Program-made: the position numbers and the translations under genes
The notes under the pieces: generated by a model
Told to the model about the DNA's origin: nothing
The model's database searches: none
The model's input: only the letters and a program-made list of their open reading frames with translations
DNA from: Thermoleophilia bacterium
GTDB lineage: Bacteria > Actinomycetota > Thermoleophilia > Gaiellales > SKUG01
NCBI GenBank assembly: GCA_025964555.1
Contig: JAOPYQ010000015.1
Coordinates: 1-64,000 of the forward strand
DNA length: 64,000 bases
Reading direction: 5' to 3'
In this document: piece after piece, positions 1 through 64,000 of the stretch
Layout of the letters: each line of letters opens with the position of its first letter
Numbering within the stretch: the first letter of the stretch is position 1

Positions 1-1155
1 GAGCGCAGCAAGTCGCGCCAGCGCGACGCGATGCTGACGACCGCCACCACGCTCGTGAGCGCCGTCGACCAGAAGGATCCCTACACGCGCAACCACTCGG
101 AGCTCGTCGCCATCTATGCCGCGACGATCGCCCGCGCGATGCGCCTGGACGAGCCCACCGTCAAGCTCGCCTACCGCGCCGGACTGCTGCACGACGTGGG
201 CAAGATCGGCATCGCCGACGAGATCCTCGTGAAGGGCTCGCAGCTCACGCACGACGAGTGGGTGCAGCTGCGCATGCACCCGGAGTTCAGCTACCGCATC
301 CTCGAGGCTGCCGAGATGGAGCCGGTCGCGACCTGGACGCGCCACCACCACGAGCACTACGACGGCACGGGCTACCCGTTCGGCCTGGCCGGCACCGACA
401 TTCCGATCGGCAGCCGCATCATCCTCGTCGCGGACGCGTTCGAGAGCATGACGAGCGACCGCATCTACCGACGCGCGCTCGGGCAGGCGCAGGCGGTGCA
501 CGAGCTGCGCTCGGGCGCTGGACGCCAGTTCGATCCCCAGGTCGTGGAAACGATGGTGGGGCTCATCGAGCAGGGCGTGTTCGTGCAGGTCATGCAGCAG
601 TACGGCCGCGTGATCGAGCCGGCGATGGTCGACCAGACCGGCATGGTCCGCGAGCTCGATCCGGCTGCGGCCCAGGCCACGGCGACGGCCGCGGCGCTCG
701 ACGGCAACCCGCCGACCGTGCACGCGACGAGCGAGGCCGAGGCGTGGGCGCTCGAGCAGATCACGCACGCCGAATGGGCCAACCCGGGGCAGACGCCAGC
801 AGCGGCAGCCACTCCCGCAGCAGCGCCGGTGTTCGCAGCGCCGACCGTCCAGCCCGAGCTGCAGCAGCCCGCAGCCGTCACGCCCGCCGAGCCGGCGCAG
901 TCGCAGTGGTCGCAGGAGCAGTGGGAGGCGTACCAGATGCAGGCTGCGCAGGAGCAGGCAGCGTTCGATGCGCAGCAGGCACACCAGGCGCAGCAGTCCC
1001 AGCTCGCGGCCCAGCACGCGCATGCCCAGGAGCAGGCGGCACTGCAGGCACAGGCGGACGTCGCCGCCCTGCCGACGAACCCGTCGCAGGATGCGGCTCC
1101 CACCTTCGATCCGAGTTCGTGGGCTCCCCCGAACCCGGACGAGCAGGCGGCCTAG
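1..1155 (+). CDS. HD-GYP domain protein, 5' end outside the window
   Basis: The frame is open from base 1, and the first ATG at 31 lies inside the conserved domain, so the true start is upstream of the window. The visible part is an HD-GYP domain: HDVGKIGI (HD pair at codons 64-65 from base 1), HHHEHYDGTGYP (the GYP motif) and SRIILVADAFESMTSDR. The family hydrolyses cyclic di-GMP at a two-metal centre in the cytoplasm. After about codon 230 the protein becomes an Ala/Gln/Pro-rich tail of roughly 150 residues, probably disordered. Missing N-terminal sequence could hold a sensor or receiver domain. It converges on hisC, with only 18 bases between the two stop codons. Confidence 0.88.
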   Translation, partial: ERSKSRQRDAMLTTATTLVSAVDQKDPYTRNHSELVAIYAATIARAMRLDEPTVKLAYRAGLLHDVGKIGIADEILVKGSQLTHDEWVQLRMHPEFSYRILEAAEMEPVATWTRHHHEHYDGTGYPFGLAGTDIPIGSRIILVADAFESMTSDRIYRRALGQAQAVHELRSGAGRQFDPQVVETMVGLIEQGVFVQVMQQYGRVIEPAMVDQTGMVRELDPAAAQATATAAALDGNPPTVHATSEAEAWALEQITHAEWANPGQTPAAAATPAAAPVFAAPTVQPELQQPAAVTPAEPAQSQWSQEQWEAYQMQAAQEQAAFDAQQAHQAQQSQLAAQHAHAQEQAALQAQADVAALPTNPSQDAAPTFDPSSWAPPNPDEQAA

Positions 1156-1173
1156 CCGCTCCCGCGGTGCAGG

Positions 1174-2304
1174 TCAGCCGACGAGCGCAGGCAGCACGTC
1201 GCGGATCGCCGCGACCGCGACCTCGTTCTCCTCGGGCGTGCCGACCGTGATGCGCACGCCGTCGGGCATGCCGAACATCTCGAGCGGTCGCACGATGACG
1301 CCCACGTCCTCGAGCCGCTGGGCGACCTCGCGACCGGCGAGCCCGGCGGGCAGCTGCACGCACAGGAAATTGCCCACGCCCGGGATCGGGTCGAGCCCGA
1401 CCTCGCGCAGCGCGTCGCCGAGCTGTGCGCGTCCCGCCTCGTTCGCCGCGACGCGCTCGGCGAGCAGCTCGCGCTGGCCCAGGCTGGCGAGTGCCGCCTC
1501 GTTGGCGAGCGCGTTCATCTCGAACGGTCCGCGCACGGTGTCGATGGCGCGCACCACGTGCGCCGGTCCGACGCCCCAGCCGACTCGCAGCCCCGCGAGG
1601 CCGTAGATCTTCGACATCGTGCGAAGGACGAGGACGTTCTCGCGGCCGCCTGCGACCACGATCTCGGCGATCGAATCCGCGTAGTCGTCCGCGGTCACGT
1701 ACTCGTGGTAGGCCTCGTCGACGACGCACAGCACGTGCTCGGGCAGGGCGTCGACGAAGCGTGTCAGTCGCTCGCGGTCGACGTAGGTGCCGGTCGGGTT
1801 GTTGGGGTTGCACACGTACACCATCCGCGTGCGATCGGTGACCTTCGCGAGCATCGCGTCGAGGTCGTAGCGGTGCTGGTCGTCGAGCGGCACCATCACC
1901 GGCACGGCGTCGACCTTGCGGACGCTGATCGGGTACGTGATGAAGCTCGGCCAGCCGAACACGACCTCGTCGCCGGGTTCGAGCAGCGCGAGCGACAGGT
2001 TGATGAGGATGGTGTCGGCGCCGTTTCCGAGCACGACCTGATCGGGGCGGGCGCCGGTGATCTCGGCGAGCGTGCCGCGCAGCTCGTGGAACGCGCCGTC
2101 GGGATACCGGTTGAGGCCGTCGACGTGGTCACGGATCGCCTGCGCTGCCGCGGGCAGCGGTCCCCACGGACCCTCGTTCGAGCCGAGCTTGACGATCGGG
2201 CGCTCGCCGCCGATCTTGCGGCGCAGCGCCTCGGCGGAGAGGCCCGGTTCGTAGGGCCGCAGGTCGCGCAGGGCGGGCTTCATCGGAAAACGGTCGTCGC
2301 TCAT
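1174..2304 (-). CDS. hisC: Histidinol-phosphate aminotransferase
   Basis: This 376-residue fold-type I PLP enzyme transfers an amino group to imidazole-acetol phosphate in histidine synthesis. Visible motifs are CNPNNPTG (165-172), VVDEAY with the PLP-ring Asp near 196, and TMSKIYGLAGLRVGWG with the Schiff-base Lys near 232. The length is normal for HisC. Its ATG follows the ggt TGA with one base between, so it is probably translationally coupled to ggt. No other his genes are nearby, so a broader aromatic or general HisC-like aminotransferase role is possible. Confidence 0.88.
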   Translation of the reverse strand: MSDDRFPMKPALRDLRPYEPGLSAEALRRKIGGERPIVKLGSNEGPWGPLPAAAQAIRDHVDGLNRYPDGAFHELRGTLAEITGARPDQVVLGNGADTILINLSLALLEPGDEVVFGWPSFITYPISVRKVDAVPVMVPLDDQHRYDLDAMLAKVTDRTRMVYVCNPNNPTGTYVDRERLTRFVDALPEHVLCVVDEAYHEYVTADDYADSIAEIVVAGGRENVLVLRTMSKIYGLAGLRVGWGVGPAHVVRAIDTVRGPFEMNALANEAALASLGQRELLAERVAANEAGRAQLGDALREVGLDPIPGVGNFLCVQLPAGLAGREVAQRLEDVGVIVRPLEMFGMPDGVRITVGTPEENEVAVAAIRDVLPALVG

Positions 2305-2305
2305 G

Positions 2306-3943
2306 TCAGGCCTTCTTCACGCTGCCGTCGGCGAGCGCGAGGAACGCGCCGCCACCTCGTCGATGGTCGCCGACCGCCGCGAAGGTGCCGTCGGTGTCGA
2401 CGGCGACCATGTTGGAGCCGCCGAAGAACATGTTGGTGCCGGGCCAGCGGTTGAGCTCGTGCTTGCGTCGCTCGAGCTCCTCGAGCGCGGCGTCGTCGTA
2501 GCCGGGCTCGACCTGCACCACGCCGCCCTCGGCGTGCAGGCGCGGTGCCTGGACGGCGGCGTCGAGTCGCTGCTGCAGCGTGGAGGTGTCGCCGGCGAGA
2601 TTGCTCTCGAGCACGCGCAGCAGCGGCTGCAGGATCGCACCGCGCAGGCGGTTGGAGCCGGCGCTGCCGGTGGCGAGGATCGGGCGGCCGTAGTCGAGCA
2701 GCAGGCTCGGCGCCATCATGCTCGTCAGTCGCTCGCCGGGGCGCAGCACGTGCTCGATGGGGAGCAGGTCCTCCTCGCCCATCATGTTGTTGAGGTGGAT
2801 GCCGGTGCGCCCCACGAACTCGCCCGAGCCGCAGCCGGTGGTCGTGGTCATCGACACGGCGCATCCGTCCTGGTCGATGACGCTCAGGTGGGTGGTCGAT
2901 CCGAGGCGCGACGAGGGACCCTTCGGGCCGTCGAGTGCTGCGGCGAACAGTTCGTCACCGATCGCGACGGTCTCCTCCGACAGGAGCCAGTCGACGAGCG
3001 TGCCCTCGCTGTAGAGCCAGCGATCGAACTCCCCGCCGCGGATGCCGTTGGAGGCGATCATCGCCGCGACGAGCATCGCGGCGCCGTCCGGGGATTCGAC
3101 ATCGATCGGCGGCCCGTCGATGCCGCCGTTCGCGCGTTCGAGCACGCGCATCGCGAACGCGATGAGCGCCCCGCCCGCGGAGGGCGGCGGCGGCGTCAGG
3201 AACTCGCGGCCGCGCCACGTGCCGCGCACCGGCACGTGCTCGACGACCTGGTAGTGCTCGAGGTCCGCGCGCGTGATGAGCCCGCCCTCGCGTGCGCTCC
3301 ACTCGATGATCTCGCGCGCGAGCTCGCCACGATAGAACGCGGCGTCGCCTTCGGCGGCGATGAGCTCGAGCGTGCCCGCCAGGTCGGGCTGGGCGAAGTG
3401 GTCGCCGGCGACGAGCATCGGACCGGCCGGCGCGAACACGCGCCTTCCCTCGGACTGGCGCGTGAGGATCGGTGTCAGCAGGTGGTGGCAGTACGCCTGC
3501 TGCGGCGGCAGCGAGAAGCCCTCGCGCGCGAGGCGGATGCCCGGCTCGAGCACGCGCGCCAGCGGCAGCGTGCCGAATCGCCCGTGCATGTGCACGACGC
3601 CCTTCACGAAGCCGGGCACCGCGCACGACTTGGGGCCCACGTGGAAGGTCTGGGTCGTCGCGCCGAACAGCACGTCGATCGGGATGGGATGGCCGGCAAC
3701 CTCGACCGTGCCACCGATGCCCGGCACGGAGGTGAAGAAGTCGAAGCAGTGCGTGTCTCCGCTTGGCATGTGGACGGTGGCGAAGCCTGCGCCGCCGAGT
3801 CCGGTCAGCGTGGGCTCGGCGGTGCATGCCGCGAACGCCGCAGCCACTGCTGCGTCGACTGCGTTGCCGCCTTCAGCGAGGATCTCCGCCCCCGCGCGCG
3901 CACTGGCCTCATGACCAGTGGCGATAGCTCCCACCTGCTCCAT
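2306..3943 (-). CDS. ggt: Gamma-glutamyltransferase family protein
   Basis: This 545-residue Ntn-hydrolase cleaves or transfers gamma-glutamyl groups from glutathione-like donors. The self-processing site is visible as STTHLSVID, with the nucleophilic Thr near residue 350, followed by GCGSGEFVGRTGIHLNNMM. The N-terminal ATGHEASARAGAEILAEGGN motif is also typical. No signal peptide is seen, unlike the exported enzymes of many bacteria, so a cytoplasmic acylase or hydrolase role is possible. A TAGATT -10-like element ends 6 bases before the ATG, suggesting a leaderless message. It is the first gene of a ggt-hisC operon. Confidence 0.88.
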   Translation of the reverse strand: MEQVGAIATGHEASARAGAEILAEGGNAVDAAVAAAFAACTAEPTLTGLGGAGFATVHMPSGDTHCFDFFTSVPGIGGTVEVAGHPIPIDVLFGATTQTFHVGPKSCAVPGFVKGVVHMHGRFGTLPLARVLEPGIRLAREGFSLPPQQAYCHHLLTPILTRQSEGRRVFAPAGPMLVAGDHFAQPDLAGTLELIAAEGDAAFYRGELAREIIEWSAREGGLITRADLEHYQVVEHVPVRGTWRGREFLTPPPPSAGGALIAFAMRVLERANGGIDGPPIDVESPDGAAMLVAAMIASNGIRGGEFDRWLYSEGTLVDWLLSEETVAIGDELFAAALDGPKGPSSRLGSTTHLSVIDQDGCAVSMTTTTGCGSGEFVGRTGIHLNNMMGEEDLLPIEHVLRPGERLTSMMAPSLLLDYGRPILATGSAGSNRLRGAILQPLLRVLESNLAGDTSTLQQRLDAAVQAPRLHAEGGVVQVEPGYDDAALEELERRKHELNRWPGTNMFFGGSNMVAVDTDGTFAAVGDHRRGGGAFLALADGSVKKA

Positions 3944-3949
3944 GACGGG

Positions 3950-3955
3950 AATCTA
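3950..3955 (-). promoter_or_regulatory. Leaderless -10 element for ggt-hisC
   Basis: On the minus strand TAGATT is followed by exactly 6 bases and then the ggt ATG. A start site 6-7 bases after a -10 would place transcription at the start codon itself. No convincing -35 is visible. Confidence 0.5.
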
Positions 3956-4014
3956 CCGGACTGGTGCCGCGGAACGGACGCGTCGATGCCCTATCGCGGA
4001 CGCCAGGTGATCCG

Positions 4015-4275
4015 TCAGGTCCTGCGGCGATTCGGATCGAGCGACTCGAGCGGCTGATACCCGTCGAACGGCATGCCGTCGATGAACTCGCTCGGTCGAT
4101 TCGCGTCGGCGCCGGCCGCGCCGTAGATGTCGAACAGCTGGCGGAGCACGAAGCTCGCGATGATCGCGCCGATCCCCATCCGGAACAGCCCGCTCACCGT
4201 TCCAGCGTCGTAGCCGCTGATGAGCAGGTACGTCGAGATCGTCGTCACCACGACGAGGAAGAGGTTGCCGCGCAT
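4015..4275 (-). CDS. Small membrane protein downstream of ftsZ
   Basis: This encodes 86 residues, starting at ATG 11 bases after the ftsZ stop codon. Residues 4-20 and 28-48 are hydrophobic and could form two membrane segments. They are followed by a polar tail ending in a cluster of arginines. I do not recognise the family. The position directly behind parA-ftsZ, on the same strand and without a visible promoter, suggests co-transcription and a possible membrane role in division or segregation. That role is inference from context only. Confidence 0.6.
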   Translation of the reverse strand: MRGNLFLVVVTTISTYLLISGYDAGTVSGLFRMGIGAIIASFVLRQLFDIYGAAGADANRPSEFIDGMPFDGYQPLESLDPNRRRT

Positions 4276-4286
4276 CAAGCCCGCCG

Positions 4287-5588
4287 TCAGCGCAGGAAGC
4301 CGGGCAGGTCGAGGTCGTCGCCGCTCGCTTCCTTCGTACCGCCGCGCAGCATGCCGGTGAAGCGATTGCCACCAGCAGCCTGCTGCGGGTTGACGTTCTT
4401 GCCCGCTCCACCGAACCCGGTTGCCACGACCGTCACCCACACCTGTCCGGTGAGGCGACTGTCGACGGTCGCACCGAAGATGATGTTGGCATCGGGCGCC
4501 GCGTTTTCCTGGATGATGCGCGCGGCCTCGGTGACCTCGTGCAGCGTCAGGTCGTCGCCACCGCTGATCGAAAGCAGGATGCCCCCGGCGCCGGCAGGCG
4601 ACTGCTCGATGAGCGGCGAGCCGATCGCACTGAGCGCCGCGTCCTTGGCGCGGGTCTCGCCCGTACCGAAGCCGATGCCCATGAGCGCGTTGCCGGAGTT
4701 CTGCATGATCGTGCGAACGTCGGCGAAGTCGACGTTGATGAGGCCCGGCATCGTGATCAGGTCGGTGATGCCCTGCACGCCCTGGCGCAGCACGTCGTCT
4801 GCCACGCGGAACGCCTCGACCATGCTCACGTCGCGGTGCAGCACCTCGAGCAGGCGGTTGTTGGGAATCACGATGACCGTGTCGGCGTGCTTGCGCAGCT
4901 CCTCGAGGCCCAGGCTCGCGCTTCGCTGGCGCGTCGATCCCTCGAAGCTGAACGGGGTCGTGACGATCGCGACCGACAGCGCACCGATCTCCTGCGCGGC
5001 GCGGCACACGACCGGAGCCGCACCAGTGCCGGTGCCGCCACCCTCGCCACACGTGACGAAGACCATGTCCGAGCCCTTTAACACGTGACGCAGGTGGTCG
5101 TAGCTCGCCTCGGCCGCAGCCTTGCCCATGTCGGGATCGGCGCCGGAACCGAGGCCGCCCGTCAGCTCGTTGCCGATGTGCAGCCGCACCGGTGCGTTGC
5201 TGATCTCCAGCTGCTGCAGGTCGGTGTTGATCGCGACGAACTCGACGCCGCGAACGTCGGATTCCATCATCCGCTCGATGGCGTTGATGCCCGCTCCACC
5301 GACGCCGACCACGCGTATCACCGCGAGGTAGGTCGACGCATCCGCGAGGCCCGGCGCGATGCTCGTACCGCTCGCCGCGCTGCCGACGCTGCGCGGAGCA
5401 GGCTTCTCCTCCACTGGCGCGGCCGACGATGGCGACTTCGCCTCGGGGTCGGCCTTGGGCTCGGGCGTGATGATCGGACCGGGGGTCGGCTTGGTCGCCG
5501 CCGGGTCCGTGGTTCCGCCGCGCTGGTCGGTGGCTGCGAACAGCTGCGCCAGCGGGCTGTCGTTGAGGCTAGACCGCTTGTTCGACAC
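4287..5588 (-). CDS. ftsZ: Cell division protein FtsZ with long N-terminal extension
   Basis: This tubulin-like GTPase of 433 residues polymerises into the division ring. The GTPase core starts near residue 87 (YLAVIRVVGVGGAGINAI). The tubulin signature GGGTGTGAAP lies at 183-192, and the C-terminal peptide DDLDLPGFLR that binds FtsA/SepF-type partners is intact. Residues 1-86 are an unusual Pro/Ala/Thr/Lys-rich leader. The ATG at 5588 lies inside the end of parA (20-base overlap), which supports this start through coupling. No dcw-cluster genes (murC, ftsQ and others) flank it, so it sits outside the usual neighbourhood or is a second copy. Confidence 0.95.
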   Translation of the reverse strand: MSNKRSSLNDSPLAQLFAATDQRGGTTDPAATKPTPGPIITPEPKADPEAKSPSSAAPVEEKPAPRSVGSAASGTSIAPGLADASTYLAVIRVVGVGGAGINAIERMMESDVRGVEFVAINTDLQQLEISNAPVRLHIGNELTGGLGSGADPDMGKAAAEASYDHLRHVLKGSDMVFVTCGEGGGTGTGAAPVVCRAAQEIGALSVAIVTTPFSFEGSTRQRSASLGLEELRKHADTVIVIPNNRLLEVLHRDVSMVEAFRVADDVLRQGVQGITDLITMPGLINVDFADVRTIMQNSGNALMGIGFGTGETRAKDAALSAIGSPLIEQSPAGAGGILLSISGGDDLTLHEVTEAARIIQENAAPDANIIFGATVDSRLTGQVWVTVVATGFGGAGKNVNPQQAAGGNRFTGMLRGGTKEASGDDLDLPGFLR

Positions 5589-6567
5589 GTGCCACGACCT
5601 CCTGAGCCAGCGCGCGATACTGCGCGGCGGCGTTTCCGTTGCTCTCGTATGTCAGCACCGAGGAGCCCTGCACGGGCGCCTCGGCCAGTCGGATCGTCTT
5701 CTTGATCCTGGTGTTCATCACCTTGTCACCGTACGTCTTCTCGAGCAGTTCCGTCGCCTCGCGGCTGTGGATCGTGCGCCCGTCGTACATGGTGAGCAGC
5801 ACGCCCCCGATGTGCACCTTCGGATTCAGGTGCTCGCGGATCACGTGCAGCGTGTTGTCGAGCTGCACGAGACCGCGCAGTGACAGGTACTCGGCCTGCA
5901 CCGGCACGATGACCTCGTCAGACGCGGTGAACGCGTTGACGGTGAGCAGTCCCAGGCTCGGCGGCGTGTCGATGAGGATGTAGTCATAATCGTTCTTGAC
6001 CGAGCTGATCGCCTTCTCGAGCGCTCGCTCGCGGCCGATCATGCTCGACAGCGCGAGCTCCGCGCCGGCCAGGTCGATGCTCGCCACGGCGATGTCGCAC
6101 TCGGGCGTCGTCTGGATGATGTGCTCGATCGGGTACTTGTGCACGAGCACGTCGAAGATCGACTTGGGCAGCGTCTCGACGTCGATGCCGAAGCTCATCG
6201 TGAGGTTCGACTGCGGATCCAGGTCGATGACGAGCACCCGGTTGCCCATCTCCGACAGCGCCGCGCCCAGGTTCATGGTCGTCGTCGTCTTGGCGACGCC
6301 ACCCTTCTGGTTGGACAGGCAGATGACGCGACAGTGCTTCTCCTGGCGGTTCGTCACGAAGCGCGGACCGTACGGGTCCTGCTGCTGCGGGATGAACGAA
6401 TGCGTCTGCGCAGGTGCCTGGTGCTCCTGCGGCTGCTGCAGGGGCGCGTGTGGCGAGACCGTCTGGATCGGGGCTGGAGTCGCCACCGGCGCGACCTCGG
6501 GGCGATGCTGCTGCCCGTGGTCGTGCTCTGGCGCCTGCCCATATGGGTGGCCGAATGTGTTGGTCAC
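5569..6567 (-). CDS. parA: ParA/Soj-type chromosome partition ATPase
   Basis: This 332-residue ParA ATPase starts at a GTG preceded by AGGGAG with 7-base spacing. A start further upstream would read through the ribosome-binding site. The deviant Walker A motif is KGGVAKTT (first Lys near 88). DLDPQSN and LIDTPPSLG follow as Walker A' and B. The family binds DNA and, with ParB, moves chromosome origins. Residues 1-75 are Gln/Pro/His-rich and probably disordered. No parB lies next to it. Instead it is coupled to ftsZ, hinting at a MinD- or PldP-like link to division-site placement, though the sequence looks like true ParA. Confidence 0.88.
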   Translation of the reverse strand: MTNTFGHPYGQAPEHDHGQQHRPEVAPVATPAPIQTVSPHAPLQQPQEHQAPAQTHSFIPQQQDPYGPRFVTNRQEKHCRVICLSNQKGGVAKTTTTMNLGAALSEMGNRVLVIDLDPQSNLTMSFGIDVETLPKSIFDVLVHKYPIEHIIQTTPECDIAVASIDLAGAELALSSMIGRERALEKAISSVKNDYDYILIDTPPSLGLLTVNAFTASDEVIVPVQAEYLSLRGLVQLDNTLHVIREHLNPKVHIGGVLLTMYDGRTIHSREATELLEKTYGDKVMNTRIKKTIRLAEAPVQGSSVLTYESNGNAAAQYRALAQEVVARVEQAV

Positions 6568-6785
6568 GTCGTGCTCCCTGCTCCCCCGCGGTCCCCGCGG
6601 AGCCCTTGCTCCCACGGCGTTCGAGCAGGGCACCTGCCCGGCCGACTTGCCGCTCCTCCCGTCTATCGCGGGCCGGAGCCGATCGGTTGCAGGGAGTTTT
6701 GGCGTCGTACCGTCGCGCGGGACCGCCGCACCAACCGGCACGGACCGGCGAGAATGCGTCCGACGGATCCCGAGGAGGCCCGAGC

Positions 6786-7241
6786 ATGACCCACGTTCGA
6801 ATGACGACGACCATCGGCTGCGCTCCACGCGCGACGGTCGAGCCCGTGAGCGGGCCGACCGATCGCGACGACCTCGGCACCGCGATGGGCACGCTCGGCA
6901 GGGCGCGCATCAAGCTCGCCGGGACCATCTCGGAGCTCGATTTCCGGCTCCTGCTCGAGCTTCGCCGCGACATGGTCACGTCCGCGCGCCTGCTCCGCAC
7001 CGTCGCCAAGACCGGTGGCATGTTCCCGAACGAGTACCGGGCCGGCGCCAACGACGCGCTGCGTGCCGCCCGCACGATCGGTCGCGCCAACGTCGAGTAC
7101 GACCGCTTCACCCGGCTGTCGGGCGGCCCGTACGGCATCGGCTGGCCCCAGTTCGAGCGACGCATGGTCGCGATGCTCACCCGCGCCAGGGCGGACATGG
7201 ACCGGGCCTACGCCGCAGCGTACACCGGCACGCACTACTGA
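6786..7241 (+). CDS. Hypothetical protein, 151 residues
   Basis: The ATG is preceded by GAGGAGG at good spacing, so translation is well supported. The product is Arg/Ala-rich and mostly helical in character, with no signal peptide, membrane segment or recognisable motif. The middle (SELDFRLLLELRRDMVTSAR) looks amphipathic. It is divergent from parA, with 218 bases between the two start codons. Function unknown. Confidence 0.7.
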   Translation: MTHVRMTTTIGCAPRATVEPVSGPTDRDDLGTAMGTLGRARIKLAGTISELDFRLLLELRRDMVTSARLLRTVAKTGGMFPNEYRAGANDALRAARTIGRANVEYDRFTRLSGGPYGIGWPQFERRMVAMLTRARADMDRAYAAAYTGTHY

Positions 7242-7342
7242 CCGACCCCCCGACCGGCCGGACCGGCCACCGGCCTGAGCAGACGCGGCCGCCTGCGCGC
7301 GAGGGGCCGCTTCTCGGCCGCCCGTGGACGGAGAATTCGGTG

Positions 7343-8423
7343 ATGCCCGTCACGCCGACGATCCCCGCACCTCGCACTGCCGCACCTCGCACCGCCACTT
7401 CGACGATGGCCGCAGTGAGTACGGCTGCCCGCGCGCATTTCGCATCCGAGCGCGGACCGAACAGCTTCACCGGCGGGGACGGCACCTACTCCGTCCCGCT
7501 CGAGGACGGTCGCACCGCGTGGCTGTTCGGCGACTCGTTCGTGGGCGGCGTGCAGCCGGACGGGTCGCGATCGAGTGACCCGAGGACCTTCGTGCGCAAC
7601 TCGATCGTACTCCAGGACGGCGACGACTTCCGCCTCGTCACAGGTCACGAGGACGGCGCACCCGTCGACGCGGCCCGACCGCCCGGCATGGCACGGCACC
7701 ACGCGCGGCGACGCGCTGCACGTGTTCATGAACCGCTTCGACCAGCCGAAGGATCGGCCCGACCCGCACGCGTGGGACTGGCGGTACGGCGGCACCGACA
7801 TCGCGACGTTCGATGCGAAGACGGGCGCGCTGCGCGCGACGAGCAAGGTCTTCGACCCGAGCGACGTGCTCTGGGGCGCAGCGGTCCTCGAGCGTGGCGC
7901 GCACACCTACGTCTACGGCGCCGAGGACGACCCGGCCGCCCAAACTCGGCACGCGCACGTCGCGCGCGTCGGACGAGATCAACTGCTCGACCGCGATGCC
8001 TACCGCTTCTGGAACGGCAGCGACTGGGTCGCGGACCAGGCGAAGTCGGTGCGCGTCGGCGCGCGCGTCTCGCCGCAGTTCGGCGCCTACCAGGCCAAGG
8101 ACGGCTCCACGGTGCTCGTCACCCAGGACGGCTTCGAGCAGGCCGTGCGAGCGTGGCGTGCCGATTCGCCCGAAGGTCCGTTCGTCGGTGGCGACGTGGT
8201 CGCGGAGATCCCGCGCCAGCCGAACGAACGCCACACCTACAACGCGGTCCCGCACCCGCACCTCGCGCCCGACGGCGATCCCGACGGCCTGCTCGTCTCC
8301 TTCAACGTGGGCGGCGCGGACTTCATGAACGACCACACCTCCTATCGGCCGTCGTTCGTCGAGGTTCCGGGCGAGCGCCTGCCCGGCGGCGGGATCGACC
8401 GCTCCAGCCCGGAGCGCCCATAG
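7343..8423 (+). pseudogene. Beta-propeller-type protein (DUF4185/DUF5005-like), one frameshift
   Basis: The first part starts at ATG 7343 and reads well to about 7670 (GGDGTYSVPLEDGRTAWLFGDSF, then NSIVLQDGDDF). The homologous continuation lies in another frame from about 7688 (WHGTTRGDALHVFMNRF) to the stop at 8423. Joining them needs one base to be skipped, in a GC-rich stretch around 7668-7690. Together they give about 360 residues resembling secreted DUF4185/DUF5005 propellers of unknown, possibly glycan-related, role. Neither half looks degenerate otherwise, so a recent mutation or a sequencing error are equally possible. No clear signal peptide is seen. Confidence 0.65.
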
Positions 8424-8472
8424 TCGAGACTTTGCGGAATTGGGTTCCCGCGAGCGGGTAGGGTGACACGAC

Positions 8473-9525
8473 ATGCCGGCCCGACCCCGAATCGACGACG
8501 CAGCCCTCCCGCTCGGGCTGCAGCCACGCACGGTGTTCGTCACCGGCAAGGGTGGCGTGGGCAAGTCCACGGTCAGCGCGGCGCTCGCGCTCGCATGGCG
8601 CGACGCGGGTGCTCGCACCCTGCTCGTGGAGATCGAGGGCCAGGCGAGTTCCGCTGCGATGCTCTCGAACAAGAAGATCGGCTACAACGCCACGCCGCTG
8701 GGCGAGCAGCTGTGCGCGCTGCGCATCACGCTCAACGACGCGCTCAAGGAGTACGCCCGCCTGCGCCTGAAGGTCAAGCTCGTCGCCGACCGGCTCGTGA
8801 GCAACCCGATCATGGACCAGTTCGCTCAGGCGGCACCGGGCTTCCGCGAGCTGCTCGTGCTCGGCAAGCTGTGGGCGCTCGCCAGCGAGACCGACGATCG
8901 CGGGCGCCCGAAATGGGACGCGATCATCGTCGACTCCCCGGCCACGGGCCACGGTCTCGGACTGCTCGGAATGGCAGGCGTGATCGCCCGCATGTTCCCG
9001 GTCGGTCCGATCCACACCCAGGCGAAGGCCGTCGACGCCTTCGTGCGCGATCCGGCGCGTGTCGGCGTCGTGCTCGTGTCGCTTCCGGAAGAGCTGCCCG
9101 TCACCGAGACCCTCGAGCTGCATGACGAGCTGCGCGCGCGCGGCATCGACGTGGTCGCCTCCGTGCTCAACGGCCTGCTCGTCGACCGCTTCAGCGATGC
9201 GGAAGCGGCGCACGCCGACGAGCTCATCCAGTCGTCCGACGACCTCGACCCCGCCCTGCGCCACGCGCTCGAGACGGTGCTGTGGGAACACATGCGGTGC
9301 ACCGACCAGGCGACCGAGCGCGCGCGGCTGGAGGCAGGCCTCGACCTGCCGAGCGCAGTGCTGCCGTACATGTTCGCCCCGCAGCTCACGCGCGAGCACA
9401 TCGCATCGCTCGCACGGTGGTTCATGCCGGCTGGCCAGGAGCGGCTCCACGCGCAGCTCGCCGGTGCCGACGACGGCCCTGCCGCTGCAGCAGCCGTGCA
9501 CGCCGGCGAGGCAGGTCCCGCATGA
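8473..9525 (+). CDS. Get3/ArsA-like ATPase, BagA-type
   Basis: This 350-residue SIMIBI ATPase has the signature P-loop GKGGVGKST (residues 25-33), including the inter-subunit Lys 26. Later motifs are VEIEGQASS and IIVDSPATGHGL. It overlaps the next ATPase by ATGA, so the two are made together. Actinobacteria carry such a pair (Rv3679/Rv3680, BagA/BagB), which forms a heterodimer related to Get3. The cellular substrate is unsettled and arsenite resistance is unlikely without arsB or arsR nearby. TAGGGT ends 8 bases before the ATG, which may be a leaderless promoter. Confidence 0.82.
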   Translation: MPARPRIDDAALPLGLQPRTVFVTGKGGVGKSTVSAALALAWRDAGARTLLVEIEGQASSAAMLSNKKIGYNATPLGEQLCALRITLNDALKEYARLRLKVKLVADRLVSNPIMDQFAQAAPGFRELLVLGKLWALASETDDRGRPKWDAIIVDSPATGHGLGLLGMAGVIARMFPVGPIHTQAKAVDAFVRDPARVGVVLVSLPEELPVTETLELHDELRARGIDVVASVLNGLLVDRFSDAEAAHADELIQSSDDLDPALRHALETVLWEHMRCTDQATERARLEAGLDLPSAVLPYMFAPQLTREHIASLARWFMPAGQERLHAQLAGADDGPAAAAAVHAGEAGPA

Positions 9526-10667
9526 GCCCCTCGCCCAAGCGACCCCGCCGACGACGCGTCGACGCCCACAAGCTCGGCGACCGACTTCGCGAACTCGACG
9601 TGCTGCTCGTGTGCGGCTCGGGCGGCGTCGGCAAGACGAGCATCGCCGCCACCATCGCGCTCGACGAAGCAATGCGCGGCCGCCGCGTCTGCGTGCTCAC
9701 GATCGATCCCGCCAAGCGCCTCGCACAGGCGATGGGGCTCGATCGGCTCGACGATCGCGAACGCAAGGTGAAGCTGCCTGCCGGAGCCGCTGACGGTGGC
9801 TCGCTGCACGGGCTCATGCTCGATCCCAAGACCGCGTTCGACCGGCTCGTCGCCGAGGCCTCGGCCACCGACGAGGAGCGCGAGCGGATCCTCGCCAACC
9901 GCGTCTACCAGCAGGTGTCGCAGTCGACGGCTGGCATGCAGGAGTACATGGCGCTGGAGCGCCTGTACGAGCTCGATCGCGGCGGCAAGTACGACCTCAT
10001 CGTGGTGGACACGCCGCCGGCATCCCACGCACGCGAGCTGCTCGAGTCGCCACACAGGATGCTCCGCTTCCTCAACGGCCGATCACTGCGCTGGTTCCTC
10101 AAGCCGGGCGCGAAGATGGGCAAGTTCGGGCTCAAGGCACTCGGCGGGTCGGGCGGACCGGTCGTCGGCATCCTCGAGCGCATCACCGGTGCGCAGATGC
10201 TCCGCGACACCACCGAGTTCTTCGAATCGGTCGAGGGCATCATCGGACAGGCGTCGGACCGCATCAAGGTCGTCGAGCGCATGTTCGCGAGCCCCAAGAC
10301 GGGCTTCCTCGCCGTCACGAGCCCCGAGCGCGAGAGCGTCGAGCAGGCGGTCGCGTTCTGGGAGCTGCTCGAGGAGCGCCACTACCGCTTCGTCGGCACC
10401 GTCGTGAACCGCATCGAGCCACTCGCCCCCGGCTCGCTCACCTCCCAGGCCGAGCTCGAAGCGCTCGACGGCATCGACACGTCCTTCGCCACGCGCATCG
10501 TCGCCGCACAGGTCGACCACGCCGAGCTCGCGCGCCGTGACGGCTCCCGCCTCGACGAGCTCGCCGACGCCACGGGCGACGCCCTGACGATCTCCGTGCC
10601 GCGCCTGCCGCGCATCGTCAACGACCTGGACGGCCTGCGCGAGCTCGCCCCGTTCCTGGCGACCTGA
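9522..10667 (+). CDS. Get3/ArsA-like ATPase, BagB-type
   Basis: This 381-residue partner of the preceding ATPase overlaps it by ATGA. Its P-loop is GSGGVGKTS (32-40): the catalytic Lys 38 is kept, but the signature Lys at position 33 is Ser. TIDPAKRLAQAMG is the switch region and VVDTPPASHA is the Walker B region. Loss of the signature lysine in one subunit is also a feature of Rv3680-like proteins, so the active sites are probably asymmetric. An Arg-rich N-terminus precedes the core. No membrane segment is seen. Confidence 0.82.
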   Translation: MSPSPKRPRRRRVDAHKLGDRLRELDVLLVCGSGGVGKTSIAATIALDEAMRGRRVCVLTIDPAKRLAQAMGLDRLDDRERKVKLPAGAADGGSLHGLMLDPKTAFDRLVAEASATDEERERILANRVYQQVSQSTAGMQEYMALERLYELDRGGKYDLIVVDTPPASHARELLESPHRMLRFLNGRSLRWFLKPGAKMGKFGLKALGGSGGPVVGILERITGAQMLRDTTEFFESVEGIIGQASDRIKVVERMFASPKTGFLAVTSPERESVEQAVAFWELLEERHYRFVGTVVNRIEPLAPGSLTSQAELEALDGIDTSFATRIVAAQVDHAELARRDGSRLDELADATGDALTISVPRLPRIVNDLDGLRELAPFLAT

Positions 10668-10779
10668 CCCACCACGGCACGCAACAGCGCGCCGATCGGA
10701 TCCGAAGTACCGGCGACGTGCACGTGTCGGATGGGGATCCGTCGCGCGCCAGGGGAAGTGGCACACCGGGGGACGATCC

Positions 10780-12423
10780 ATGTCGAACACTGTCGACGGC
10801 CAGCGAGCACACGCCGGTCTGGGCGAAGTCGCGCTGCTCACCGGTGGCGTTGCCGTCGCGCGGTCGCTGACACCCACGATCACGAATCCCGCTGGTGGCC
10901 TCAACAAGGTGCTCGCGGGCCAGTCCGCGGTGCTCGGGCTCGCCGCCGGCCTCGTCGGCGAAGGCGTCGCACGCGGTCTCGATGCTGCGACGCCGCTCGA
11001 TCGCATGCAGTCGCACCTCGCACTCGGCGTCGCAGGAACGGCCGCGATGCTCCTCGGACATCGCATGAACGGCGACACCGCCAAGTTCGTCGGCTCGATC
11101 GGTCGCGTGCTCGCGGTCACGAGCACGGTCGGCGCGGCGCTCGACGTCGCCCATGCGAAGTTCGACGAGGACGGGGACGGCCACTTCTTCCCGGAGATTC
11201 CGTGGCAGGCGGAGCTCGCGATCGGCGGCCTGGTCGTGGGCGGCCTGGCGATCAAGTACGGCCCGCGCGTCGCGAAGATGCTCAAGAACTCCAAGCAGCT
11301 CGCCGGCTCCACGGCACAGGTGGACGCCGCAGGCAAGGCACTCAACGAGCTCATCCCCCGCTCGAAGCTGACCCAGGGACCGCAGATCTTCCTCGGCTCG
11401 CGGATCTCGCACGGCCACGGCGCGGAAGCGATCCGCACCGTCGTGCCCCACAAGCTCGACGCTCCGGAGCTGCGCGCCTCGCTCGGCCTGGCGACGACCG
11501 GCGCACTGTCGCACGAGGACCTCGCGTCGATCGGGATCCGATCACTCGAGCAGCAGGGCGCGTTCCGCCTCGACGCGGCCGGCAAGCCACTCGTCGACGT
11601 GATCCTCGAGGGTTCCCCCACCGGCATGGGCGGCCTCAACATCGCACCCGTGATGATGAGCGAGCAGCTGGCGAGGACGGCGACGATCGATGCGCAGTAC
11701 GGCGCGCGCCCGTCGGTGCAGAGCCTCAACAAGGTCGACGACGCGATCGACCAGTTCCTCGCCGTCTCGCGCGCCACGCGTGATCGCGTCGCGCTCATGC
11801 CCGAGGGTGCGCGACCTCCGCGCTACGGCATCGCGACGAGCCTCGGCGGGCTCCAGTTCGACAAGCTCATCGAGCGCGAGGGCGTCGGCATCATCGACGA
11901 GCTCGGACTCGAGAAGATCGTCACGCTCGGCGCGCCGACGGAGCTCTCCAAGCTCGATCCGTCGAAGCTCCCCACCGGCTTCCACATCCGCGCGACGTTC
12001 GACGAGTTCGCGCAGATGAGCGACGACGTGATCGCGAACGCGAAGTTCATCGAGCTCAAGCACCCGAACGACCCGGTGCCGTTCACGTCGCTCGACATGC
12101 TCTGGCGACGCCCGTCATGGATGCCGACGGAGCGCACGTGGGCGCCGGGCGTGTCGTTCGTGCAGCACGCCAGCGACGTGACGACCGCGATCTCGCGCGG
12201 TACGGGCCCCAAGATCTCGCACGGCGGTCACGAATACCGCGAGGTGCTTTCCAACGTCGCGTTCGCTCGCGCGCTGGACCTCAAGGGCGAGGGCGGTGCC
12301 GCGCTCTCGAGCGAAGCGCTCCAGCTCGCCGGAACGCGCGCCCAGGACACGGCGGTCACGGAGGCCAAGCGCATCCGAGATGCGCTCATGGGCCTCATCG
12401 ACGTCGCGACGCCCACGCCCTGA
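10780..12423 (+). CDS. Membrane-anchored alpha/beta-hydrolase (PF10081-like)
   Basis: The 547 residues start at ATG behind a GGGGGA ribosome-binding site. About 170 N-terminal residues hold several hydrophobic segments. The rest matches my memory of the PF10081 catalytic region: SPTGMGGLN, RPPRYGIATSLGGLQ, HPNDPVPF with LWRRPSWMP, and a final SHGGHEY. The nucleophile elbow usually reads GESLG. Here it is ATSLG with Ser near 354, so the Ser is kept but the elbow is altered. A DEDGDGHFF stretch near residue 130 resembles a calcium-binding loop. The substrate is unknown, though lipid-like esters are plausible. It lies 112 bases after the ATPase pair. Confidence 0.68.
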   Translation: MSNTVDGQRAHAGLGEVALLTGGVAVARSLTPTITNPAGGLNKVLAGQSAVLGLAAGLVGEGVARGLDAATPLDRMQSHLALGVAGTAAMLLGHRMNGDTAKFVGSIGRVLAVTSTVGAALDVAHAKFDEDGDGHFFPEIPWQAELAIGGLVVGGLAIKYGPRVAKMLKNSKQLAGSTAQVDAAGKALNELIPRSKLTQGPQIFLGSRISHGHGAEAIRTVVPHKLDAPELRASLGLATTGALSHEDLASIGIRSLEQQGAFRLDAAGKPLVDVILEGSPTGMGGLNIAPVMMSEQLARTATIDAQYGARPSVQSLNKVDDAIDQFLAVSRATRDRVALMPEGARPPRYGIATSLGGLQFDKLIEREGVGIIDELGLEKIVTLGAPTELSKLDPSKLPTGFHIRATFDEFAQMSDDVIANAKFIELKHPNDPVPFTSLDMLWRRPSWMPTERTWAPGVSFVQHASDVTTAISRGTGPKISHGGHEYREVLSNVAFARALDLKGEGGAALSSEALQLAGTRAQDTAVTEAKRIRDALMGLIDVATPTP

Positions 12424-12435
12424 GGCGACGATCGC

Positions 12436-13749
12436 TCAGGCGGATTCGTGTGACACGATGCCGAGCTGACGTCGCTCGCGCTCGCCGAGCACGATCGAAT
12501 CGGCGTACGACTGCAGGCTCGTGATCGGCAGCTCGCCGACCAGTCCCGCCGCGATCGTCGTGCGCAGCGCACCTGCGAGCGTGCGCGTGACCTGCACCGA
12601 GTCGGTGCCGGGCGGCGTCGCGGAGCGGATCGCGTCGGCAGCCGCGTGCATCGCGTCGACGTACGCGCGGCGCTGCGGCAGGTCCGCCCCGAGCACGATC
12701 GCCATCCGCAGCGCGGCGGATCCGACCTCGCGCTCGCTCGCATAGATCTCTACGAGCATGTCGAACACGGCGCGCATCGCGGCGAGACCATGGGCCGTCG
12801 CGGCGAACTGGTAGCGCTCGACCGCTCGGGCGAGGGTGCCATCGGGTTCGGCGGCGAGCCGACGCACCGCCGTCGGCAGGTGTGAGGCGATCGTCGCATC
12901 GACCTTGCTCGGCAGGTGTCCGCAGCGGCGCGCGGCGATCGCAGGCACCGGCTTGGGCGCGAGTGCGCGCCAGTCGAAGCGCTCGAGCACGAGCGGCCCG
13001 GCCGTGATGCTGCCACCTGCGAGCGCTCGCACGGCGCTCGTGACGTCGACGATCGCGCGCAGGGGGTCGATGGCGGTCTCGTCCTCGTCGCCCTCGACCT
13101 GTCGCTCGAGCTGCAGGACGACCGTGGGGAGCCCGTCCCGCGAACCGTCACCCCAGTCGAGCTGCGCCGCCTCCGGCCACTCCATCCGGAACCACTCCGG
13201 ATCCACTGCGCGCACGGTCACGCCGGGCGCGAGCTCCAGGTCGCCGTAGGGCAGCTTGACCCCCCACAGCGGCGTGACGGCGACGTACCGTCGAGCGGTG
13301 GCGTACAGCGTTCGTTCGAAGCGCAGGTAGTGCTCGAGGAGCGCCGAATCGTCGAGCTCGAAGTCGGGCGTGGCCTCCGCCATCGCGACGAGCAGCGGCT
13401 CGAGCAGCTCGCGTCGCGCGACGAGCTGCATGTCGGCGACTGCCTCGGTTCGGCCCGCGCGCAGGAAGTCGGCGCACGCCGGATCGCTCGCGACGGTCCA
13501 CGCCGCATCGTCGGCGGCGTCGAGTTCCCAGATCCGTTCGAGACGCTCGCGCACGAAGCGCTCCGTCATCGGCCGGTACTCGTAGAACGGCTTGTCCTCG
13601 CGCAGGCGCTGGTGCTCCTCCACGCTGAAGGAGATGTCGGCGCCGGCGGCGCGGTCGGCCGCGAGCAGCTCGAACGCCTCCACGACGAATCGTCGCAGGG
13701 ACGAGAAGAGGCCCGCGTTGCGGATCGGAAGCTGCAGCTGGGAGTCCAT
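12436..13749 (-). CDS. Hypothetical protein, 437 residues
   Basis: This is a soluble, Ala/Arg/Glu-rich protein starting at ATG 13749 (a GTG just before it is an alternative). The middle contains VTPLWGVKLPYGDLELAPGV and looks like beta-sheet. The C-terminal third is helical, with RYQFAATAHGL and a later YADSIVLGERERRQLG. That helical part vaguely recalls HEPN-like domains of long reader proteins, but no catalytic motif can be pointed to. It converges on the hydrolase gene with 12 bases between them. Function unknown. Confidence 0.65.
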   Translation of the reverse strand: MDSQLQLPIRNAGLFSSLRRFVVEAFELLAADRAAGADISFSVEEHQRLREDKPFYEYRPMTERFVRERLERIWELDAADDAAWTVASDPACADFLRAGRTEAVADMQLVARRELLEPLLVAMAEATPDFELDDSALLEHYLRFERTLYATARRYVAVTPLWGVKLPYGDLELAPGVTVRAVDPEWFRMEWPEAAQLDWGDGSRDGLPTVVLQLERQVEGDEDETAIDPLRAIVDVTSAVRALAGGSITAGPLVLERFDWRALAPKPVPAIAARRCGHLPSKVDATIASHLPTAVRRLAAEPDGTLARAVERYQFAATAHGLAAMRAVFDMLVEIYASEREVGSAALRMAIVLGADLPQRRAYVDAMHAAADAIRSATPPGTDSVQVTRTLAGALRTTIAAGLVGELPITSLQSYADSIVLGERERRQLGIVSHESA

Positions 13750-13835
13750 CACTCGCGTGTTCGACGCCGCCCGGTCCGGACCTGCCTCTCGGCCGACTGC
13801 GGGAATGGGATCAAGGTGGTGTCTCGACCATCACG

Positions 13836-14024
13836 ATGCAGATGACGCTCACAAACCGCGTGAAGGACATGCTCCCCGTGCTCATCGTCTTCTTCGTCGT
13901 CGCGTGCTTCGGCACGATGGTCTTCATCGAGTACGTCGCGCATGATCCCGTCGTGGTCCCCGCGCCAGAGCACACGGCGAACGGGGAACTGCCGCACCCC
14001 GTCCCGTTCGTGCCCACGCACTGA
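13836..14024 (+). CDS. Small single-pass membrane protein, 62 residues
   Basis: Residues 13-32 (LPVLIVFFVVACFGTMVFIE) form one clear membrane segment. A Pro/His-rich tail follows. The start is ATG 13836 or 13842. The only ribosome-binding-like sequence, AAGGTGG, is distant from the ATG. Gene status rests on the membrane segment and on the fit between neighbours. Function unknown. Confidence 0.5.
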   Translation: MQMTLTNRVKDMLPVLIVFFVVACFGTMVFIEYVAHDPVVVPAPEHTANGELPHPVPFVPTH

Positions 14025-14064
14025 TCCACAGGTTCAGCGCAGGGCATCGGGGTAGGACATCAGG

Positions 14065-14448
14065 ATGACCGACTTCACGATCCAGCACCTCGCCGATCTC
14101 GAGGACCTCGCGCCGAAGTACGGCCTCGGGCACGTCCAGGAGGCGCGGTTCGCCACGAAGGCGATCGGCGCCGAGCAGCTGGGCCTCGCGCACGTGCGCA
14201 TGCAGCCGGACCAGGCACCGCCGTTCACGCACCACCACGGCGCGCAGGAGGAGCTCTACCTCATCCTTTCCGGCTCGGGTCAGGTCGTGCTCGACGGCGA
14301 GGAGCACGACGTGCGCACGCTCGACGTGGTCCGCGTGGCACCGGCGGTGGAGCGCGGTTTCCGCTCCGGGCCCGACGGCCTCGAATTCGTCGCGGTCGGA
14401 GCACCCGCGGTGAGCGGCGGCAGCAACGACGCCGTGATGCCCTCCTAG
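14065..14448 (+). CDS. Cupin-domain protein
   Basis: The 127 residues form one cupin barrel: the first motif is FTHHHGAQEELYLILSG with metal-binding His and Glu, and the second includes VVLDGEEHDVRTLDVVRVAP. Small cupins of this type are often isomerases, dioxygenases or binding proteins, and the substrate cannot be told. Its TAG stop overlaps that of the convergent acyl-CoA dehydrogenase in the shared bases CTAG (14445-14448). Confidence 0.8.
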   Translation: MTDFTIQHLADLEDLAPKYGLGHVQEARFATKAIGAEQLGLAHVRMQPDQAPPFTHHHGAQEELYLILSGSGQVVLDGEEHDVRTLDVVRVAPAVERGFRSGPDGLEFVAVGAPAVSGGSNDAVMPS

Positions 14449-15650
14449 AAGGGGATCGGCTCGGTGCGCTTGAGCTCCTCGAGCAGATTGCGTGCGATGA
14501 CGAGACGCTGCACCTGGTTGGTGCCCTCGTAGATCTGCGTGATCTTCGCGTCGCGCATCATGCGCTCGACCGGGTACTCCTGAATGTAGCCGTAGCCGCC
14601 GAGCAGCTGGACCGCGTCGGTCGTGACGTCCATCGCGACGTCGGTGCAGATGAGCTTCGCCATCGCGCTGTAGCGCGTGAGCGTCGGCTGCGGCACCTCG
14701 CTGCCGGCGTCGATCATGTGACCGGCGCGATACAGCAGCTCGCGAGCGGCGCTGGTGCGCGTCTCCATGTCGGCGAGCATCCACTGCAGGCCCTGCTGGT
14801 GCGCGATCGGCTTGCCGAACTGCTCGCGCTCGAGCAGGTACTTGCCGGCGTACTCGATCGCGCCGCCGGCGATGCCCAGTCCCTGCGCTGCGACGCCCGG
14901 GCGTGAGCGATCGAGCACCTGCATCGCGAGCGTGAAGCCGGTGCCCTCGTCGCCGAGGATGTTCTCGGCCGGGATGCGGCAGTCGTCGAAGAACAGCTCG
15001 CCGGTCGTCGATCCCTTGATGCCCATCTTCTTCTCGAACTTGCCGACCGAGAAGCCGGGCGCGTCAGCCGGGACGATGAACGCCGAGATGCCCTTGTGCC
15101 CGACGTCCTGCTGCGTCTTCGCAAACACCACGTACACGTCGGCCACGCCGGCGTTCGTGATGAAGCGCTTGCCGCCGTTGAGGACGTACTCATCGCCGTC
15201 GCGGACGGCGGTCGTGCGCATGCCGGCGCTGTCCGAACCACTCTCGGGCTCGGTCAGGCCGTACGCGGCGAGCCACTCGCCGCTGGCGAGCCTGGGCAGC
15301 CACGCGTCCTTCTGCGCATCGGTACCGGCGAGCTTGATCGGCAGCGAGCCGAGCTCCTGCACGGCGAGCAGCAGGCCACTCGTGGCACACACCTTCGAGA
15401 TCTCCTCGATCGCCATGATGAGCGCGAGCGCACCGGTTCCCGTTCCGCCGTACTCCTCGCTGAACGGCAGCCCGAAGAGCCCCTGCTCCATGAAGATCTC
15501 GCGGATGTCCTGCGGGAACTCGCCGTTCGCATCGATGTCGTGGGCACGGGGCGCGACGAACTGGCGCGCGACGCCGCGGGCGTGCTCGCGGATCTCCAGG
15601 TGGGTCTCGGAGAGGCCCCAGAAGTTGGTGGCGGTGTCGACTGCGGACAT
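14445..15650 (-). CDS. Acyl-CoA dehydrogenase
   Basis: This 401-residue FAD enzyme oxidises acyl-CoA to the trans-2-enoyl form and passes electrons to ETF. Visible motifs are YGLTEPESGSD and FITNAGVADVYVV in the FAD/substrate region, LGGYGYIQEYPVERMMRDAKI, and QIYEGTNQVQRLVIAR. The Glu of the last is the expected catalytic base of short- and branched-chain members. ATG 15650 has GGAG 8 bases upstream. Longer reading frames upstream lack family homology. No beta-oxidation partners are adjacent. Confidence 0.9.
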   Translation of the reverse strand: MSAVDTATNFWGLSETHLEIREHARGVARQFVAPRAHDIDANGEFPQDIREIFMEQGLFGLPFSEEYGGTGTGALALIMAIEEISKVCATSGLLLAVQELGSLPIKLAGTDAQKDAWLPRLASGEWLAAYGLTEPESGSDSAGMRTTAVRDGDEYVLNGGKRFITNAGVADVYVVFAKTQQDVGHKGISAFIVPADAPGFSVGKFEKKMGIKGSTTGELFFDDCRIPAENILGDEGTGFTLAMQVLDRSRPGVAAQGLGIAGGAIEYAGKYLLEREQFGKPIAHQQGLQWMLADMETRTSAARELLYRAGHMIDAGSEVPQPTLTRYSAMAKLICTDVAMDVTTDAVQLLGGYGYIQEYPVERMMRDAKITQIYEGTNQVQRLVIARNLLEELKRTEPIPF

Positions 15651-15809
15651 CGGTGGCTCCGGCGTTCGGCGGCGCGCGTCGGATGTTCCTCGCGCGCGCA
15701 CGTGTGGGCGATGGCACCGATCATACGGCCCGACGTCTGGAACGCGCGAGCGATCGGCGCGACAAAGCCCGGCCGCGCACCACGCCCACACGGCCGGTGG
15801 CGCTCCGCG

Positions 15810-16208
15810 TCAGCCGCGCGGGACGATGTACTCGCGCTCCTCGACCAGTCGACCGTCCGCGATGCGCATGACGGTGACCATCGAGAAGTGCAGCGGCTCG
15901 CCGCTGGCTGCGTACGTGCCCTCGGCGGTCGCTTCGACCATCGCGGTCTCGCCCTGCACGAGCACGGTGTGCGGTCGGTATTCGAGGTGCGAGGTCTGCT
16001 CCACGAAGCGTTGCCACTCGGCGACGTACGCCTCCGCACCATCGATGCGATCGCGGGTTCCGGGGCGCCAGTAGATGATCTCCGGCGCCACGCACGCGGC
16101 GAGGGCGGTCCAGTCGCGCGCGGCGATGGAGTTGATGACCTGCCCCACGACGTGGCGCGTCATCAGGTCGGCGGAAGTCTCGTTGGGATTCATGACCATG
16201 GTGGGCAC
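15810..16208 (-). CDS. SnoaL-like (NTF2 fold) protein
   Basis: The 132-residue product has the pattern of small NTF2-like proteins: an N-terminal helix with DWTALAACVAPEIIYW, then alternating strands ending in REYIVPRG. Members are isomerases, hydrolases or binding proteins, and no active site is assigned. The start is probably GTG 16208, because TAGAAT (16216-16221) ends 7 bases before it. The alternative is ATG 16199 or 16193. No Shine-Dalgarno sequence is present. Confidence 0.68.
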   Translation of the reverse strand: MPTMVMNPNETSADLMTRHVVGQVINSIAARDWTALAACVAPEIIYWRPGTRDRIDGAEAYVAEWQRFVEQTSHLEYRPHTVLVQGETAMVEATAEGTYAASGEPLHFSMVTVMRIADGRLVEEREYIVPRG

Positions 16209-16215
16209 AGGGAGA

Positions 16216-16221
16216 ATTCTA
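16216..16221 (-). promoter_or_regulatory. Leaderless -10 element (TAGAAT)
   Basis: On the minus strand TAGAAT lies 7 bases before GTG 16208, and no ribosome-binding site is present. This supports the GTG start of the SnoaL-like gene and a leaderless message. Confidence 0.5.
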
Positions 16222-16248
16222 CCGTTTGCGTCGCCCGCACAGGTGCAG

Positions 16249-17499
16249 TCACCCCGCCACGAGCACAGTGCGTGGCTGGGCCGGCAACGCCTCGACGCCG
16301 GTTTCGGTCACGATGAACGCATCCTCGATGCCGACAGCCGCCCGCCCCGGGAACACGAGCTTGGGCTCCAGGGCGAACACCATGCCTGCCTGCAGCGGCT
16401 CGTCGAAGCCCCGCGCGAGGAACGGGTACTCGTCGACCTCCAGCCCGATTCCATGGCCCACGAAGCGGGCCTGGTCCGGCGCGACACCCATGAAGTTCGC
16501 GGCGTGCCCGGACTGTTCGGCCAGGTCGAGCGCGAGCTGGTACAGCGCGCTGGGAGCAACTCCGGGGCGTGCGGTCGCCGACACCTGCTCGAGCACGTCC
16601 ACGCACCATGCCTGCGCGGCGAGCAGGTCCTCGTCCACGGTCTCGATCCCGCCGACCGCTACGACGCGCGTGCAGTCGGACAGGTAGCCGTTGTAGCAGC
16701 CCATCAGGTCGAGCACGAGCAGGTCACCGGCGCGGAGCTCCTGCAGCGACGGCCCCTTGCCCGCAGGCGGGTACAGGCCCGACCCGCCGAGCGGCGCGTC
16801 GAGCGCGGCGGGCAGTGCAGCGTTCGCGGCGGCGCAGACCATGCCAAAGAACATCTCGCCGCCGAAGCGACGCATGCGGATCAGACCCTGGTGTCCCGCG
16901 CCCCGCAGGCAGCCCTCCGACAGCCGCGCCGCGTCGAGCTCGGTGTGGCCCGGCACCACCTGGTAGGCGACGGTGTGCATCGCCTCCTTGACCTGCTCGG
17001 CGGCAATGCGATGGTTGTCCAGCTCCCAGTCGCTCTTGACCGCGCGCACGCTCCGGATGTGGTGCGTGAGGTCGACGAACTCCGCGTCCGGCAGCGCGCT
17101 CGCGAGCTTGAGGTAGTCGGCGGCCGGCACGACGTCGAGCGCCAGCGCGAGCCTGCCACGTGCCACGCCCATCGCACCGAGCTCGGCGACGAGCTGCTTG
17201 ACCGCCACCATGCGTTCGACCTGCCAGCACGTCTCGGCCTGCACGCGCGCAGCGGCACGCCGTGCGAGCACCTTCACCTCGCCGGTCGCCGGCACGAGCA
17301 CCCAGCCGTCGAGGATCGATCCGGCGACGTAGCCGACGTCCGCGTTCGTCTGCACGATCGCGAGGTCGATGTCGGCTGCCACGAGCCGCGCCTGCAGTGC
17401 CGCGGCGCGGCGGCGCAGCTCGTCGTGCGGCACGAGGTACCGGAACGTCGGGAGGTCCTCGGGTCGGATCTGCTGCTCGGCAGGCGCGGTCGTGTCCAT
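16249..17499 (-). CDS. M24 family aminopeptidase (Xaa-Pro type)
   Basis: This 416-residue cytoplasmic pitta-bread metallopeptidase shows the five metal ligands in order: the Asp pair in LVLDLMGCYNGYLSDCTR, His in GHGIGLEVDEYPF, Glu in FALEPK, and Glu in VGIEDAF. The N-terminal creatinase-like domain (about residues 30-170) favours Xaa-Pro peptidase or dipeptidase rather than methionine aminopeptidase. ATG 17499 is chosen over TTG 17508 because TAGGTT ends 7 bases before it. It is divergent from the amidohydrolase, with 32 bases between the two starts, so the two may share regulation of peptide or amide breakdown. Confidence 0.85.
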   Translation of the reverse strand: MDTTAPAEQQIRPEDLPTFRYLVPHDELRRRAAALQARLVAADIDLAIVQTNADVGYVAGSILDGWVLVPATGEVKVLARRAAARVQAETCWQVERMVAVKQLVAELGAMGVARGRLALALDVVPAADYLKLASALPDAEFVDLTHHIRSVRAVKSDWELDNHRIAAEQVKEAMHTVAYQVVPGHTELDAARLSEGCLRGAGHQGLIRMRRFGGEMFFGMVCAAANAALPAALDAPLGGSGLYPPAGKGPSLQELRAGDLLVLDLMGCYNGYLSDCTRVVAVGGIETVDEDLLAAQAWCVDVLEQVSATARPGVAPSALYQLALDLAEQSGHAANFMGVAPDQARFVGHGIGLEVDEYPFLARGFDEPLQAGMVFALEPKLVFPGRAAVGIEDAFIVTETGVEALPAQPRTVLVAG

Positions 17500-17506
17500 G
17501 CCCGGC

Positions 17507-17525
17507 AACCTACCGAGCGTAGGAT
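17507..17525. promoter_or_regulatory. Face-to-face leaderless -10 elements between M24 and YtcJ genes
   Basis: The 32 bases between the start codons hold TAGGTT on the minus strand (17507-17512, 7 bases before ATG 17499) and TAGGAT on the plus strand (17520-17525, 6 bases before ATG 17532). Each -35 would therefore lie inside the opposite gene. Confidence 0.5.
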
Positions 17526-17531
17526 CACCGC

Positions 17532-19169
17532 ATGATCCTCGACAACGCGAACGTACTCACGATGGATGCCGCGCTGCCCCGCGCCAAGGCGATTGCGATC
17601 GCGGGCGGGAAGGTCCTCGGCGGAGTCGACTCGCGCGAGGATGCGATCGCCTCGCACGCGCACGAGCGCATCGACCTCAAGGGGCTGACCATCGTCCCGG
17701 GCTTCGTGGAGTCGCACTGCCACTTCCGCGCGTGGGCCCTGCAGCGCCACCGCCTGCAGCTCGACGGCGCAACGAGCCTCGACGCCCTGCTCGACCGGGT
17801 GCGCATCCACGGGACAGCCCCCGCCGTGAACGAGGACCTGCCCGGCCCGCCGCAGCGCATCGAACCGCGGGAGGCAGACGACTGGATCCTCGGCGGTGGC
17901 TGGAGCGACGAGCTGCTGCCTGCCGGAACCGCTGTCGCGACCGCGCTCGACGACGCCGCCGCTGCCCGCCCCGCAGCGCTGCACTCGCGCGATGGTCATG
18001 CGCTGTGGACGACCCCCCGCGCCCTCGAACGGCTTGGGCTCACCCTCGACGACCTCGACGTTCCGGGCGGCGTGGTCGAACGCGATCCCGCTGGAGTGTT
18101 CACCGGAGTGCTGCGCGAGGAGTCCGCGTGGATGGTTCGCCGTGCGCTGCCCGACGACGACCTCGACATGAAGGTGCTCGCCACGTCGATGCGCGAGGCG
18201 GCGCGCCGCGGCGTCACGTCGCTGCACGACATGGACGGCGCGGTCGCGCTCCGTTCGTGGCGACGCATCGAGGACGAGCGCGGCCTCGCGCTGCGCGTGT
18301 GGGTGCACCTCCTGGCCGCTGACCTGCCCCACATCGAGGCGCTCGGCCTCGGCGCCGGCTGGGGATCGGACCGGCTCGCGATCGGCGCCCTCAAGCTCTA
18401 CGCCGACGGCACGCTCGGCTCCGGCACCGCGCTCGTGCATGAGCCCGAGCTGCCGCGCCCCGGCGAGCAGCCCCGCGAGGGCGTTGCGATCGTGCCGGCG
18501 CCGGAGCTGCGCAGCCTCGCGCGTCGCGCCGGAGCGGCGGGACTGCCGCTCGCCGTGCATGCGATCGGCGACCGGGCGTTCACCGACGTGCTCGACGCCC
18601 TCGAGGCCACCCGCGAGCACTGGGACCAGTTGCCGATGCGCCCACGCATCGAGCACGCCCAGCTCGTTCGGGAGGACGACCTCGAGCGCGCTGCGGCACT
18701 CGGCGTCGCACTGTCGGTGCAGCCGACCATGCTCGTGAGCGATCGCGACGAGGCCGAAGCCCGATGGGGCGAGCGCACCGCGCGCGCATATGCGTATCGC
18801 GCGATGGTCGACGCGGGCTGCGGGATCCTGCTGGGCTCGGACGCCCCGATCGAGGACCTGCGACCGCTCGCCGCGCTGCATGCCGTCACGGTCCGCGATG
18901 GCGGCGCCCACGAGCTCGGCGAGGCACGCGGAGCGTGGCATCCCGAGCAGGCCATCGACGCGGAGACCGCGCTGCTCGCGGCGACCGCATGGCCGGCCGA
19001 TGCGACGGGCGTCGGCCATCGCCTCGGACGACTGGTGCCGGGTCGCGAGGCCGACCTCGTCGTGCTCTCGGGCGATCCGCTCGCAACGCCGTTCGCCGAC
19101 CTGGAGGTCGTCGCGACGATGGTCGGGGGACGCTGGACGTACGGCGCCGCCAACCTCGGCGTTCGCTGA
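17532..19169 (+). CDS. YtcJ-like amidohydrolase
   Basis: The 545 residues match the YtcJ/amidohydrolase family 3 pattern. An N-terminal strand region leads into VPGFVESHCHF, the metal-binding HxH. Later come KLYADGTLGSGTAL, AVHAIGDRA, RIEHAQLV, LSVQPTML, and LLGSDAPIEDLRP with the catalytic Asp. A C-terminal LGRLVPGREADLVVLSGDPL closes the beta-sandwich. Such enzymes hydrolyse amide or ester bonds and the natural substrate is unknown. Expression is probably leaderless. Confidence 0.85.
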   Translation: MILDNANVLTMDAALPRAKAIAIAGGKVLGGVDSREDAIASHAHERIDLKGLTIVPGFVESHCHFRAWALQRHRLQLDGATSLDALLDRVRIHGTAPAVNEDLPGPPQRIEPREADDWILGGGWSDELLPAGTAVATALDDAAAARPAALHSRDGHALWTTPRALERLGLTLDDLDVPGGVVERDPAGVFTGVLREESAWMVRRALPDDDLDMKVLATSMREAARRGVTSLHDMDGAVALRSWRRIEDERGLALRVWVHLLAADLPHIEALGLGAGWGSDRLAIGALKLYADGTLGSGTALVHEPELPRPGEQPREGVAIVPAPELRSLARRAGAAGLPLAVHAIGDRAFTDVLDALEATREHWDQLPMRPRIEHAQLVREDDLERAAALGVALSVQPTMLVSDRDEAEARWGERTARAYAYRAMVDAGCGILLGSDAPIEDLRPLAALHAVTVRDGGAHELGEARGAWHPEQAIDAETALLAATAWPADATGVGHRLGRLVPGREADLVVLSGDPLATPFADLEVVATMVGGRWTYGAANLGVR

Positions 19170-19251
19170 ACCCACGGTCCCATCGGGGCTGCTCGCACTA
19201 GCGCACACGCCTGCAGACGGATCCGACGCCTCGGGCTATATTGGACGAGTC

Positions 19252-19680
19252 GTGACAAGCCCGACCGAACAAGCAGCCCCGCTCAGCGACGACCGTCCCA
19301 TGCACGGTCCGAAGCTCGAGCCCGCCCAGTGCGCGGTCGCCGCATGCGCGGAGCTCGTCAGCGGCAAGTGGACGCTCCTCGTGATTCGCGACCTCGCCAG
19401 TGGCCCCAAGTCCTACAGCGACCTGGAATCCTCGCTCGCGGGCATCAGCCCACGCACGCTCTGCGAGCGCCTCAAGCAGCTCGCAGCGTCCGGCATGGTG
19501 CTGCGCACGCGCATCAAGGGCCTGCCGCCTCGAACCGTGTACGAGCTCACCGAGCGCGGCTTCGAGCTCGCGCCGATCATCGAGACGATGCGCTCGGTCG
19601 GCGAGGCGCTCATGCGCTCCGAGCCCGATCCCGCCGCGGTCGAAGCTGCCGAGGCGATCGGCACCTGCGACTGCGACTGA
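19252..19680 (+). CDS. HxlR-family transcriptional regulator
   Basis: The 142-residue winged-helix regulator has the HxlR signature: a conserved Cys region (CAVAACAEL), SGKWTLLVIRDLASGPKSYSDL, then ISPRTLCERLKQL and YELTERGFEL. Members sense aldehydes, oxidants or other electrophiles through the N-terminal Cys. The C-terminus ends CDCD. GTG 19252 is taken as the start: TATATT lies 9 bases upstream, and ATG 19300 would trim the protein to the core. It converges on the RecQ-like helicase. Confidence 0.82.
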   Translation: MTSPTEQAAPLSDDRPMHGPKLEPAQCAVAACAELVSGKWTLLVIRDLASGPKSYSDLESSLAGISPRTLCERLKQLAASGMVLRTRIKGLPPRTVYELTERGFELAPIIETMRSVGEALMRSEPDPAAVEAAEAIGTCDCD

Positions 19681-19696
19681 CCCGCAGGTCGCGGCT

Positions 19697-21391
19697 TCAG
19701 CCCTTCGGCTTGCGACGCCGACGCTTCACGCGCGCGGTCGTCTTCGGCGGTCGCTTTCTCCGCGTCGCGCGCTTGCGGGGCGCCTCGGACTTGAACTCGG
19801 CCGCTGCAGCGACGAGCTCCGCGCTCGGCTGCTCCGGGAAGATCGGTCCGCCGACGCACACCGCGCAGCGTCCGCACTCCTCGGCCCCGGGATCGTCGAG
19901 CTCCGCAGCCACGAACGCCATGAGGCATCGCTCGCCGCGCGCGTAGCCGAGCATCCGCTCGTACTCCGCATGGCGACGGACGAGGAGCTCCGCCATGCGT
20001 CCCTCGTCGACCTGGAAGTCGACGCCGGTGGCGTACCAGCTCGAGCCCGACTTGCGAACTGGCGGGTCGACCTCGACCGCGAGCTGTCCGAGCACCTTCT
20101 CCGCCAGCGCGCGACCGAGGCCGATGTTCTTCGCCAGCGTGGTGACGCCCATGCCCTTGGGCGCGGCGAGGCGCAGTCCGCTCAGCACCGATTCGTACGC
20201 GGTCACTGGTGGAAATGCCTGACCGATGAAGTAGTCGGTGATGCGCCGATCGCCGTCGCCGTGCAGCAGCACGCCGTACGCGTCGTCGACCGCGCGCCCG
20301 GCACGCCCCACCTGCTGGTAGTAGTGGATGAGCGACTGCGGCAGCTGGAAGTGCATGACGAACGCGAGGTCGGGCTTGTCGAAGCCCATCCCGAGCGCGG
20401 GCGTGGCGACGACCGCCTTGATGTCGTTGGCGAGCAGCCGTCGCTCGATCTCGAGCTTGTGCTGTTCCTCGCCGCCGCCCTGCCCACCGCCGGTGTACGG
20501 CTGCGCGTCGATGCCTTGGCTCGTCAGGAACGCGGCGACGCGCCGTGCGTGCGCCTTGGTGAGCACGTAGATGATGCCGCTGCCCTGGATCTTCGGGAGC
20601 GTCTGGGCGAGCCACGCCATGCGCTCGTCCTCGCCGCGCAGGTGGATCGCCTGCAGCTTGAGGCTCGCGCGCGAGAGCGGCCCGCGCATCACTTCGACCC
20701 CGCCACCGAGCTGGTCGACGACGTCCTGGACGACGGCATCGTTGGCCGTTGCGGTGGTGGCGAGGATCGCCACGTCGTCGCCCAGCCGTGGCAGCACCGA
20801 CTTGATGCGCCGGTAGTCGGGGCGGAAGTCGTGCCCCCAGTCGCTGATGCAGTGCGCCTCGTCGACGACGAACAGGCCGATGTCGTCGAGCAGCGGCTCG
20901 AGCACTCGCTCCACGAAGCCGCTGTTGGCAAGCCGCTCCGGCGAGACGAGTAGCAGGTCGACCTCGTCGTTGCTCATGGCCTCGACGATCGAGTCCCAGT
21001 CGTCGGTGTTGGTGGAGTCGATGCGCACCGCCCGCACACCGAGGCGCTCCGCCGCTCGGACCTGGTCGCGCATGAGCGCGAGCAGCGGCGATACGAGCAC
21101 GGTCGGCCCCGCGCCGCGATCGCGGAGCAGGCGCGTGGTGAGGAAGTACACGGAGCTCTTGCCCCACCCGGTGCGCTGCACCACGAGCAGGTGGGCGCGG
21201 CGGTCGACGAGCGCGGTGATCGCCTCGAGCTGGCCATCGCGGAAGTCGGCGTCCGGGCCCAGCGATGCGCGCAGCAGCTCGCGGGCGCGTGACGGGATGT
21301 CGTCGGGATCAGGCGATGACGACGTTGTCGCGACCAGCGAACGCACGGGCAGGTCCTCGGCGCCCATGTCGAGTGTCAGCTGGTCGTCCAC
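19697..21391 (-). CDS. recQ: RecQ-family ATP-dependent DNA helicase
   Basis: This superfamily 2 helicase of about 564 residues unwinds DNA 3' to 5' in repair. Motifs are TGWGKSS (Walker A), [30 protein letters not shown] (DEAH box), ILATTATAN, and [10 protein letters not shown] (motif VI). Part of the RecQ zinc region is visible as ERCLMAF and ECGRCAVC. No HRDC domain follows. Instead there is a Lys/Arg-rich tail. The start is one of two consecutive GTG codons. TACCGT ends 6 bases before the second (21391), favouring a leaderless start there. Confidence 0.87.
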
Positions 21392-21533
21392 CACAGCACG
21401 GTATCAGGCCAGTCGCCGATCGAACCGGATCGGTGCCTGGGTCTCGATCGTCGCGCCAGATGCGACGTGCGCAGCGCAAGCACTACCGTTGGCCGACACC
21501 GGTCATGAGGTCGGGGCGACCCTTCGAGCGAGT

Positions 21534-23039
21534 CTACGCGGCGTTGTGGCCGGGCAGGTCGGGCGTGATGCCCGGCTGCGGGCGCGGCTGCTGTGGTCCG
21601 GCGGGGTGACCCTGCTGCACCTGTCCCTGCTGCGGCTGCGCGGGGTGCGCCTGCGGATGCTGCCGCTGACCGGTCGGCGCTGGTCCGGGGAACGACACGG
21701 TCCCGCTGGCGCCACCACCGATGTTCGGCAGGAATTCCTGGGCAGGCGCACCTGCCACGGCCGCCGGGTCGTAGGTCGCAGCCGGGTGCACCGTGGGCGC
21801 TGCCGGGATCGGGACCGGAACCGGAACCGCGCCGCGACCATGCCGCAGGCCGTCGGCGCCCAGCTCGTCGTTCGCGCCGGTCTGCGAGCCGGCCGCGGCG
21901 CGGCGCAGGTCTCGATCGATGCGGACGTTGTTGGCCTCGAGCAGGAGCGAGAAGTTCTGCTTCGACGATGCGTGGAGCATCGCTTCCTCGATCGTCACCG
22001 CGCGATCGAGCACGAGCTGCAGCAGTGACTGGTCGAACGACTGCATGCCGTAGTACGCGCCCTCGGCGATCGCATCGTGGATCGTGCCGGTGTCGTCGGG
22101 ATTCTCGATCGCGTCCGCGATGCGGCTCGTGCCGACCATGACCTCGATCGCCGGCACGCGCGAGCGGCCATCGGCGGTCTTGATCAGGCGCTGGCTGATG
22201 ATGCCGCGCAGCGTGCCCGCGAGCATCGATCGCGCCTGGCGTTCGAGCGCCGCCGGGAAGAAGTCGAGCACGCGATAGATCGTCTCCATGACGTCGATCG
22301 TGTGCAGCGTGGAGAAGACGAGGTGACCGGTCTCGGCGGCGCTCAGCGCGGCGCGTACGGTCTCTTCATCGCGCATCTCGCCGATGAGGATGACATCCGG
22401 GTCCTGGCGCAGCGCGCGGCGCAGCGCACCCGAGAACGAGCCGGTGTCGACGCCGATCTCGCGCTGGTTGATGAGCGATCGCTTGTCGCGGTGCACCATC
22501 TCGATCGGGTCCTCGACCGTCACGATGTGCTTGGACGAATGCTCGTTGATGTGGTCGATCATCGCGGCGAGCGACGTCGACTTGCCCGAGCCGGTCGCGC
22601 CGGTGACGAGCACGAGGCCGCGCGATTCCATGGCGAGGCGCTCGATGATCGGCGGCAGGTTGAGCGTGGCGAGCGCCGGCACCTCGTCGGGGATCACGCG
22701 CAGCGCGATCGAGATCTCGCCGCGCTGGCGGAACACGTTGACGCGGAAGCGCGCGCAGCTGCGCAGCTCGTAGGAGAGGTCGGTCTCGCCGACCTGCTCG
22801 AACTCGTGCAGGCGGTTCGGCGCGTGCCGGGTGAGTTCGCGGACGATCATGTCCATCTCGTCCGGCCCCACGGAGTACATCCCGGGAATCGGGGTGAGCT
22901 CGCCGTTGAGGCGGAGATAGGGCGGCGAGCCGGCCTTCATGTGCAGGTCGCTCGCTCCGAGCGTCGACACCTGACGCATGCAGTAATGCAGCGTCTGGAC
23001 CGGGTCTCCTGATGGTGCTGCGCTTCGAGCTGCGCTCAC
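21534..23039 (-). CDS. pilT: Type IV pilus retraction ATPase PilT
   Basis: This 501-residue hexameric ATPase disassembles type IV pili and powers twitching. The Walker A motif GATGSGKST lies at 147-155. TVEDPIEMVH, RQDPDVILIGEMRD (Asp and Walker B boxes) and GHLVFSTLHT (His box) follow. The core ends near residue 380. A tail of over 100 Pro/Gln/Gly-rich residues follows, absent from typical PilT of about 350 residues. GTG 23039 has GAGGAC upstream. No other pilus genes are in view. Confidence 0.92.
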   Translation of the reverse strand: MSAARSAAPSGDPVQTLHYCMRQVSTLGASDLHMKAGSPPYLRLNGELTPIPGMYSVGPDEMDMIVRELTRHAPNRLHEFEQVGETDLSYELRSCARFRVNVFRQRGEISIALRVIPDEVPALATLNLPPIIERLAMESRGLVLVTGATGSGKSTSLAAMIDHINEHSSKHIVTVEDPIEMVHRDKRSLINQREIGVDTGSFSGALRRALRQDPDVILIGEMRDEETVRAALSAAETGHLVFSTLHTIDVMETIYRVLDFFPAALERQARSMLAGTLRGIISQRLIKTADGRSRVPAIEVMVGTSRIADAIENPDDTGTIHDAIAEGAYYGMQSFDQSLLQLVLDRAVTIEEAMLHASSKQNFSLLLEANNVRIDRDLRRAAAGSQTGANDELGADGLRHGRGAVPVPVPIPAAPTVHPAATYDPAAVAGAPAQEFLPNIGGGASGTVSFPGPAPTGQRQHPQAHPAQPQQGQVQQGHPAGPQQPRPQPGITPDLPGHNAA

Positions 23040-23183
23040 GTGTGTACGTCCTCAAGGTCCGAGTGTGCGTTTCGGCACAGGAGCATCGGCAGGTTCGGGC
23101 AACGAGCTTGAGCCAACCCAACCGTTCGCGATGCGCTGCAATCCCCGTCGCGGCACTGGTGGACGATCTCCGCCCGGCATACG

Positions 23184-23214
23184 ACGAGGCCCGAGCCATG
23201 GGCCCGGGCCTCGT
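23184..23214 (-). terminator. Hairpin terminator after the sigma factor gene
   Basis: A perfect 10-base-pair stem (ACGAGGCCCG with CGGGCCTCGT) encloses a 10-base loop, 28 bases after the sigma factor stop codon. No clear U-run follows. Its CGAGGCCC/GGGCCTCG arms recur in the hairpin after the initiator tRNA. Confidence 0.65.
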
Positions 23215-23241
23215 ACGTGACCTTCGTCTCACCTGTGTGGA

Positions 23242-24363
23242 TCAGGCAGCGAACTCGCGAAGCGCCTGCGCCTCGCCGAGCGCCTCGAGCTTGCGAAGCG
23301 CCTGGTTCTCGATCTGGCGGATTCGCTCGCGCGTGACGCCGAACTCGCGTCCGACCTCGTCCAGCGTGCGGGGATGCTCGCCGCCGAGGCCGTAGCGCAG
23401 CTCGAGCACGCGTCGCTCGCGCTGGCTGAGGCTCAGCAAAACGCGTCGCAGCGTCTCGGCTCGGGCATCGTCGGCCGCGTGGTCCTCCGGCGCGGGCGCC
23501 GTGGTGTCCGCGACGAACTGGCCGAACTCCGAGTCCTCGTCATCGCCCACGGGGCGATCGAGGCTCATCGGTGCCTGCATCGAGTGCTTGATCTGCTCGA
23601 CCTCGTCGAGCGGCATCTCCAGCTCCGATGCGATCTCCGCCAGCGACGGCTCGCGACCGAGCTCCGCGACGAGGCGGCGTTCGGTTCGACCGATGCGGTT
23701 GACCTTCTCGACCACGTGCACGGGCATGCGGATCGTCCGACCCTTGTCCGCGAGCGCGCGGGCAACGGCCTGGCGGATCCACCACGTCGCGTACGTGGAG
23801 AACTTGAAGCCCTTGCGCCAGTCGAACTTCTCGACTGCGCGCACGAGACCGATCGTGCCCTCCTGGATGAGGTCGAGGAATCCCAGACCCTGTCCACGAT
23901 AGTGCTTGGCGATCGACACGACGAGGCGAAGGTTCGCCTCGATCATCTGCTGCTTGGCTGCCTCGCTGCCGGCCTCGAACGCCTGGGCGAGCTCGACCTC
24001 CTGCTTGGCTGTCAGGAGCGGCACGCGGCCGATCTCCTTGAGGTACATCTGCAGGGAATCGGTCGTCTGCGGCTTGACGGTCGCGCGAGCACGCGCCAGC
24101 GCCTTGGACAGGGTGTCCTGGGGTGCGGGTCGTGCGGGCTCGAGCTCGGTCTCGCCAACGTCGTGGACTTCGATCCCTCGTTCTTCAACGAGCGCGACGA
24201 GCTGTGCGAGCTGGTCGTCGTTCAGTTCATTGTCCTGTGCGAATCGAAGCAGGTCGGGGTGTGCGATCCCAGCGTCGATCGTCGCGGGATCCGCGTCGAT
24301 TCGCGCCAGGTACTCCTGGACCTCTTCGAGTTCTGCTGCATTCACAAGCATGGTGCTGCTCAC
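23242..24363 (-). CDS. RNA polymerase sigma-70 factor, principal type
   Basis: This 373-residue sigma factor directs RNA polymerase to -35/-10 promoters. Region 1.2 is [16 protein letters not shown]. Region 2 includes [25 protein letters not shown] and [16 protein letters not shown]. Region 3 follows, and region 4 ends [18 protein letters not shown]. The N-terminal 70 residues are a short acidic region 1.1. It is either the housekeeping sigma (RpoD/SigA) or a close group 2 paralogue. GTG 24363 is chosen because AGGAGG lies 12 bases upstream. The alternative is ATG 24351. Confidence 0.93.
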
Positions 24364-24456
24364 GTCTTCTTCGTGCCTCCTGGGGCCGGGGGTGCGCATC
24401 CTGCGCACGCGTCCCGTCCTCGTGATGTGGGTGCGCGGTTCTTGGCGCACCCAGTA

Positions 24457-24517
24457 ACTATACCCGGTATTGCCCCGTGCCTACACATGTTGAAGTCATG
24501 TGTTTTGCAGGATCATA
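24457..24517 (-). promoter_or_regulatory. Proximal promoter elements of the sigma factor gene
   Basis: On the minus strand TATAGT (24457-24462) is a good -10 about 90 bases before the coding region, with a weak -35. TATGAT (24512-24517) is a second possible -10 further upstream. The whole 24364-24752 gap is AT-richer than its surroundings and carries no gene. Confidence 0.5.
24483..24503. promoter_or_regulatory. Inverted repeat ACACATG-N7-CATGTGT
   Basis: A perfect 7-base inverted repeat with a 7-base centre lies between the two possible -10 elements upstream of the sigma factor gene. It covers the expected -35 region of the proximal promoter, as an operator would. A transcript hairpin is the alternative. 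Confidence 0.5.
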
Positions 24518-24653
24518 CAGGTTCGTGATTCGTCACTCACATTCTGCGACGCAGAAACGCGAGAAACGGGGAAGTTCCCACCCACCACTATCGGTTGTTT
24601 CGGGGAAACCTCAAGGGGGACTTCGTTCATTCGCCCCGACGGGGCTCGAACCG

Positions 24654-24672
24654 AACGAATACCGTATTCGTT
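24654..24672. promoter_or_regulatory. 19-base palindrome AACGAATACCGTATTCGTT
   Basis: The two 9-base arms match perfectly around a single central C. It overlaps the start-site side of a distal minus-strand promoter, so it fits a repressor operator for the sigma factor gene. It could also be part of the 3' end of the upstream gene, whose stop is about 80 bases away. Confidence 0.55.
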
Positions 24673-24697
24673 ATAGCGTGCGTTTTCGTTGGCGCAA
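24670..24697 (-). promoter_or_regulatory. Distal promoter candidate, TTGCGC-N16-TATAAC
   Basis: On the minus strand TTGCGC (24692-24697) and TATAAC (24670-24675) are spaced by 16 bases and point to the sigma factor gene, giving a leader of about 300 bases. Two GC-rich 11-base dyads, CCCCGACGGGG, lie nearby at 24634-24644 and 24732-24742. Confidence 0.4.
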
Positions 24698-24752
24698 CCC
24701 TCTATCCCGAAGGCCGCAGACAGGTTCACGACCCCGACGGGGCGAGATACGC

Positions 24753-25730
24753 TCAGTGGCAGAGTTCGGTTTCGATGGGCCGCGCGAGGCGGCTCGTCGC
24801 GGGATCGATGCCGGTCCTTGTGCTCGCTCCCAGCTTCCTGCAACCTGCCGCACGGTCACCACCGCCCCAGAGCTCGGCGAGCGTCGCCATGAGGCGCGCT
24901 CGATCGCGCACGGGCCGCGGCTCGGAGCCGGTCGCGATCGCATCGAGGCGATCGACGACCACGTCGGGTTCGTCCTTGTCGAAGCTCGCCGACACCGCTG
25001 CCACGCGCACGAGCCCTGTGGCGTCCGCGAGCTTCGAGGCGACCGAGCGCACCTTCGCGGCGTCGCCGCGTTGGACGGCGTCGAGCAGCGAACGCACCTG
25101 CTGCTGGTCGCTCGCCGGCACCTCGGTCGGGGCGACGAGCACGGGCAGGTCACCGGAGAACGCATCGGGATGGAGCAGGTCGTTGGCGAGCCGAGCCATC
25201 CGCAGCGACGTGGGATCGGCGGCCGCGCGGCCGAGACGGACCGCTTCGCGCAGCGCCTGGCGCGACGCGCGTGGATCGTCGAGCAGTGACTGCACCAGGC
25301 CCAGGTGCAGCACGGCCAGCGCGCTCTCCGGGTACTCGCGCACGAGCTGTCGCATGTCGCGCTCGACGGAGACCGGACCCGTCGAGCGCCAGCGCGACAG
25401 CACCAGCCCGACCTGGCCGGCGACCCCATCCTGGTCCTCGGCGACGACGCCCGTGAAGCCCCGGCGCGCATCGTCGAGCTGGCCCGCTGCGAGCTGCGCC
25501 GCAGCGGTCGCGAGCGGGGAGTCGTCGGGGGTGTCGCTCGGCAGCGCCAGCGGCGGTGGCTGCTTGGGGAAGCCGGCGTCGGCGGACTTGGGCGACGGCC
25601 CGACCATGAGCACGGCCGCGGCGACCAACGCGGCTGCGGCGACGATCGGAAGACCGATGCGGATCGCGGCGTGACGGCGTCCGAGCACGGGCCGTGGGGC
25701 CGGAGTGGGGGTGCGCGCCGCGTCGTCCAT
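24753..25730 (-). CDS. Membrane-anchored TPR-like protein
   Basis: The 325 residues begin with a short Pro/Arg-rich cytoplasmic part, then one membrane segment (about 25-45: IGLPIVAAAALVAAAVLMVG). An external domain follows with TPR-like helical repeats (LATAAAQLAAGQLDDARRGF and ALAVLHLGLVQSLL), then further repeat-like segments. It probably binds a protein partner at the membrane or outside it. TACGAT ends 7 bases before ATG 25730, which supports this start over upstream candidates. It is divergent from the M15-like gene. Confidence 0.68.
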   Translation of the reverse strand: MDDAARTPTPAPRPVLGRRHAAIRIGLPIVAAAALVAAAVLMVGPSPKSADAGFPKQPPPLALPSDTPDDSPLATAAAQLAAGQLDDARRGFTGVVAEDQDGVAGQVGLVLSRWRSTGPVSVERDMRQLVREYPESALAVLHLGLVQSLLDDPRASRQALREAVRLGRAAADPTSLRMARLANDLLHPDAFSGDLPVLVAPTEVPASDQQQVRSLLDAVQRGDAAKVRSVASKLADATGLVRVAAVSASFDKDEPDVVVDRLDAIATGSEPRPVRDRARLMATLAELWGGGDRAAGCRKLGASTRTGIDPATSRLARPIETELCH

Positions 25731-25737
25731 CGCGCCG

Positions 25738-25743
25738 ATCGTA
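25738..25743 (-). promoter_or_regulatory. Leaderless -10 element (TACGAT)
   Basis: On the minus strand TACGAT lies exactly 7 bases before ATG 25730 of the TPR-like gene, with no ribosome-binding site between them. Confidence 0.45.
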
Positions 25744-25873
25744 TCGCGACCGTCGGCCCGTCGCGATGCCTGCCTCGTGCGTGGGCGCTCGTGCAGGGGA
25801 GTGAGCATGCGCTGATTGGGTCAAGCCCGCTCGCGCCGCTGCCGATGCACGCACCGAAGGCGCACCTGCGCCC

Positions 25874-27127
25874 GTGACCATGCTCGATCCACGCCCTCGC
25901 ACCCAGTTTCGACGCCGCCTCGTGCCGGCCGTCCTCGTCGCGCTCAGCGCGGCGATCGCCGTGTGTGCGCCGCTTGCCGCCGCCACGACCGTCGAGTTCC
26001 ACTCCACCGCGCCGGTGCGTGGCATCGACCTGGGCCTGCCGCAGCCGAAGCTCGGCGTCACCGGCACCGTGAAGTTCCACACCTCCGCCGCCGACAAGCG
26101 AGCGCTCACCGCAGCGAAGAAGTCCGAGGAGCTGCTCGACGAGGCGACCGCCCGGACCGACGCCGCGGCGAAGGCCGATCGTCGGATCGCGGCGATCGAG
26201 CAGCTGCTCAACGAGGTGCAGGATGACCAGGCCCGCCTCTCGACGATCATCAGCGCACGCCTCGCCGAGCAGTACAAGGAAGGCGACGACGCCGACCTGC
26301 GCTTCCTGCTCAACGGCGACGGGCTCTCCGACCTCATCACCCGCGGCAAGGTGCTCGGCGCGCAGGCCGACCAGGATCGACGCACGATCGACGAGTACGA
26401 GATCACGGTCGCGAAGGTCGAGCAGTACAAGGCCGTGCTCGAGGAGCTGCGCGACATCAACGGCGACCAGGCGCGCAGCCTGCAGGATCGCGCCGCGCGA
26501 CTGGACCAGGTGCTCGTCGCCGCGAAGGTCGGACACGACGAGGCGCCTCCCGAGACGGGCAAGAACGCACCCAAGGGCGTGAAGGGCTCGTGGTACGTCA
26601 TGGACGGCGCATTCACCGCACAGCTGTTCATGCCGACCGGTGGCTCCGGCTACGACGGCGGCGAGACGCGCTTCCCCGCGCGACGCGCGACCCCGGTCCA
26701 GATCCAGATGGTGCTCGGCGACAAGCGCATCGACCTGGATGCGTCCGGCTACCAGGACGTGCTCACCGGCCAGATCGACGGACGCCTCCTCGATGCGATG
26801 GTCGCCGCCGCACAGCAGTTCGGCTACATCAAGATCTCGTCGCTCAAGAGCGACCACGGCGTCTACACCGCCGGCGGCAACGTGTCCGAGCACTCCTATG
26901 GCTGCGCCATGGACATCGGCACGATCGGCTCGACGTACATCACCCCCGGCGCACAGACGCCCGGCGGCGAGGTCAACCAGGCAGTCCTGTTCTTCTCCGG
27001 CCTCGGCGTCGCGACCGGCAAGCCCGACCTCGCCCCGCACCAGGTCATCTCGCTGTTCGACCTGGGTGGCGCCACGCTCGCGATGGGCGACCACGGCGAC
27101 CACATCCACGTCGGCTACAGCTGCTAG
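25874..27127 (+). CDS. Secreted coiled-coil protein with M15-like C-terminal domain
   Basis: The 417 residues start with a signal peptide (basic start, hydrophobic 17-35, AAA cleavage region). Residues 70-220 are helical and coiled-coil, as in cell-wall hydrolase activators. The C-terminal part carries a zinc-peptidase-like pattern, SEHSYGCAMDIG and later GDHGDHIHVGY, resembling LAS/M15 carboxypeptidases of peptidoglycan. A role in cell-wall remodelling is inferred. The start is GTG 25874 or ATG 25880. Its stop overlaps the convergent VOC gene by 4 bases. Confidence 0.72.
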   Translation: MTMLDPRPRTQFRRRLVPAVLVALSAAIAVCAPLAAATTVEFHSTAPVRGIDLGLPQPKLGVTGTVKFHTSAADKRALTAAKKSEELLDEATARTDAAAKADRRIAAIEQLLNEVQDDQARLSTIISARLAEQYKEGDDADLRFLLNGDGLSDLITRGKVLGAQADQDRRTIDEYEITVAKVEQYKAVLEELRDINGDQARSLQDRAARLDQVLVAAKVGHDEAPPETGKNAPKGVKGSWYVMDGAFTAQLFMPTGGSGYDGGETRFPARRATPVQIQMVLGDKRIDLDASGYQDVLTGQIDGRLLDAMVAAAQQFGYIKISSLKSDHGVYTAGGNVSEHSYGCAMDIGTIGSTYITPGAQTPGGEVNQAVLFFSGLGVATGKPDLAPHQVISLFDLGGATLAMGDHGDHIHVGYSC

Positions 27128-27567
27128 CTCCGGTCGAGCTCCTGGGCCAGGCCCATCAGGATCCCCTCGGGACCGCGGACATAGCAGAGGCGGTACTTGT
27201 CCTCGTACTGCACGATCTCGCTGCTCACGAGAGTCGCACCGTGGCGTTCGAGCCTGGCGACCGTGTCGTCGATGTCGTCGACCGAGAACATGACGCGCAG
27301 GTAGCCGAGCGCGTTGACCGGAGCCGTGCGGTGATCCGCGATCACGTCGGGCTCGAGGAAGCGCGACAGCTCGATCCGGCCGTGACCGTCAGGCGTGCGA
27401 AGCATCGCGATCTCCACGCGCTGGTCGCCAAGGCCCGTGACGCTTCCGGCCCACGGGCCTTCGATCATCGCTCGACCTTCGAGCTCGAGGCCGAGCTCGC
27501 CGAAGAATTCGATCGCGACGTCGAGGTCCTCGACCACGATGCCGACGTTGTCCATCTTGAGTGTCAT
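27124..27567 (-). CDS. VOC (glyoxalase/dioxygenase fold) protein
   Basis: The 147 residues contain two beta-alpha-beta-beta-beta modules typical of VOC proteins: MDNVGIVVEDLDVAIEFFGELGLE and LRVMFSVDDIDDTVARLERHG, ending YVRGPEGILMGLAQEL. The family covers glyoxalases, dioxygenases and resistance proteins, and the reaction is not predictable here. TAGGTT ends 6 bases before ATG 27567. Confidence 0.8.
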   Translation of the reverse strand: MTLKMDNVGIVVEDLDVAIEFFGELGLELEGRAMIEGPWAGSVTGLGDQRVEIAMLRTPDGHGRIELSRFLEPDVIADHRTAPVNALGYLRVMFSVDDIDDTVARLERHGATLVSSEIVQYEDKYRLCYVRGPEGILMGLAQELDRS

Positions 27568-27573
27568 CGGCGC

Positions 27574-27609
27574 AACCTACACGCGTGCGCGCAGCGAACC
27601 CGTCACAAT
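27574..27609. promoter_or_regulatory. Divergent leaderless -10 elements
   Basis: TAGGTT (27574-27579, minus) is 6 bases before ATG 27567, and CACAAT (27604-27609, plus) is 6 bases before ATG 27616. Both genes therefore appear leaderless and share a 48-base intergenic region. Confidence 0.45.
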
Positions 27610-27615
27610 GCACGC

Positions 27616-28188
27616 ATGACTCAGCAGACGGCGCCGCAGCTCTACCAGCAGGTCCTCCACTCCACCGAGGACGTCAGCCGACGCATCGACGAGATGGCGG
27701 CGGAACTGATCGAGCGCTACCGCGGACAGCAGCCGCTGTTCGTGTGCCTGCTGCGCGGCGGCGCCCCGTTCGCCGCCCAGCTCATGTTCGCCGTCGCGCG
27801 GATCGACCCGACGTTCCATCCCGAGCTCGACTACATGACCGTGCGCACATACGCCAGCGAGCGCTCGGCGAGCCATCCCGAGCTCGTGATGGGCCTGGCG
27901 CCCGGCACCGACGTGATGGGACGCACCGTCGTCATGCTCGATGACGTGCTCGACAAGGGTCACACAGCCGGCTTCACGTCGGGCTACCTGCGCCTGCTCG
28001 GTGCCGAGCAGGTCGACCTCGTCGTGCTCATGCAGAAGCAGTGCGAGCGCGAGCAGTACAAGGACGCCACGATCTATGGATTCGTCGCGCCCGACGAGTG
28101 GCTCACGGGCATGGGCATGGACGACGTTCGCATCGCCCGCGAAGCGAACCGCTGGCTCGGTGAGCTGGCTATCGCCAACGGCGAGTAG
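27616..28188 (+). CDS. Phosphoribosyltransferase, hypoxanthine-guanine type
   Basis: The 190-residue type I phosphoribosyltransferase has the PRPP loop VVMLDDVLDKGHTAGF and the upstream LFVCLLRGGAPFAAQLM (substrate loop). YGFVAPDEWLTGMGMDD near the end corresponds to the hood that recognises 6-oxopurines. It is most likely purine salvage using PRPP. Other base specificity cannot be excluded. Confidence 0.82.
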   Translation: MTQQTAPQLYQQVLHSTEDVSRRIDEMAAELIERYRGQQPLFVCLLRGGAPFAAQLMFAVARIDPTFHPELDYMTVRTYASERSASHPELVMGLAPGTDVMGRTVVMLDDVLDKGHTAGFTSGYLRLLGAEQVDLVVLMQKQCEREQYKDATIYGFVAPDEWLTGMGMDDVRIAREANRWLGELAIANGE

Positions 28189-28191
28189 CCG

Positions 28192-29739
28192 TCACGCCTC
28201 GATCGGCTCGCCCGGCGCCTCGACCTCGACCTCGACATCAGCATCCGCATCCGGCGTCGCCGCCGCAGGAGCCGCAGCGCCTGGCGTCGGCGTGTTGCGG
28301 ACGAGGATGAGCGATGCAACCAGAGCGAATGCAGCGAGCGCCACGCCGCCCGTGAAGGCTGCCGACTGACCGTGCACGAAGATGTCGTGCTCGATCGCGA
28401 CTCGCGACATGCCCGATCCGGCGCCCGCCGCAAGCTCCTCGGCTCGATTGCTGGCGGCATGAGCGCTCGCCGTGCCGAGCACTGCCAGGCCGACCGCACC
28501 ACCGAGCTGCTGGCCCGTGTTGAGCAGCGCGGACGCGAGTCCCGTCTCGTTCGGTGCCACGCCGGCAACGGCGGTCATCGTGAGCGGCACGAACACGCAG
28601 CCCATGCCGAACGCCAGCGGCATCAGGCCGGCGAGCACGCCGAGGTAGCCACTCGACACGTCGAGCGTCCGCAACACGAGCATCGACGTGATCACGAGCG
28701 CCGGTCCGGCGATCAGGAGCGGGCGAACGCCCCAGCGGATCGCGATGCGTCGCACCACGACCATCGACATGAACATGATCGTGAGCGGCATCGGCAGGAA
28801 TCCGATGCCGGTGCGCAGCGGGCTCCAGCCCTCCACCACCTGCAGGTACTGCGACGTGAAGAAGAACACCGCGAACAGTGCGGCCGCGAGGCCGAGCATC
28901 GTCAGGTATGCACCCGAGCGGTTGCGGTTGCGCAGGATCCGGAACGGCAGCAGCGGAGCGGACGAGCGCAGCTCCACGAGCACGAAGGCGACGACGAGCA
29001 CTGCTGCTGCAGCCAGCGAGATGATGGTGGCGTCGTCGCTCCACGACTTCGTAGCGGCGTTGGTCAGTCCGTACACGAGTGCCATCATGCCGGCGGTGAT
29101 CGTCACCGCGCCGGGCACGTCGAGGCGGTTGCCCGAGCCGCGCGAGTCGCCGAGCACGCGCGGGGCGAGCAGCACCACGAACAGCCCGATCGGCACGTTG
29201 ATGAACAGCGCCCAGCGCCACGACGCGACGTCCGTGAGGATGCCGCCGAGCAGCAGTCCGACCGCACCGCCGCTGGCCGCCATCGCGGCGTAGAGGCCGA
29301 ACGCGCGGTTGCGCTCGTCACCCTCGCGGAACGTCGTCGCGATGAGCGCGAGCGCGGTCGGTGCGGCGATCGCGCCGCCGACGCCCTGCAGTGCGCGGGC
29401 GAAGATGAGCCATGCCTCGGACTGCGCAAGGCCGCCGAGCAGCGACGCGATCGCGAAGAGCCCGACGCCGAACGTGAACATGCGGCGGCGTCCGTACAGG
29501 TCGCCGGTACGTCCACCGAAGAGCAGCAGCCCGCCGAACGTGAGCGAGTACGCGGTGATGACCCAGGTCAGGCCGACGGCCGAGAACCCGAGGTCCTCCC
29601 GGATCGAGGGCAGCGCGACGTTCATGACGGTCGCGTCGAGCACGATCATGAGCTGCGCGACGCAGATCACCGCGAGCGCGAGGCCCGTTCGCCGGTGGGT
29701 CTGGGTCGGGGCGTGGACGTGTGCGTGGTTGTCGGTCAC
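28192..29739 (-). CDS. MFS drug efflux transporter, DHA2 (14-TM) type
   Basis: The 515 residues carry the pattern of EmrB/QacA proton-drug antiporters: LDATVMNVALPSIREDLG (motif D1 region), GRTGDLYGRRRMF (motif A), LQGVGGAIAAPTALALI (motif C region), and a C-terminal half rich in membrane segments. The tail is acidic with DADADVEVEVEAP. The GTG start overlaps the tetR stop as GTGA, so the pump is co-translated with its likely repressor. Confidence 0.9.
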   Translation of the reverse strand: MTDNHAHVHAPTQTHRRTGLALAVICVAQLMIVLDATVMNVALPSIREDLGFSAVGLTWVITAYSLTFGGLLLFGGRTGDLYGRRRMFTFGVGLFAIASLLGGLAQSEAWLIFARALQGVGGAIAAPTALALIATTFREGDERNRAFGLYAAMAASGGAVGLLLGGILTDVASWRWALFINVPIGLFVVLLAPRVLGDSRGSGNRLDVPGAVTITAGMMALVYGLTNAATKSWSDDATIISLAAAAVLVVAFVLVELRSSAPLLPFRILRNRNRSGAYLTMLGLAAALFAVFFFTSQYLQVVEGWSPLRTGIGFLPMPLTIMFMSMVVVRRIAIRWGVRPLLIAGPALVITSMLVLRTLDVSSGYLGVLAGLMPLAFGMGCVFVPLTMTAVAGVAPNETGLASALLNTGQQLGGAVGLAVLGTASAHAASNRAEELAAGAGSGMSRVAIEHDIFVHGQSAAFTGGVALAAFALVASLILVRNTPTPGAAAPAAATPDADADVEVEVEAPGEPIEA

Positions 29740-30380
29740 GGGGTCTCCGATGCTGGGGCAGTCGTGGTGGTGGAATCCGGAATTCGGGTCAGGCCGAGCA
29801 TGGGTCGCAGGACCTTGCCGACGACGTCCTCGACGTAGGCGCGATCGCCGGGCGCGCCGGTGAGCAGCGCGCGTTGCAGCGTCATCGACGGCACCACCGT
29901 GGCCGCGAAGGCGACATCGATGTCAGCCGCGATCTCCCCTCGCGCCTGGGCGCGTTCGAGGACTTCTCGGATGCGGGCGATGCGGGGCTCGGTGATGCGC
30001 TCCTGGAACGCGACGAGCAGCTCCGCGTCGCGGCTCAGCGCCGACGCCACGCCGCACATGACCGACGAGTTGTACGCGCTGTGCTTGCTGCAGCCCGCAT
30101 CGACGAGCGCGGCCAGGTCGCCTTCCAGGGAGCCGGTGTCGATCGAGCCGATCGCGGGCTTCACGAGCGCGAGCGCGTCCATGATGAGCTCGGACTTCTT
30201 GGTCCAGCGGCGATAGAGCGTCGCCTTGCCGGCCTTGGCGCGACTCGCGACGAGTTCCATCGTGAGGCAGTCATAGCCGCGCTCGGCGAGCAGGTCGAGC
30301 GCCACGAGGCAGATCGCCTCGTCACGCGTCGCGTCACGAGGACGTCCGCGGGCTGGCGTTGGTTCGGTCGCAGGGGCCAT
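29736..30380 (-). CDS. TetR-family repressor of the adjacent efflux gene
   Basis: The 214-residue protein has an N-terminal helix-turn-helix (LTMELVASRAKAGKATLYRRW) and a helical ligand-binding C-terminal domain. It is the first gene of a two-gene operon with the MFS pump, and a dyad overlaps its promoter, so it probably represses both genes until a drug-like ligand binds. ATG 30380 is chosen because TACGGT lies 6 bases upstream. Confidence 0.87.
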   Translation of the reverse strand: MAPATEPTPARGRPRDATRDEAICLVALDLLAERGYDCLTMELVASRAKAGKATLYRRWTKKSELIMDALALVKPAIGSIDTGSLEGDLAALVDAGCSKHSAYNSSVMCGVASALSRDAELLVAFQERITEPRIARIREVLERAQARGEIAADIDVAFAATVVPSMTLQRALLTGAPGDRAYVEDVVGKVLRPMLGLTRIPDSTTTTAPASETP

Positions 30381-30386
30381 TCCCAC

Positions 30387-30417
30387 ACCGTAGCACAAAA
30401 ACGGAACAGGACCGTTT
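30387..30417 (-). promoter_or_regulatory. tetR-MFS promoter and operator
   Basis: TACGGT (30387-30392) is 6 bases before the tetR start. The dyad AAACGG-N7-CCGTTT (30399-30417) covers the spacer and -35 area. This is the arrangement expected for autorepression by TetR. Confidence 0.6.
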
Positions 30418-30423
30418 CGTAAC

Positions 30424-31443
30424 TCATTCTGCCGCGAGCGAGCTCCGCAGCAGCAGCTGGACGATCGCGCGAGCCGGCATGGCACGGGCGAATTCGTGTC
30501 GCGTGCCCGCCCAGAGGTTCGTCCGCCCTGGGTCTCCCGCGGCGCGGGCCGCAGCTCGCAGGGGCGCTGTGGCGTGGTGCACCTGCGGATACGCAATCGG
30601 CGCATCAGGGTGCTCGCGCATGAAGTCGTTGACGATCCCCCGCGCCGTCCGGCCCGAGAACGCGCGTGTCCAACCCGTCTCGCCCCGCGACGCAACCGCC
30701 GCGCGATGCACCGCGTTCGTCCCCGCCTCGTCAGCGAGCAGGAAGGCCGTGCCGACCTGCACCGCCCGTGCGCCCAGCTCGCGCAGGCGGGAGACGTCCG
30801 TCGCGTCCGCAATCCCGCCGGCAGCGATCACCGGAACGTCGACCTCCTTCGTGAGCGCGGTGACCAGCTCGTCGGTGTCGAGTGCTCCGTCGCCACCGTC
30901 GTCGAAGAACGAGGCGCGGTGACCGCCCGCGCTCGCGCCCTGCGCGATCACGGCATCGGCGCCGGCATCGACCGCGATGCGCGCCTCCGCGACCGACGTG
31001 ACCGTCACCCACACGCGCGTGCCGACATCGTGCAGCGCCCGCATCTGGCTCGCCTCCGGGCAGCCGAAGGTGAACGACACGACCGCGACCGGCGATGCGA
31101 GCAGCACGTCGAGCTTCGCGTCGAAGTCGTCGTCGTCGAAGCGCGCCGCGCCGACCTCGACGCCGAGCACTTGTGCGTCGGGTTGGATCGACGCGAGATA
31201 CGCGGCGAGCGCCCCTTCGTCGACCTCGGTCTCGCGCACGAGGAACACGTTCACGCCGAACGGTCGCGCCGTCACCGCGCGCATCTCCTCGACCTGCGCA
31301 GCCATCTTCGCGGCGCCCAGGTAGCCGGACGCGAGGAACCCCAGTCCGCCGGCCTCACACACCGCAGCGGCGAGCGCGACCGTGGACGGCCCTCCCGCCA
31401 TCGGCGCGAGCACGATCGTCGGGATCTCGTCGGCGTCCTCCAT
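30424..31443 (-). CDS. Nitronate monooxygenase family protein
   Basis: This 339-residue FMN-dependent TIM barrel oxidises alkyl nitronates such as propionate 3-nitronate. Visible motifs are VLAPMAGG at the N-terminus, VIAQGASAGGHRASF (phosphate binding and the conserved AGGH), VPVIAAGGIADATDVSRL, and GARAVQVGTAFLL. TACAGT ends 7 bases before ATG 31443. It is divergent from a response regulator gene. Confidence 0.87.
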   Translation of the reverse strand: MEDADEIPTIVLAPMAGGPSTVALAAAVCEAGGLGFLASGYLGAAKMAAQVEEMRAVTARPFGVNVFLVRETEVDEGALAAYLASIQPDAQVLGVEVGAARFDDDDFDAKLDVLLASPVAVVSFTFGCPEASQMRALHDVGTRVWVTVTSVAEARIAVDAGADAVIAQGASAGGHRASFFDDGGDGALDTDELVTALTKEVDVPVIAAGGIADATDVSRLRELGARAVQVGTAFLLADEAGTNAVHRAAVASRGETGWTRAFSGRTARGIVNDFMREHPDAPIAYPQVHHATAPLRAAARAAGDPGRTNLWAGTRHEFARAMPARAIVQLLLRSSLAAE

Positions 31444-31450
31444 GTGCCGG

Positions 31451-31487
31451 ACTGTACCGACTACCGACCCGCGCGCGTGGGTACACG
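31451..31487. promoter_or_regulatory. Divergent leaderless -10 elements
   Basis: TACAGT on the minus strand (31451-31456) precedes ATG 31443 by 7 bases. TACACG on the plus strand (31482-31487) precedes ATG 31495 by 7 bases. The intergenic region is only 51 bases. Confidence 0.4.
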
Positions 31488-31494
31488 CGGCCGG

Positions 31495-31890
31495 ATGGAT
31501 CCCCGGCCCCGAACGATCCTCGTCGCCGACGACGAAGCCGATCTGCGACGACTCGTCGTTCGACGCCTGCAGCGCGCAGGGTACGAGGTCGTGGAAGCGG
31601 CCGATGGCGAGGCCGCGTGGGCGCTCGCCCGGGAACGCCATCCCGACGTCGCGGTGCTCGACGTGCGCATGCCCCAGCTCGACGGTTACTCGCTCACACG
31701 GCGCATCCGGGCCGACGATGCGACCCGCGACATGGGCGTGATCCTGCTCACCGCGAGTGCGCAGGAACACGAGGAGCAGACTGGTCGCGACGCCGGCGCG
31801 GACCGCTACATGCACAAGCCGTTCGTGCCGGCCGAGCTGCTGACGGCAATCGATGAACTGTGCGCTGCGCGCGACGGAATCGGCGGCTGA
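31495..31890 (+). CDS. Single-domain response regulator
   Basis: The 131 residues are one receiver domain: acidic pocket ADDEAD (11-16), phospho-acceptor Asp 56 in VLDVRMP, Thr in LLTAS, and Lys 108 in HKPF. No output domain is present, so it acts by protein contact or as a phosphate relay. Its TGA overlaps the ATG of the histidine kinase (TGATG), marking a co-translated pair. Confidence 0.88.
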   Translation: MDPRPRTILVADDEADLRRLVVRRLQRAGYEVVEAADGEAAWALARERHPDVAVLDVRMPQLDGYSLTRRIRADDATRDMGVILLTASAQEHEEQTGRDAGADRYMHKPFVPAELLTAIDELCAARDGIGG

Positions 31891-33951
31891 TGGCGACTGC
31901 CGAAGCTGCCGTCGTCGAGGACGCCATCGACGAACCGGACGTCGATCGCACGTTCCCCGGATGGCTCAGGCATGCAGGCCCGATGATCGCGGTCGCGTTC
32001 CTGCCGATCCTCGACCTGCCGATCCCGCCCTCGTCGGCTCATCCCACCGAAGCGCTCATCGCGATCGCGGGGACTCTCGCGCTCTTCCTCGTGTGGATGA
32101 TCGAGTGGCGCATCGGCCGTTTCGAGCAGTCGCGCCTGGACCCGTGGTTCGCCTTCGCGTATCTGCCGATCATCGCGCTGTGGCGCGACGCCGAGGGCGG
32201 CTCGGCATCCGGCTATGGACCGCTCGTGCTCGGACCGCTCGTGTTCCTCGCCCTGCACGGACGCCGACGCCACGTCCTGGCATGCATCGTCGGCATCGCC
32301 GCGCTCTTCGGCCTGCCCCCATGGCTGCTCGATCGAGACTCGTACCCGCCCACGCAGGAGCTGCGCCGCGGCGCGATCTGGATCGCCGCGGGACTCGTGA
32401 GCGGGGTGACGATCAATCGCCTCGTCGACCAGGCGTCGCGCGCACGACGCACGACGGAGCTGGTGCTCGATCGTCTCCCAGGGACGGTGATCATCACCTT
32501 CGATCGCGACCTGCGCCACCTCTCGGTGCACGGACAGGGCTCGGGGACGGACGACGGACTCTTCTGGAACTCGCTCATCGGAAAGACACCCAAGGAGCTG
32601 TTCGGGCCGCGCGCAGGACGCTTCGAGCAGGAGCTGCTGCTCACCATGGAGGGCACGCCGCGCGAGTTCGAGTGGACGTCGACATCCGGCAAGCGCACGC
32701 ATCTCATCTCGACCAGTCCGTGGATTCCGACAGGTCCGGACGATCGCGCGGCCGGCGTGCTGGTCGTTCGCGACGTCACCGATCGCGTCAAGATGGAGCG
32801 CGAGCTCGACCGCGACCGCGCATTCCTTCGCGCGGTGCTCGACAACATGCAGGACGGCATCGTCGCCATCGATGCGAGCGGTGCGCCACGGCTGCTCAAC
32901 GATGCCCTGCGCGACATGCTCGGCATCGACGAGAGCTCGAACGTGCCGCAGGATCAATGGCTGGGCACGCAGTTCCAGATCTTCGATGGAGAGGACACTG
33001 AGCTCACCCGCGAAGACGTCCCGCTGCTGCGCGCGTTCCGGGGTGAATACATCCCCTGCGACACGCTCACCGTCCGTCGCGCCGACGGGACGCGCCGCGA
33101 CCTCGAGGCGACCGCCGCACCGATCGTCGTCTACGGCGATGCGGTGCTTGGTGCGGTGATGAGCCTGCACGACGTCACTGCGCAACGCGAGGCCGAGCGC
33201 ATGAAGGAGCAGTTCTTCGCACTCGTGAGCCACGAGCTGCGCACGCCGCTCGCCGCGATCATCGGCTACCTCGAGCTGCTCGCACGAAGAGGAGCGCGAC
33301 AACCTCTCCGACGACGGCCGCGAGTTCGTCACCGTCATGCAGCGCAACTCGCAACGACTGATGCGACTGATCGGCGACCTGCTGTTCGCCGCGCAGGTGG
33401 ACGCCGGAACGCTGACGCTCGTGAAGTCCCGGGTCGACGTCGCCGCGATCGCACTCCACGCGCACGACAGCGCGAAGGTCCGCGCAGCCGACCGAGGACA
33501 GCGGGTCATGCTCGACGTGGACGCCCCCGACGGCGAGCTCGCCTATCTCGGCGACCGCGACCGCCTCGGTCAGGTCCTCGACAACCTGCTCACCAACGCG
33601 ATCAAGTTCACGTCCGACGGTGGTCGCATCGACCTGCGCGTGCACGAGCGGCCCGCCGACGGCGACCACGACGGCGCGATCGTGCTGGAGGTCGCCGACA
33701 CCGGTCGAGGCATCCCCCTCGACGAGCAGGCGAGGCTGTTCGAACGCTTCGCGCGCGCCCGATCCGCGGACGAGGACGCGGTCCAGGGCGTCGGGCTCGG
33801 GCTCGCGATCACCAAGGCGATCGTCGATGCGCACGGCGGCACGATCGAACTGGAGAGCGAGGTCGGAATCGGCACCACGTTCCGCGTGGTGCTGCCCACC
33901 GCGACGGACCACCCCCCAGGACCCGGGCCCACGCAGCACGTGCGCGCCTGA
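31890..33951 (+). pseudogene. Membrane PAS sensor histidine kinase, one frameshift
   Basis: The first 460 codons encode about six membrane segments (residues 25-175), two PAS-like domains (about 190-310 and 315-430) and the HisKA box FALVSHELRTPL with His near 448. The frame then changes near 33285: joining LELLA to EERDNLSDDGREF needs one base skipped. The rest (to 33951) contains NLLTNAIKFT (N box), DTGRGI (G1) and GVGLGLAITK (G2). As written, the kinase stops before its ATPase domain. Both halves are otherwise intact, so a sequencing error or a very recent mutation is likely. Confidence 0.82.
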
Positions 33952-33961
33952 ACGTCTTCCC

Positions 33962-35392
33962 TCAGTCGGCCTCGGAGCCAGTCGCCTGGGTGAACCCCTT
34001 GCGGTCGAGCGATTCCCAGACGGCGTCGGCTCGGCGCAGCTCCTTCAGCAGCCCGCGGATGCGGCACCACGCGGTGAGCTGGCGGTAGCCGAGGTTCTCC
34101 ACGAAGGCGTAGACGACGAGCGTCAGCAGCTGCCGGACGGAGGGATATCGGCGCAGCGCCATCTCCTCGAGCGCCAGTGCCGCGATCGACAGGAAGATCC
34201 CGAACAGCAACGCCATGGACATGAACGCGAGGACGAACACCCAGTTGACATAGCCGAGCGACCAGCTGACCGGCACGAGCACGAGGCCCGACAGCTCCAC
34301 GACCGGCGCGAGCAGCTCGAACAGCACGAAGTGCGGGATCGCGAACATCCCCACGACTCCATATCGGGGGTTGAGCGCCATCGACCGGTGACGGAAGAGC
34401 ACGTCGGTCAGTCCACGGTGCCAGCGGATGCGTTGGCTGCGCAGGTTCTTGAGATCCTCGGGCGCCTCGGTCCAGCACACCGGGTCCGGGACGAAGCCGA
34501 TGCGATACGGCCGCCGTTCGCGACGCATGTGTCGATGGATGCGCACGACGAGTTCCATGTCCTCGCCGAGCGTGTGCGTGTCGAAGCCGCCGACCTCGGC
34601 CACGATGTCGCGACGGAAGATGCCGAACGCGCCGCTGATGATGAGCAGTCCGTTGACGCGCGACCAGCCACTGCGCCCGGCGAGGAACGCGCGCAGGTAC
34701 TCGAGGACCTGGATCCGCGCGAGGTGCGCGCGTGGCAGTCGCACCTCGCTCACGTGACCGCGTTCGACGATCGAGCCGTTGACGATGCGCACGATCCCGC
34801 CGACGGCGACCATCCGCTCGGGATCGTCGATGAACGGTCGTGCACTCTTGGCGAGCGCGTCGGTGTCGAGGACCGAGTCGGCGTCGATCACGCACACGAG
34901 TTCGGTGTCGGCGACGTTGATGCCCGCGTTGATGGCGTCGGCCTTGCCGCCGTTGGCCTTGTCGACGACGCTGATCCGGCGCTCGGTGCGCGAGCGATAG
35001 AGCGCCTGGAACGCGGCCGTTGCCACGTCGGGCGCGTACGCGTACTCGACGGGCTCCATGTCGAACGCGTCGACGAGTCGCTGCAGCGTGTCGTCGGACG
35101 AGCCGTCGTTGACGACGACGACCTCGAAGTTGGGGTACTCGAGGGCAAGCAGTGAACGGACGCTGTCGACGATCCCCGCGGACTCGTTCCACGCCGGTGA
35201 GACGACTGCGATCGAGGGCGCGAGCGGTGAGCGCATGATCTCGTCGGTCGACTCGATGCGAGCGCGGTGCATGAAGGTGAACAGCTCTCGACCGGCGGCG
35301 TAGAGCAGGATCAGGTACGAGCCGTTGAGCACGACGAAGTAGCCGAGCACGAAGGCGTTGAACGCGAGCACCACCCACTCGACCGTCGTCAT
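33962..35392 (-). CDS. Processive-type family 2 glycosyltransferase, membrane bound
   Basis: The 476 residues have an N-terminal membrane segment, a GT-A domain (about 55-310) and four C-terminal membrane segments. Catalytic motifs are NDGSSDDT, VIDADSV (DxD), LGEDMEL and RSQRIRW (QxxRW), the set found in cellulose, PNAG and hyaluronan synthases. It probably makes an extracellular polysaccharide from a nucleotide sugar. Its ATG overlaps the stop of the HEAT-repeat gene as ATGA. No PilZ domain is visible. Confidence 0.88.
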   Translation of the reverse strand: MTTVEWVVLAFNAFVLGYFVVLNGSYLILLYAAGRELFTFMHRARIESTDEIMRSPLAPSIAVVSPAWNESAGIVDSVRSLLALEYPNFEVVVVNDGSSDDTLQRLVDAFDMEPVEYAYAPDVATAAFQALYRSRTERRISVVDKANGGKADAINAGINVADTELVCVIDADSVLDTDALAKSARPFIDDPERMVAVGGIVRIVNGSIVERGHVSEVRLPRAHLARIQVLEYLRAFLAGRSGWSRVNGLLIISGAFGIFRRDIVAEVGGFDTHTLGEDMELVVRIHRHMRRERRPYRIGFVPDPVCWTEAPEDLKNLRSQRIRWHRGLTDVLFRHRSMALNPRYGVVGMFAIPHFVLFELLAPVVELSGLVLVPVSWSLGYVNWVFVLAFMSMALLFGIFLSIAALALEEMALRRYPSVRQLLTLVVYAFVENLGYRQLTAWCRIRGLLKELRRADAVWESLDRKGFTQATGSEAD

Positions 35393-36477
35393 GCGAGGCT
35401 CCTCGAGCTCGCCACGGCGGCCTCGCGCAGGAACGGCATGCCGACCTCGCGCGCCTCGACGGGCAGCGCGTCGGGATCGAGCTGCTCGGCGAGCGCGGCC
35501 CAGGCATGGGAGGCGGTGCGGACGAGCCGCCAGTTGGGACGGTCGAGCTGGAGTTCACGGCCGACGACCTCGATGAGGTCGGGCGCGACCTCGCGCAGGA
35601 ACAGCGCGTGCGCCGTGGCGGCTGCGGCTTGGCGAACCGCGGGCTCCTCGTCGTGCAGTGCCGCACGTACGACCTCTTCGCTGCGCGTGTCACCCAGCGC
35701 TGCGAGCGCACCGAGCGCTGCCGTGCGAACCCCGGCGTCGTCGTCGGTGGCGGCGCGTCGACGAAGCACGTCGTGTGCGGCGCGCATTGCATCGGGCGAT
35801 GCGCCGGCGCCGATCAGCCCGACGAGGCGGCAGGCGGTGCGACGCGTGACATCGTCCTCGTCGTCGCAGCCGGACACGAGCGCGCCGAAGCCATGGATGC
35901 CCAGGTCGAGCAGCGACTGCGCGACGACCCCGGCCGGGACCTGCTCCGTCGGCAGCAGCATGAGCAGTGCGGCAGCGCTCTTGTAGTCGTCAATGCGACC
36001 GAGCGCGCGCGTGGCGGCGAGGCGTACGAACCGGTCGCGGTCGCGCACGACCAGCAGCGACAGGTGGCGCACGGCGCGCGCGGACCCGAAGTCACCGAGC
36101 GCCCGCGCCGCGCGGCCGCGTCGCCACGGTCGGAGGGAGCGCAGGTCGCGCACCGATGCCTCGACGTACCCCTGCTCGGCGACGAACCTGATGAGCCGGT
36201 CGCGAGCCTCACCTCGCAGCATCGAGCCGTATCGCGACAGCAGCTTCGACAACACGTCGCGGCTGCGCGCGTCCGTCGCGCCGACGAGTTCCGGCCCTGG
36301 CTCCGCGTCGGGATCGCCGAGCCACGCGACGACGTGGGGACGAAGGCGTTCGTACGTCTCGCGCTCGCGCGCCTCGCGCTGCGCATCGAGCGAGCGTCGC
36401 ACGACGAGCGCGACGATGAGCAGCACGATGAGGACGAACAGGAGGATCGTCGTGGCGATGGCGAGGGTGAGCAGCAC
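35389..36477 (-). CDS. Membrane-anchored HEAT-repeat protein
   Basis: The 362 residues open with one strong membrane segment (4-26), then a charged linker and a chain of HEAT-like helical repeats (for example GRAARALGDFGSARAVRHLSLLV and AGVRTAALGALAALGDTRSEEVVRAALHDEEPAVRQAAAATAHALF). Such repeats are protein-binding scaffolds. It sits between a receiver gene and a glycosyltransferase gene in one operon, so it may carry the phosphorylation signal to the synthase. The start is GTG 36477, four bases after the receiver stop begins. Confidence 0.8.
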   Translation of the reverse strand: MLLTLAIATTILLFVLIVLLIVALVVRRSLDAQREARERETYERLRPHVVAWLGDPDAEPGPELVGATDARSRDVLSKLLSRYGSMLRGEARDRLIRFVAEQGYVEASVRDLRSLRPWRRGRAARALGDFGSARAVRHLSLLVVRDRDRFVRLAATRALGRIDDYKSAAALLMLLPTEQVPAGVVAQSLLDLGIHGFGALVSGCDDEDDVTRRTACRLVGLIGAGASPDAMRAAHDVLRRRAATDDDAGVRTAALGALAALGDTRSEEVVRAALHDEEPAVRQAAAATAHALFLREVAPDLIEVVGRELQLDRPNWRLVRTASHAWAALAEQLDPDALPVEAREVGMPFLREAAVASSRSLA

Positions 36478-36480
36478 GGG

Positions 36481-36888
36481 TCAGGCGCGAGCGCGGGCGA
36501 GCTGCGCGCGAACGCGCGTGGCCAGCTCGCCGGGGCTGAACGGCTTGGTCAGGTAATCGTCGGCGCCGAGCTCGAAGCCGTCGTTGACGTCGCGTTCCTG
36601 GGCGCGTGCGGTGAGCAGGATCACGCGGATGCCGCGCGTCGCAGGATCGGCGCGCAGCTCGCGCAGCACCTCGTGGCCGCTGCGCTTGGGCATCATCACG
36701 TCGAGCACGCACACCTGTGGCATGACGTCCCGGGCGACGGCGAGCGCCTGGTCGCCATCCGAGGCCGAGTGCACCGTGAGGCCTTCGCGGCGGAGGCGGA
36801 ACTCGACGATCGCGCGCAGGTCGTCGTCATCGTCGACGACGAGCACGACGGGAGCATCGGCAGCGGGGGAGTCCGGGGCAGCAACCAC
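36481..36888 (-). CDS. Single-domain response regulator of the glycosyltransferase operon
   Basis: The 135 residues form one receiver domain: DDDDDL pocket (19-24), phospho-acceptor Asp 63 in VLDVMMP, Thr in LLTAR, and Lys 115 in TKPF. A short Ala-rich leader precedes it. It is the first gene of a receiver-HEAT-glycosyltransferase operon. The GTG start is preceded by TACCAG at 6 bases, a weak leaderless candidate. Confidence 0.86.
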   Translation of the reverse strand: MVAAPDSPAADAPVVLVVDDDDDLRAIVEFRLRREGLTVHSASDGDQALAVARDVMPQVCVLDVMMPKRSGHEVLRELRADPATRGIRVILLTARAQERDVNDGFELGADDYLTKPFSPGELATRVRAQLARARA

Positions 36889-36925
36889 TGAGCGCTGGTA
36901 CCCGTGGACGGAACCCCTACTCAGG

Positions 36926-37483
36926 TCAGGGAGCGAGTTCCGGGTGTTCCTCGCCAGGCTGCACGCTCGTTGGCGGCGGCTCGGGATCGGGGAACGGGTC
37001 GACCGGGCGGCGCTCGGCTGCGGTCGACAGGACGATCATCGTTCGCGTGCGCTCGATGCGCGCGATCGAGCGGATGTTCCACACGAGGCGCTCGAGGGCG
37101 ACCGTGCTCTGCGCGCGGACCTTGAGCAGGAAGCTCTCGTCGCCGGCGACGGAGTGGCACTCCTCCACGCCCTGCAGCGAGATGAGCCGGTCGCGTGCGT
37201 CCATGTAGGTCGCGCCGCCGCGCTCGGAGACCGCGACGTAGGCCGTGACCTCGGCACCCACCGCACGCGGGTTGACCAGGGCCTGGTAGCCCATGATCAC
37301 GCCGCGCTGCTCGAGCTTGCGGACCCGATCGTGCGCGCTGGCGGTCGAGATGCCGGCCGCCTCTGCGAGACGCGCGTAGGTGGCTCGACCGTCGGTCTGG
37401 AGCAGGCCGAGGATCTTCCAATCCGCGTCGTCCAGCTTGATCGGCTTGTCCTTGGGTGTCTTCGTTGCAGTTGCGCGCGCCAT
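36926..37483 (-). CDS. Lrp/AsnC-family transcriptional regulator
   Basis: The 185 residues contain the AsnC helix-turn-helix (LDDADWKILGLLQTDGRATYARLAEAAGIS) and a ligand-binding ferredoxin-like domain (VTAYVAVSERGG and VEECHSVAGDESFLLKVRA). These regulators respond to amino acids or small molecules. A Pro/Glu-rich tail follows. TAGGAT lies 10 bases before ATG 37483 and no clear ribosome-binding site is present. It is divergent from the CBS-domain gene. Confidence 0.87.
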   Translation of the reverse strand: MARATATKTPKDKPIKLDDADWKILGLLQTDGRATYARLAEAAGISTASAHDRVRKLEQRGVIMGYQALVNPRAVGAEVTAYVAVSERGGATYMDARDRLISLQGVEECHSVAGDESFLLKVRAQSTVALERLVWNIRSIARIERTRTMIVLSTAAERRPVDPFPDPEPPPTSVQPGEEHPELAP

Positions 37484-37598
37484 AGTGCGAGCGATCCTAC
37501 ACCCGAACGGTGTCCGACCCCCACGAACCTCTGGTACGGTTTCCGCACCGCTCCTCTGGGTATGCGCCCGTGGACCCACCAATGTGAAAGGCACGTCG

Positions 37599-38021
37599 AT
37601 GCTCGTCCGCCAGATCCTCGAAGAGACCGAGTCGTTCCCCACCATCGTGACCGACATCACGGTTCGCGATGCCGCGAAGGTGATGAGCGAGGCCGATGTG
37701 CGCGCCGTGCCCGTCGTCGAGGGCGACAAGCTCGTCGGCATCGTGACGGACTGGGACATCGTCGATGCGTTCGCGGCCGAAGGCGATTCGCTCGCGGACA
37801 AGCCGGTTTCCTCCATCATGACGAGCGACAAGCTCGTGACGATCCAGGCGAGCGCGACGGCCGCATACGCGACCGCCAAGCTCCAGGAGAAGCGTGTCCA
37901 CCACCTTCCCGTGCTCGACGAAGAGCGTTACGTCGGCATGATCTGCCTCGGCACCGAGTGGAGCGACGAGAGCATGCTCACGCCCCCCACGCGACCGACG
38001 CTCACCGCTCGCCGCCCGTAG
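37599..38021 (+). CDS. CBS-domain pair protein
   Basis: The 140 residues are two CBS motifs forming one Bateman module: IVTDITVRDAAKVMSEADVRAVPVVEGDKLVGIVTDWDI and then MTSDKLVTIQASATAAYATAKLQEKRVHHLPVLDEERYVGMI. These modules bind adenine nucleotides and usually regulate a partner. No partner domain is fused. AAAGG lies 8 bases before ATG 37599. Confidence 0.87.
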   Translation: MLVRQILEETESFPTIVTDITVRDAAKVMSEADVRAVPVVEGDKLVGIVTDWDIVDAFAAEGDSLADKPVSSIMTSDKLVTIQASATAAYATAKLQEKRVHHLPVLDEERYVGMICLGTEWSDESMLTPPTRPTLTARRP

Positions 38022-38077
38022 TCGGCGGAGGGCATCCGCAGCATGAACCTCGCAGCCGGCTTCGGGTGATACGAGCC

Positions 38078-39259
38078 ATGCGTCCCGTTCGCCGCGTCGC
38101 GCGCGCTGCACCCCTGGTCCTGTGCTGCCTGTCGCTCTGCGCGGTGGGCGCTCCTGCCGCGTACGCGGACGCCGAGCTCACGGTCTCGCCCCTCATCATG
38201 GAGGTCGAGGCGACGGCCGGGAAGTCGGTCACCGAGACGATCACGGCGACGGCCTCCGGCAGCGACTCCATCGCCCTCGAGCTCGTGCACGCGGACTTCG
38301 GGTTCGGCGGTCCCGACTACCAGGTGCAGCTGATCCGCGACAACGCGGACGAGACGACCGCGTTCTCCACGCGCGGCTGGTTCAGCCTGCCACGGAAGCG
38401 ATACGTCATCCGCGCCGGCGAATCCGTCGACCTGCCCCTCACGATCGACGTGCCGGAGAACACGCCCGGCGGCACCTATCTCGGCGCGGCGCTGCTGCGC
38501 GTGGTCCCGCCCGATGCGAGCGGCGGCGGCAGCCAGGTGCAGGCGGTCCCGGAGACGGGGCCGCTGCTGTTCATCGCCGTCGAGGGCGGCGATCCCCCTG
38601 AAGCGGCGATGAAGCGGTTCGACGTACCGGGCCTCCTTGCCAAGGGACCGCTTCGACCGAAGCTCGTCATCGAGAACATCGGCGACGAGTTCTTCTCGTT
38701 CGAGGGGACGATCGAGCTCTCGGGGCCAGGCAAGGACCGCACCATCGAGGTCGACCGCCAGTTCGTGGTCCCGGGCGAGCCGCGCACGATCCGCACGTCG
38801 GCGAACGAAAAGGGCAAGGATGGCGCGCCGAAACTCGGCACCAGCAAGCTCGAGATGGGTCGCTACGAGGTGACGACGCGGCTGCGCATCGAGCCGCTCG
38901 GCACGACGCTCGTCGCCACACGCACCGTGTGGGTGATCCCCGTCTGGGCCCGGGTCGTCGGCGCGGCCCTCGTTCTGCTGTTTCTCGTCTGCGTGTGGTT
39001 CCTCGCTCGCTGGCTGTCGCATCGACGCGAACTCGGTCGCCTCGTTCGCGAGGAGCTCGCTGCGGATGCCGCCGCGAGCAGGCTGGCTCCGGTTGCCGTC
39101 GAGGACGACGTCGATCCCGACGATGCCGACGACTCGTCCTGGGATGACGACGTGGACGACGACCCCGACGCTGCGGACGACCTCGACGATGCCTCCGATG
39201 ACGAGTCTTCGGTCGACGAGCTCATCGATGGAGCGCCGTCGGACGAGGACTACCGCTGA
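38078..39259 (+). CDS. Surface Ig-like protein, DUF916/WxLIP-like, with acidic tail
   Basis: The 393 residues have a signal peptide (1-30), two Ig-like domains, a membrane segment near residues 285-308, and a long Asp-rich C-terminal tail. The first domain holds TVSPLIMEVEATAGKS and a VIRAGESVDLPLTIDVP stretch followed by GGTYLGAALL. Related signatures recur in the two proteins at 39264-40244 and 40896-41843. Firmicute DUF916 proteins, which bind WxL proteins and peptidoglycan, share this plan of Ig-like domains plus C-terminal anchor. It faces the minus-strand cluster tail to tail. Confidence 0.65.
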   Translation: MRPVRRVARAAPLVLCCLSLCAVGAPAAYADAELTVSPLIMEVEATAGKSVTETITATASGSDSIALELVHADFGFGGPDYQVQLIRDNADETTAFSTRGWFSLPRKRYVIRAGESVDLPLTIDVPENTPGGTYLGAALLRVVPPDASGGGSQVQAVPETGPLLFIAVEGGDPPEAAMKRFDVPGLLAKGPLRPKLVIENIGDEFFSFEGTIELSGPGKDRTIEVDRQFVVPGEPRTIRTSANEKGKDGAPKLGTSKLEMGRYEVTTRLRIEPLGTTLVATRTVWVIPVWARVVGAALVLLFLVCVWFLARWLSHRRELGRLVREELAADAAASRLAPVAVEDDVDPDDADDSSWDDDVDDDPDAADDLDDASDDESSVDELIDGAPSDEDYR

Positions 39260-39263
39260 TCGA

Positions 39264-40244
39264 TCAGCTGTAGGAGCTCGCGGAGTACGCGAGTTCGCCG
39301 TCTTCTTCCTCGTCCTTGCGCCGTCGACGCAGGAACAGGAAGTACAGCACGAAGAGCGCCACGCCGACGAGCGGCAGCAGCATGCTCGACCAGGTGCCCG
39401 CCCACTCCGTCGGCAGCTCGCCACGCGCGGAGGTCTCCTCGTCACCGGGATTGCCGACGACGTCGACGTACTCCTCCACGGGACCCGCCGGCAGGTACCC
39501 GGGATCCTTGCCCGTGGTCGGCGTCTTGAACACGCACTTCCCGCCCGCCTTCGGCATCACGTACGGCGTGCACTTGCCCGTGATCCTGGTCGTCTTGCCG
39601 GGGCCCTTCGGGTCGCGCGTCAGGGTGCCCTTGGTGTTCTTGACCGGGGTGGTGCCCTCGTTGATGAACTTGGTGACGGTCTTGCCGGGCCCGACGATCG
39701 TCGTTTCGGTGACGACGATGTCCGGCGGCGGCGCGCCGCCCGCGTTCATGAGGAACAGCACGCCCATGCGGCTCTCGGCCGTGAGCTCGCCCGCGGCACG
39801 CGACTCGCCGGTGACGATGAGCGCGGCGTAGTGCGCGCCGGTCGCGCCGCTCGGCACGTTCACCTTGACCGCGACCGTGCGGGACTGGTCAGGCGGAATC
39901 GTGATCGCGTCGGGCGCGGTGATCCAGTCGTAGCCGGAGATGTCGGAGGCGAACTTGCCACCGAGCAGCACCGGTGTCAGCGCCGGATCTTCCTTGTCGC
40001 CCTCGAAGTCCTCCTTCGAGAAGGTGAACGTCGTCGGGCTCGTGTTCGTGTTGCTGATGGTGATCGAATGCGTCGACGACGCTCCCGCTCCGGTCTCGGC
40101 GTCGAAGCGCAGCGGCGTCACGCCGAAGCCGATCGAGTCGTCGCCCGCAGCCTGTGCCGGTGCCACCGCGACGAGCGATGCGACGAGCGCCAGCAGCAGG
40201 CCGGCGATGCGGGACGTCGATCGATGTGGGCGGGTGCGATTCAT
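39264..40244 (-). CDS. Surface Ig-like protein, DUF916/WxLIP-like
   Basis: The 326 residues have a signal peptide (1-33), an N-terminal domain with WITAPDAITIPPDQSRTVAVKV and GAHYAALIVTG, and a second beta domain with a Cys pair (CTPYVMPKAGGKC). A C-terminal membrane segment and RRRRKDEEE follow. It is the last gene of the four-gene minus-strand cluster and ends 4 bases from the convergent gene. Its role is probably as a cell-envelope scaffold. Confidence 0.65.
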   Translation of the reverse strand: MNRTRPHRSTSRIAGLLLALVASLVAVAPAQAAGDDSIGFGVTPLRFDAETGAGASSTHSITISNTNTSPTTFTFSKEDFEGDKEDPALTPVLLGGKFASDISGYDWITAPDAITIPPDQSRTVAVKVNVPSGATGAHYAALIVTGESRAAGELTAESRMGVLFLMNAGGAPPPDIVVTETTIVGPGKTVTKFINEGTTPVKNTKGTLTRDPKGPGKTTRITGKCTPYVMPKAGGKCVFKTPTTGKDPGYLPAGPVEEYVDVVGNPGDEETSARGELPTEWAGTWSSMLLPLVGVALFVLYFLFLRRRRKDEEEDGELAYSASSYS

Positions 40245-40257
40245 CGGCTGGTGGGTC

Positions 40258-40863
40258 CTAGAGGTTGGGCACCGCGGTCGCGCGGATGGTGGCGGTCGGT
40301 CGCGCGCCTGCAGGCAGCGCCGAACCGAACTCGGCCTGGAGCTTGATCGTCGTGCGCGTGCGCGGCGTCGGAGCGGCGCGTCGGGCGGCCTCGATCGCGC
40401 GGCCGCCATCGAAGCCGCGCCACTTGGTGCCGTCGCCGAAGCGTCCGAGCGAGAGCGAGCCGACGACCGTCATGCCGAAGCGGCGGTCGTTCGCACCGAC
40501 GGACCACGTCTCGGGCGTGGAGCCGTAGTCCGCGACGTCGATCCCGTTCTTCGCGTCACGCATCGCGGGCGAACGGTTGGTGGAGACGATGAGCTTGAGG
40601 CCGTCGGTGCCGGTGCCCCAGAGGTCCCATGACACGGAACCTCCGTGCTTGCCGCTGCCACCGGCGTCGAAGGTGCCGTTGAGCGGATTGGAGATCACGC
40701 CGCCCGCGAGCACGCGCTGGTCGATCACGCCGGCGCTCTCGACGACCGCCGAGCCATCGTCGGCAGCACTCGACGACGACAGGAAGGGTGCCGAAAGGCA
40801 TGCGACGCACACCGTGGTGACGGTGAGGTCGAGCAGGCGTGAGCGCAAGCGCCAAGGGCTCAT
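40258..40863 (-). CDS. Small secreted beta protein, WxL-like, paralogue of 41840-42547
   Basis: The 201 residues start with a signal peptide (to about 34). The mature part carries SVSWDLWGTGTDGLKLIVSTN, SPAMRD, RRFGMTVVG, KWRGF and a final strand ATIRATAVP. The same landmarks appear in the 235-residue protein encoded two genes upstream. SWDLWG resembles a WxL motif, but only one such motif is present. It lacks an anchor, so it may be held by its Ig-like neighbours. The start is ATG 40863. ATG 40890 is an alternative. Confidence 0.62.
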   Translation of the reverse strand: MSPWRLRSRLLDLTVTTVCVACLSAPFLSSSSAADDGSAVVESAGVIDQRVLAGGVISNPLNGTFDAGGSGKHGGSVSWDLWGTGTDGLKLIVSTNRSPAMRDAKNGIDVADYGSTPETWSVGANDRRFGMTVVGSLSLGRFGDGTKWRGFDGGRAIEAARRAAPTPRTRTTIKLQAEFGSALPAGARPTATIRATAVPNL

Positions 40864-40895
40864 GGTTGCCCTATCGGCATCGAACGGCATGGCCT

Positions 40896-41843
40896 TTACG
40901 ATGGTGGACCGAACCCGTCCGCACCGCCGTCGTCTTCGACCTCGTGGCGACGCTCCCGAGCCCTTCGTCGCATGCGCAGGCGCAGCACCACGACGACCAG
41001 CGCGACCGCGAGCAGCACGAGCATCCAGATCGGCAGCACGACCACGCGCGGTGCCGCATCGTCCACCGCCGCGGCGTCGTCGAGGTCGACGCGCACGTCG
41101 CCCTGGAGCAGGTCCGGCGCCGAGCGCAGGTCGAATTCGACGCGCTGGGTGCGTTCCTCGCCCGGGAACAGGATGCCTGCATCGAGACGTGCCGAGCTGG
41201 CGCCGCCGAACAACCCGTCGACGCGCATCCGCCCCGAGATCGGTTCGTGCACGTCCCCCTCGTTGCGCAGGTGCACGTCCCACGTGGCGCGTCCGCCCTT
41301 CCACCGCCAGCGATCGGATGGCGTCGCGGTCACGCGAACGTCGTGCTCGAACGAGCCGCTCACCGTGATGAAGATCGCCACCGGCTGGTTCACGTCGAAG
41401 CGGACCTGCGAATCGGGACGAGGATCCGGCGCCGTGAACATGATCGCGGCGTAGTGACCGCCGGCGCCCGCATCGGCTGGTACGTCGATCGCAACGTCGA
41501 GCTCCTGCTGCTCGAACGGCGCGATCGTGAACGACCGGGGGCTGATCGGCTTGATCCACCACCCCGCGCCACGTGGCGCGTCGCCGAGCGGCAGGTACTG
41601 GAAGGCGCGACTGTCGGTCCCCTCGCCCGACCGCATGTCGAGACGCTCGCTCGTGAAGGTGGGCTGCACGCCGGTCGAGTTCTTGATGACGAGCGGCACC
41701 GTCACGTGCTCGCCCGGATCGGCCTCGATGAAGTACACGGCGCGATCGAACGTGATCGCCTCATCGGGATCGGGGGCGGTCGCTGCCTGCGCGGCGACGG
41801 GAACCAGGAGCAGGGCCGCGACTGCGGCGAGGATCGTCCTCAG
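40896..41843 (-). CDS. Surface Ig-like protein, DUF916/WxLIP-like, apparent CTG start
   Basis: The 315 residues begin with an ideal signal peptide (RTILAAVAALLLVPVAAQA) that is read only from CTG 41843. That codon overlaps the preceding stop as CTGA, the same geometry as ATGA/GTGA elsewhere in the window. No ATG, GTG or TTG is available before the signal peptide in this frame. The protein has two Ig-like domains (SFTIAPFEQQELDVAIDVP and GGHYAAIMFTA in the first) and a C-terminal membrane segment (about 275-295) with a basic tail. Confidence 0.65.
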   Translation of the reverse strand: MRTILAAVAALLLVPVAAQAATAPDPDEAITFDRAVYFIEADPGEHVTVPLVIKNSTGVQPTFTSERLDMRSGEGTDSRAFQYLPLGDAPRGAGWWIKPISPRSFTIAPFEQQELDVAIDVPADAGAGGHYAAIMFTAPDPRPDSQVRFDVNQPVAIFITVSGSFEHDVRVTATPSDRWRWKGGRATWDVHLRNEGDVHEPISGRMRVDGLFGGASSARLDAGILFPGEERTQRVEFDLRSAPDLLQGDVRVDLDDAAAVDDAAPRVVVLPIWMLVLLAVALVVVVLRLRMRRRARERRHEVEDDGGADGFGPPS

Positions 41844-42547
41844 CCGAGCGGGTGGGCGGAGACGACCATGCTGGCGCGGTACGAGCCGGCGAGCTGCGTC
41901 GCGTCGGACGGGATCATCGAGCGCAGGTGCACGGACATCGTGTACTTGCCCGTGCCGCCGGCGGTCGAGTAGGCGCGGTAGGACGTGCGGGTGAAGCCAC
42001 GCCACTTCCGTGCACTGTCGGTGCCCCACTTGTCCGAGTCGAGCGCGTCGGCACCCGAGGTCGAATCGACGCTCACCGAGTAGCCGAACACGCCCTGGTT
42101 GAAGGAATCGACCTTCCACGGGCACGGGCAGCCGGTGGTCGTGTAGTCGGCGAACGCGGATCGCGCGCCCTTGCCGTCGACGGAGTTGTTGCCGCGCAGC
42201 GCGGGATCGGTCGTCGCGCGGATGCGAACCTCGTAGCCGTTGACCCAATTGGTCGACATGCCCCAGCCGGCGCTCGTCGCATCGATGGCCTCGCCCGGGA
42301 GCGAGACGTTGCCGAGGCGGACGTCCTGGCCGCTCGTCCAGCCGGGCGTCACGCTGGTCGCGACCGGCACCTCGACCTCGATGCGGGTGTCGCTCGACAC
42401 GGGCGCGATCGCACCGCCGGCGAACGGAGCCATCGTCCAGAGCGCGATTGCCGCGATGATCGCCAGCGCGCAGAGCAGCCACGGATCGATCCGCTGCCAG
42501 AGCGGTCGGGGGCGGGTGCGGACACGGGTGATGGCGATGACCTCCAC
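41840..42547 (-). CDS. Small exported beta protein, WxL-like, first of the cluster
   Basis: The 235 residues have a basic start and one hydrophobic segment (about 24-42), acting as signal peptide or anchor. The mature part carries WGMSTNWVNGYEVRI, PALRGN, FGYSVSV, KWRGF and a final GSYRASMVVSA. These landmarks match the 201-residue paralogue. A CPCPW pair of Cys is unique to this copy. GTG 42547 is chosen because GATACC ends 7 bases upstream. Confidence 0.6.
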   Translation of the reverse strand: MEVIAITRVRTRPRPLWQRIDPWLLCALAIIAAIALWTMAPFAGGAIAPVSSDTRIEVEVPVATSVTPGWTSGQDVRLGNVSLPGEAIDATSAGWGMSTNWVNGYEVRIRATTDPALRGNNSVDGKGARSAFADYTTTGCPCPWKVDSFNQGVFGYSVSVDSTSGADALDSDKWGTDSARKWRGFTRTSYRAYSTAGGTGKYTMSVHLRSMIPSDATQLAGSYRASMVVSAHPLG

Positions 42548-42794
42548 GAACGGTGGTATCGGCACCGCTGGTGCGCAGCTTGAATGCTCGAACCAACCTC
42601 GACAGGCACGCACGTACGGGCGCGCGCACCACGCGCGAGAATTCAGGGTCGCTCGATCGATTCGTCACCGATGGTTCCTACCCGCCGCGAAACATCTTCC
42701 GTGGCCGAAGCACTTCGTGTGATCCAGTGAGCGATCGATCACCATTCATAACCTATGGGTCAAGTTTCGAGAAGATCGGGCCGATACTCGGCGC

Positions 42795-44945
42795 ATGCCA
42801 TCCGGACGACCCACGAGCGACCGACCCGGTGACGCGCTGTTGCGCGCCGTCAGTCGTGCCACGAATGCAGCCACCACTGCGCTCGACCCGGCTGTCGTTC
42901 CGGGCAATGCCGCCGATGCGATGGTGCGGTTCCTCGGTGCGCGACGCGCCGACGTGTGGCGCTTCGACGGTCGTCGACCGGTCCACCTGGCCAGCTCCGG
43001 CATCGGTGGCGCCACGCCCGCGTCACTTCCCGCCAACCTCATTCGCATCGCACGCGGCGGACTCGCACAGTCGATCCACGCGAACGAGCTCGGCAACGGC
43101 GTCGGCATCGAGTGGCGACGGATGCTCTTCACGATGGACGCGACCGAGGTGAGCGTGCACGCGCTCGTCGTCGGCGAACGCGTCCTCGGAGCGATCACGG
43201 TGGTTCCCGAAGGTTCGCCCGACGAGCACGAGCTCGAGGCGATGACGATCTATGCGCAGCAGGTGGCTGCGGCGCTCGAGAAGGCCGACCTGCACCGCGC
43301 GGCGCAGGATGCCGCGATGAGCATGCGCGTGCAAAACCGCGTGCTGTCCGAGCTGACCGACGAGCGCGACGTGCCGTCCCTGCGCGCGGCGGTCGAGCAG
43401 CTCGTGTGCGACATGGTCGGCGATGCGGCCGTCGCGGTGCTGCCGGTCGATTCCACGGGTCGCCTCGTGGTGCCGATGCTGACACCGCCGAGTGACGGCA
43501 CGCTGCGCGTCGCGACCGAGCCCGAGGTCGACCTCGTCGCACCGGCCCTGGAAGCTCGCGAGCCCGTCCGACTGACACGACCGGCCCTGCGCATGTGCGC
43601 GCAGCTGGGACTGAGCGCGTTGGCCGGTCACGAAGACATCAACGACACCGCGGTCTGGGGAGTGTCGCTCCGCGTCGGCGAGCGCTGCACCGGCGTGCTG
43701 CTCGTGGGCCTGCCGATCGATCTCGACAAGTGTGCCTTCACCGACGACGAGACTCGCGTGATGGAGCTGATCCGAGCGCTCGCGCCGGCGGTGTCGGTCG
43801 CGCTGGAGAACGCGCAGCTGTTCGCCCGCGAGCACGTGCGTGCGAGCCGCCTGGCTGCAGCCAACACGCTCGCACGAACCGTGACAGGTTCGCAGACGCG
43901 CGACGACCTCTACAACGCGGTCGTGCTCGGCATCGGCGCGCTCTTCGGCTACACGCGAAGCGCGATGTACGACGCGGAGCTCAAGACGCTCACGCACGCG
44001 GGCACGGTCCCGGCGCGCGGCCACGACCGCGAGCGGTCGCTCGTGTCCACCGCACTGCACCGCCGCCGCGCCAGTCGCGTCGAGCGCCACGACCGGACGT
44101 GCCATGCGATTCCGCTCATCAGCGGTGAGCGCATCCACACGGTGCTCTACGTCGAGCAGCCCGACACGGTCACGCCCGAGCAGGAGACGGACGACCTGGC
44201 GCTGCTCGGATCCGTGTGCGAGCACGCGGCCGCCTGCCTGGTCGCGATCGATGCGACGGACAACATCGAGCGCAACTACAAGGACACGATCCAGGCGCTC
44301 GTCCACGCACTCGAGGCGCGCGACCAGTACACCGCGGACCACTCCGACGTCGTCGCCGAATGGGCGCTCGAGGCCGGCAAGCGCCTCGGCATGGACGAGG
44401 ACCAGCTCCGCGACCTGGAGCTCGGCGCGATCCTGCACGACATCGGCAAGGTCGCGATTCCCGACGACATCCTCAACAAGCCCGGACGCCTCACCGAGGA
44501 GGAGTTCGAGGTCATGAAGTCCCACACGATCGTGGGCGAGCGCATCCTCAAGCCGATCGGCTTCCTCAAGAACGTCGCGCCGATCGTGCGCCACGAGCAC
44601 GAGCGCTGGGATGGCCGCGGCTACCCCGACGGCATCAGCGGCGAGCAGATCCCGCTGGCGAGCCGCATCATCTTCGTGTGTGACGCCTACCACGCGATCA
44701 CGTCCGACCGCCCGTACCGCGCCGGGCAGCCCCACGCGTTCGCGCGTCGCATCCTCACCGAGAACGCGGGCACGCAGTTCGACCCGGCCGTCGTCGCCGT
44801 CTTCATGGACGTCATCGATCACTACTGCATCGAGAACGACATCGTGGAAGCCCACGACGACCAGGGCGTGGAGATCGTCAACCCGCTCGGCGCGAAGGTG
44901 GATGCCGCAGCGGCGTCGGTCGACGAGGACGCTGCCGCCGCCTGA
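42795..44945 (+). CDS. GAF and HD-GYP domain protein
   Basis: The 716 residues contain three GAF-like sensor regions (about 30-165, 180-345 and 355-490) and an HD-GYP phosphodiesterase domain. The HD pair is His548-Asp549 in ILHDIGK. RHEHERWDGRGYPDG carries the GYP motif, and SRIIFVCDAYHAITSDRPYR follows. It probably hydrolyses cyclic di-GMP in response to a ligand. GATACT ends 6 bases before the ATG. The C-terminal 30 residues are Ala/Asp-rich. A second HD-GYP protein lies at the start of the window. Confidence 0.9.
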   Translation: MPSGRPTSDRPGDALLRAVSRATNAATTALDPAVVPGNAADAMVRFLGARRADVWRFDGRRPVHLASSGIGGATPASLPANLIRIARGGLAQSIHANELGNGVGIEWRRMLFTMDATEVSVHALVVGERVLGAITVVPEGSPDEHELEAMTIYAQQVAAALEKADLHRAAQDAAMSMRVQNRVLSELTDERDVPSLRAAVEQLVCDMVGDAAVAVLPVDSTGRLVVPMLTPPSDGTLRVATEPEVDLVAPALEAREPVRLTRPALRMCAQLGLSALAGHEDINDTAVWGVSLRVGERCTGVLLVGLPIDLDKCAFTDDETRVMELIRALAPAVSVALENAQLFAREHVRASRLAAANTLARTVTGSQTRDDLYNAVVLGIGALFGYTRSAMYDAELKTLTHAGTVPARGHDRERSLVSTALHRRRASRVERHDRTCHAIPLISGERIHTVLYVEQPDTVTPEQETDDLALLGSVCEHAAACLVAIDATDNIERNYKDTIQALVHALEARDQYTADHSDVVAEWALEAGKRLGMDEDQLRDLELGAILHDIGKVAIPDDILNKPGRLTEEEFEVMKSHTIVGERILKPIGFLKNVAPIVRHEHERWDGRGYPDGISGEQIPLASRIIFVCDAYHAITSDRPYRAGQPHAFARRILTENAGTQFDPAVVAVFMDVIDHYCIENDIVEAHDDQGVEIVNPLGAKVDAAAASVDEDAAAA

Positions 44946-44956
44946 CCGATCGGGCG

Positions 44957-46414
<1,458 letters not shown>

Positions 46415-46739
46415 CCGATGCTCCCTTGCAACGCATCAAGCGCGAGGGGCGGGTGCTGAAGGCGGTCGCACCCGTGGGCGCGGCTGATGTACTCGACGGT
46501 TCTTCGTCCATGTGGCGTTCAGGCTCAGGATAGCAGCGAAATCCACGTCTGCGTAGCACTGCGGTGACCGGCCCTGAATGTGCTGCTGGTACCCGCCACC
46601 GGGTGGATGCAAGCCCCGCACCTCGCAAGGCCGCACGCAAACCTGCGGAAAAACCCGGGTCGAGCGGTATCTGGACGCTGGTATATTCGTCGCGCGGTCG
46701 CGCGCGAGGTGCGACGGTGCAACCCCAGGAGGCATCCCC
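46415..46739. other. Intergenic region, divergent promoters
   Basis: No gene is supported here. On the plus strand TATATT (46682-46687) is a -10 candidate and AGGAGG (46727-46732) is the ribosome-binding site, 7 bases before the aldo/keto reductase ATG. On the minus strand the CNNM gene has its own Shine-Dalgarno sequence. No riboswitch or RNA fold was recognised. Confidence 0.5.
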
Positions 46740-47768
46740 ATGGCCATCGAACAGCGACCGATTCGCGACACCGGCGTGAGCGTCTCGGAGATCGGCTTCG
46801 GCGTCTGGACGGTCGCGGCGGGCTGGTGGGGGTCGTTCACGCGTGACGAGGCGGCCGCACTCATCTGGGAGGCGTACGACCTCGGGATCACGTTCTTCAA
46901 CACGTCCAACGCCTACGGCGAGGACGGATACGGCGAGGTGCTCGTCCGCGAGGCGCTCTCCGACGTGCTGGACCAGGTGACGATCGCCACGACGTTCGGC
47001 TACGACCTCGACGCAGAGCGTGCCCCGGGCAAGTCCGGGCAGGCGGAGCGCCCGCACGACTGGTCGAAGGACAACGTCATGCGGTCGCTCGAGCGCAGCC
47101 TCGCGCACCTCGGCACCGATTCGATCGACGTGTGGCAGCTGCACAACCCGCGCATGGATGCGATGCACGACGATGCGCTGTGGGAGCTGCTCGCCGAGCT
47201 GCGCAGCCAGGGCGTGGTGAAGTCGTTCGGCCCGTCGATCGGCCCCGCCATCGGCTGGAAGGACGAGGGCCTCTACGCCCTCGAGCACCGCGACATCGAC
47301 TTCTTCCACCACATCTACAACATGCTCGAGCAGGAGCCCGGCCGCGCGTTCAACGAGGCAGCTGGTCGGCGCGACATCCCGATGCTCGTGCGCGTCCCGC
47401 ACTCCTCCGGCCTGCTCGAGGACCAGTACACGCTCGAGACGCGCTTCGAAGCGAACGACCACCGTTCGCATCGCCGCACGACGTGGCTGGTCGAGGGCCT
47501 GCAGAAGATCGAGGCGCTGCGCTTCCTGGTCGAGGACCGGGAGGGAGCGACGATGGGCCAGGTCGCCCTCAAGTGGCTGCTCGCCGATCCACAGAACGCG
47601 AGCATCCAGCCGAACATCCTCACCCGCGACCAGCTGCGCGAGTTCGCCGCTGCTCCGGACATCGAGGACCTCGACGCCGACGAACTCGGCGAGATCGAGA
47701 CGCTGTTCAACCTCCACTTCGGGGTCGAGCCGAGCGAGGACAAGGGCGAGCGCCTCATCAAGGCGTAG
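46740..47768 (+). CDS. Aldo/keto reductase
   Basis: The 342 residues form the NADPH-dependent TIM barrel of the family: SEIGFGVWTVAAGWWG, GITFFNTSNAYGEDGYGEVL (catalytic Asp replaced by Asn in the usual Asp-x-Ala-x-x-Tyr position, Tyr kept), IDVWQLHNPRMDAM, and the C-terminal QPNILTRDQLREF. The catalytic Asp reading as Asn in NTSNAY deserves care, since it may lower activity. A strong AGGAGG precedes the ATG. Confidence 0.87.
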   Translation: MAIEQRPIRDTGVSVSEIGFGVWTVAAGWWGSFTRDEAAALIWEAYDLGITFFNTSNAYGEDGYGEVLVREALSDVLDQVTIATTFGYDLDAERAPGKSGQAERPHDWSKDNVMRSLERSLAHLGTDSIDVWQLHNPRMDAMHDDALWELLAELRSQGVVKSFGPSIGPAIGWKDEGLYALEHRDIDFFHHIYNMLEQEPGRAFNEAAGRRDIPMLVRVPHSSGLLEDQYTLETRFEANDHRSHRRTTWLVEGLQKIEALRFLVEDREGATMGQVALKWLLADPQNASIQPNILTRDQLREFAAAPDIEDLDADELGEIETLFNLHFGVEPSEDKGERLIKA

Positions 47769-47868
47769 CGGGACGGGCACGACAGCAGGTACGTCTGCGA
47801 TGGCGTCGAAGATCCGGGCGGCCCGACCACTGCCGCACCGGACATGGGCGCTGAGTACGATCTCGGCC

Positions 47869-48378
47869 ATGCACCTCGCCGCCGTGAAGCCTGCCACGCC
47901 GCCGCTGCCGAACCCGGCGCAGGACACGCCCCCGACCGGACCGGTGATCGCGGAGTTCAACTACGTGATCCGCGGACCGCAGGCGATGCCACGGATGGGA
48001 CACGTCGAGGCACGGGCCTGGCCGACCGGCCCCGTCGCCGGGGGCAACTCGTTCGAGGACGCCATCAGCGCGGCGAAGGCAATCGCCGCGACCCCCCGCT
48101 ACGACGGCATCCACGGACTGCCGATCCAGCAGGCACAGGGCGTGCTCGAGGCGGCGAACGGGACGTACCTGATCGTCCCGCTCGGCGGCTTCCATCGCGA
48201 GAAGAACGGCCCGCTGTTCGTCGACGGCATGATGTTCCGGGCAGCGGCACTGTCGCTGCAGGTCACGCGACGCAGCACGGACCTCGTGGCCGTCGTGGGT
48301 GCGGAGACGGTGCTGGACCTTCGCCGCACCGGCGCGGCGTTCGTGCAGTCCACGAATGCGAATCCGCCCAGCGCCTGA
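47869..48378 (+). CDS. Hypothetical protein, 169 residues
   Basis: ATG 47869 follows TACGAT by 7 bases, so the earlier in-frame starts are less likely. The protein begins with a Pro-rich stretch (PATPPLPNPAQDTPP). Then comes a compact domain with EFNYVIRGPQAMPR, NSFEDAISAAKAIAATPRYDG and NGTYLIVPLGGFHREKNGPLFVDG. No signal peptide, membrane segment or known motif was recognised. It converges on map. Confidence 0.6.
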   Translation: MHLAAVKPATPPLPNPAQDTPPTGPVIAEFNYVIRGPQAMPRMGHVEARAWPTGPVAGGNSFEDAISAAKAIAATPRYDGIHGLPIQQAQGVLEAANGTYLIVPLGGFHREKNGPLFVDGMMFRAAALSLQVTRRSTDLVAVVGAETVLDLRRTGAAFVQSTNANPPSA

Positions 48379-48387
48379 TCGAGGCGT

Positions 48388-49125
48388 TCAGGTCAGGATG
48401 ATCGGGCGGCCCCGGGTGACGACCACCGTGTGCTCGAACTGCGCCGACAGCGACCCGTCCGAGGTCGAGATCGTCCAGCCGTCGGCGCCCGTCACCGTGT
48501 GCTCGGTCGTCTCGGCGATGATCGGTTCGATCGTGAAGACCATGCCCTCGACCATCCGCGTGGTGTCGCGCCCGTCGAACCAGCTCTCCACGCGCGGTGG
48601 CTCGTGGATCGTCGTTCCGATCCCGTGGCCGCCGAGCTCGCGCAGCACCCGCATGCCGTTGCGGTGCACCTCGGTCTCGATCGCCTTGCCGACCCGGTTG
48701 ATGAGCTTGTCGGCACGCACGCGGGCGATGGCCAGGTCGAGCGCGCGGCGTGCGACGTCCACGATCCGCTGCGCCTGCGGGGAGACGGGCGGCACGGGAA
48801 CCGTGATACACGCGTCGGCCATGTAGCCGTCGAGCTCCGCCGTGACGTCGATCTTCACGAGGTCGCCACCCTCGATGCGGCGAGCGCCGGGGATGCCGTG
48901 CACCGCCTCCTCGTTGACGCTGATGCAGGAGAAGCCGGGGAAGTCGTACGTGAGCTGGGGCGCCGAACGCGCACCCGCTGCCTCGCAGACCCCGCGACCC
49001 ACGTCGTCGAGCTGCCGCGTCGTGACGCCGGGCTCGCAGGCTGCGGCCATCGCCGCCATCGCGTCGCGCACGACGACGCCCGCGGCACGCAGTTGCTCGA
49101 GCTGGGTGTCCTCCACGATCACCAT
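48388..49125 (-). CDS. map: Methionine aminopeptidase, type I
   Basis: This 245-residue enzyme removes the N-terminal Met from new proteins. The metal ligands are visible in order: VKIDVTAELDGYMADACITV (two Asp), GGHGIGTTIHEPP (His), VFTIEPI (Glu) and AQFEHTVVV (Glu). There is no N-terminal SH3-binding extension. TACGCT ends 6 bases before ATG 49125. The usual adk, secY and infA neighbours are absent, so it may be a second copy. Confidence 0.92.
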   Translation of the reverse strand: MVIVEDTQLEQLRAAGVVVRDAMAAMAAACEPGVTTRQLDDVGRGVCEAAGARSAPQLTYDFPGFSCISVNEEAVHGIPGARRIEGGDLVKIDVTAELDGYMADACITVPVPPVSPQAQRIVDVARRALDLAIARVRADKLINRVGKAIETEVHRNGMRVLRELGGHGIGTTIHEPPRVESWFDGRDTTRMVEGMVFTIEPIIAETTEHTVTGADGWTISTSDGSLSAQFEHTVVVTRGRPIILT

Positions 49126-49142
49126 GTCGGGAGCGTATCCGG

Positions 49143-49751
49143 TCAGAGCAGGTCGTTGACGAGCGCCGCAGCGTAGACGCCCGCTCCGGCGAGGTAGGTC
49201 ACCGGATGCTTGACCATGAGCAGTGCCGAGCCGACCGCCTGGAGCGTGCCTCCTCGTCCGTCGCGGGTCATGTAGAGGGCACGCGCATCGCCGCCGCCGG
49301 CGACGACTGCCTTCGCTGCACGGACGGCGCCGAGCGTTCCGCCGATCCCGAGCAGACCGAGGCGTGCCCCCCTGGACAAGGTGTCCAGGCTGGACGCCAC
49401 GCGCCCGAAGCCAGCGGGCGGCGTGCGATCGAGCACGAGCCACGGCAGTTTCCGCGCGGCCGTACCATGCAGGATGCCGCCGGAGTACAGCAGGCCGCGG
49501 AACAGTCCGTCTGCCGCGAGGCCGGCATGCCCGATCGCCTGATTGGTCTTGGCGTCCGACGAACCGAGCGCCATGCGAAGGGAACCCGTCACGGCCGTGG
49601 ACGCAAAGTTGATCGGCGCATCGCCCAGGGCGACACGGCTGATCCTCATGACGTCGTAGGCTGGGTCCAGATGCGACTCGATGTGACCGAGCGTGCGTCC
49701 GACACGGTCCAGCCCGACCGTGTTTCCTCCGATGACCTCCATCACCTGCAC
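49143..49751 (-). CDS. Hypothetical protein with hydrophobic segments, 202 residues
   Basis: GTG 49751 is chosen because GGGAG lies 8 bases upstream. ATG 49769 is possible. The N-terminal part (GGNTVGLDRVGRTLGHIESHLDP) is polar. The rest has Gly/Ala-rich hydrophobic stretches near residues 60-95, 125-150 and 175-200 that could insert in or lie along the membrane. No family was recognised. It is co-directional with map, 17 bases upstream. Confidence 0.55.
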   Translation of the reverse strand: MQVMEVIGGNTVGLDRVGRTLGHIESHLDPAYDVMRISRVALGDAPINFASTAVTGSLRMALGSSDAKTNQAIGHAGLAADGLFRGLLYSGGILHGTAARKLPWLVLDRTPPAGFGRVASSLDTLSRGARLGLLGIGGTLGAVRAAKAVVAGGGDARALYMTRDGRGGTLQAVGSALLMVKHPVTYLAGAGVYAAALVNDLL

Positions 49752-49835
49752 GTCGCGTGCTCCCGGCATCCGAGGACCGTTTCGCCGGGGTCCCGTGGCC
49801 GCTTTTCCCGGGTTCTGGCCGGGTCGTCCTCGTTG

Positions 49836-50267
49836 TCAACCTGCAGAGGCGACGGGAGTCTCGTAGCAGTCGTGCTGCTCGATGTGCGCGATGCGTCCGT
49901 TCCGGAGGGTGTAGTGCGCGACGCACCACGCGGTCAGCTTCGTGCCGGCACGAAAGGGCCCCGCGTCCTTCGCGAGCTCGCCGCTCCACCGCATCCGGGT
50001 CGCGAGGACGTCGCCGTCGAAGACATGGGCCAGCGGCTCGAAGCGCTGCGCCGAGAGCAGCGAGCGACCGACGTCGAGCCCCATGAGCATCGTTGCCCGG
50101 TCGCGGTCGCTGCCGGCCTGGTTGAAGATGTTCGGCCGTTCGAGGAACCGCACGTCGGGCGTGAGCATCTCGTCGAGTTCCGCGTCGGTCGGCCAGCCGT
50201 AGTCGAAGCTGCCGAGCCACCGCTCGACCAGTTCGATGGCGGCCTCGCGTGGGTCGTCCGGTTTCAT
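49836..50267 (-). CDS. SnoaL-like (NTF2 fold) protein
   Basis: The 143 residues begin with an amphipathic helix (REAAIELVERWLGSF) and continue with strands typical of SnoaL-like polyketide-cyclase or scavenging proteins, for example LTPDVRFLERP, WCVAHYTLRNGRIAHIEQHDCYE. The ligand is unknown. It is divergent from the MFS gene, and TAGGCG lies 6 bases before ATG 50267. Confidence 0.7.
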   Translation of the reverse strand: MKPDDPREAAIELVERWLGSFDYGWPTDAELDEMLTPDVRFLERPNIFNQAGSDRDRATMLMGLDVGRSLLSAQRFEPLAHVFDGDVLATRMRWSGELAKDAGPFRAGTKLTAWCVAHYTLRNGRIAHIEQHDCYETPVASAG

Positions 50268-50331
50268 GCCCGACGCCTACCCACAGTCGGGGCCCTGCAT
50301 CCGACTTCGTGGCCGACGCGGGCGGAGTGGG

Positions 50332-50337
50332 TACCGT
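50332..50337 (+). promoter_or_regulatory. Leaderless -10 element (TACCGT)
   Basis: TACCGT ends 6 bases before ATG 50344 of the MFS gene, with no ribosome-binding site. The same spacing appears upstream of many first genes in this window. Confidence 0.4.
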
Positions 50338-50343
50338 CCACGC

Positions 50344-51522
50344 ATGACCGAGCCACGACACGGCATCCGTCGACAGATCGTCGCCACGCTCGCTGCGTTC
50401 GCAACCTTCGGGTCGTTCTGGGGCGCGTGGGGCGCGAGCATCCCCCGCATCCGCGACCAGGCCGGCGTCGACGACGGCGAACTCGGCCTTGCGCTGTTGT
50501 GCATCGGCGCTGGGGCGCTGCCCGCGATGCTCCTGTTCGGCCGAGCGCTCGATCGATACGGGCTGCGCGTCACCGCGTACGCGATCGCGGCGCTCGGATG
50601 CACGGGAGTGCTCGTCACGCTGGGCGCGCAGTCATTCATGACCCTCGCCAGCGGACTGGTCGTCGTCGGCATGGCGAGCGGCGCCGCCGATGTCGGCATG
50701 AACGCGGTCGCCGGGCGTGCCGAGCAGGACGCGGGCCGCCCGGTCATCACCAAGGCACACGGCATGCTGTCCGGTTTCGTGGTGATCGGCAGCCTCGCCG
50801 CCGCAGGGGTCGCTGCGCTCGACCTTCCCCTCGTGCTGCCGTTCGTGGCGGTCGCCGCGATGTCGGTCGTCGCGCTGGCGATGCTCCTTCGGGCGATCCC
50901 GCCCGGCGACGCCGAGACGACTGACACGCCTATCGACGATGGCGTTCGCGTCGGACTGCGCGGGGCGGCGACGGTGCCGCTGCTGCTCGTCGGCGTCCTC
51001 GGTGCGCTCGCGTTCGCGACCGAGAGCGCACCACAGAACTGGAGTGCCGTGTTCGCGCGCGACGTGCTCGACGCGGGGAATGGACAGGCGGCGCTCGCCC
51101 CGGCGTTCTACGCGATGGTCGTTTCGGGGTCGCGTCTCTCGATCGGGAGCCTCGGCGCCGCACACGCGCAGCTGGTGCTCGTGTCGGGTGCCGTGGCTGC
51201 GGCGATCGGGTCGCTCGTCGTCTCGGCATCGCAGGGGCCAGTGATGTTCGTGGTCGGGCTTGCGATTGCGGCAGCGGGCACCGCCGTGCTGTTTCCGACG
51301 GTGCTCGGGATCGTGTCGCGGACCGTGCTCGAGGACCGTCGAGGACGCGCCACCTCACTCGTCACGACGGTCTCGTACCTCGGCTTCCTGCTCGCGCCCG
51401 CCTACGTCGGTGCGTGGGCCGAGGCGTTCGACCTGCGGGTCGCGATGGTCGCGGTGGCAGCGCTCGCGGGAACGCTCGCGGCGCTCACCCCAATCCTGAT
51501 GCGCCTGGCGACATCACGCTGA
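50344..51522 (+). CDS. MFS transporter, 12-TM
   Basis: The 392 residues have about twelve membrane segments and the loop 2-3 motif FGRALDRYGLR. GMASGAADVGMNAVAGRAEQ in the fifth segment region resembles the FucP/YbjJ-type MFS group. It probably exchanges a sugar or drug-like solute with protons, but the substrate is not predictable. Transcription is likely leaderless (TACCGT 6 bases before the ATG). Confidence 0.82.
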   Translation: MTEPRHGIRRQIVATLAAFATFGSFWGAWGASIPRIRDQAGVDDGELGLALLCIGAGALPAMLLFGRALDRYGLRVTAYAIAALGCTGVLVTLGAQSFMTLASGLVVVGMASGAADVGMNAVAGRAEQDAGRPVITKAHGMLSGFVVIGSLAAAGVAALDLPLVLPFVAVAAMSVVALAMLLRAIPPGDAETTDTPIDDGVRVGLRGAATVPLLLVGVLGALAFATESAPQNWSAVFARDVLDAGNGQAALAPAFYAMVVSGSRLSIGSLGAAHAQLVLVSGAVAAAIGSLVVSASQGPVMFVVGLAIAAAGTAVLFPTVLGIVSRTVLEDRRGRATSLVTTVSYLGFLLAPAYVGAWAEAFDLRVAMVAVAALAGTLAALTPILMRLATSR

Positions 51523-51565
51523 CCCAGCGCGACGACCACGGTGGTGACCCGTCACACTGTCCGAC

Positions 51566-52177
51566 ATGCATGAGCACGACTGGGACCAGCAGTATCGCGA
51601 CGGCGACCACGAGGGTGACGGCGCGCCGCCGTCGCCGGAACTGGTGGTCATCGTCGCGACGTTCGGCGACGATCGTGGCCGCGTGGTCGATCTGGGGTGC
51701 GGGGTCGGCGCCGATGCCATCTTTCTCGCCGGTTGCGGCTTCGACGTGACCGGCGTCGACATGAGCGGCGAGGCACTCGACATCGCGGAACGGCACGCGG
51801 AGGAACGCGGCCTGGCGGTCAACTGGCACCAGGGCGACGTGCTCGAGCTCCCGCTCGATGACGGGTCGATCGTCGCGGCGTTCGACCGGGGCTGCCTGCA
51901 TCACGTCCCGGTCGCCGACCAGCCTCGGTACGCCGCCGAACTGGCACGCGTTCTCGCACCCGGTGGTCGCGCGTACCTGCGCGACGTGGCGGGTCACGGA
52001 CACGGCCATGCGCACGGGCACGGACATCATCCGACCCCGGTGTCAGCCGAAGGGCTCGAGCGGCTCCTCGACGGACTGCCGCTGGAGGTCGTGTCGATCA
52101 CGTCGATCGACATGGCTGGTCCCACCGCAGCCGGCACGCCCGGCATCCTCGCGGAGCTTCGACGCTCCGCGACATGA
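51566..52177 (+). CDS. SAM-dependent methyltransferase with His-rich loop
   Basis: The 203 residues are a class I methyltransferase: VVDLGCGVGADAIFLA (motif I), VTGVDMS (motif post I, Asp binding ribose), GDVLELPLDDGSI and HHVPVAD. An unusual insertion GHGHGHAHGHGHH at 51992-52030 sits late in the fold and could bind a metal ion. The N-terminus also carries HEHDWDQQY. The TPMT/thiol type or a general UbiE-like enzyme is possible. The substrate is unknown. Confidence 0.83.
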   Translation: MHEHDWDQQYRDGDHEGDGAPPSPELVVIVATFGDDRGRVVDLGCGVGADAIFLAGCGFDVTGVDMSGEALDIAERHAEERGLAVNWHQGDVLELPLDDGSIVAAFDRGCLHHVPVADQPRYAAELARVLAPGGRAYLRDVAGHGHGHAHGHGHHPTPVSAEGLERLLDGLPLEVVSITSIDMAGPTAAGTPGILAELRRSAT

Positions 52178-52303
52178 ACGTCGCGCGCTGGACGGCACCG
52201 ACGAGAAGTGGCGTTCACACATCTCGGGCTGCAAGCCGGAGGACCACGACGTCTGGATCAGCTCGATCCGCAGCTGTCCAGGCAGTGCTCGGAGCTATCC
52301 CAG

Positions 52304-52678
52304 TCACGCGCGGTCGATCAGTTCGATCCGGTAGCCGTCGGGATCACGCACGAAGGTGAGCAGCGAGCCGCCTTCGCGAACGCTGTACGGCGGCTTCTCC
52401 GCCTCGATCCCGAGCTTCGACAGCTCAGCGAGCGTGGCATGGATGTCTGGCGTCGAGATGGCGATGTGGCCATACCCGCTCCCGATCTCGTACGCCTCGA
52501 CGCCGGGATTCCAGGTGAGCTCGAGACGATCGTCGTCGCCGGGCAGCCCCAGGAAGGTGTTGATCGCCCCGTCCTTGAGCGTCATGCGTCGACGCTCCTC
52601 GAAGCCGAGCGCGACGTAGAAGGCGACGCTGCGATCGATGTCGGTGATCCGGTAACAGGTGTGCAGGAGTTCAGCCAT
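52304..52678 (-). CDS. gloA: Lactoylglutathione lyase (glyoxalase I)
   Basis: The 124-residue VOC enzyme keeps all four metal ligands of bacterial glyoxalase I: His in LLHTCYRI, Glu in LELTWN, His in GYGHIAIS and Glu in YRIELID. It isomerises the methylglyoxal-thiol adduct. Actinobacteria usually lack glutathione, so the thiol may differ. It ends 10 bases before the crcB coding end at 52688 in a co-directional run. Confidence 0.87.
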   Translation of the reverse strand: MAELLHTCYRITDIDRSVAFYVALGFEERRRMTLKDGAINTFLGLPGDDDRLELTWNPGVEAYEIGSGYGHIAISTPDIHATLAELSKLGIEAEKPPYSVREGGSLLTFVRDPDGYRIELIDRA

Positions 52679-52687
52679 GGCGCGACA

Positions 52688-53062
52688 CTACAACGCGCGT
52701 CCGACCAGCATGCCGAGCGCCATGAGCAGGAGCCCGGCGACGACCTGGCCGGAGATGTTGGCGAAGGCGAGCACCGGCGAGTAGTCGCGAGCGAGCTTCG
52801 CGGTGTCGAACACCAGCGCCGAGAACGTCGTGAACGCGCCGAGGAATCCCGTGAACACGACGAGGCGGAGGTCGGCGTGCATCAGCTCGCCCTGGTGGAA
52901 CAGGCTCCATGCGAGACCGAGCAGGAAGCAGCCCGCGGTGTTCACGAGCAACGTCGCCGTCGCCGGGTGTGCTGCTCGCGCGATCACGCCCAGCTGGACG
53001 CCGTATCGGGCAATCGTTCCGAGCGCGCCCGCGGCGCCGATCAGAGCCAGCCGCGTCACCAT
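52688..53062 (-). CDS. crcB: Fluoride channel CrcB/Fluc
   Basis: The 124-residue protein has four membrane segments and the family motifs GALGTIARYG, LLVNTAGCFLLG (conserved Asn) and GFLGAFTTFSALVFD (phenylalanine box). Fluc channels are antiparallel dimers that expel fluoride. Many actinobacteria carry two adjacent crcB genes, but only one is here. The ATG overlaps the protease stop as TGATG, implying coupling to the upstream gene. Confidence 0.92.
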   Translation of the reverse strand: MVTRLALIGAAGALGTIARYGVQLGVIARAAHPATATLLVNTAGCFLLGLAWSLFHQGELMHADLRLVVFTGFLGAFTTFSALVFDTAKLARDYSPVLAFANISGQVVAGLLLMALGMLVGRAL

Positions 53063-54237
53063 CAGGCGACGCAGGCGCCCGTCAGCACCCGCTTGTCTGC
53101 GGGTACGGTGGTCGCGCGCTTGAGCGCGGCAGCCACGAGGTCGTTGGGGATGCCGTAGCCGCCCGAGACCTTCTCCCCCACCGTTGCGGCGAAGACGGTC
53201 GACAGGACGCGTCCGTCGTCGTCGACGAGCGGCCCGCCGGAGTTGCCGTGGCGGATCAGGCCGCGAAAGCTCGAGACGCGACGCTCGTGTTCGCCGCGAC
53301 CGTAGATGTCCTCGCCCTTGACGCGTCGCTCGTCGGAGTAGCGAGCAGCGGTCGGGGTGAAGCCGCGGTTCTCCGGATATCCGAGCACCACGCCCGCGGT
53401 GCCCTCGGCGACCCTGGCGGAAGGCCTGAGCGGCGTGAGGTCGAGACCGTGCACGCGAAGCACCGCGAGGTCGTTGATGCGATCGAACGAGACGACGTCC
53501 GCGTCGATCGGATCACCCTTGCCGACGAGCTGGACGCCGGTGTCGTCCTGCCCCGCCACGACGTGCGCGTTGGTGATGACGAACCCGGGCGCCGCGACCC
53601 AGCCGGAGCCCGTGATGCGATAGCCACATGCAGAGCCGACCACGCGCAGGACCGAGCGGCTCGCCTCGCGCACCTCGGGGTCGCGTGGAAGCAACGGATC
53701 AGGCGCATCCGTCTCGATGCGACCACCGTCGAACTGCGGGAACGGGTCGTACGACGCGAGGGCGCCGAGCAACGGCTCGGCATCCGGCAGCACCGTGTTG
53801 AGCCTGGTCACCAGCACCGACTCGACGATCGTCGGACGAAGCTCGCGGAGTTGCGGGATACCGATGCTGGCAGCAGCCGCGAACCAGCCGAGCACGAGGC
53901 CGACGACTCCGAGCAGCAGCGCCCCGAGCAGTCGGTCGAGCCCCGACATCGATTCGCCCTGCACGCGTCCGCGCAGCTGCGCCCCGAGATCCTGCATGGC
54001 CATCGCCCCGACGATCGTGATGAGGACGCCAACGGCCAGACCGATGAGCGGTGCCCATGCCGACGCTGCCGGGTTGTCCGTACCGCGCTCGAGCAGGGCG
54101 TGCGTGACGCGCGTGCCGACGATACCGCCGATGACCAGGCCGGTGAGCGACGCTGCTCCCACGATGAACCCTTGGGCGTAGCCGATCGCGGCGAGCGCAA
54201 GGCAGACGACGATGATGAGCAGGTCGAGAGAATTCAC
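53062..54237 (-). CDS. MarP-like membrane serine protease (CvpA domain + trypsin-like domain)
   Basis: The 391 residues have four N-terminal membrane segments (about 5-25, 28-48, 60-80 and 105-125) resembling CvpA, then a periplasmic trypsin-like domain. The catalytic triad is His225 (TNAHVVAG), Asp256 (INDLAVL) and Ser333 (GNSGGPL). GSACGYRITGSGW and a possible Cys are similar to mycobacterial MarP, which protects against acid and oxidative stress. GTG 54237 is chosen: the hydrophobic segment starts directly after it. Co-translated with crcB. Confidence 0.88.
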   Translation of the reverse strand: MNSLDLLIIVVCLALAAIGYAQGFIVGAASLTGLVIGGIVGTRVTHALLERGTDNPAASAWAPLIGLAVGVLITIVGAMAMQDLGAQLRGRVQGESMSGLDRLLGALLLGVVGLVLGWFAAAASIGIPQLRELRPTIVESVLVTRLNTVLPDAEPLLGALASYDPFPQFDGGRIETDAPDPLLPRDPEVREASRSVLRVVGSACGYRITGSGWVAAPGFVITNAHVVAGQDDTGVQLVGKGDPIDADVVSFDRINDLAVLRVHGLDLTPLRPSARVAEGTAGVVLGYPENRGFTPTAARYSDERRVKGEDIYGRGEHERRVSSFRGLIRHGNSGGPLVDDDGRVLSTVFAATVGEKVSGGYGIPNDLVAAALKRATTVPADKRVLTGACVA

Positions 54238-54289
54238 GTGCGCACGCGACGGTAGCACGTCGTGCCGACGCTCTCTCGCCGAAGAAGAC

Positions 54290-54315
54290 GGTGGACGCCC
54301 CGAAGGACGTCCACC
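54290..54315 (-). terminator. Hairpin terminator after the DUF4383 gene
   Basis: GGTGGACG and CGTCCACC form a perfect 8-base-pair stem with a 10-base loop, 38 bases after the stop codon of the DUF4383 gene. There is no strong U-run. Confidence 0.55.
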
Positions 54316-54353
54316 GCATCGTCTCGAGCGGATTGCGGGGGCAAGCCGCTCCG

Positions 54354-54764
54354 TCAGATGACTTCACGCGTCGGCGCGCGGCTGGCGACGTACGCGCCGA
54401 TGCCGAGGATGCCGATCGCCAGGTGGAGGAAGTGGTCCGCCATGTTCACGCTGCCGAGCAGGCCGAACGGGTCGAACCCGTCGCCGACCGACAGTCCCCA
54501 GATCCCGAGGATGGCATAGACGATGCCGAGCACGAGCGCGTAAGTGCGTGCGTACACGAGCTTCGAGAAGCCGGCGACGAGGCCGAGTACTCCGGTCGCG
54601 AGGTGGACCAGGTTGTGGGTCAGGTTGACGTCGAAGCCGAGCAGCGACTTGACCGTGTCCTGGTCCGTGTTGATGACGAGTCCGAGGATGCCGACGAGCG
54701 TCAGCACCACACCGAACACCCGGGCGTAGATCACCGCGGGGCTTGAGTTGGTCGTGGTATCCAT
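54354..54764 (-). CDS. DUF4383-type four-helix membrane protein
   Basis: The 136 residues hold four membrane segments (about 12-32, 50-70, 73-93 and 108-128) separated by short loops: VVLTLVGILGLVINTD, NLVHLATGVLGLVAGFSK, YALVLGIVYAILGIWGL, LHLAIGILGIGAYVAS. The spacing and the LVHLATG and LHLAIG pattern match DUF4383. Function is unknown. AAGGAC lies about 9 bases before ATG 54764. It is flanked by a terminator. Confidence 0.82.
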   Translation of the reverse strand: MDTTTNSSPAVIYARVFGVVLTLVGILGLVINTDQDTVKSLLGFDVNLTHNLVHLATGVLGLVAGFSKLVYARTYALVLGIVYAILGIWGLSVGDGFDPFGLLGSVNMADHFLHLAIGILGIGAYVASRAPTREVI

Positions 54765-54902
54765 AATTGCAGTCCTTCGGTGGTATGAGTTGTCGATGAC
54801 GCCCGGAGGCCATGAACTCCTACGGATGCCACCACCGATTGGATGCGCGTTATGGCATCGGATAAACAGATTTCCACAGGGTCGTTCGCCCCAAGGAACG
54901 AG

Positions 54903-54929
54903 CGAGGCCCCCGCTGTGCGAGGGCCTCG
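54903..54929 (-). terminator. Hairpin downstream of the initiator tRNA
   Basis: CGAGGCCC (54903-54910) pairs with GGGCCTCG (54922-54929) around an 11-base loop, 6 bases after the tRNA in the minus direction. The arms recur in the sigma factor terminator at 23184-23214. Confidence 0.65.
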
Positions 54930-54934
54930 ATGAG

Positions 54935-55008
<74 letters not shown>

Positions 55009-55068
55009 TCGTGGGGCACATGGTACCGACAGGTTCGGCTCGGTGCAACCTGTGGGTAACCATAACCG

Positions 55069-55800
55069 GTGAAAGCACCCGTCCTCTCCGAGCTCGAGAT
55101 GATCCTGCGCCTGGCACTCGCCGGGCTGCTCGGTGCGGTGATCGGTGTCGAGCGCGAGTGGCGCGACCGCACGGCCGGCCTGCGCACGCACATGCTCGTG
55201 TGCCTGGGCTCGGCGGTCTTCACGATCGTCTCCGCCTATGGGTTCAACGAGTGGTACGGCCATGTGGCGGCGTCGCAGCGCAGCACGATCGTGAGTGATC
55301 CGACCCGTATCGCGGCGCAGATCGTCACCGGCATCGGCTTCCTGGGAGCGGGAGCGATCTTCCGCTCCGACGACGGCGTGCGTGGTCTCACGACTGCTGC
55401 GAGCCTGTGGATGATGGCGGGGATCGGCCTCGCGACGGGCGCCGGGTACTACGAGCTCGCGGTTGCCTCGACCGTGCTCATGCTGCTCATCCTCGTCGCG
55501 CTGCGGCAGGTCTCAGGGCGCATCAAGGCGATGAATCGCGGCGACGACGTGCCTCTCGAGGTGATCGTCGCGGGGGCGAACACGATCGGAGCGGTGTTCG
55601 ATGCGATCGCTTCATCGGGGGGAACGGTGTCGAACTTCACGGCGAGCATGCTGCGTCGCGACAAGCCGTCGCGACGGCTGACGTTCGACCTGTCGCTGCC
55701 GGCCGAGCTCGAGGCATCCGACATCATCGGGCGGCTGGCGCTCATCGACGGGGTGGATGCCGTGTCGGCTCGGGACATGCCGGAACCGGGCGGGTTCTGA
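55069..55800 (+). CDS. MgtC/SapB family membrane protein
   Basis: The 243 residues have an N-terminal membrane domain of about four to five segments with the MgtC motifs LLGAVIGVEREWRDRTAGLRTH and TGIGFLGAGAIFR, then GLTTAASLWMMAGIGLATGAGYY. A cytoplasmic ACT-like C-terminal domain follows (about 155-243). MgtC proteins affect virulence, Mg limitation and ATP synthase activity. The substrate is unclear. GTG 55069 is used because the hydrophobic region begins soon after it. Confidence 0.87.
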   Translation: MKAPVLSELEMILRLALAGLLGAVIGVEREWRDRTAGLRTHMLVCLGSAVFTIVSAYGFNEWYGHVAASQRSTIVSDPTRIAAQIVTGIGFLGAGAIFRSDDGVRGLTTAASLWMMAGIGLATGAGYYELAVASTVLMLLILVALRQVSGRIKAMNRGDDVPLEVIVAGANTIGAVFDAIASSGGTVSNFTASMLRRDKPSRRLTFDLSLPAELEASDIIGRLALIDGVDAVSARDMPEPGGF

Positions 55801-55828
55801 CCGGGTAGCCGGCTGCTCGCCCTGGCGG

Positions 55829-56566
55829 CTAGCGTTGCGCGTCGATCTCGCGCGCCTGCTCGTAGAGCTCGTGCACCTTCGCCCACACCACGTCGCGGAC
55901 GTGGTCGACGTTCTCGGACGTTGGCTCCAGGTGCGAGAAGTCCATCGGCTCGCCGTAGACGGTCGTCGCGCGTGGGCGTCGCCAGCGCGATCGTCCGTAC
56001 AGCTCTCGCGACTTGACGCCCCAGGTCGCGCACGGCACGACGGGGACGTGCATCTCGAGCGCCAGGCGCGCAGCGCCGCGCTTGGCGGGTCCCAGCTCGA
56101 GGGCCTTTCGATATCGCGTGCCTTCTGGATAGACGACGACCGGACGACCGGCGCGCAGCAACCGACGCGCGAGCTCCATCGCGAACACGTCGCCCTTGCC
56201 GCGACGAACCGGGAACCCGCCGCCGCCTCGCATCACGGTGCGCACGATCGGATACTCGAACATCGATGCCTTGGCCATGAAGCGAAGCAGCCGATCCTGC
56301 GGGCGCGCATGCAGGAACGGGTCGGTGTAGGACGAGTGGTTCGGCACGAGCAGGTAGGCGCCCTCGGCAGGCAGGCCCTCGACGCCGTGCGCCTGGAGCC
56401 GGTAGACGTGGTCCCACCACCACACGGTGAGCAGCCGGATGAACCGGACCCACGCGCCGTTCTCGAACTCGATCCAGGGATCGTAGTCGGCGTCCACATA
56501 GGTCGCCGGCGGGGTGGATGTGTCGGTCTGCGACATTCCGCGAAGCATCGCATACGGCTGCGACAT
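55829..56566 (-). CDS. 1-acyl-sn-glycerol-3-phosphate acyltransferase (PlsC-type)
   Basis: The 245 residues carry the PlsC motifs NHSSYTDPF (HX4D catalytic pair) and VVVYPEGTRY (glycerol-phosphate binding). FMAKASMFEYPIVRTVMRGGGGFPV lies between them. It should acylate lysophosphatidate in membrane lipid synthesis. A short N-terminal repeat of MSQ at residues 1 and 11 leaves the start slightly open. GGGGGA 7 bases before ATG 56566 supports the longest form. Confidence 0.87.
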   Translation of the reverse strand: MSQPYAMLRGMSQTDTSTPPATYVDADYDPWIEFENGAWVRFIRLLTVWWWDHVYRLQAHGVEGLPAEGAYLLVPNHSSYTDPFLHARPQDRLLRFMAKASMFEYPIVRTVMRGGGGFPVRRGKGDVFAMELARRLLRAGRPVVVYPEGTRYRKALELGPAKRGAARLALEMHVPVVPCATWGVKSRELYGRSRWRRPRATTVYGEPMDFSHLEPTSENVDHVRDVVWAKVHELYEQAREIDAQR

Positions 56567-56591
56567 GGTTCATCCCCCCGGGAAGACAACA

Positions 56592-56622
56592 AGGGCGGCT
56601 CGCTGGGAAAGCGAGCCGCCCT
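56592..56622 (-). terminator. Strong rho-independent terminator
   Basis: On the minus strand AGGGCGGCTCGC pairs perfectly with GCGAGCCGCCCT across a 7-base loop, followed by TTGTTGTCTT. It ends the minus-strand unit that begins near 57104 and insulates the acyltransferase gene. Confidence 0.85.
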
Positions 56623-56654
56623 CGGTGAACCACGCAGGTGTCCCGGTTCGGTGT

Positions 56655-56836
56655 GGGAGGTGGCGCGCGCACGGGGTATGAGGTGCGTCGCGCTGTGGGA
56701 GGTTGGAGCCCGCGTCGCGATGCCTGGGAGGGGAGATGGCATCGCGGCGGTATGTGGGACGGATCGGGCTCCAGGGGGGAGGTCGATCCGGGATCGGTGC
56801 GTGTCAGCCGTGTGGGGAGGTCGCGTACTGGGAGGT
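56655..56836 (-). repeat. Five ACCTCCC motifs (GGGAGGT on plus)
   Basis: GGGAGGT occurs exactly at 56655, 56697, 56777, 56815 and 56830, plus a variant GGGAGGGG at 56726. Read on the minus strand these are ACCTCCC, complementary to Shine-Dalgarno-like sequence. Their density, six in 182 bases, is far above what the surroundings show. Confidence 0.6.
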
Positions 56837-56933
56837 GCCGCGTGTCCTCGGCCCGAGGCCTTGTAGGTGGAATATTTCCAGATTGGGTGCCCGTAACGCA
56901 AGATTTTGTACGGACGTTGGCCGCTTCTGCCGA

Positions 56934-57065
56934 TCAGAGGCGGCGAATGCCGCGAAAGCGGCGCCCTGCGATCCAGGTCCATCGGACGGTGCTACCGGTA
57001 GCGGTGGGCACGACATCCTCAAGTCGGTCGCAGTGGAAAGCGACGTGGTGCGGTGACAAGAACAT
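56934..57065 (-). CDS. Small ORF, 43 residues, unknown
   Basis: ATG 57065 is preceded by AAGGAG at 7-base spacing and lies about 39 bases after the predicted start site of a good promoter. The product is basic at its C-terminus (GRRFRGIRRL) with a His-rich start (SPHHVAFHCDR). It has no signal peptide or recognised domain. It may be a real small protein or a leader peptide whose translation affects the downstream C-rich RNA. Confidence 0.5.
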   Translation of the reverse strand: MFLSPHHVAFHCDRLEDVVPTATGSTVRWTWIAGRRFRGIRRL

Positions 57066-57110
57066 GGTGTCGCTCCTTCCTGACTTCATGAGTTCCTTCG
57101 TTGCAGGAGA

Positions 57111-57139
57111 ACTGTACCTGAATGATCTTCGGTTTTCAA
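57111..57139 (-). promoter_or_regulatory. Promoter TTGAAA-N17-TACAGT
   Basis: On the minus strand TTGAAA (57134-57139) and TACAGT (57111-57116) are separated by exactly 17 bases, the best -35/-10 pair seen in the window. It drives the small-ORF/C-rich RNA unit. Confidence 0.7.
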
Positions 57140-57451
57140 TGCGTAACACCGAAAATATATCGGCGTTGGCCGGCCTTGGCCCAACGTGATGTGCCTGTAG
57201 TCGCGTGCCGCACGTCCCATGGTGGAGCACGTTCCACCGCTCAGCGTCGAATTCTCCACCGTGGAGGCAGGTGCGACGTGGGCACCTTCGCGGCCGGACC
57301 CGGCCACGCGGCCGGGCGAGCGGTCCATCTCCTGCGCCCTCCCCCGCGACGCGCGCATGCGTAGGTAGACTTTCCGTCCTCGACGCTCAGCGTCGGGACG
57401 CGGCTCCAGGGACGGAGCAACGCGACAGCAGCTCGGCCACGGAGGGCCCGA
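57140..57451. other. Intergenic region upstream of alpha-amylase
   Basis: No gene is supported. It includes an AT-rich patch (around 57150-57162), the dyad GGTGGA-N6-TCCACC (57221-57238) and the palindrome CTCCAC-C-GTGGAG (57254-57266). The last two lie about 190-230 bases before the amylase start and could be sugar-regulator operators. Confidence 0.4.
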
Positions 57452-59149
57452 ATGACGATCGTCGGCAGCATCAACTCGAGCAGGGCGACTGCGCCCACCC
57501 CGGCGTCGACCGTGCCCACGACCGCTCCCGCGCCACGACCGCGCGACGCGGCGATGCCCGTGACCCGCTCCACGAGCCCGGCTCGCTTGGCAGCGGCGAC
57601 CCAGGCCGTGGAAGGCGCAGCCGGCGGACTCAAGATCCCCGACTGGGTCAAGGACGCGGTCTTCTACCAGGTGTTCCCGGACCGCTTCGCCAACGGCGAC
57701 GTCGGCAACGACCCGCGCGGCACCGAGCCGTGGGGATCGGATCCCAAGATCGAGAACATGATGGGCGGCGACCTGCAGGGCGTCGCGCAGCGCATGGGCT
57801 ACCTCACGCAGCTCGGCGTCAATGCGCTGTACTTCAACCCGATCTTCGAGGCGCCCTCGAACCACAAGTACAACACTGCCGACTACGACCACGTCGATGC
57901 CGACTTCGGCGGCGACGCGGCGTTCAACGAGATGGTCGACGTGGCGCACCTCAACGGCGTCAAGGTCATGCTCGATGGCGTGTTCAACCACGTGTCGCAC
58001 CAGCACAAGTGGTTCAAGGACGTGCGCGAGAAGGGCCCCAAGAGCGAGTACTTCGATCGGTTCTCGGTCAACAACTGGCCGATCAAGTACACACGCGACA
58101 AGGACGGCGTGCTGCGCTCCGACGACTACACGTCGTGGTGGAACTACGCCACGCTGCCGCAGCTCAAGACCGACAACCCGAAGGTTCGCGACTACTTCCT
58201 GACCGGCAAGGACTCCGTCGTCAAGAAGTGGATCCGCGACGGCAAGATCGACGGTTGGCGCATGGACGTCGCCGACGACCCGAACTTCTCGGCCGACTAC
58301 TGGAGGACGGCGCGCAAGGAGATCAAGTCCGTCAATCCTGACGCGTACCTGGTCGCCGAGAACTGGAAGGACGCCTCGGCACAGCTGCAGGGCGACCAGT
58401 TCGACGGCGCCATGAACTACCAGCACTTCACGTTCCCGGCGGTCGACTTCTTCGCCAAGAAGACCGCCAAGGTGGACGACTTCGTGGCGCGCCTGAAGAA
58501 CGGCTACTCGCGCGAGGCCCAGCACGGGATGTTCAACATCCTCGACTCGCACGACACCGAGCGCTTCATCACGCAGGCCGGCGGCGACTGGTACCGCCAG
58601 CGACCCGCGGCGATCTTCCAGATGACCTACATCGGCGCGCCCGTCGTGTACTACGGCGACGAGATCGCCATGGAAGGCGGCAAGGACCCCGACTCGCGGC
58701 GCTCGATGGAGTGGCAGAACGTCCCCGGCAATAAGTCCAAGGACGACACGCACATCCACGCCCGCTCCGTCGAGCCGACGAGGCCGGGAACCGACGCGTC
58801 GCGCAAGGCGCGCGCGGAGCAGATGTTCGGGCTCTACCAGAAGCTCATCTCGACCCGGAAGGCCGAACCCGCGCTGCGACGTGGCGACTTCCAGGTGCTC
58901 GCCACGCACAACGACGATGCGACGCTCGTGTACCGCCGCAAGGCCGAGGGCATCGAGCGTGACGCGATCGTCGCGATCAACAACAACGTCGTCGGCAAGG
59001 ACATCCGCGTGCCGCTCGCGAACGTCGCGGCCGACGGGACCCGCTTCACGGATGCGCTGAGCGGCACGGTCTTCGAGGTGCGCGGCGGCGAGATCGTGCT
59101 CAAGGGCGTCGAGGGCAACTTCGGCGCCGTGCTGCTGCGCGACGCGTGA
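57452..59149 (+). CDS. Alpha-amylase family glycosidase (GH13), cyclomaltodextrinase/neopullulanase-like
   Basis: The 565 residues have a 60-residue Thr/Pro/Ala-rich leader without signal peptide, then a GH13 barrel. Catalytic residues are Asp272 (GWRMDVADD), Glu303 (VAENW) and Asp368 with His367 (DSHDTER). DGVFNHVS is conserved region I. The C-terminal beta domain ends at about 565. The lack of an export signal points to intracellular maltodextrin breakdown. It is the first gene of an operon with malQ. Confidence 0.9.
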   Translation: MTIVGSINSSRATAPTPASTVPTTAPAPRPRDAAMPVTRSTSPARLAAATQAVEGAAGGLKIPDWVKDAVFYQVFPDRFANGDVGNDPRGTEPWGSDPKIENMMGGDLQGVAQRMGYLTQLGVNALYFNPIFEAPSNHKYNTADYDHVDADFGGDAAFNEMVDVAHLNGVKVMLDGVFNHVSHQHKWFKDVREKGPKSEYFDRFSVNNWPIKYTRDKDGVLRSDDYTSWWNYATLPQLKTDNPKVRDYFLTGKDSVVKKWIRDGKIDGWRMDVADDPNFSADYWRTARKEIKSVNPDAYLVAENWKDASAQLQGDQFDGAMNYQHFTFPAVDFFAKKTAKVDDFVARLKNGYSREAQHGMFNILDSHDTERFITQAGGDWYRQRPAAIFQMTYIGAPVVYYGDEIAMEGGKDPDSRRSMEWQNVPGNKSKDDTHIHARSVEPTRPGTDASRKARAEQMFGLYQKLISTRKAEPALRRGDFQVLATHNDDATLVYRRKAEGIERDAIVAINNNVVGKDIRVPLANVAADGTRFTDALSGTVFEVRGGEIVLKGVEGNFGAVLLRDA

Positions 59150-60858
59150 TGACCGGGCCGGGAAGTGACACGGTGACCTCCTCGCCGCTCGCGACGAGCT
59201 CGCCGCTCGTGCACGGGGCCGCCGCGAAGCGCGCGAGCGCTCCCGCCCCCAGCTCGCCGCAGACCGAGGCCCCGGCTGGTTGGCGACGCTCCGGGATCCT
59301 GCTGCACGTGACGAGCCTCCCCGGCCCCGACGGCATCGGCGACCTGGGTGGACCGTCACGCTCATTCGTCGAATGGCTCGCGCGCGCTGGCCAGCGCATC
59401 TGGCAGACGCTGCCGCTGCATCCGCCGTCGAACGCCGCGATGAGTCCCTACGACGCTGCGAGTGCCTTCGCGGGGAACCCGCTGCTCATCAACCTGGACG
59501 ACCTCGCGGCCCTGGGCCTGCTGCCGGACACGCTGCCCGCCATCCGCGCATCGGTCCGCGCAGATCGCGCACCGGGCAGCGTCGAGGCGACGATGATTGC
59601 GGGCCGCGCCGGTGGCATCGACCCCATCGCGCGCGTCGCTCGCTGGAAGCTGCCGCTCGTGCGCCAGGCGGCGCGTCAGCTGCTGTCGCTGCCGCCGGGC
59701 CACGAACTCATGCGCGCGTTCTTGAGCTACTGCGAACGCGAGGCGTGGTGGCTTGCCGACCATGTCGCGTTCACCGCACTGCGCGAGCAGTACCCCGGGG
59801 TGCCCCGCTCGGAGTGGCCCGTGGGTGATCGCGTGCGCAAGCTCGGCGCCCACCGCGCACGGTCGCTCGACATCGGCGCGACGCACCAGCACCCCGAAGC
59901 CGCGGTGCAGTTCCTGTTCGACCAGCAGCTGCGGCGCCTGCACGCGCACGCGGCTCGCCACGACGTGTGGATCATGGGCGACGCGCCGATCTACGTCGGC
60001 GATGACAGCGCCGACGTGTGGGCGCACTCGGAGCTGTTCCTGCTCGACTCCGAGCACCAGCCGAAGGTCCGCACGGGCGCACCGCCGGACATGATGGATC
60101 CCGCCGGCCAGATCTGGCCGATGCCCGCCTACGACTGGGCAGCGAATGCCGCCAGCGGCTACGAGTGGTGGATCAGGAGGCTGCGTCGCGAGTTCGAGTG
60201 CGCCGACGTGGTGCGCATCGACCACTTCCGCGCGTTCGCCGACTGGTGGAGCGTTCCGCCGCGTGCGGCATTCAGCGAGCAGGGACGCTGGGAGCCCGGC
60301 CCGGGCGCGGCGTTCTTCGCTGCCGTACGTGCCGAACTCGGCGACCTGGAGCTCGTCGTCGAGGACCTCGGCGCCGACACCGCCCCGCTTCAGCAGCTCC
60401 GCGCCGAGACCGGCCTGCCGCAGATGCGCGTGCTCGTCGAGGGCCTCAACGAAGGCGGCGCGAGCGCGCACCTGCCGACCGCGTGGACCGGCAACGAAGC
60501 CGCCTACACGGCGACACACGACTACGACACCGTTCGCGGATGGACCGACGAGGCGCTGCGAGCGGCCGCCGCCGATCCGAGTGACCGGCGCCTGGCGTTC
60601 GCGCTGCGTTTCACCGGGGCGACGGATCCGAGCGAGCTGCCGCGTGCGGCGATCGACACGGTGCTGCGTTCCAACGCGCGCTACGCGATCGCGCCGCTGC
60701 AGGACTGGCTCGGCGTCGGCAGCGAATCGCGCATGAACGTGCCCGGCACGCCCGACGGGAACTGGCGGTGGCTCGCGCCCGCGATCGCGTTCGACGACGA
60801 CCTCGCCACCGAGCTCGCGACGAGCGCCGCACGATCCGGCCGGACCGGGAGCGCATGA
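59149..60858 (+). CDS. malQ: 4-alpha-glucanotransferase (amylomaltase, GH77)
   Basis: The 569 residues match GH77: SGILLHVTSLPGPDGIGDLG at the N-terminus, MSPYDAASAFAGNPLLINL, MGDAPIYVGDDSADVWAH, VRIDHFRAFADWW (catalytic Asp), VVEDLGADT (acid/base Glu) and THDYDTVRGW. It moves glucan segments between maltodextrins. The ATG overlaps the amylase stop as TGATG. An Ala/Ser/Pro-rich leader of about 45 residues precedes the core. Confidence 0.93.
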   Translation: MTGPGSDTVTSSPLATSSPLVHGAAAKRASAPAPSSPQTEAPAGWRRSGILLHVTSLPGPDGIGDLGGPSRSFVEWLARAGQRIWQTLPLHPPSNAAMSPYDAASAFAGNPLLINLDDLAALGLLPDTLPAIRASVRADRAPGSVEATMIAGRAGGIDPIARVARWKLPLVRQAARQLLSLPPGHELMRAFLSYCEREAWWLADHVAFTALREQYPGVPRSEWPVGDRVRKLGAHRARSLDIGATHQHPEAAVQFLFDQQLRRLHAHAARHDVWIMGDAPIYVGDDSADVWAHSELFLLDSEHQPKVRTGAPPDMMDPAGQIWPMPAYDWAANAASGYEWWIRRLRREFECADVVRIDHFRAFADWWSVPPRAAFSEQGRWEPGPGAAFFAAVRAELGDLELVVEDLGADTAPLQQLRAETGLPQMRVLVEGLNEGGASAHLPTAWTGNEAAYTATHDYDTVRGWTDEALRAAAADPSDRRLAFALRFTGATDPSELPRAAIDTVLRSNARYAIAPLQDWLGVGSESRMNVPGTPDGNWRWLAPAIAFDDDLATELATSAARSGRTGSA

Positions 60859-61226
60859 CGATGCTCGAGCGGTCTGCACCGTTCATCGCGCTCGGCTGTG
60901 GCGTGTTCGCGATCGCGATCATCGCCGCCTTCGGATGGCAGGCATGGCAGCGCTGGAAGCGCGTGAGCGCGACCCAGGACGCGGCTGTCGCGCTCGTCGA
61001 CGTGCACCGAGCACGCCTGGACGCCGCGATCGACCTGGCGAACGAGCGGGTGGGCGCCAATGCCGACGGCGGCGAGGCGCTCGCTGCATCACTCGCCGAG
61101 CTGCGCGCAGACGCCAGGCACCTGCAGTGGATGCTCGAGCGCGTGCCTGCCGAGCGCGAGCGACTGACACGCGAGCTGCTCGACCTCGTGCTTCCCACGC
61201 CCGCAGGAGGTCGCGAAGATGCGTGA
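60855..61226 (+). CDS. Membrane-anchored helical protein, 123 residues
   Basis: Residues 9-28 form one membrane segment (FIALGCGVFAIAIIAAFGW). The rest is Ala/Glu/Arg-rich and probably coiled coil. It overlaps malQ by ATGA and ppx by 8 bases, so its expression is coupled to both. A structural or assembly role is possible. Not recognised. Confidence 0.7.
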   Translation: MTMLERSAPFIALGCGVFAIAIIAAFGWQAWQRWKRVSATQDAAVALVDVHRARLDAAIDLANERVGANADGGEALAASLAELRADARHLQWMLERVPAERERLTRELLDLVLPTPAGGREDA

Positions 61227-62241
61227 GCGCGTCCGCATCGCTGCAGTCGACATGGGCTCCAACACCACGCGGCTCATCGTCGCCGACGTCGCGCGCGACG
61301 CTGCAGGTGCACTGACGCACGAGGTGCTCGAGCGCCGCACCACGATCACGCGGTTGGCAGAAGGCGTCGACGCGCGTGGCATCCTCCTGCCCCTGCCGAT
61401 CACGCGAGTGCGCAACGCGCTCGTCGAGTATCGGGCCGCCGCGCGCGAGCACGGCGCGGTGTTCGTGCTGGCGACGGCGACGAGCGCGGTGCGCGACGCC
61501 GACAACGGCGAGGCGTTCCTGGGCGAGGTCGAGCACGGCTTCGGATTTCGCGCGACGCTGCTCGACGGCACGCAGGAAGCGGAAGCGACCTGGGCCGGCG
61601 TGACGAGCGACCCGGCGATGGCTGCGCGCGCTGCGACGGGTCGGGGCCTGCTCGTCGACATCGGTGGAGGCAGCACCGAGATCCTGCTCACTGACAACGG
61701 CACGATCGTGGATCGTCACTCGTTCCAGCTCGGCGGCGTTCGCATGACCGAGCGTTTCCTGGCCGAGGCTGGCGATGACGCCTTCCTGCCCGATCACGCC
61801 GAGGCGATCGCGCGCACCCGAGCGTGCGTGCGCGAACAGTTCGCGGCACGCTTCCCGGAACCGGGGCCGGTCGACCTGCAGCTCGCGGTGGCCGGCACCG
61901 CGACGACCGTGAGCGCGATCCTGCTCGATCGACCTGCCTACGATGCCGAGCTCGTGCACGGATTCCGATTCGATGGGGACGACCTCGCGGGCGTGATCGA
62001 CCGCCTCGCACGGCTGCCGCTCCAGCAGCGTCGCGAGGTGAACGGACTCGAGCCGGCGCGTGCACCGGTGATCGTCGGCGGGCTGCTCGTGCTCGCCGAG
62101 GTGCTCGACCACTTCGGCCTGTCGCACGTCGAGACCAGCGAGCGCGACATCCTCGATGGCATCGCACTCATGGCAGGGCGCATCGCGCTCGAGGAGGGCA
62201 TCACGGAACTGCCCGAGCCACACGGGCGTACGGTCTGCTGA
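61219..62241 (+). CDS. ppx: Exopolyphosphatase / guanosine pentaphosphate phosphatase (Ppx/GppA)
   Basis: The 340 residues form the ASKHA-fold phosphatase: AAVDMGSNTTRLIVADV (phosphate 1), VFVLATATSAVRDADNGEAFL, LLVDIGGGSTEILL (phosphate 2) and VAGTATTVSAILL. It breaks down inorganic polyphosphate or pppGpp. The length matches the short actinobacterial Ppx form rather than the 500-residue enzyme. A good AGGAGG precedes ATG 61219. It is last in the amylase-malQ operon. Confidence 0.9.
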   Translation: MRERVRIAAVDMGSNTTRLIVADVARDAAGALTHEVLERRTTITRLAEGVDARGILLPLPITRVRNALVEYRAAAREHGAVFVLATATSAVRDADNGEAFLGEVEHGFGFRATLLDGTQEAEATWAGVTSDPAMAARAATGRGLLVDIGGGSTEILLTDNGTIVDRHSFQLGGVRMTERFLAEAGDDAFLPDHAEAIARTRACVREQFAARFPEPGPVDLQLAVAGTATTVSAILLDRPAYDAELVHGFRFDGDDLAGVIDRLARLPLQQRREVNGLEPARAPVIVGGLLVLAEVLDHFGLSHVETSERDILDGIALMAGRIALEEGITELPEPHGRTVC

Positions 62242-62245
62242 GTCG

Positions 62246-62276
62246 GCGAATGCGGCCGAGGACTGGCCTGATTCGC
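62246..62276 (+). terminator. Hairpin terminator after ppx
   Basis: GCGAAT pairs with ATTCGC and an inner GGCC with GGCC, separated by a small internal mismatch and a 7-base loop. AATTTC follows. It lies 5 bases after the ppx stop. Confidence 0.55.
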
Positions 62277-62333
62277 AATTTCATGGTTCCGTGGTTGCAG
62301 GACGAGTCACGAAACGACGAAAAGGACCTCCCC

Positions 62334-62891
62334 ATGTGCGGATCCATCCCGCCTGCCCCGCTCACGGCTGCACTGCCTGGAAGCACGGCCGGCGCCAACG
62401 GCGGTGGCGCGACGACGACCACCCCTGCTCCGACCACCACTCCGCCCGCTGGCACGACCCTGCCTGTGACCACGGCGGCGGCGACGACAACGGCAGCTGC
62501 TGCCGCGACGACCACTGCAGGCGGTCCTGCCACCAAGGCCGGCGGGCCCGAGGCCAAGGGAGGCGGCGCCACCGAAGGTGTCGCGAACCTAAACCAGGCA
62601 CAGCTGCAGGCGACGATCACCTCGCTCGTGCAGGCGCTCACCGCGCTCACCGAGCTGCTCAAGAACATGCCTGCAACGGCCGTGAACGGTGCCAATGGCG
62701 GCGGACCGACCCAGGCTCCGACGCAGGCGCCAACGCAGGCACCTCCCACGAAGACTCCGGCCCAGGGTGGCGGCGCCGCTCCGGGCAAGGGCTGCGACAC
62801 GCCGCCCCCGGCGCCACTGTCCGCAGGCGGGGCGACGACCACTGCTCCGGCCGAGGCGCACGCGCATGCACCCGGGACGCCCGCGCACTGA
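62334..62891 (+). CDS. Thr/Ala/Pro-rich low-complexity protein, 185 residues
   Basis: ATG 62334 has AAAGGA 8 bases upstream. The start is MCGSIPPAP, without a classical signal peptide. About residues 25-80 are Thr/Ala/Gly/Pro-rich. One amphipathic helix (LNQAQLQATITSLVQALTALTELLKNM) follows, and then a Pro/Thr/Gln-rich repeat (TQAP repeated) with a second Cys near the C-terminus. The composition recalls mucin-like surface linkers, but no anchor is visible. Function unknown. Confidence 0.65.
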   Translation: MCGSIPPAPLTAALPGSTAGANGGGATTTTPAPTTTPPAGTTLPVTTAAATTTAAAAATTTAGGPATKAGGPEAKGGGATEGVANLNQAQLQATITSLVQALTALTELLKNMPATAVNGANGGGPTQAPTQAPTQAPPTKTPAQGGGAAPGKGCDTPPPAPLSAGGATTTAPAEAHAHAPGTPAH

Positions 62892-63179
62892 TCCACACCA
62901 CATCGAGTCGAGGATTCGGCCCGGTCGGCGCGACACACCAGCAGGTGCGTCGTGGCCGCCCGGGCCGTTTTCATGGCGCCAGGAGCCGGATAACACCTCC
63001 CGCACATGGCCCTTGCCGGATACCGGAAACCATGGTTCAGTAGAGGTGTGGGATGACCTCCCACCGGGACACATAGACGGGGACGATCCACTGGCGAGGA
63101 CGAACATCCCGGTGTCCAGTTCGGTTTTCGCGGTTCGGCGACTGCGACTTCCGTTAGCAACACCCTTCCAAAGCAACTC
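62892..63179. other. Intergenic region without gene
   Basis: No gene is supported. It includes the 10-base palindrome AACCATGGTT (63028-63037) and a short hairpin GTGGGA-N5-TCCCAC (63048-63064). Together with the terminators downstream it forms a 371-base gap. Confidence 0.4.
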
Positions 63180-63248
63180 GTTGAGAGGTCCGATCGGCGT
63201 CGGACCTCTCAACATCTTCCGGGGCCTCCGCGACAGCGGGGGCCCCGG
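63180..63248 (-). terminator. Two strong hairpins downstream of the HD nuclease gene
   Basis: GTTGAGAGGTCCGA (63180-63193) pairs perfectly with TCGGACCTCTCAAC (63200-63213), a 14-base-pair stem with a 6-base loop. CCGGGGCC (63219-63226) pairs with GGCCCCGG (63241-63248). They lie 15-85 bases past the stop of the minus-strand gene and could terminate from either side. Confidence 0.75.
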
Positions 63249-63262
63249 TTGCGTTGGGTGAC

Positions 63263-64000
63263 CTAGAAGAGGCCGGTCGCCTGGGCGGTCGGCTCGCCGG
63301 ACGGCGAGGCGCTTCCGTCCGCGAGCGAGTCGAAGCCGCGCGCGGCACCCGCGGCTGCCTCGTCGGCGAGCAGCCGGTCGAGCGCCAGCTGTGCCTTGCG
63401 CTCCTTCTCGGTCTCGCCGAGGCGCGATGAGAAGAAGTCCGCGGCGGCGAGCGCCTTGGCCTCCGGACCGAGCGCGTCCTGCCACTCGGCGTGCTTGTAC
63501 GCGCCGTGGGCCTGCTCGATGATGTGCAGCAGGCGCGCTTCGACGCTCCTCGGGGCACCGGCCACTCCGCACGCCTTCGCGAGCCGGAACGTCGACCAGA
63601 TCTGGTGCTCGCCCATGAGGCCCTGCGCGGTGTAGGAGATCGTCGGGGGCAGCGTGTAGGTGTCGAGCTTGCCGAGGTCGTGCAGGAACACGCCCGCGAG
63701 GAAGTACGGCCGGTCGTAGTCGGTGCCGGTCGAGTCGAGCAGCGCGAGACCCGCGCTGCCGACCTCGACGAGGTGGCGCACCAGCCCTCCGGGCTCGGCG
63801 TGGTGCAGCCGCACGGCCGCGGGCGCCATGCAGAACGCCTCCCAGGTTCCCGGCTCGGCGAAGCAGGCGCGCAGCACGTCGCCATAGACGGTGCCGTCAC
63901 ACTGGCCGAGCCACGCCTCGAGGGTCGCGACGCGCTGTGCGTGGACCTCGGGGTCGAGGCCACCCAGACGCAGCACGTCGTCGGATGTCAGCTCGGCGAC
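63263..64000 (-). CDS. HD-domain 3'-5' exoribonuclease-like protein (YhaM-type), 5' end outside window
   Basis: The frame is open to the right edge, so the start lies outside the window. A GTG at 63976 is inside the coding region. The visible 245 residues hold an HD domain: LHHAEPGGLVRHLVEV, FLAGVFLHDLGKL (HD pair), YTAQGLMGEHQIWSTF and LLHIIEQAHGAYKHAEW. This order matches the YhaM/CBF1 RNases, which also carry an N-terminal OB fold that would be off the window. The C-terminal 25 residues are Ser/Ala/Gly-rich. Confidence 0.82.
   Translation of the reverse strand, partial: VAELTSDDVLRLGGLDPEVHAQRVATLEAWLGQCDGTVYGDVLRACFAEPGTWEAFCMAPAAVRLHHAEPGGLVRHLVEVGSAGLALLDSTGTDYDRPYFLAGVFLHDLGKLDTYTLPPTISYTAQGLMGEHQIWSTFRLAKACGVAGAPRSVEARLLHIIEQAHGAYKHAEWQDALGPEAKALAAADFFSSRLGETEKERKAQLALDRLLADEAAAGAARGFDSLADGSASPSGEPTAQATGLF

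Follow-up and report, generated by a model that had tools for sequence, protein, structure and literature searches.

The window, that is the whole stretch of 64,000 nucleotides analysed here, is the opening 64 kb of contig 7 in the MAG of an uncultured actinobacterium (2.70 Mb, 64% complete), whose nearest named relatives are the Thermoleophilia MAGs RYN_234, RYN_237, RYN_238 and CSSed162cmA_92. Five ORFs (P0001-P0005) were located where the original prediction had placed them, and all five are open. Four of the genes lie tightly packed on the minus strand in the order P0005, P0004, P0003, P0002, and the fifth, P0001, follows a CBS-domain gene on the plus strand and is convergent with P0002. 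The features are as follows.

38078..39259, plus strand: P0001, WxLIP-like, with signal peptide and Ig-like domains; orthologues at L062:9068-10132 (minus), L063:6334-7581 (minus) and L052:8557-9156 (plus)
~38378-38482, plus strand: signature of P0001
~38951-39025, plus strand: TM helix of P0001, with a long acidic predicted cytoplasmic tail
39264..40244, minus strand: P0002, WxLIP-like; orthologues in four relatives, 38-56% identity
~39935-39822, minus strand: signature of P0002
~39386-39309, minus strand: C-terminal TM helix of P0002
40258..40863, minus strand: P0003, small exported protein, paralogue of P0005; orthologues in four relatives, 42-58% identity
40896..41843, minus strand: P0004, WxLIP-like, with two beta-sandwich domains (AlphaFold2)
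~41567-41454, minus strand: signature of P0004
~41030-40929, minus strand: TM helix of P0004
41840..42547, minus strand: P0005, small exported protein; orthologues in four relatives, 40-70% identity

P0001, P0002 and P0004 each combine a signal peptide, two Ig-like domains and a single C-terminal TM helix. Anchoring at the C-terminus is predicted to be by a TM helix, behind which the tail is first basic and then acidic; as judged from the P0004 model and sequence, it is not by an LPXTG motif. The signature proposed to unite these proteins (I/F-x-I-x-x-x-x-x, then V-x-V-P, then G-x-Y-x-A/G-A) was present in all three, together with the signal peptide, Ig-like domains and anchor (P0001, YVIRAGESVDLPLTIDVPENTPGGTYLGAA; P0002, ITIPPDQSRTVAVKVNVPSGATGAHYAA; P0004, FTIAPFEQQELDVAIDVPADAGAGGHYAA). 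A test profile built solely from paralogues outside the cluster detected P0004, P0001 and P0002 with E-values of 1.7e-46, 2.1e-26 and 2.2e-16, respectively, when run with hmmsearch against the five proteins only, and the signature thus goes beyond chance. The orthologue sets of P0002 and P0004 could be aligned with a probability of 98.5%. In the AlphaFold2 model of P0004 (pLDDT 82.9) two beta-sandwiches are followed by a long C-terminal helix (residues 272-305). Each genome of this bacterial family contains 4 to 10 matches to the WxLIP-like family of the anchored proteins.

The two remaining genes had been described as small secreted paralogues without anchors. Their paralogy was borne out by hhalign of the two alignment sets (A2 versus A3, 89.5%, E 2e-6), but the N-terminus of P0005 carries a hydrophobic helix (residues 22-43), possibly an uncleaved anchor.

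The order and orientation of the five-gene set were retained in all four other genomes of the family that were examined, allowing for contig ends. In three of them the set was found at G003:C455, G002:C140 and G001:C306, the last with a contig end inside P0002. In the fourth (G004), which represents another genus, the set is split by contig ends, with P0001 on C197 and the rest on C245. When 129 genomes of the order were searched with P0003, strong matches were restricted to these five genomes, which makes the complete set a feature at the level of the family.

WxLIPs are used by gut Gram-positive bacteria for holding partners on the cell wall. To our knowledge, WxL/WxLIP systems have been described almost only from gut Firmicutes, where they are read as host-attachment devices. 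To assess the relation of the anchored proteins to WxLIP, with its DUF916-DUF3324-TM organization, a profile of 26 WxLIP-like family members (A8) was compared with the whole PDB. EfmWxLIP1 came first (9i25_C and 9i1y_A, E 1.2e-7), and the next match had an E-value of 0.014. Direct alignment of A8 with six annotated Firmicutes WxLIPs (A6) by hhalign gave 97.1% and E 5e-11 over 246 columns spanning both domains, as compared to 0.2-2.2% for controls with WxL or client sets. The second Ig-like domain, predicted in the P0004 model, was weakly aligned in the comparison of A8 with Firmicutes WxLIP. Taken singly, each window protein falls far under the Pfam DUF916 cut-off, the best match in the cluster being P0002 (E 0.015, 15.8 bits versus a cut-off of 27.3). 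Pfam and NCBIfam scans of single window proteins accordingly returned nothing above cut-off, and phmmer of P0002 against the PDB gave no match. Among the 26 family members seven matched DUF916, with a best E-value of 1.1e-5.

The gap is bridged by proteins from the same class. PF06030 is above cut-off in proteins at G389:C52, G303:C11, G204:C1 and G413:C90, and A8 matches the same four proteins with E-values from 1e-14 to 1e-27. As these intermediates are matched by both PF06030 and A8, they support the link between the anchors and WxLIP. Both G303 and G413 carry a WxL gene (PF13731) immediately ahead of the anchor gene. The predicted DUF916 relationship of the anchored proteins was thus supported by PDB profile search, hhalign and the same-class bridge, as well as by fold comparison (see below), and P0001, P0002 and P0004 are, judged from these profile comparisons, distant relatives of WxLIP. 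The DUF3324 part of the prediction fared differently, as the DUF3324/HBD Pfam model had no match in any of the 26 members at E 0.1.

In common with EfmWxLIP1 of Enterococcus faecium (9i1y, 9i25), the window anchors have a signal peptide, two Ig-like domains, a C-terminal TM helix, a length of ~315-395 aa and a VxVP...GxYxA strand region; profile homology extends over both domains, and a small exported protein is encoded alongside. They differ from it by an identity of only ~10-20%, by single sequences below the Pfam cut-off, by the lack of a detectable DUF3324, by acidic tails after the TM helix, by three anchors per cluster, and by a partner that is not recognisable as WxL. A further difference is the WxLIP motif NQIDKxxxYFDLK (as defined in PMC10599100), which is present in the Firmicutes alignment A6 and on inspection was absent from P0001, P0002 and P0004.

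Tandem Ig-like folds are common, and in a Foldseek search with the P0004 model WxLIP ranked 5-6 (E 1.3e-9, TM 0.40/0.45) behind the matrix protein RbmA, which was the top match by E-value with scores close to those of WxLIP. The chaperones CfaA, CsuC, CupB2 and FimC followed lower down, at ~10% identity. Because RbmA and fimbrial chaperones are matched alongside WxLIP, the fold alone is not specific. The RbmA match would suit an explanation in which the genes encode independent Ig-like adhesins or matrix proteins that are neighbours by chance, with no binding between client and anchor; RbmA is itself a tandem Ig/fibronectin-type matrix protein, and P0001 stands without a small neighbour. RbmA lacks a TM anchor, however, and the sequence search ranks WxLIP well ahead of other Ig-like proteins, so that we regard this explanation as quite improbable, also in view of the gene linkage described below.

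The small proteins were also compared with WxL domains, in keeping with the idea that the locus follows WxL/WxLIP cluster logic. Neither P0003 nor P0005 matched a Pfam family, the P0005 set had no match of note among PDB sequences, hhalign of the small proteins with WxL gave 0.1-0.2%, and hmmsearch of WxL against the small proteins gave E-values of 0.2-0.4 in a five-protein search. Comparison via a set of actinobacterial WxL-like proteins (A11, see below) was not significant either. One W-x-[LMVA] strand is present, whose Trp is conserved without exception in the small proteins (10 of 10); a second Trp-x-Leu motif was not found in any of the ten, which instead share invariant WRG and PA[LM]R/Q motifs. 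Likenesses to PF13731 WxL proteins are small size, export, a position just upstream of the anchor gene, the single W-x-hydrophobic strand and the GxYxA near the C-terminus of P0005, where GSYRASMVVSAHP loosely recalls a distal WxL motif. By sequence, P0003 and P0005 are not WxL domains; they are members of a distinct family of small exported proteins (see below).

The cluster logic originally proposed thus holds for the anchors and for the gene order, with small genes beside anchored ones, but not for the small proteins as WxL domains. A bona fide Firmicutes-type WxL-WxLIP cluster, with P0003 and P0005 as peptidoglycan-bound WxL proteins and a set that binds a host, would draw on the gene order, the anchor homology, the strand with its invariant Trp and the P0005 C-terminus. 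Against it stand the absence of WxL sequence similarity, of a second WxL motif and of DUF3324, as well as of any host evidence, and we consider it very improbable. Nothing that was tested points to the attachment to peptidoglycan or host surfaces that had been suggested.

The structure model of P0005 is a predicted beta-sandwich of low confidence (pLDDT 68), not certain enough for assignment to a fold class. A fold search with it yielded no match below an E-value of 1e-3, and WxL was not among the 50 matches listed; weak matches to FimA and PapG pilin domains were not significant. These matches are nevertheless in line with a fibre or pilus, in which donor-strand exchange would link the small proteins into a polymer of pilin-like subunits, with the two-Ig anchors as chaperones or bases tethered to the membrane. 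Another client-family protein of this genome (L036:14801-15532, contig C18) points in the same direction, in that it matches nearly the full model of the CPR Pam pilus system pilin, NF058581 (E 4.6e-5), albeit with 23.5 bits against a curated cut-off of 55; P0005 itself matches weakly (12.6 bits, E 0.11). We found no papers on the Pam pilus. The P0004 fold resembles CfaA, CsuC, CupB2 and FimC, and in fimbrial chaperones, too, two Ig-like domains are paired with a beta-sandwich subunit. This likeness is at the fold level only and is shared with many Ig-like proteins, and fimbrial chaperones are periplasmic and soluble, without a TM anchor. With no usher or sortase gene seen in the cluster, a pilus appears unlikely.

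At other loci of these genomes, too, small exported proteins accompany the WxLIP-like genes; they mostly contain cysteine and have a GxYxx C-terminus. A profile of this small exported (client) family, A13, places P0005 and P0003 within it, as it aligned with A2 (88.4%, E 2.8e-6) and with A2 and A3 together (93.0%, E 3.3e-7). In an hmmsearch of the five proteins A13 clearly detected P0005 (5.3e-7), but P0003 alone was not clear (0.71). The client family did not align with WxL or with the actinobacterial WxL-like proteins. Nine matches of E ~1e-14 or better had not been used in building A13, and by hand count eight of them lie at most 2.2 kb from a WxLIP-like gene, the exception being at G003:C8; since these matches are clustered, they are not independent. 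Linkage between the small and the anchored family recurs at many loci in five genomes, which argues against chance neighbours. Gene linkage is, on the other hand, not evidence of binding.

The remark that no such system had been described here was only partly right: we found no papers on a WxL/WxLIP system in Actinobacteria, but the domains themselves are present: DUF916 passes the cut-off in 21 and WxL in 5 of the 297 actinobacterial genomes sampled. In Thermoleophilia, WxLIP-like anchors (A8) occur in 82 of 300 genomes sampled and in 38 of 106 genera, and at the loci looked at they often have small exported proteins as neighbours, which come from more than one family. At several other actinobacterial loci the gene immediately preceding a WxLIP-like gene encodes an exported protein, small or large, that ends in ...vP...aGxYxxxLTLTL. 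The set of these upstream proteins (A11) aligned with Firmicutes WxL (94.4%, E 8.6e-8), and 4 of its 12 members matched PF13731; the Trp of the distal motif is often replaced. The alignment and the PF13731 matches together indicate that WxL-WxLIP logic exists in this phylum, and the direct succession of WxL-like and WxLIP-like genes again disfavours unrelated neighbours. The WxL/WxLIP pairs at G303:C11 and G413:C90 belong to the same class as the window and have the same gene order, with anchors that match A8 (E 1e-14 to 1e-22); their partners pass the WxL cut-off, whereas those of the window do not.

Taken together, we favour, with slightly better than even confidence, an envelope-display module of the WxL-WxLIP kind, in which the anchors capture small clients. 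The client gene lies just ahead of the anchor gene in two cases, P0005 before P0004 and P0003 before P0002, and this gene anatomy suggests two client-anchor pairs and a lone third anchor, P0001. P0005 is accordingly presumed to be the partner of P0004, and P0003 that of P0002. The absence of a small partner adjoining P0001 speaks against this reading.

For E. faecium it was predicted that a hairpin strand of the first WxLIP domain is inserted into WxL (PMC10599100), and the PDB now includes a complex of WxLIP with WxL (9i25). As the anchors are homologous to WxLIP, P0004 and P0002 may be inferred to hold their small partners similarly. P0004, P0002 and P0001 would be anchored in the membrane and expose two Ig-like domains in tandem on the outside. 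After export, the small beta-rich client would be captured by the first Ig-like domain of the anchor, the probable mechanism being strand complementation of the type found for WxLIP and WxL, and the anchor would then hold the client at the cell surface.

More tentatively, and with some doubt on our part, the WxLIP fold may serve Actinomycetota as a general display chaperone that is tethered to the membrane and takes exchangeable clients, of the WxL type in some lineages and here from a sequence-unrelated family of small exported proteins that has expanded into many pairs per genome. The spread of the anchors in Thermoleophilia and their varied small neighbours suggest that the basic role is general surface display and not host binding. 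The client-anchor pairs also offer a simple two-protein setting for testing recognition by strand complementation.

The reading frame predicted for P0004 was correct, but its start is not a normal start codon. In all five genomes no ATG, GTG or TTG occurs within the 50 codons ahead of the signal peptide. A conserved GTG further upstream (~-54 codons) was considered and rejected, since it stems from the conserved KW motif of P0005; four-fold sites around it are not more conserved than elsewhere (0.54 versus 0.52 and 0.54). On inspection no slippery site was evident for a -1 frameshift fusing P0005 and P0004. The frame opens where four bases overlap with the stop of P0005, reading CTGA in two of the five genomes and CTAG in three; the start could be explained by coupled re-initiation on a codon outside the standard set or by a frameshift. 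In nearly all of the WxLIP-like paralogues examined, a normal start codon is found shortly ahead of the signal peptide.

No ATG, GTG or TTG start was found for P0004, one of the anchored WxLIP-like proteins, in any of the five genomes with the P0005/P0004 junction (the window and loci L062, L063, L064 and L065). The stop codon of P0005, a small exported paralogue, overlaps and forms the opening of the P0004 frame, as CTGA or CTAG (41840-41843 of the window, minus strand), and the same junction is seen at the other four loci. This arrangement suggests that translation of P0004 depends either on a frameshift or on coupled re-initiation from a non-standard codon.

The three anchored proteins (P0001, P0002 and P0004) all lack an LPXTG motif. 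The single sortase gene of the genome (PF04203; G000:C9:36973-37395) lies away from the cluster. P0001 exhibits a very acidic, unusually long tail of about 75 residues past its TM helix (window 39026-39256), and the tail is acidic in relatives as well.

Proteins of the family of P0003 and P0005 (client family) are also encoded elsewhere in the same genome:
L035:2-523, contig C47, client-family protein
L035:807-1538, contig C47, client-family protein
L035:2740-3414, contig C47, client-family protein
L036:14801-15532, contig C18, client-family protein

On C47 client-family and WxLIP-like genes alternate, and the C18 protein matched the NCBIfam CPR Pam pilus pilin model (E 4.6e-5), though with a score under that model's curated cut-off.

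In other actinobacteria, large exported proteins resembling the large WxL proteins are encoded directly upstream of a WxLIP-like gene:
L124:7676-8989, WxL-like C-terminal end
L125:5650-7038, WxL-like C-terminal end
L129:6898-8805, WxL-like C-terminal end
L131:5634-7142, WxL-like C-terminal end

In two Thermoleophilia loci (L114:4981-6716, on G303:C11, and G413:C90:17294-18507) a WxL gene (PF13731) adjoins a DUF916 gene, each scoring above its own Pfam cut-off.
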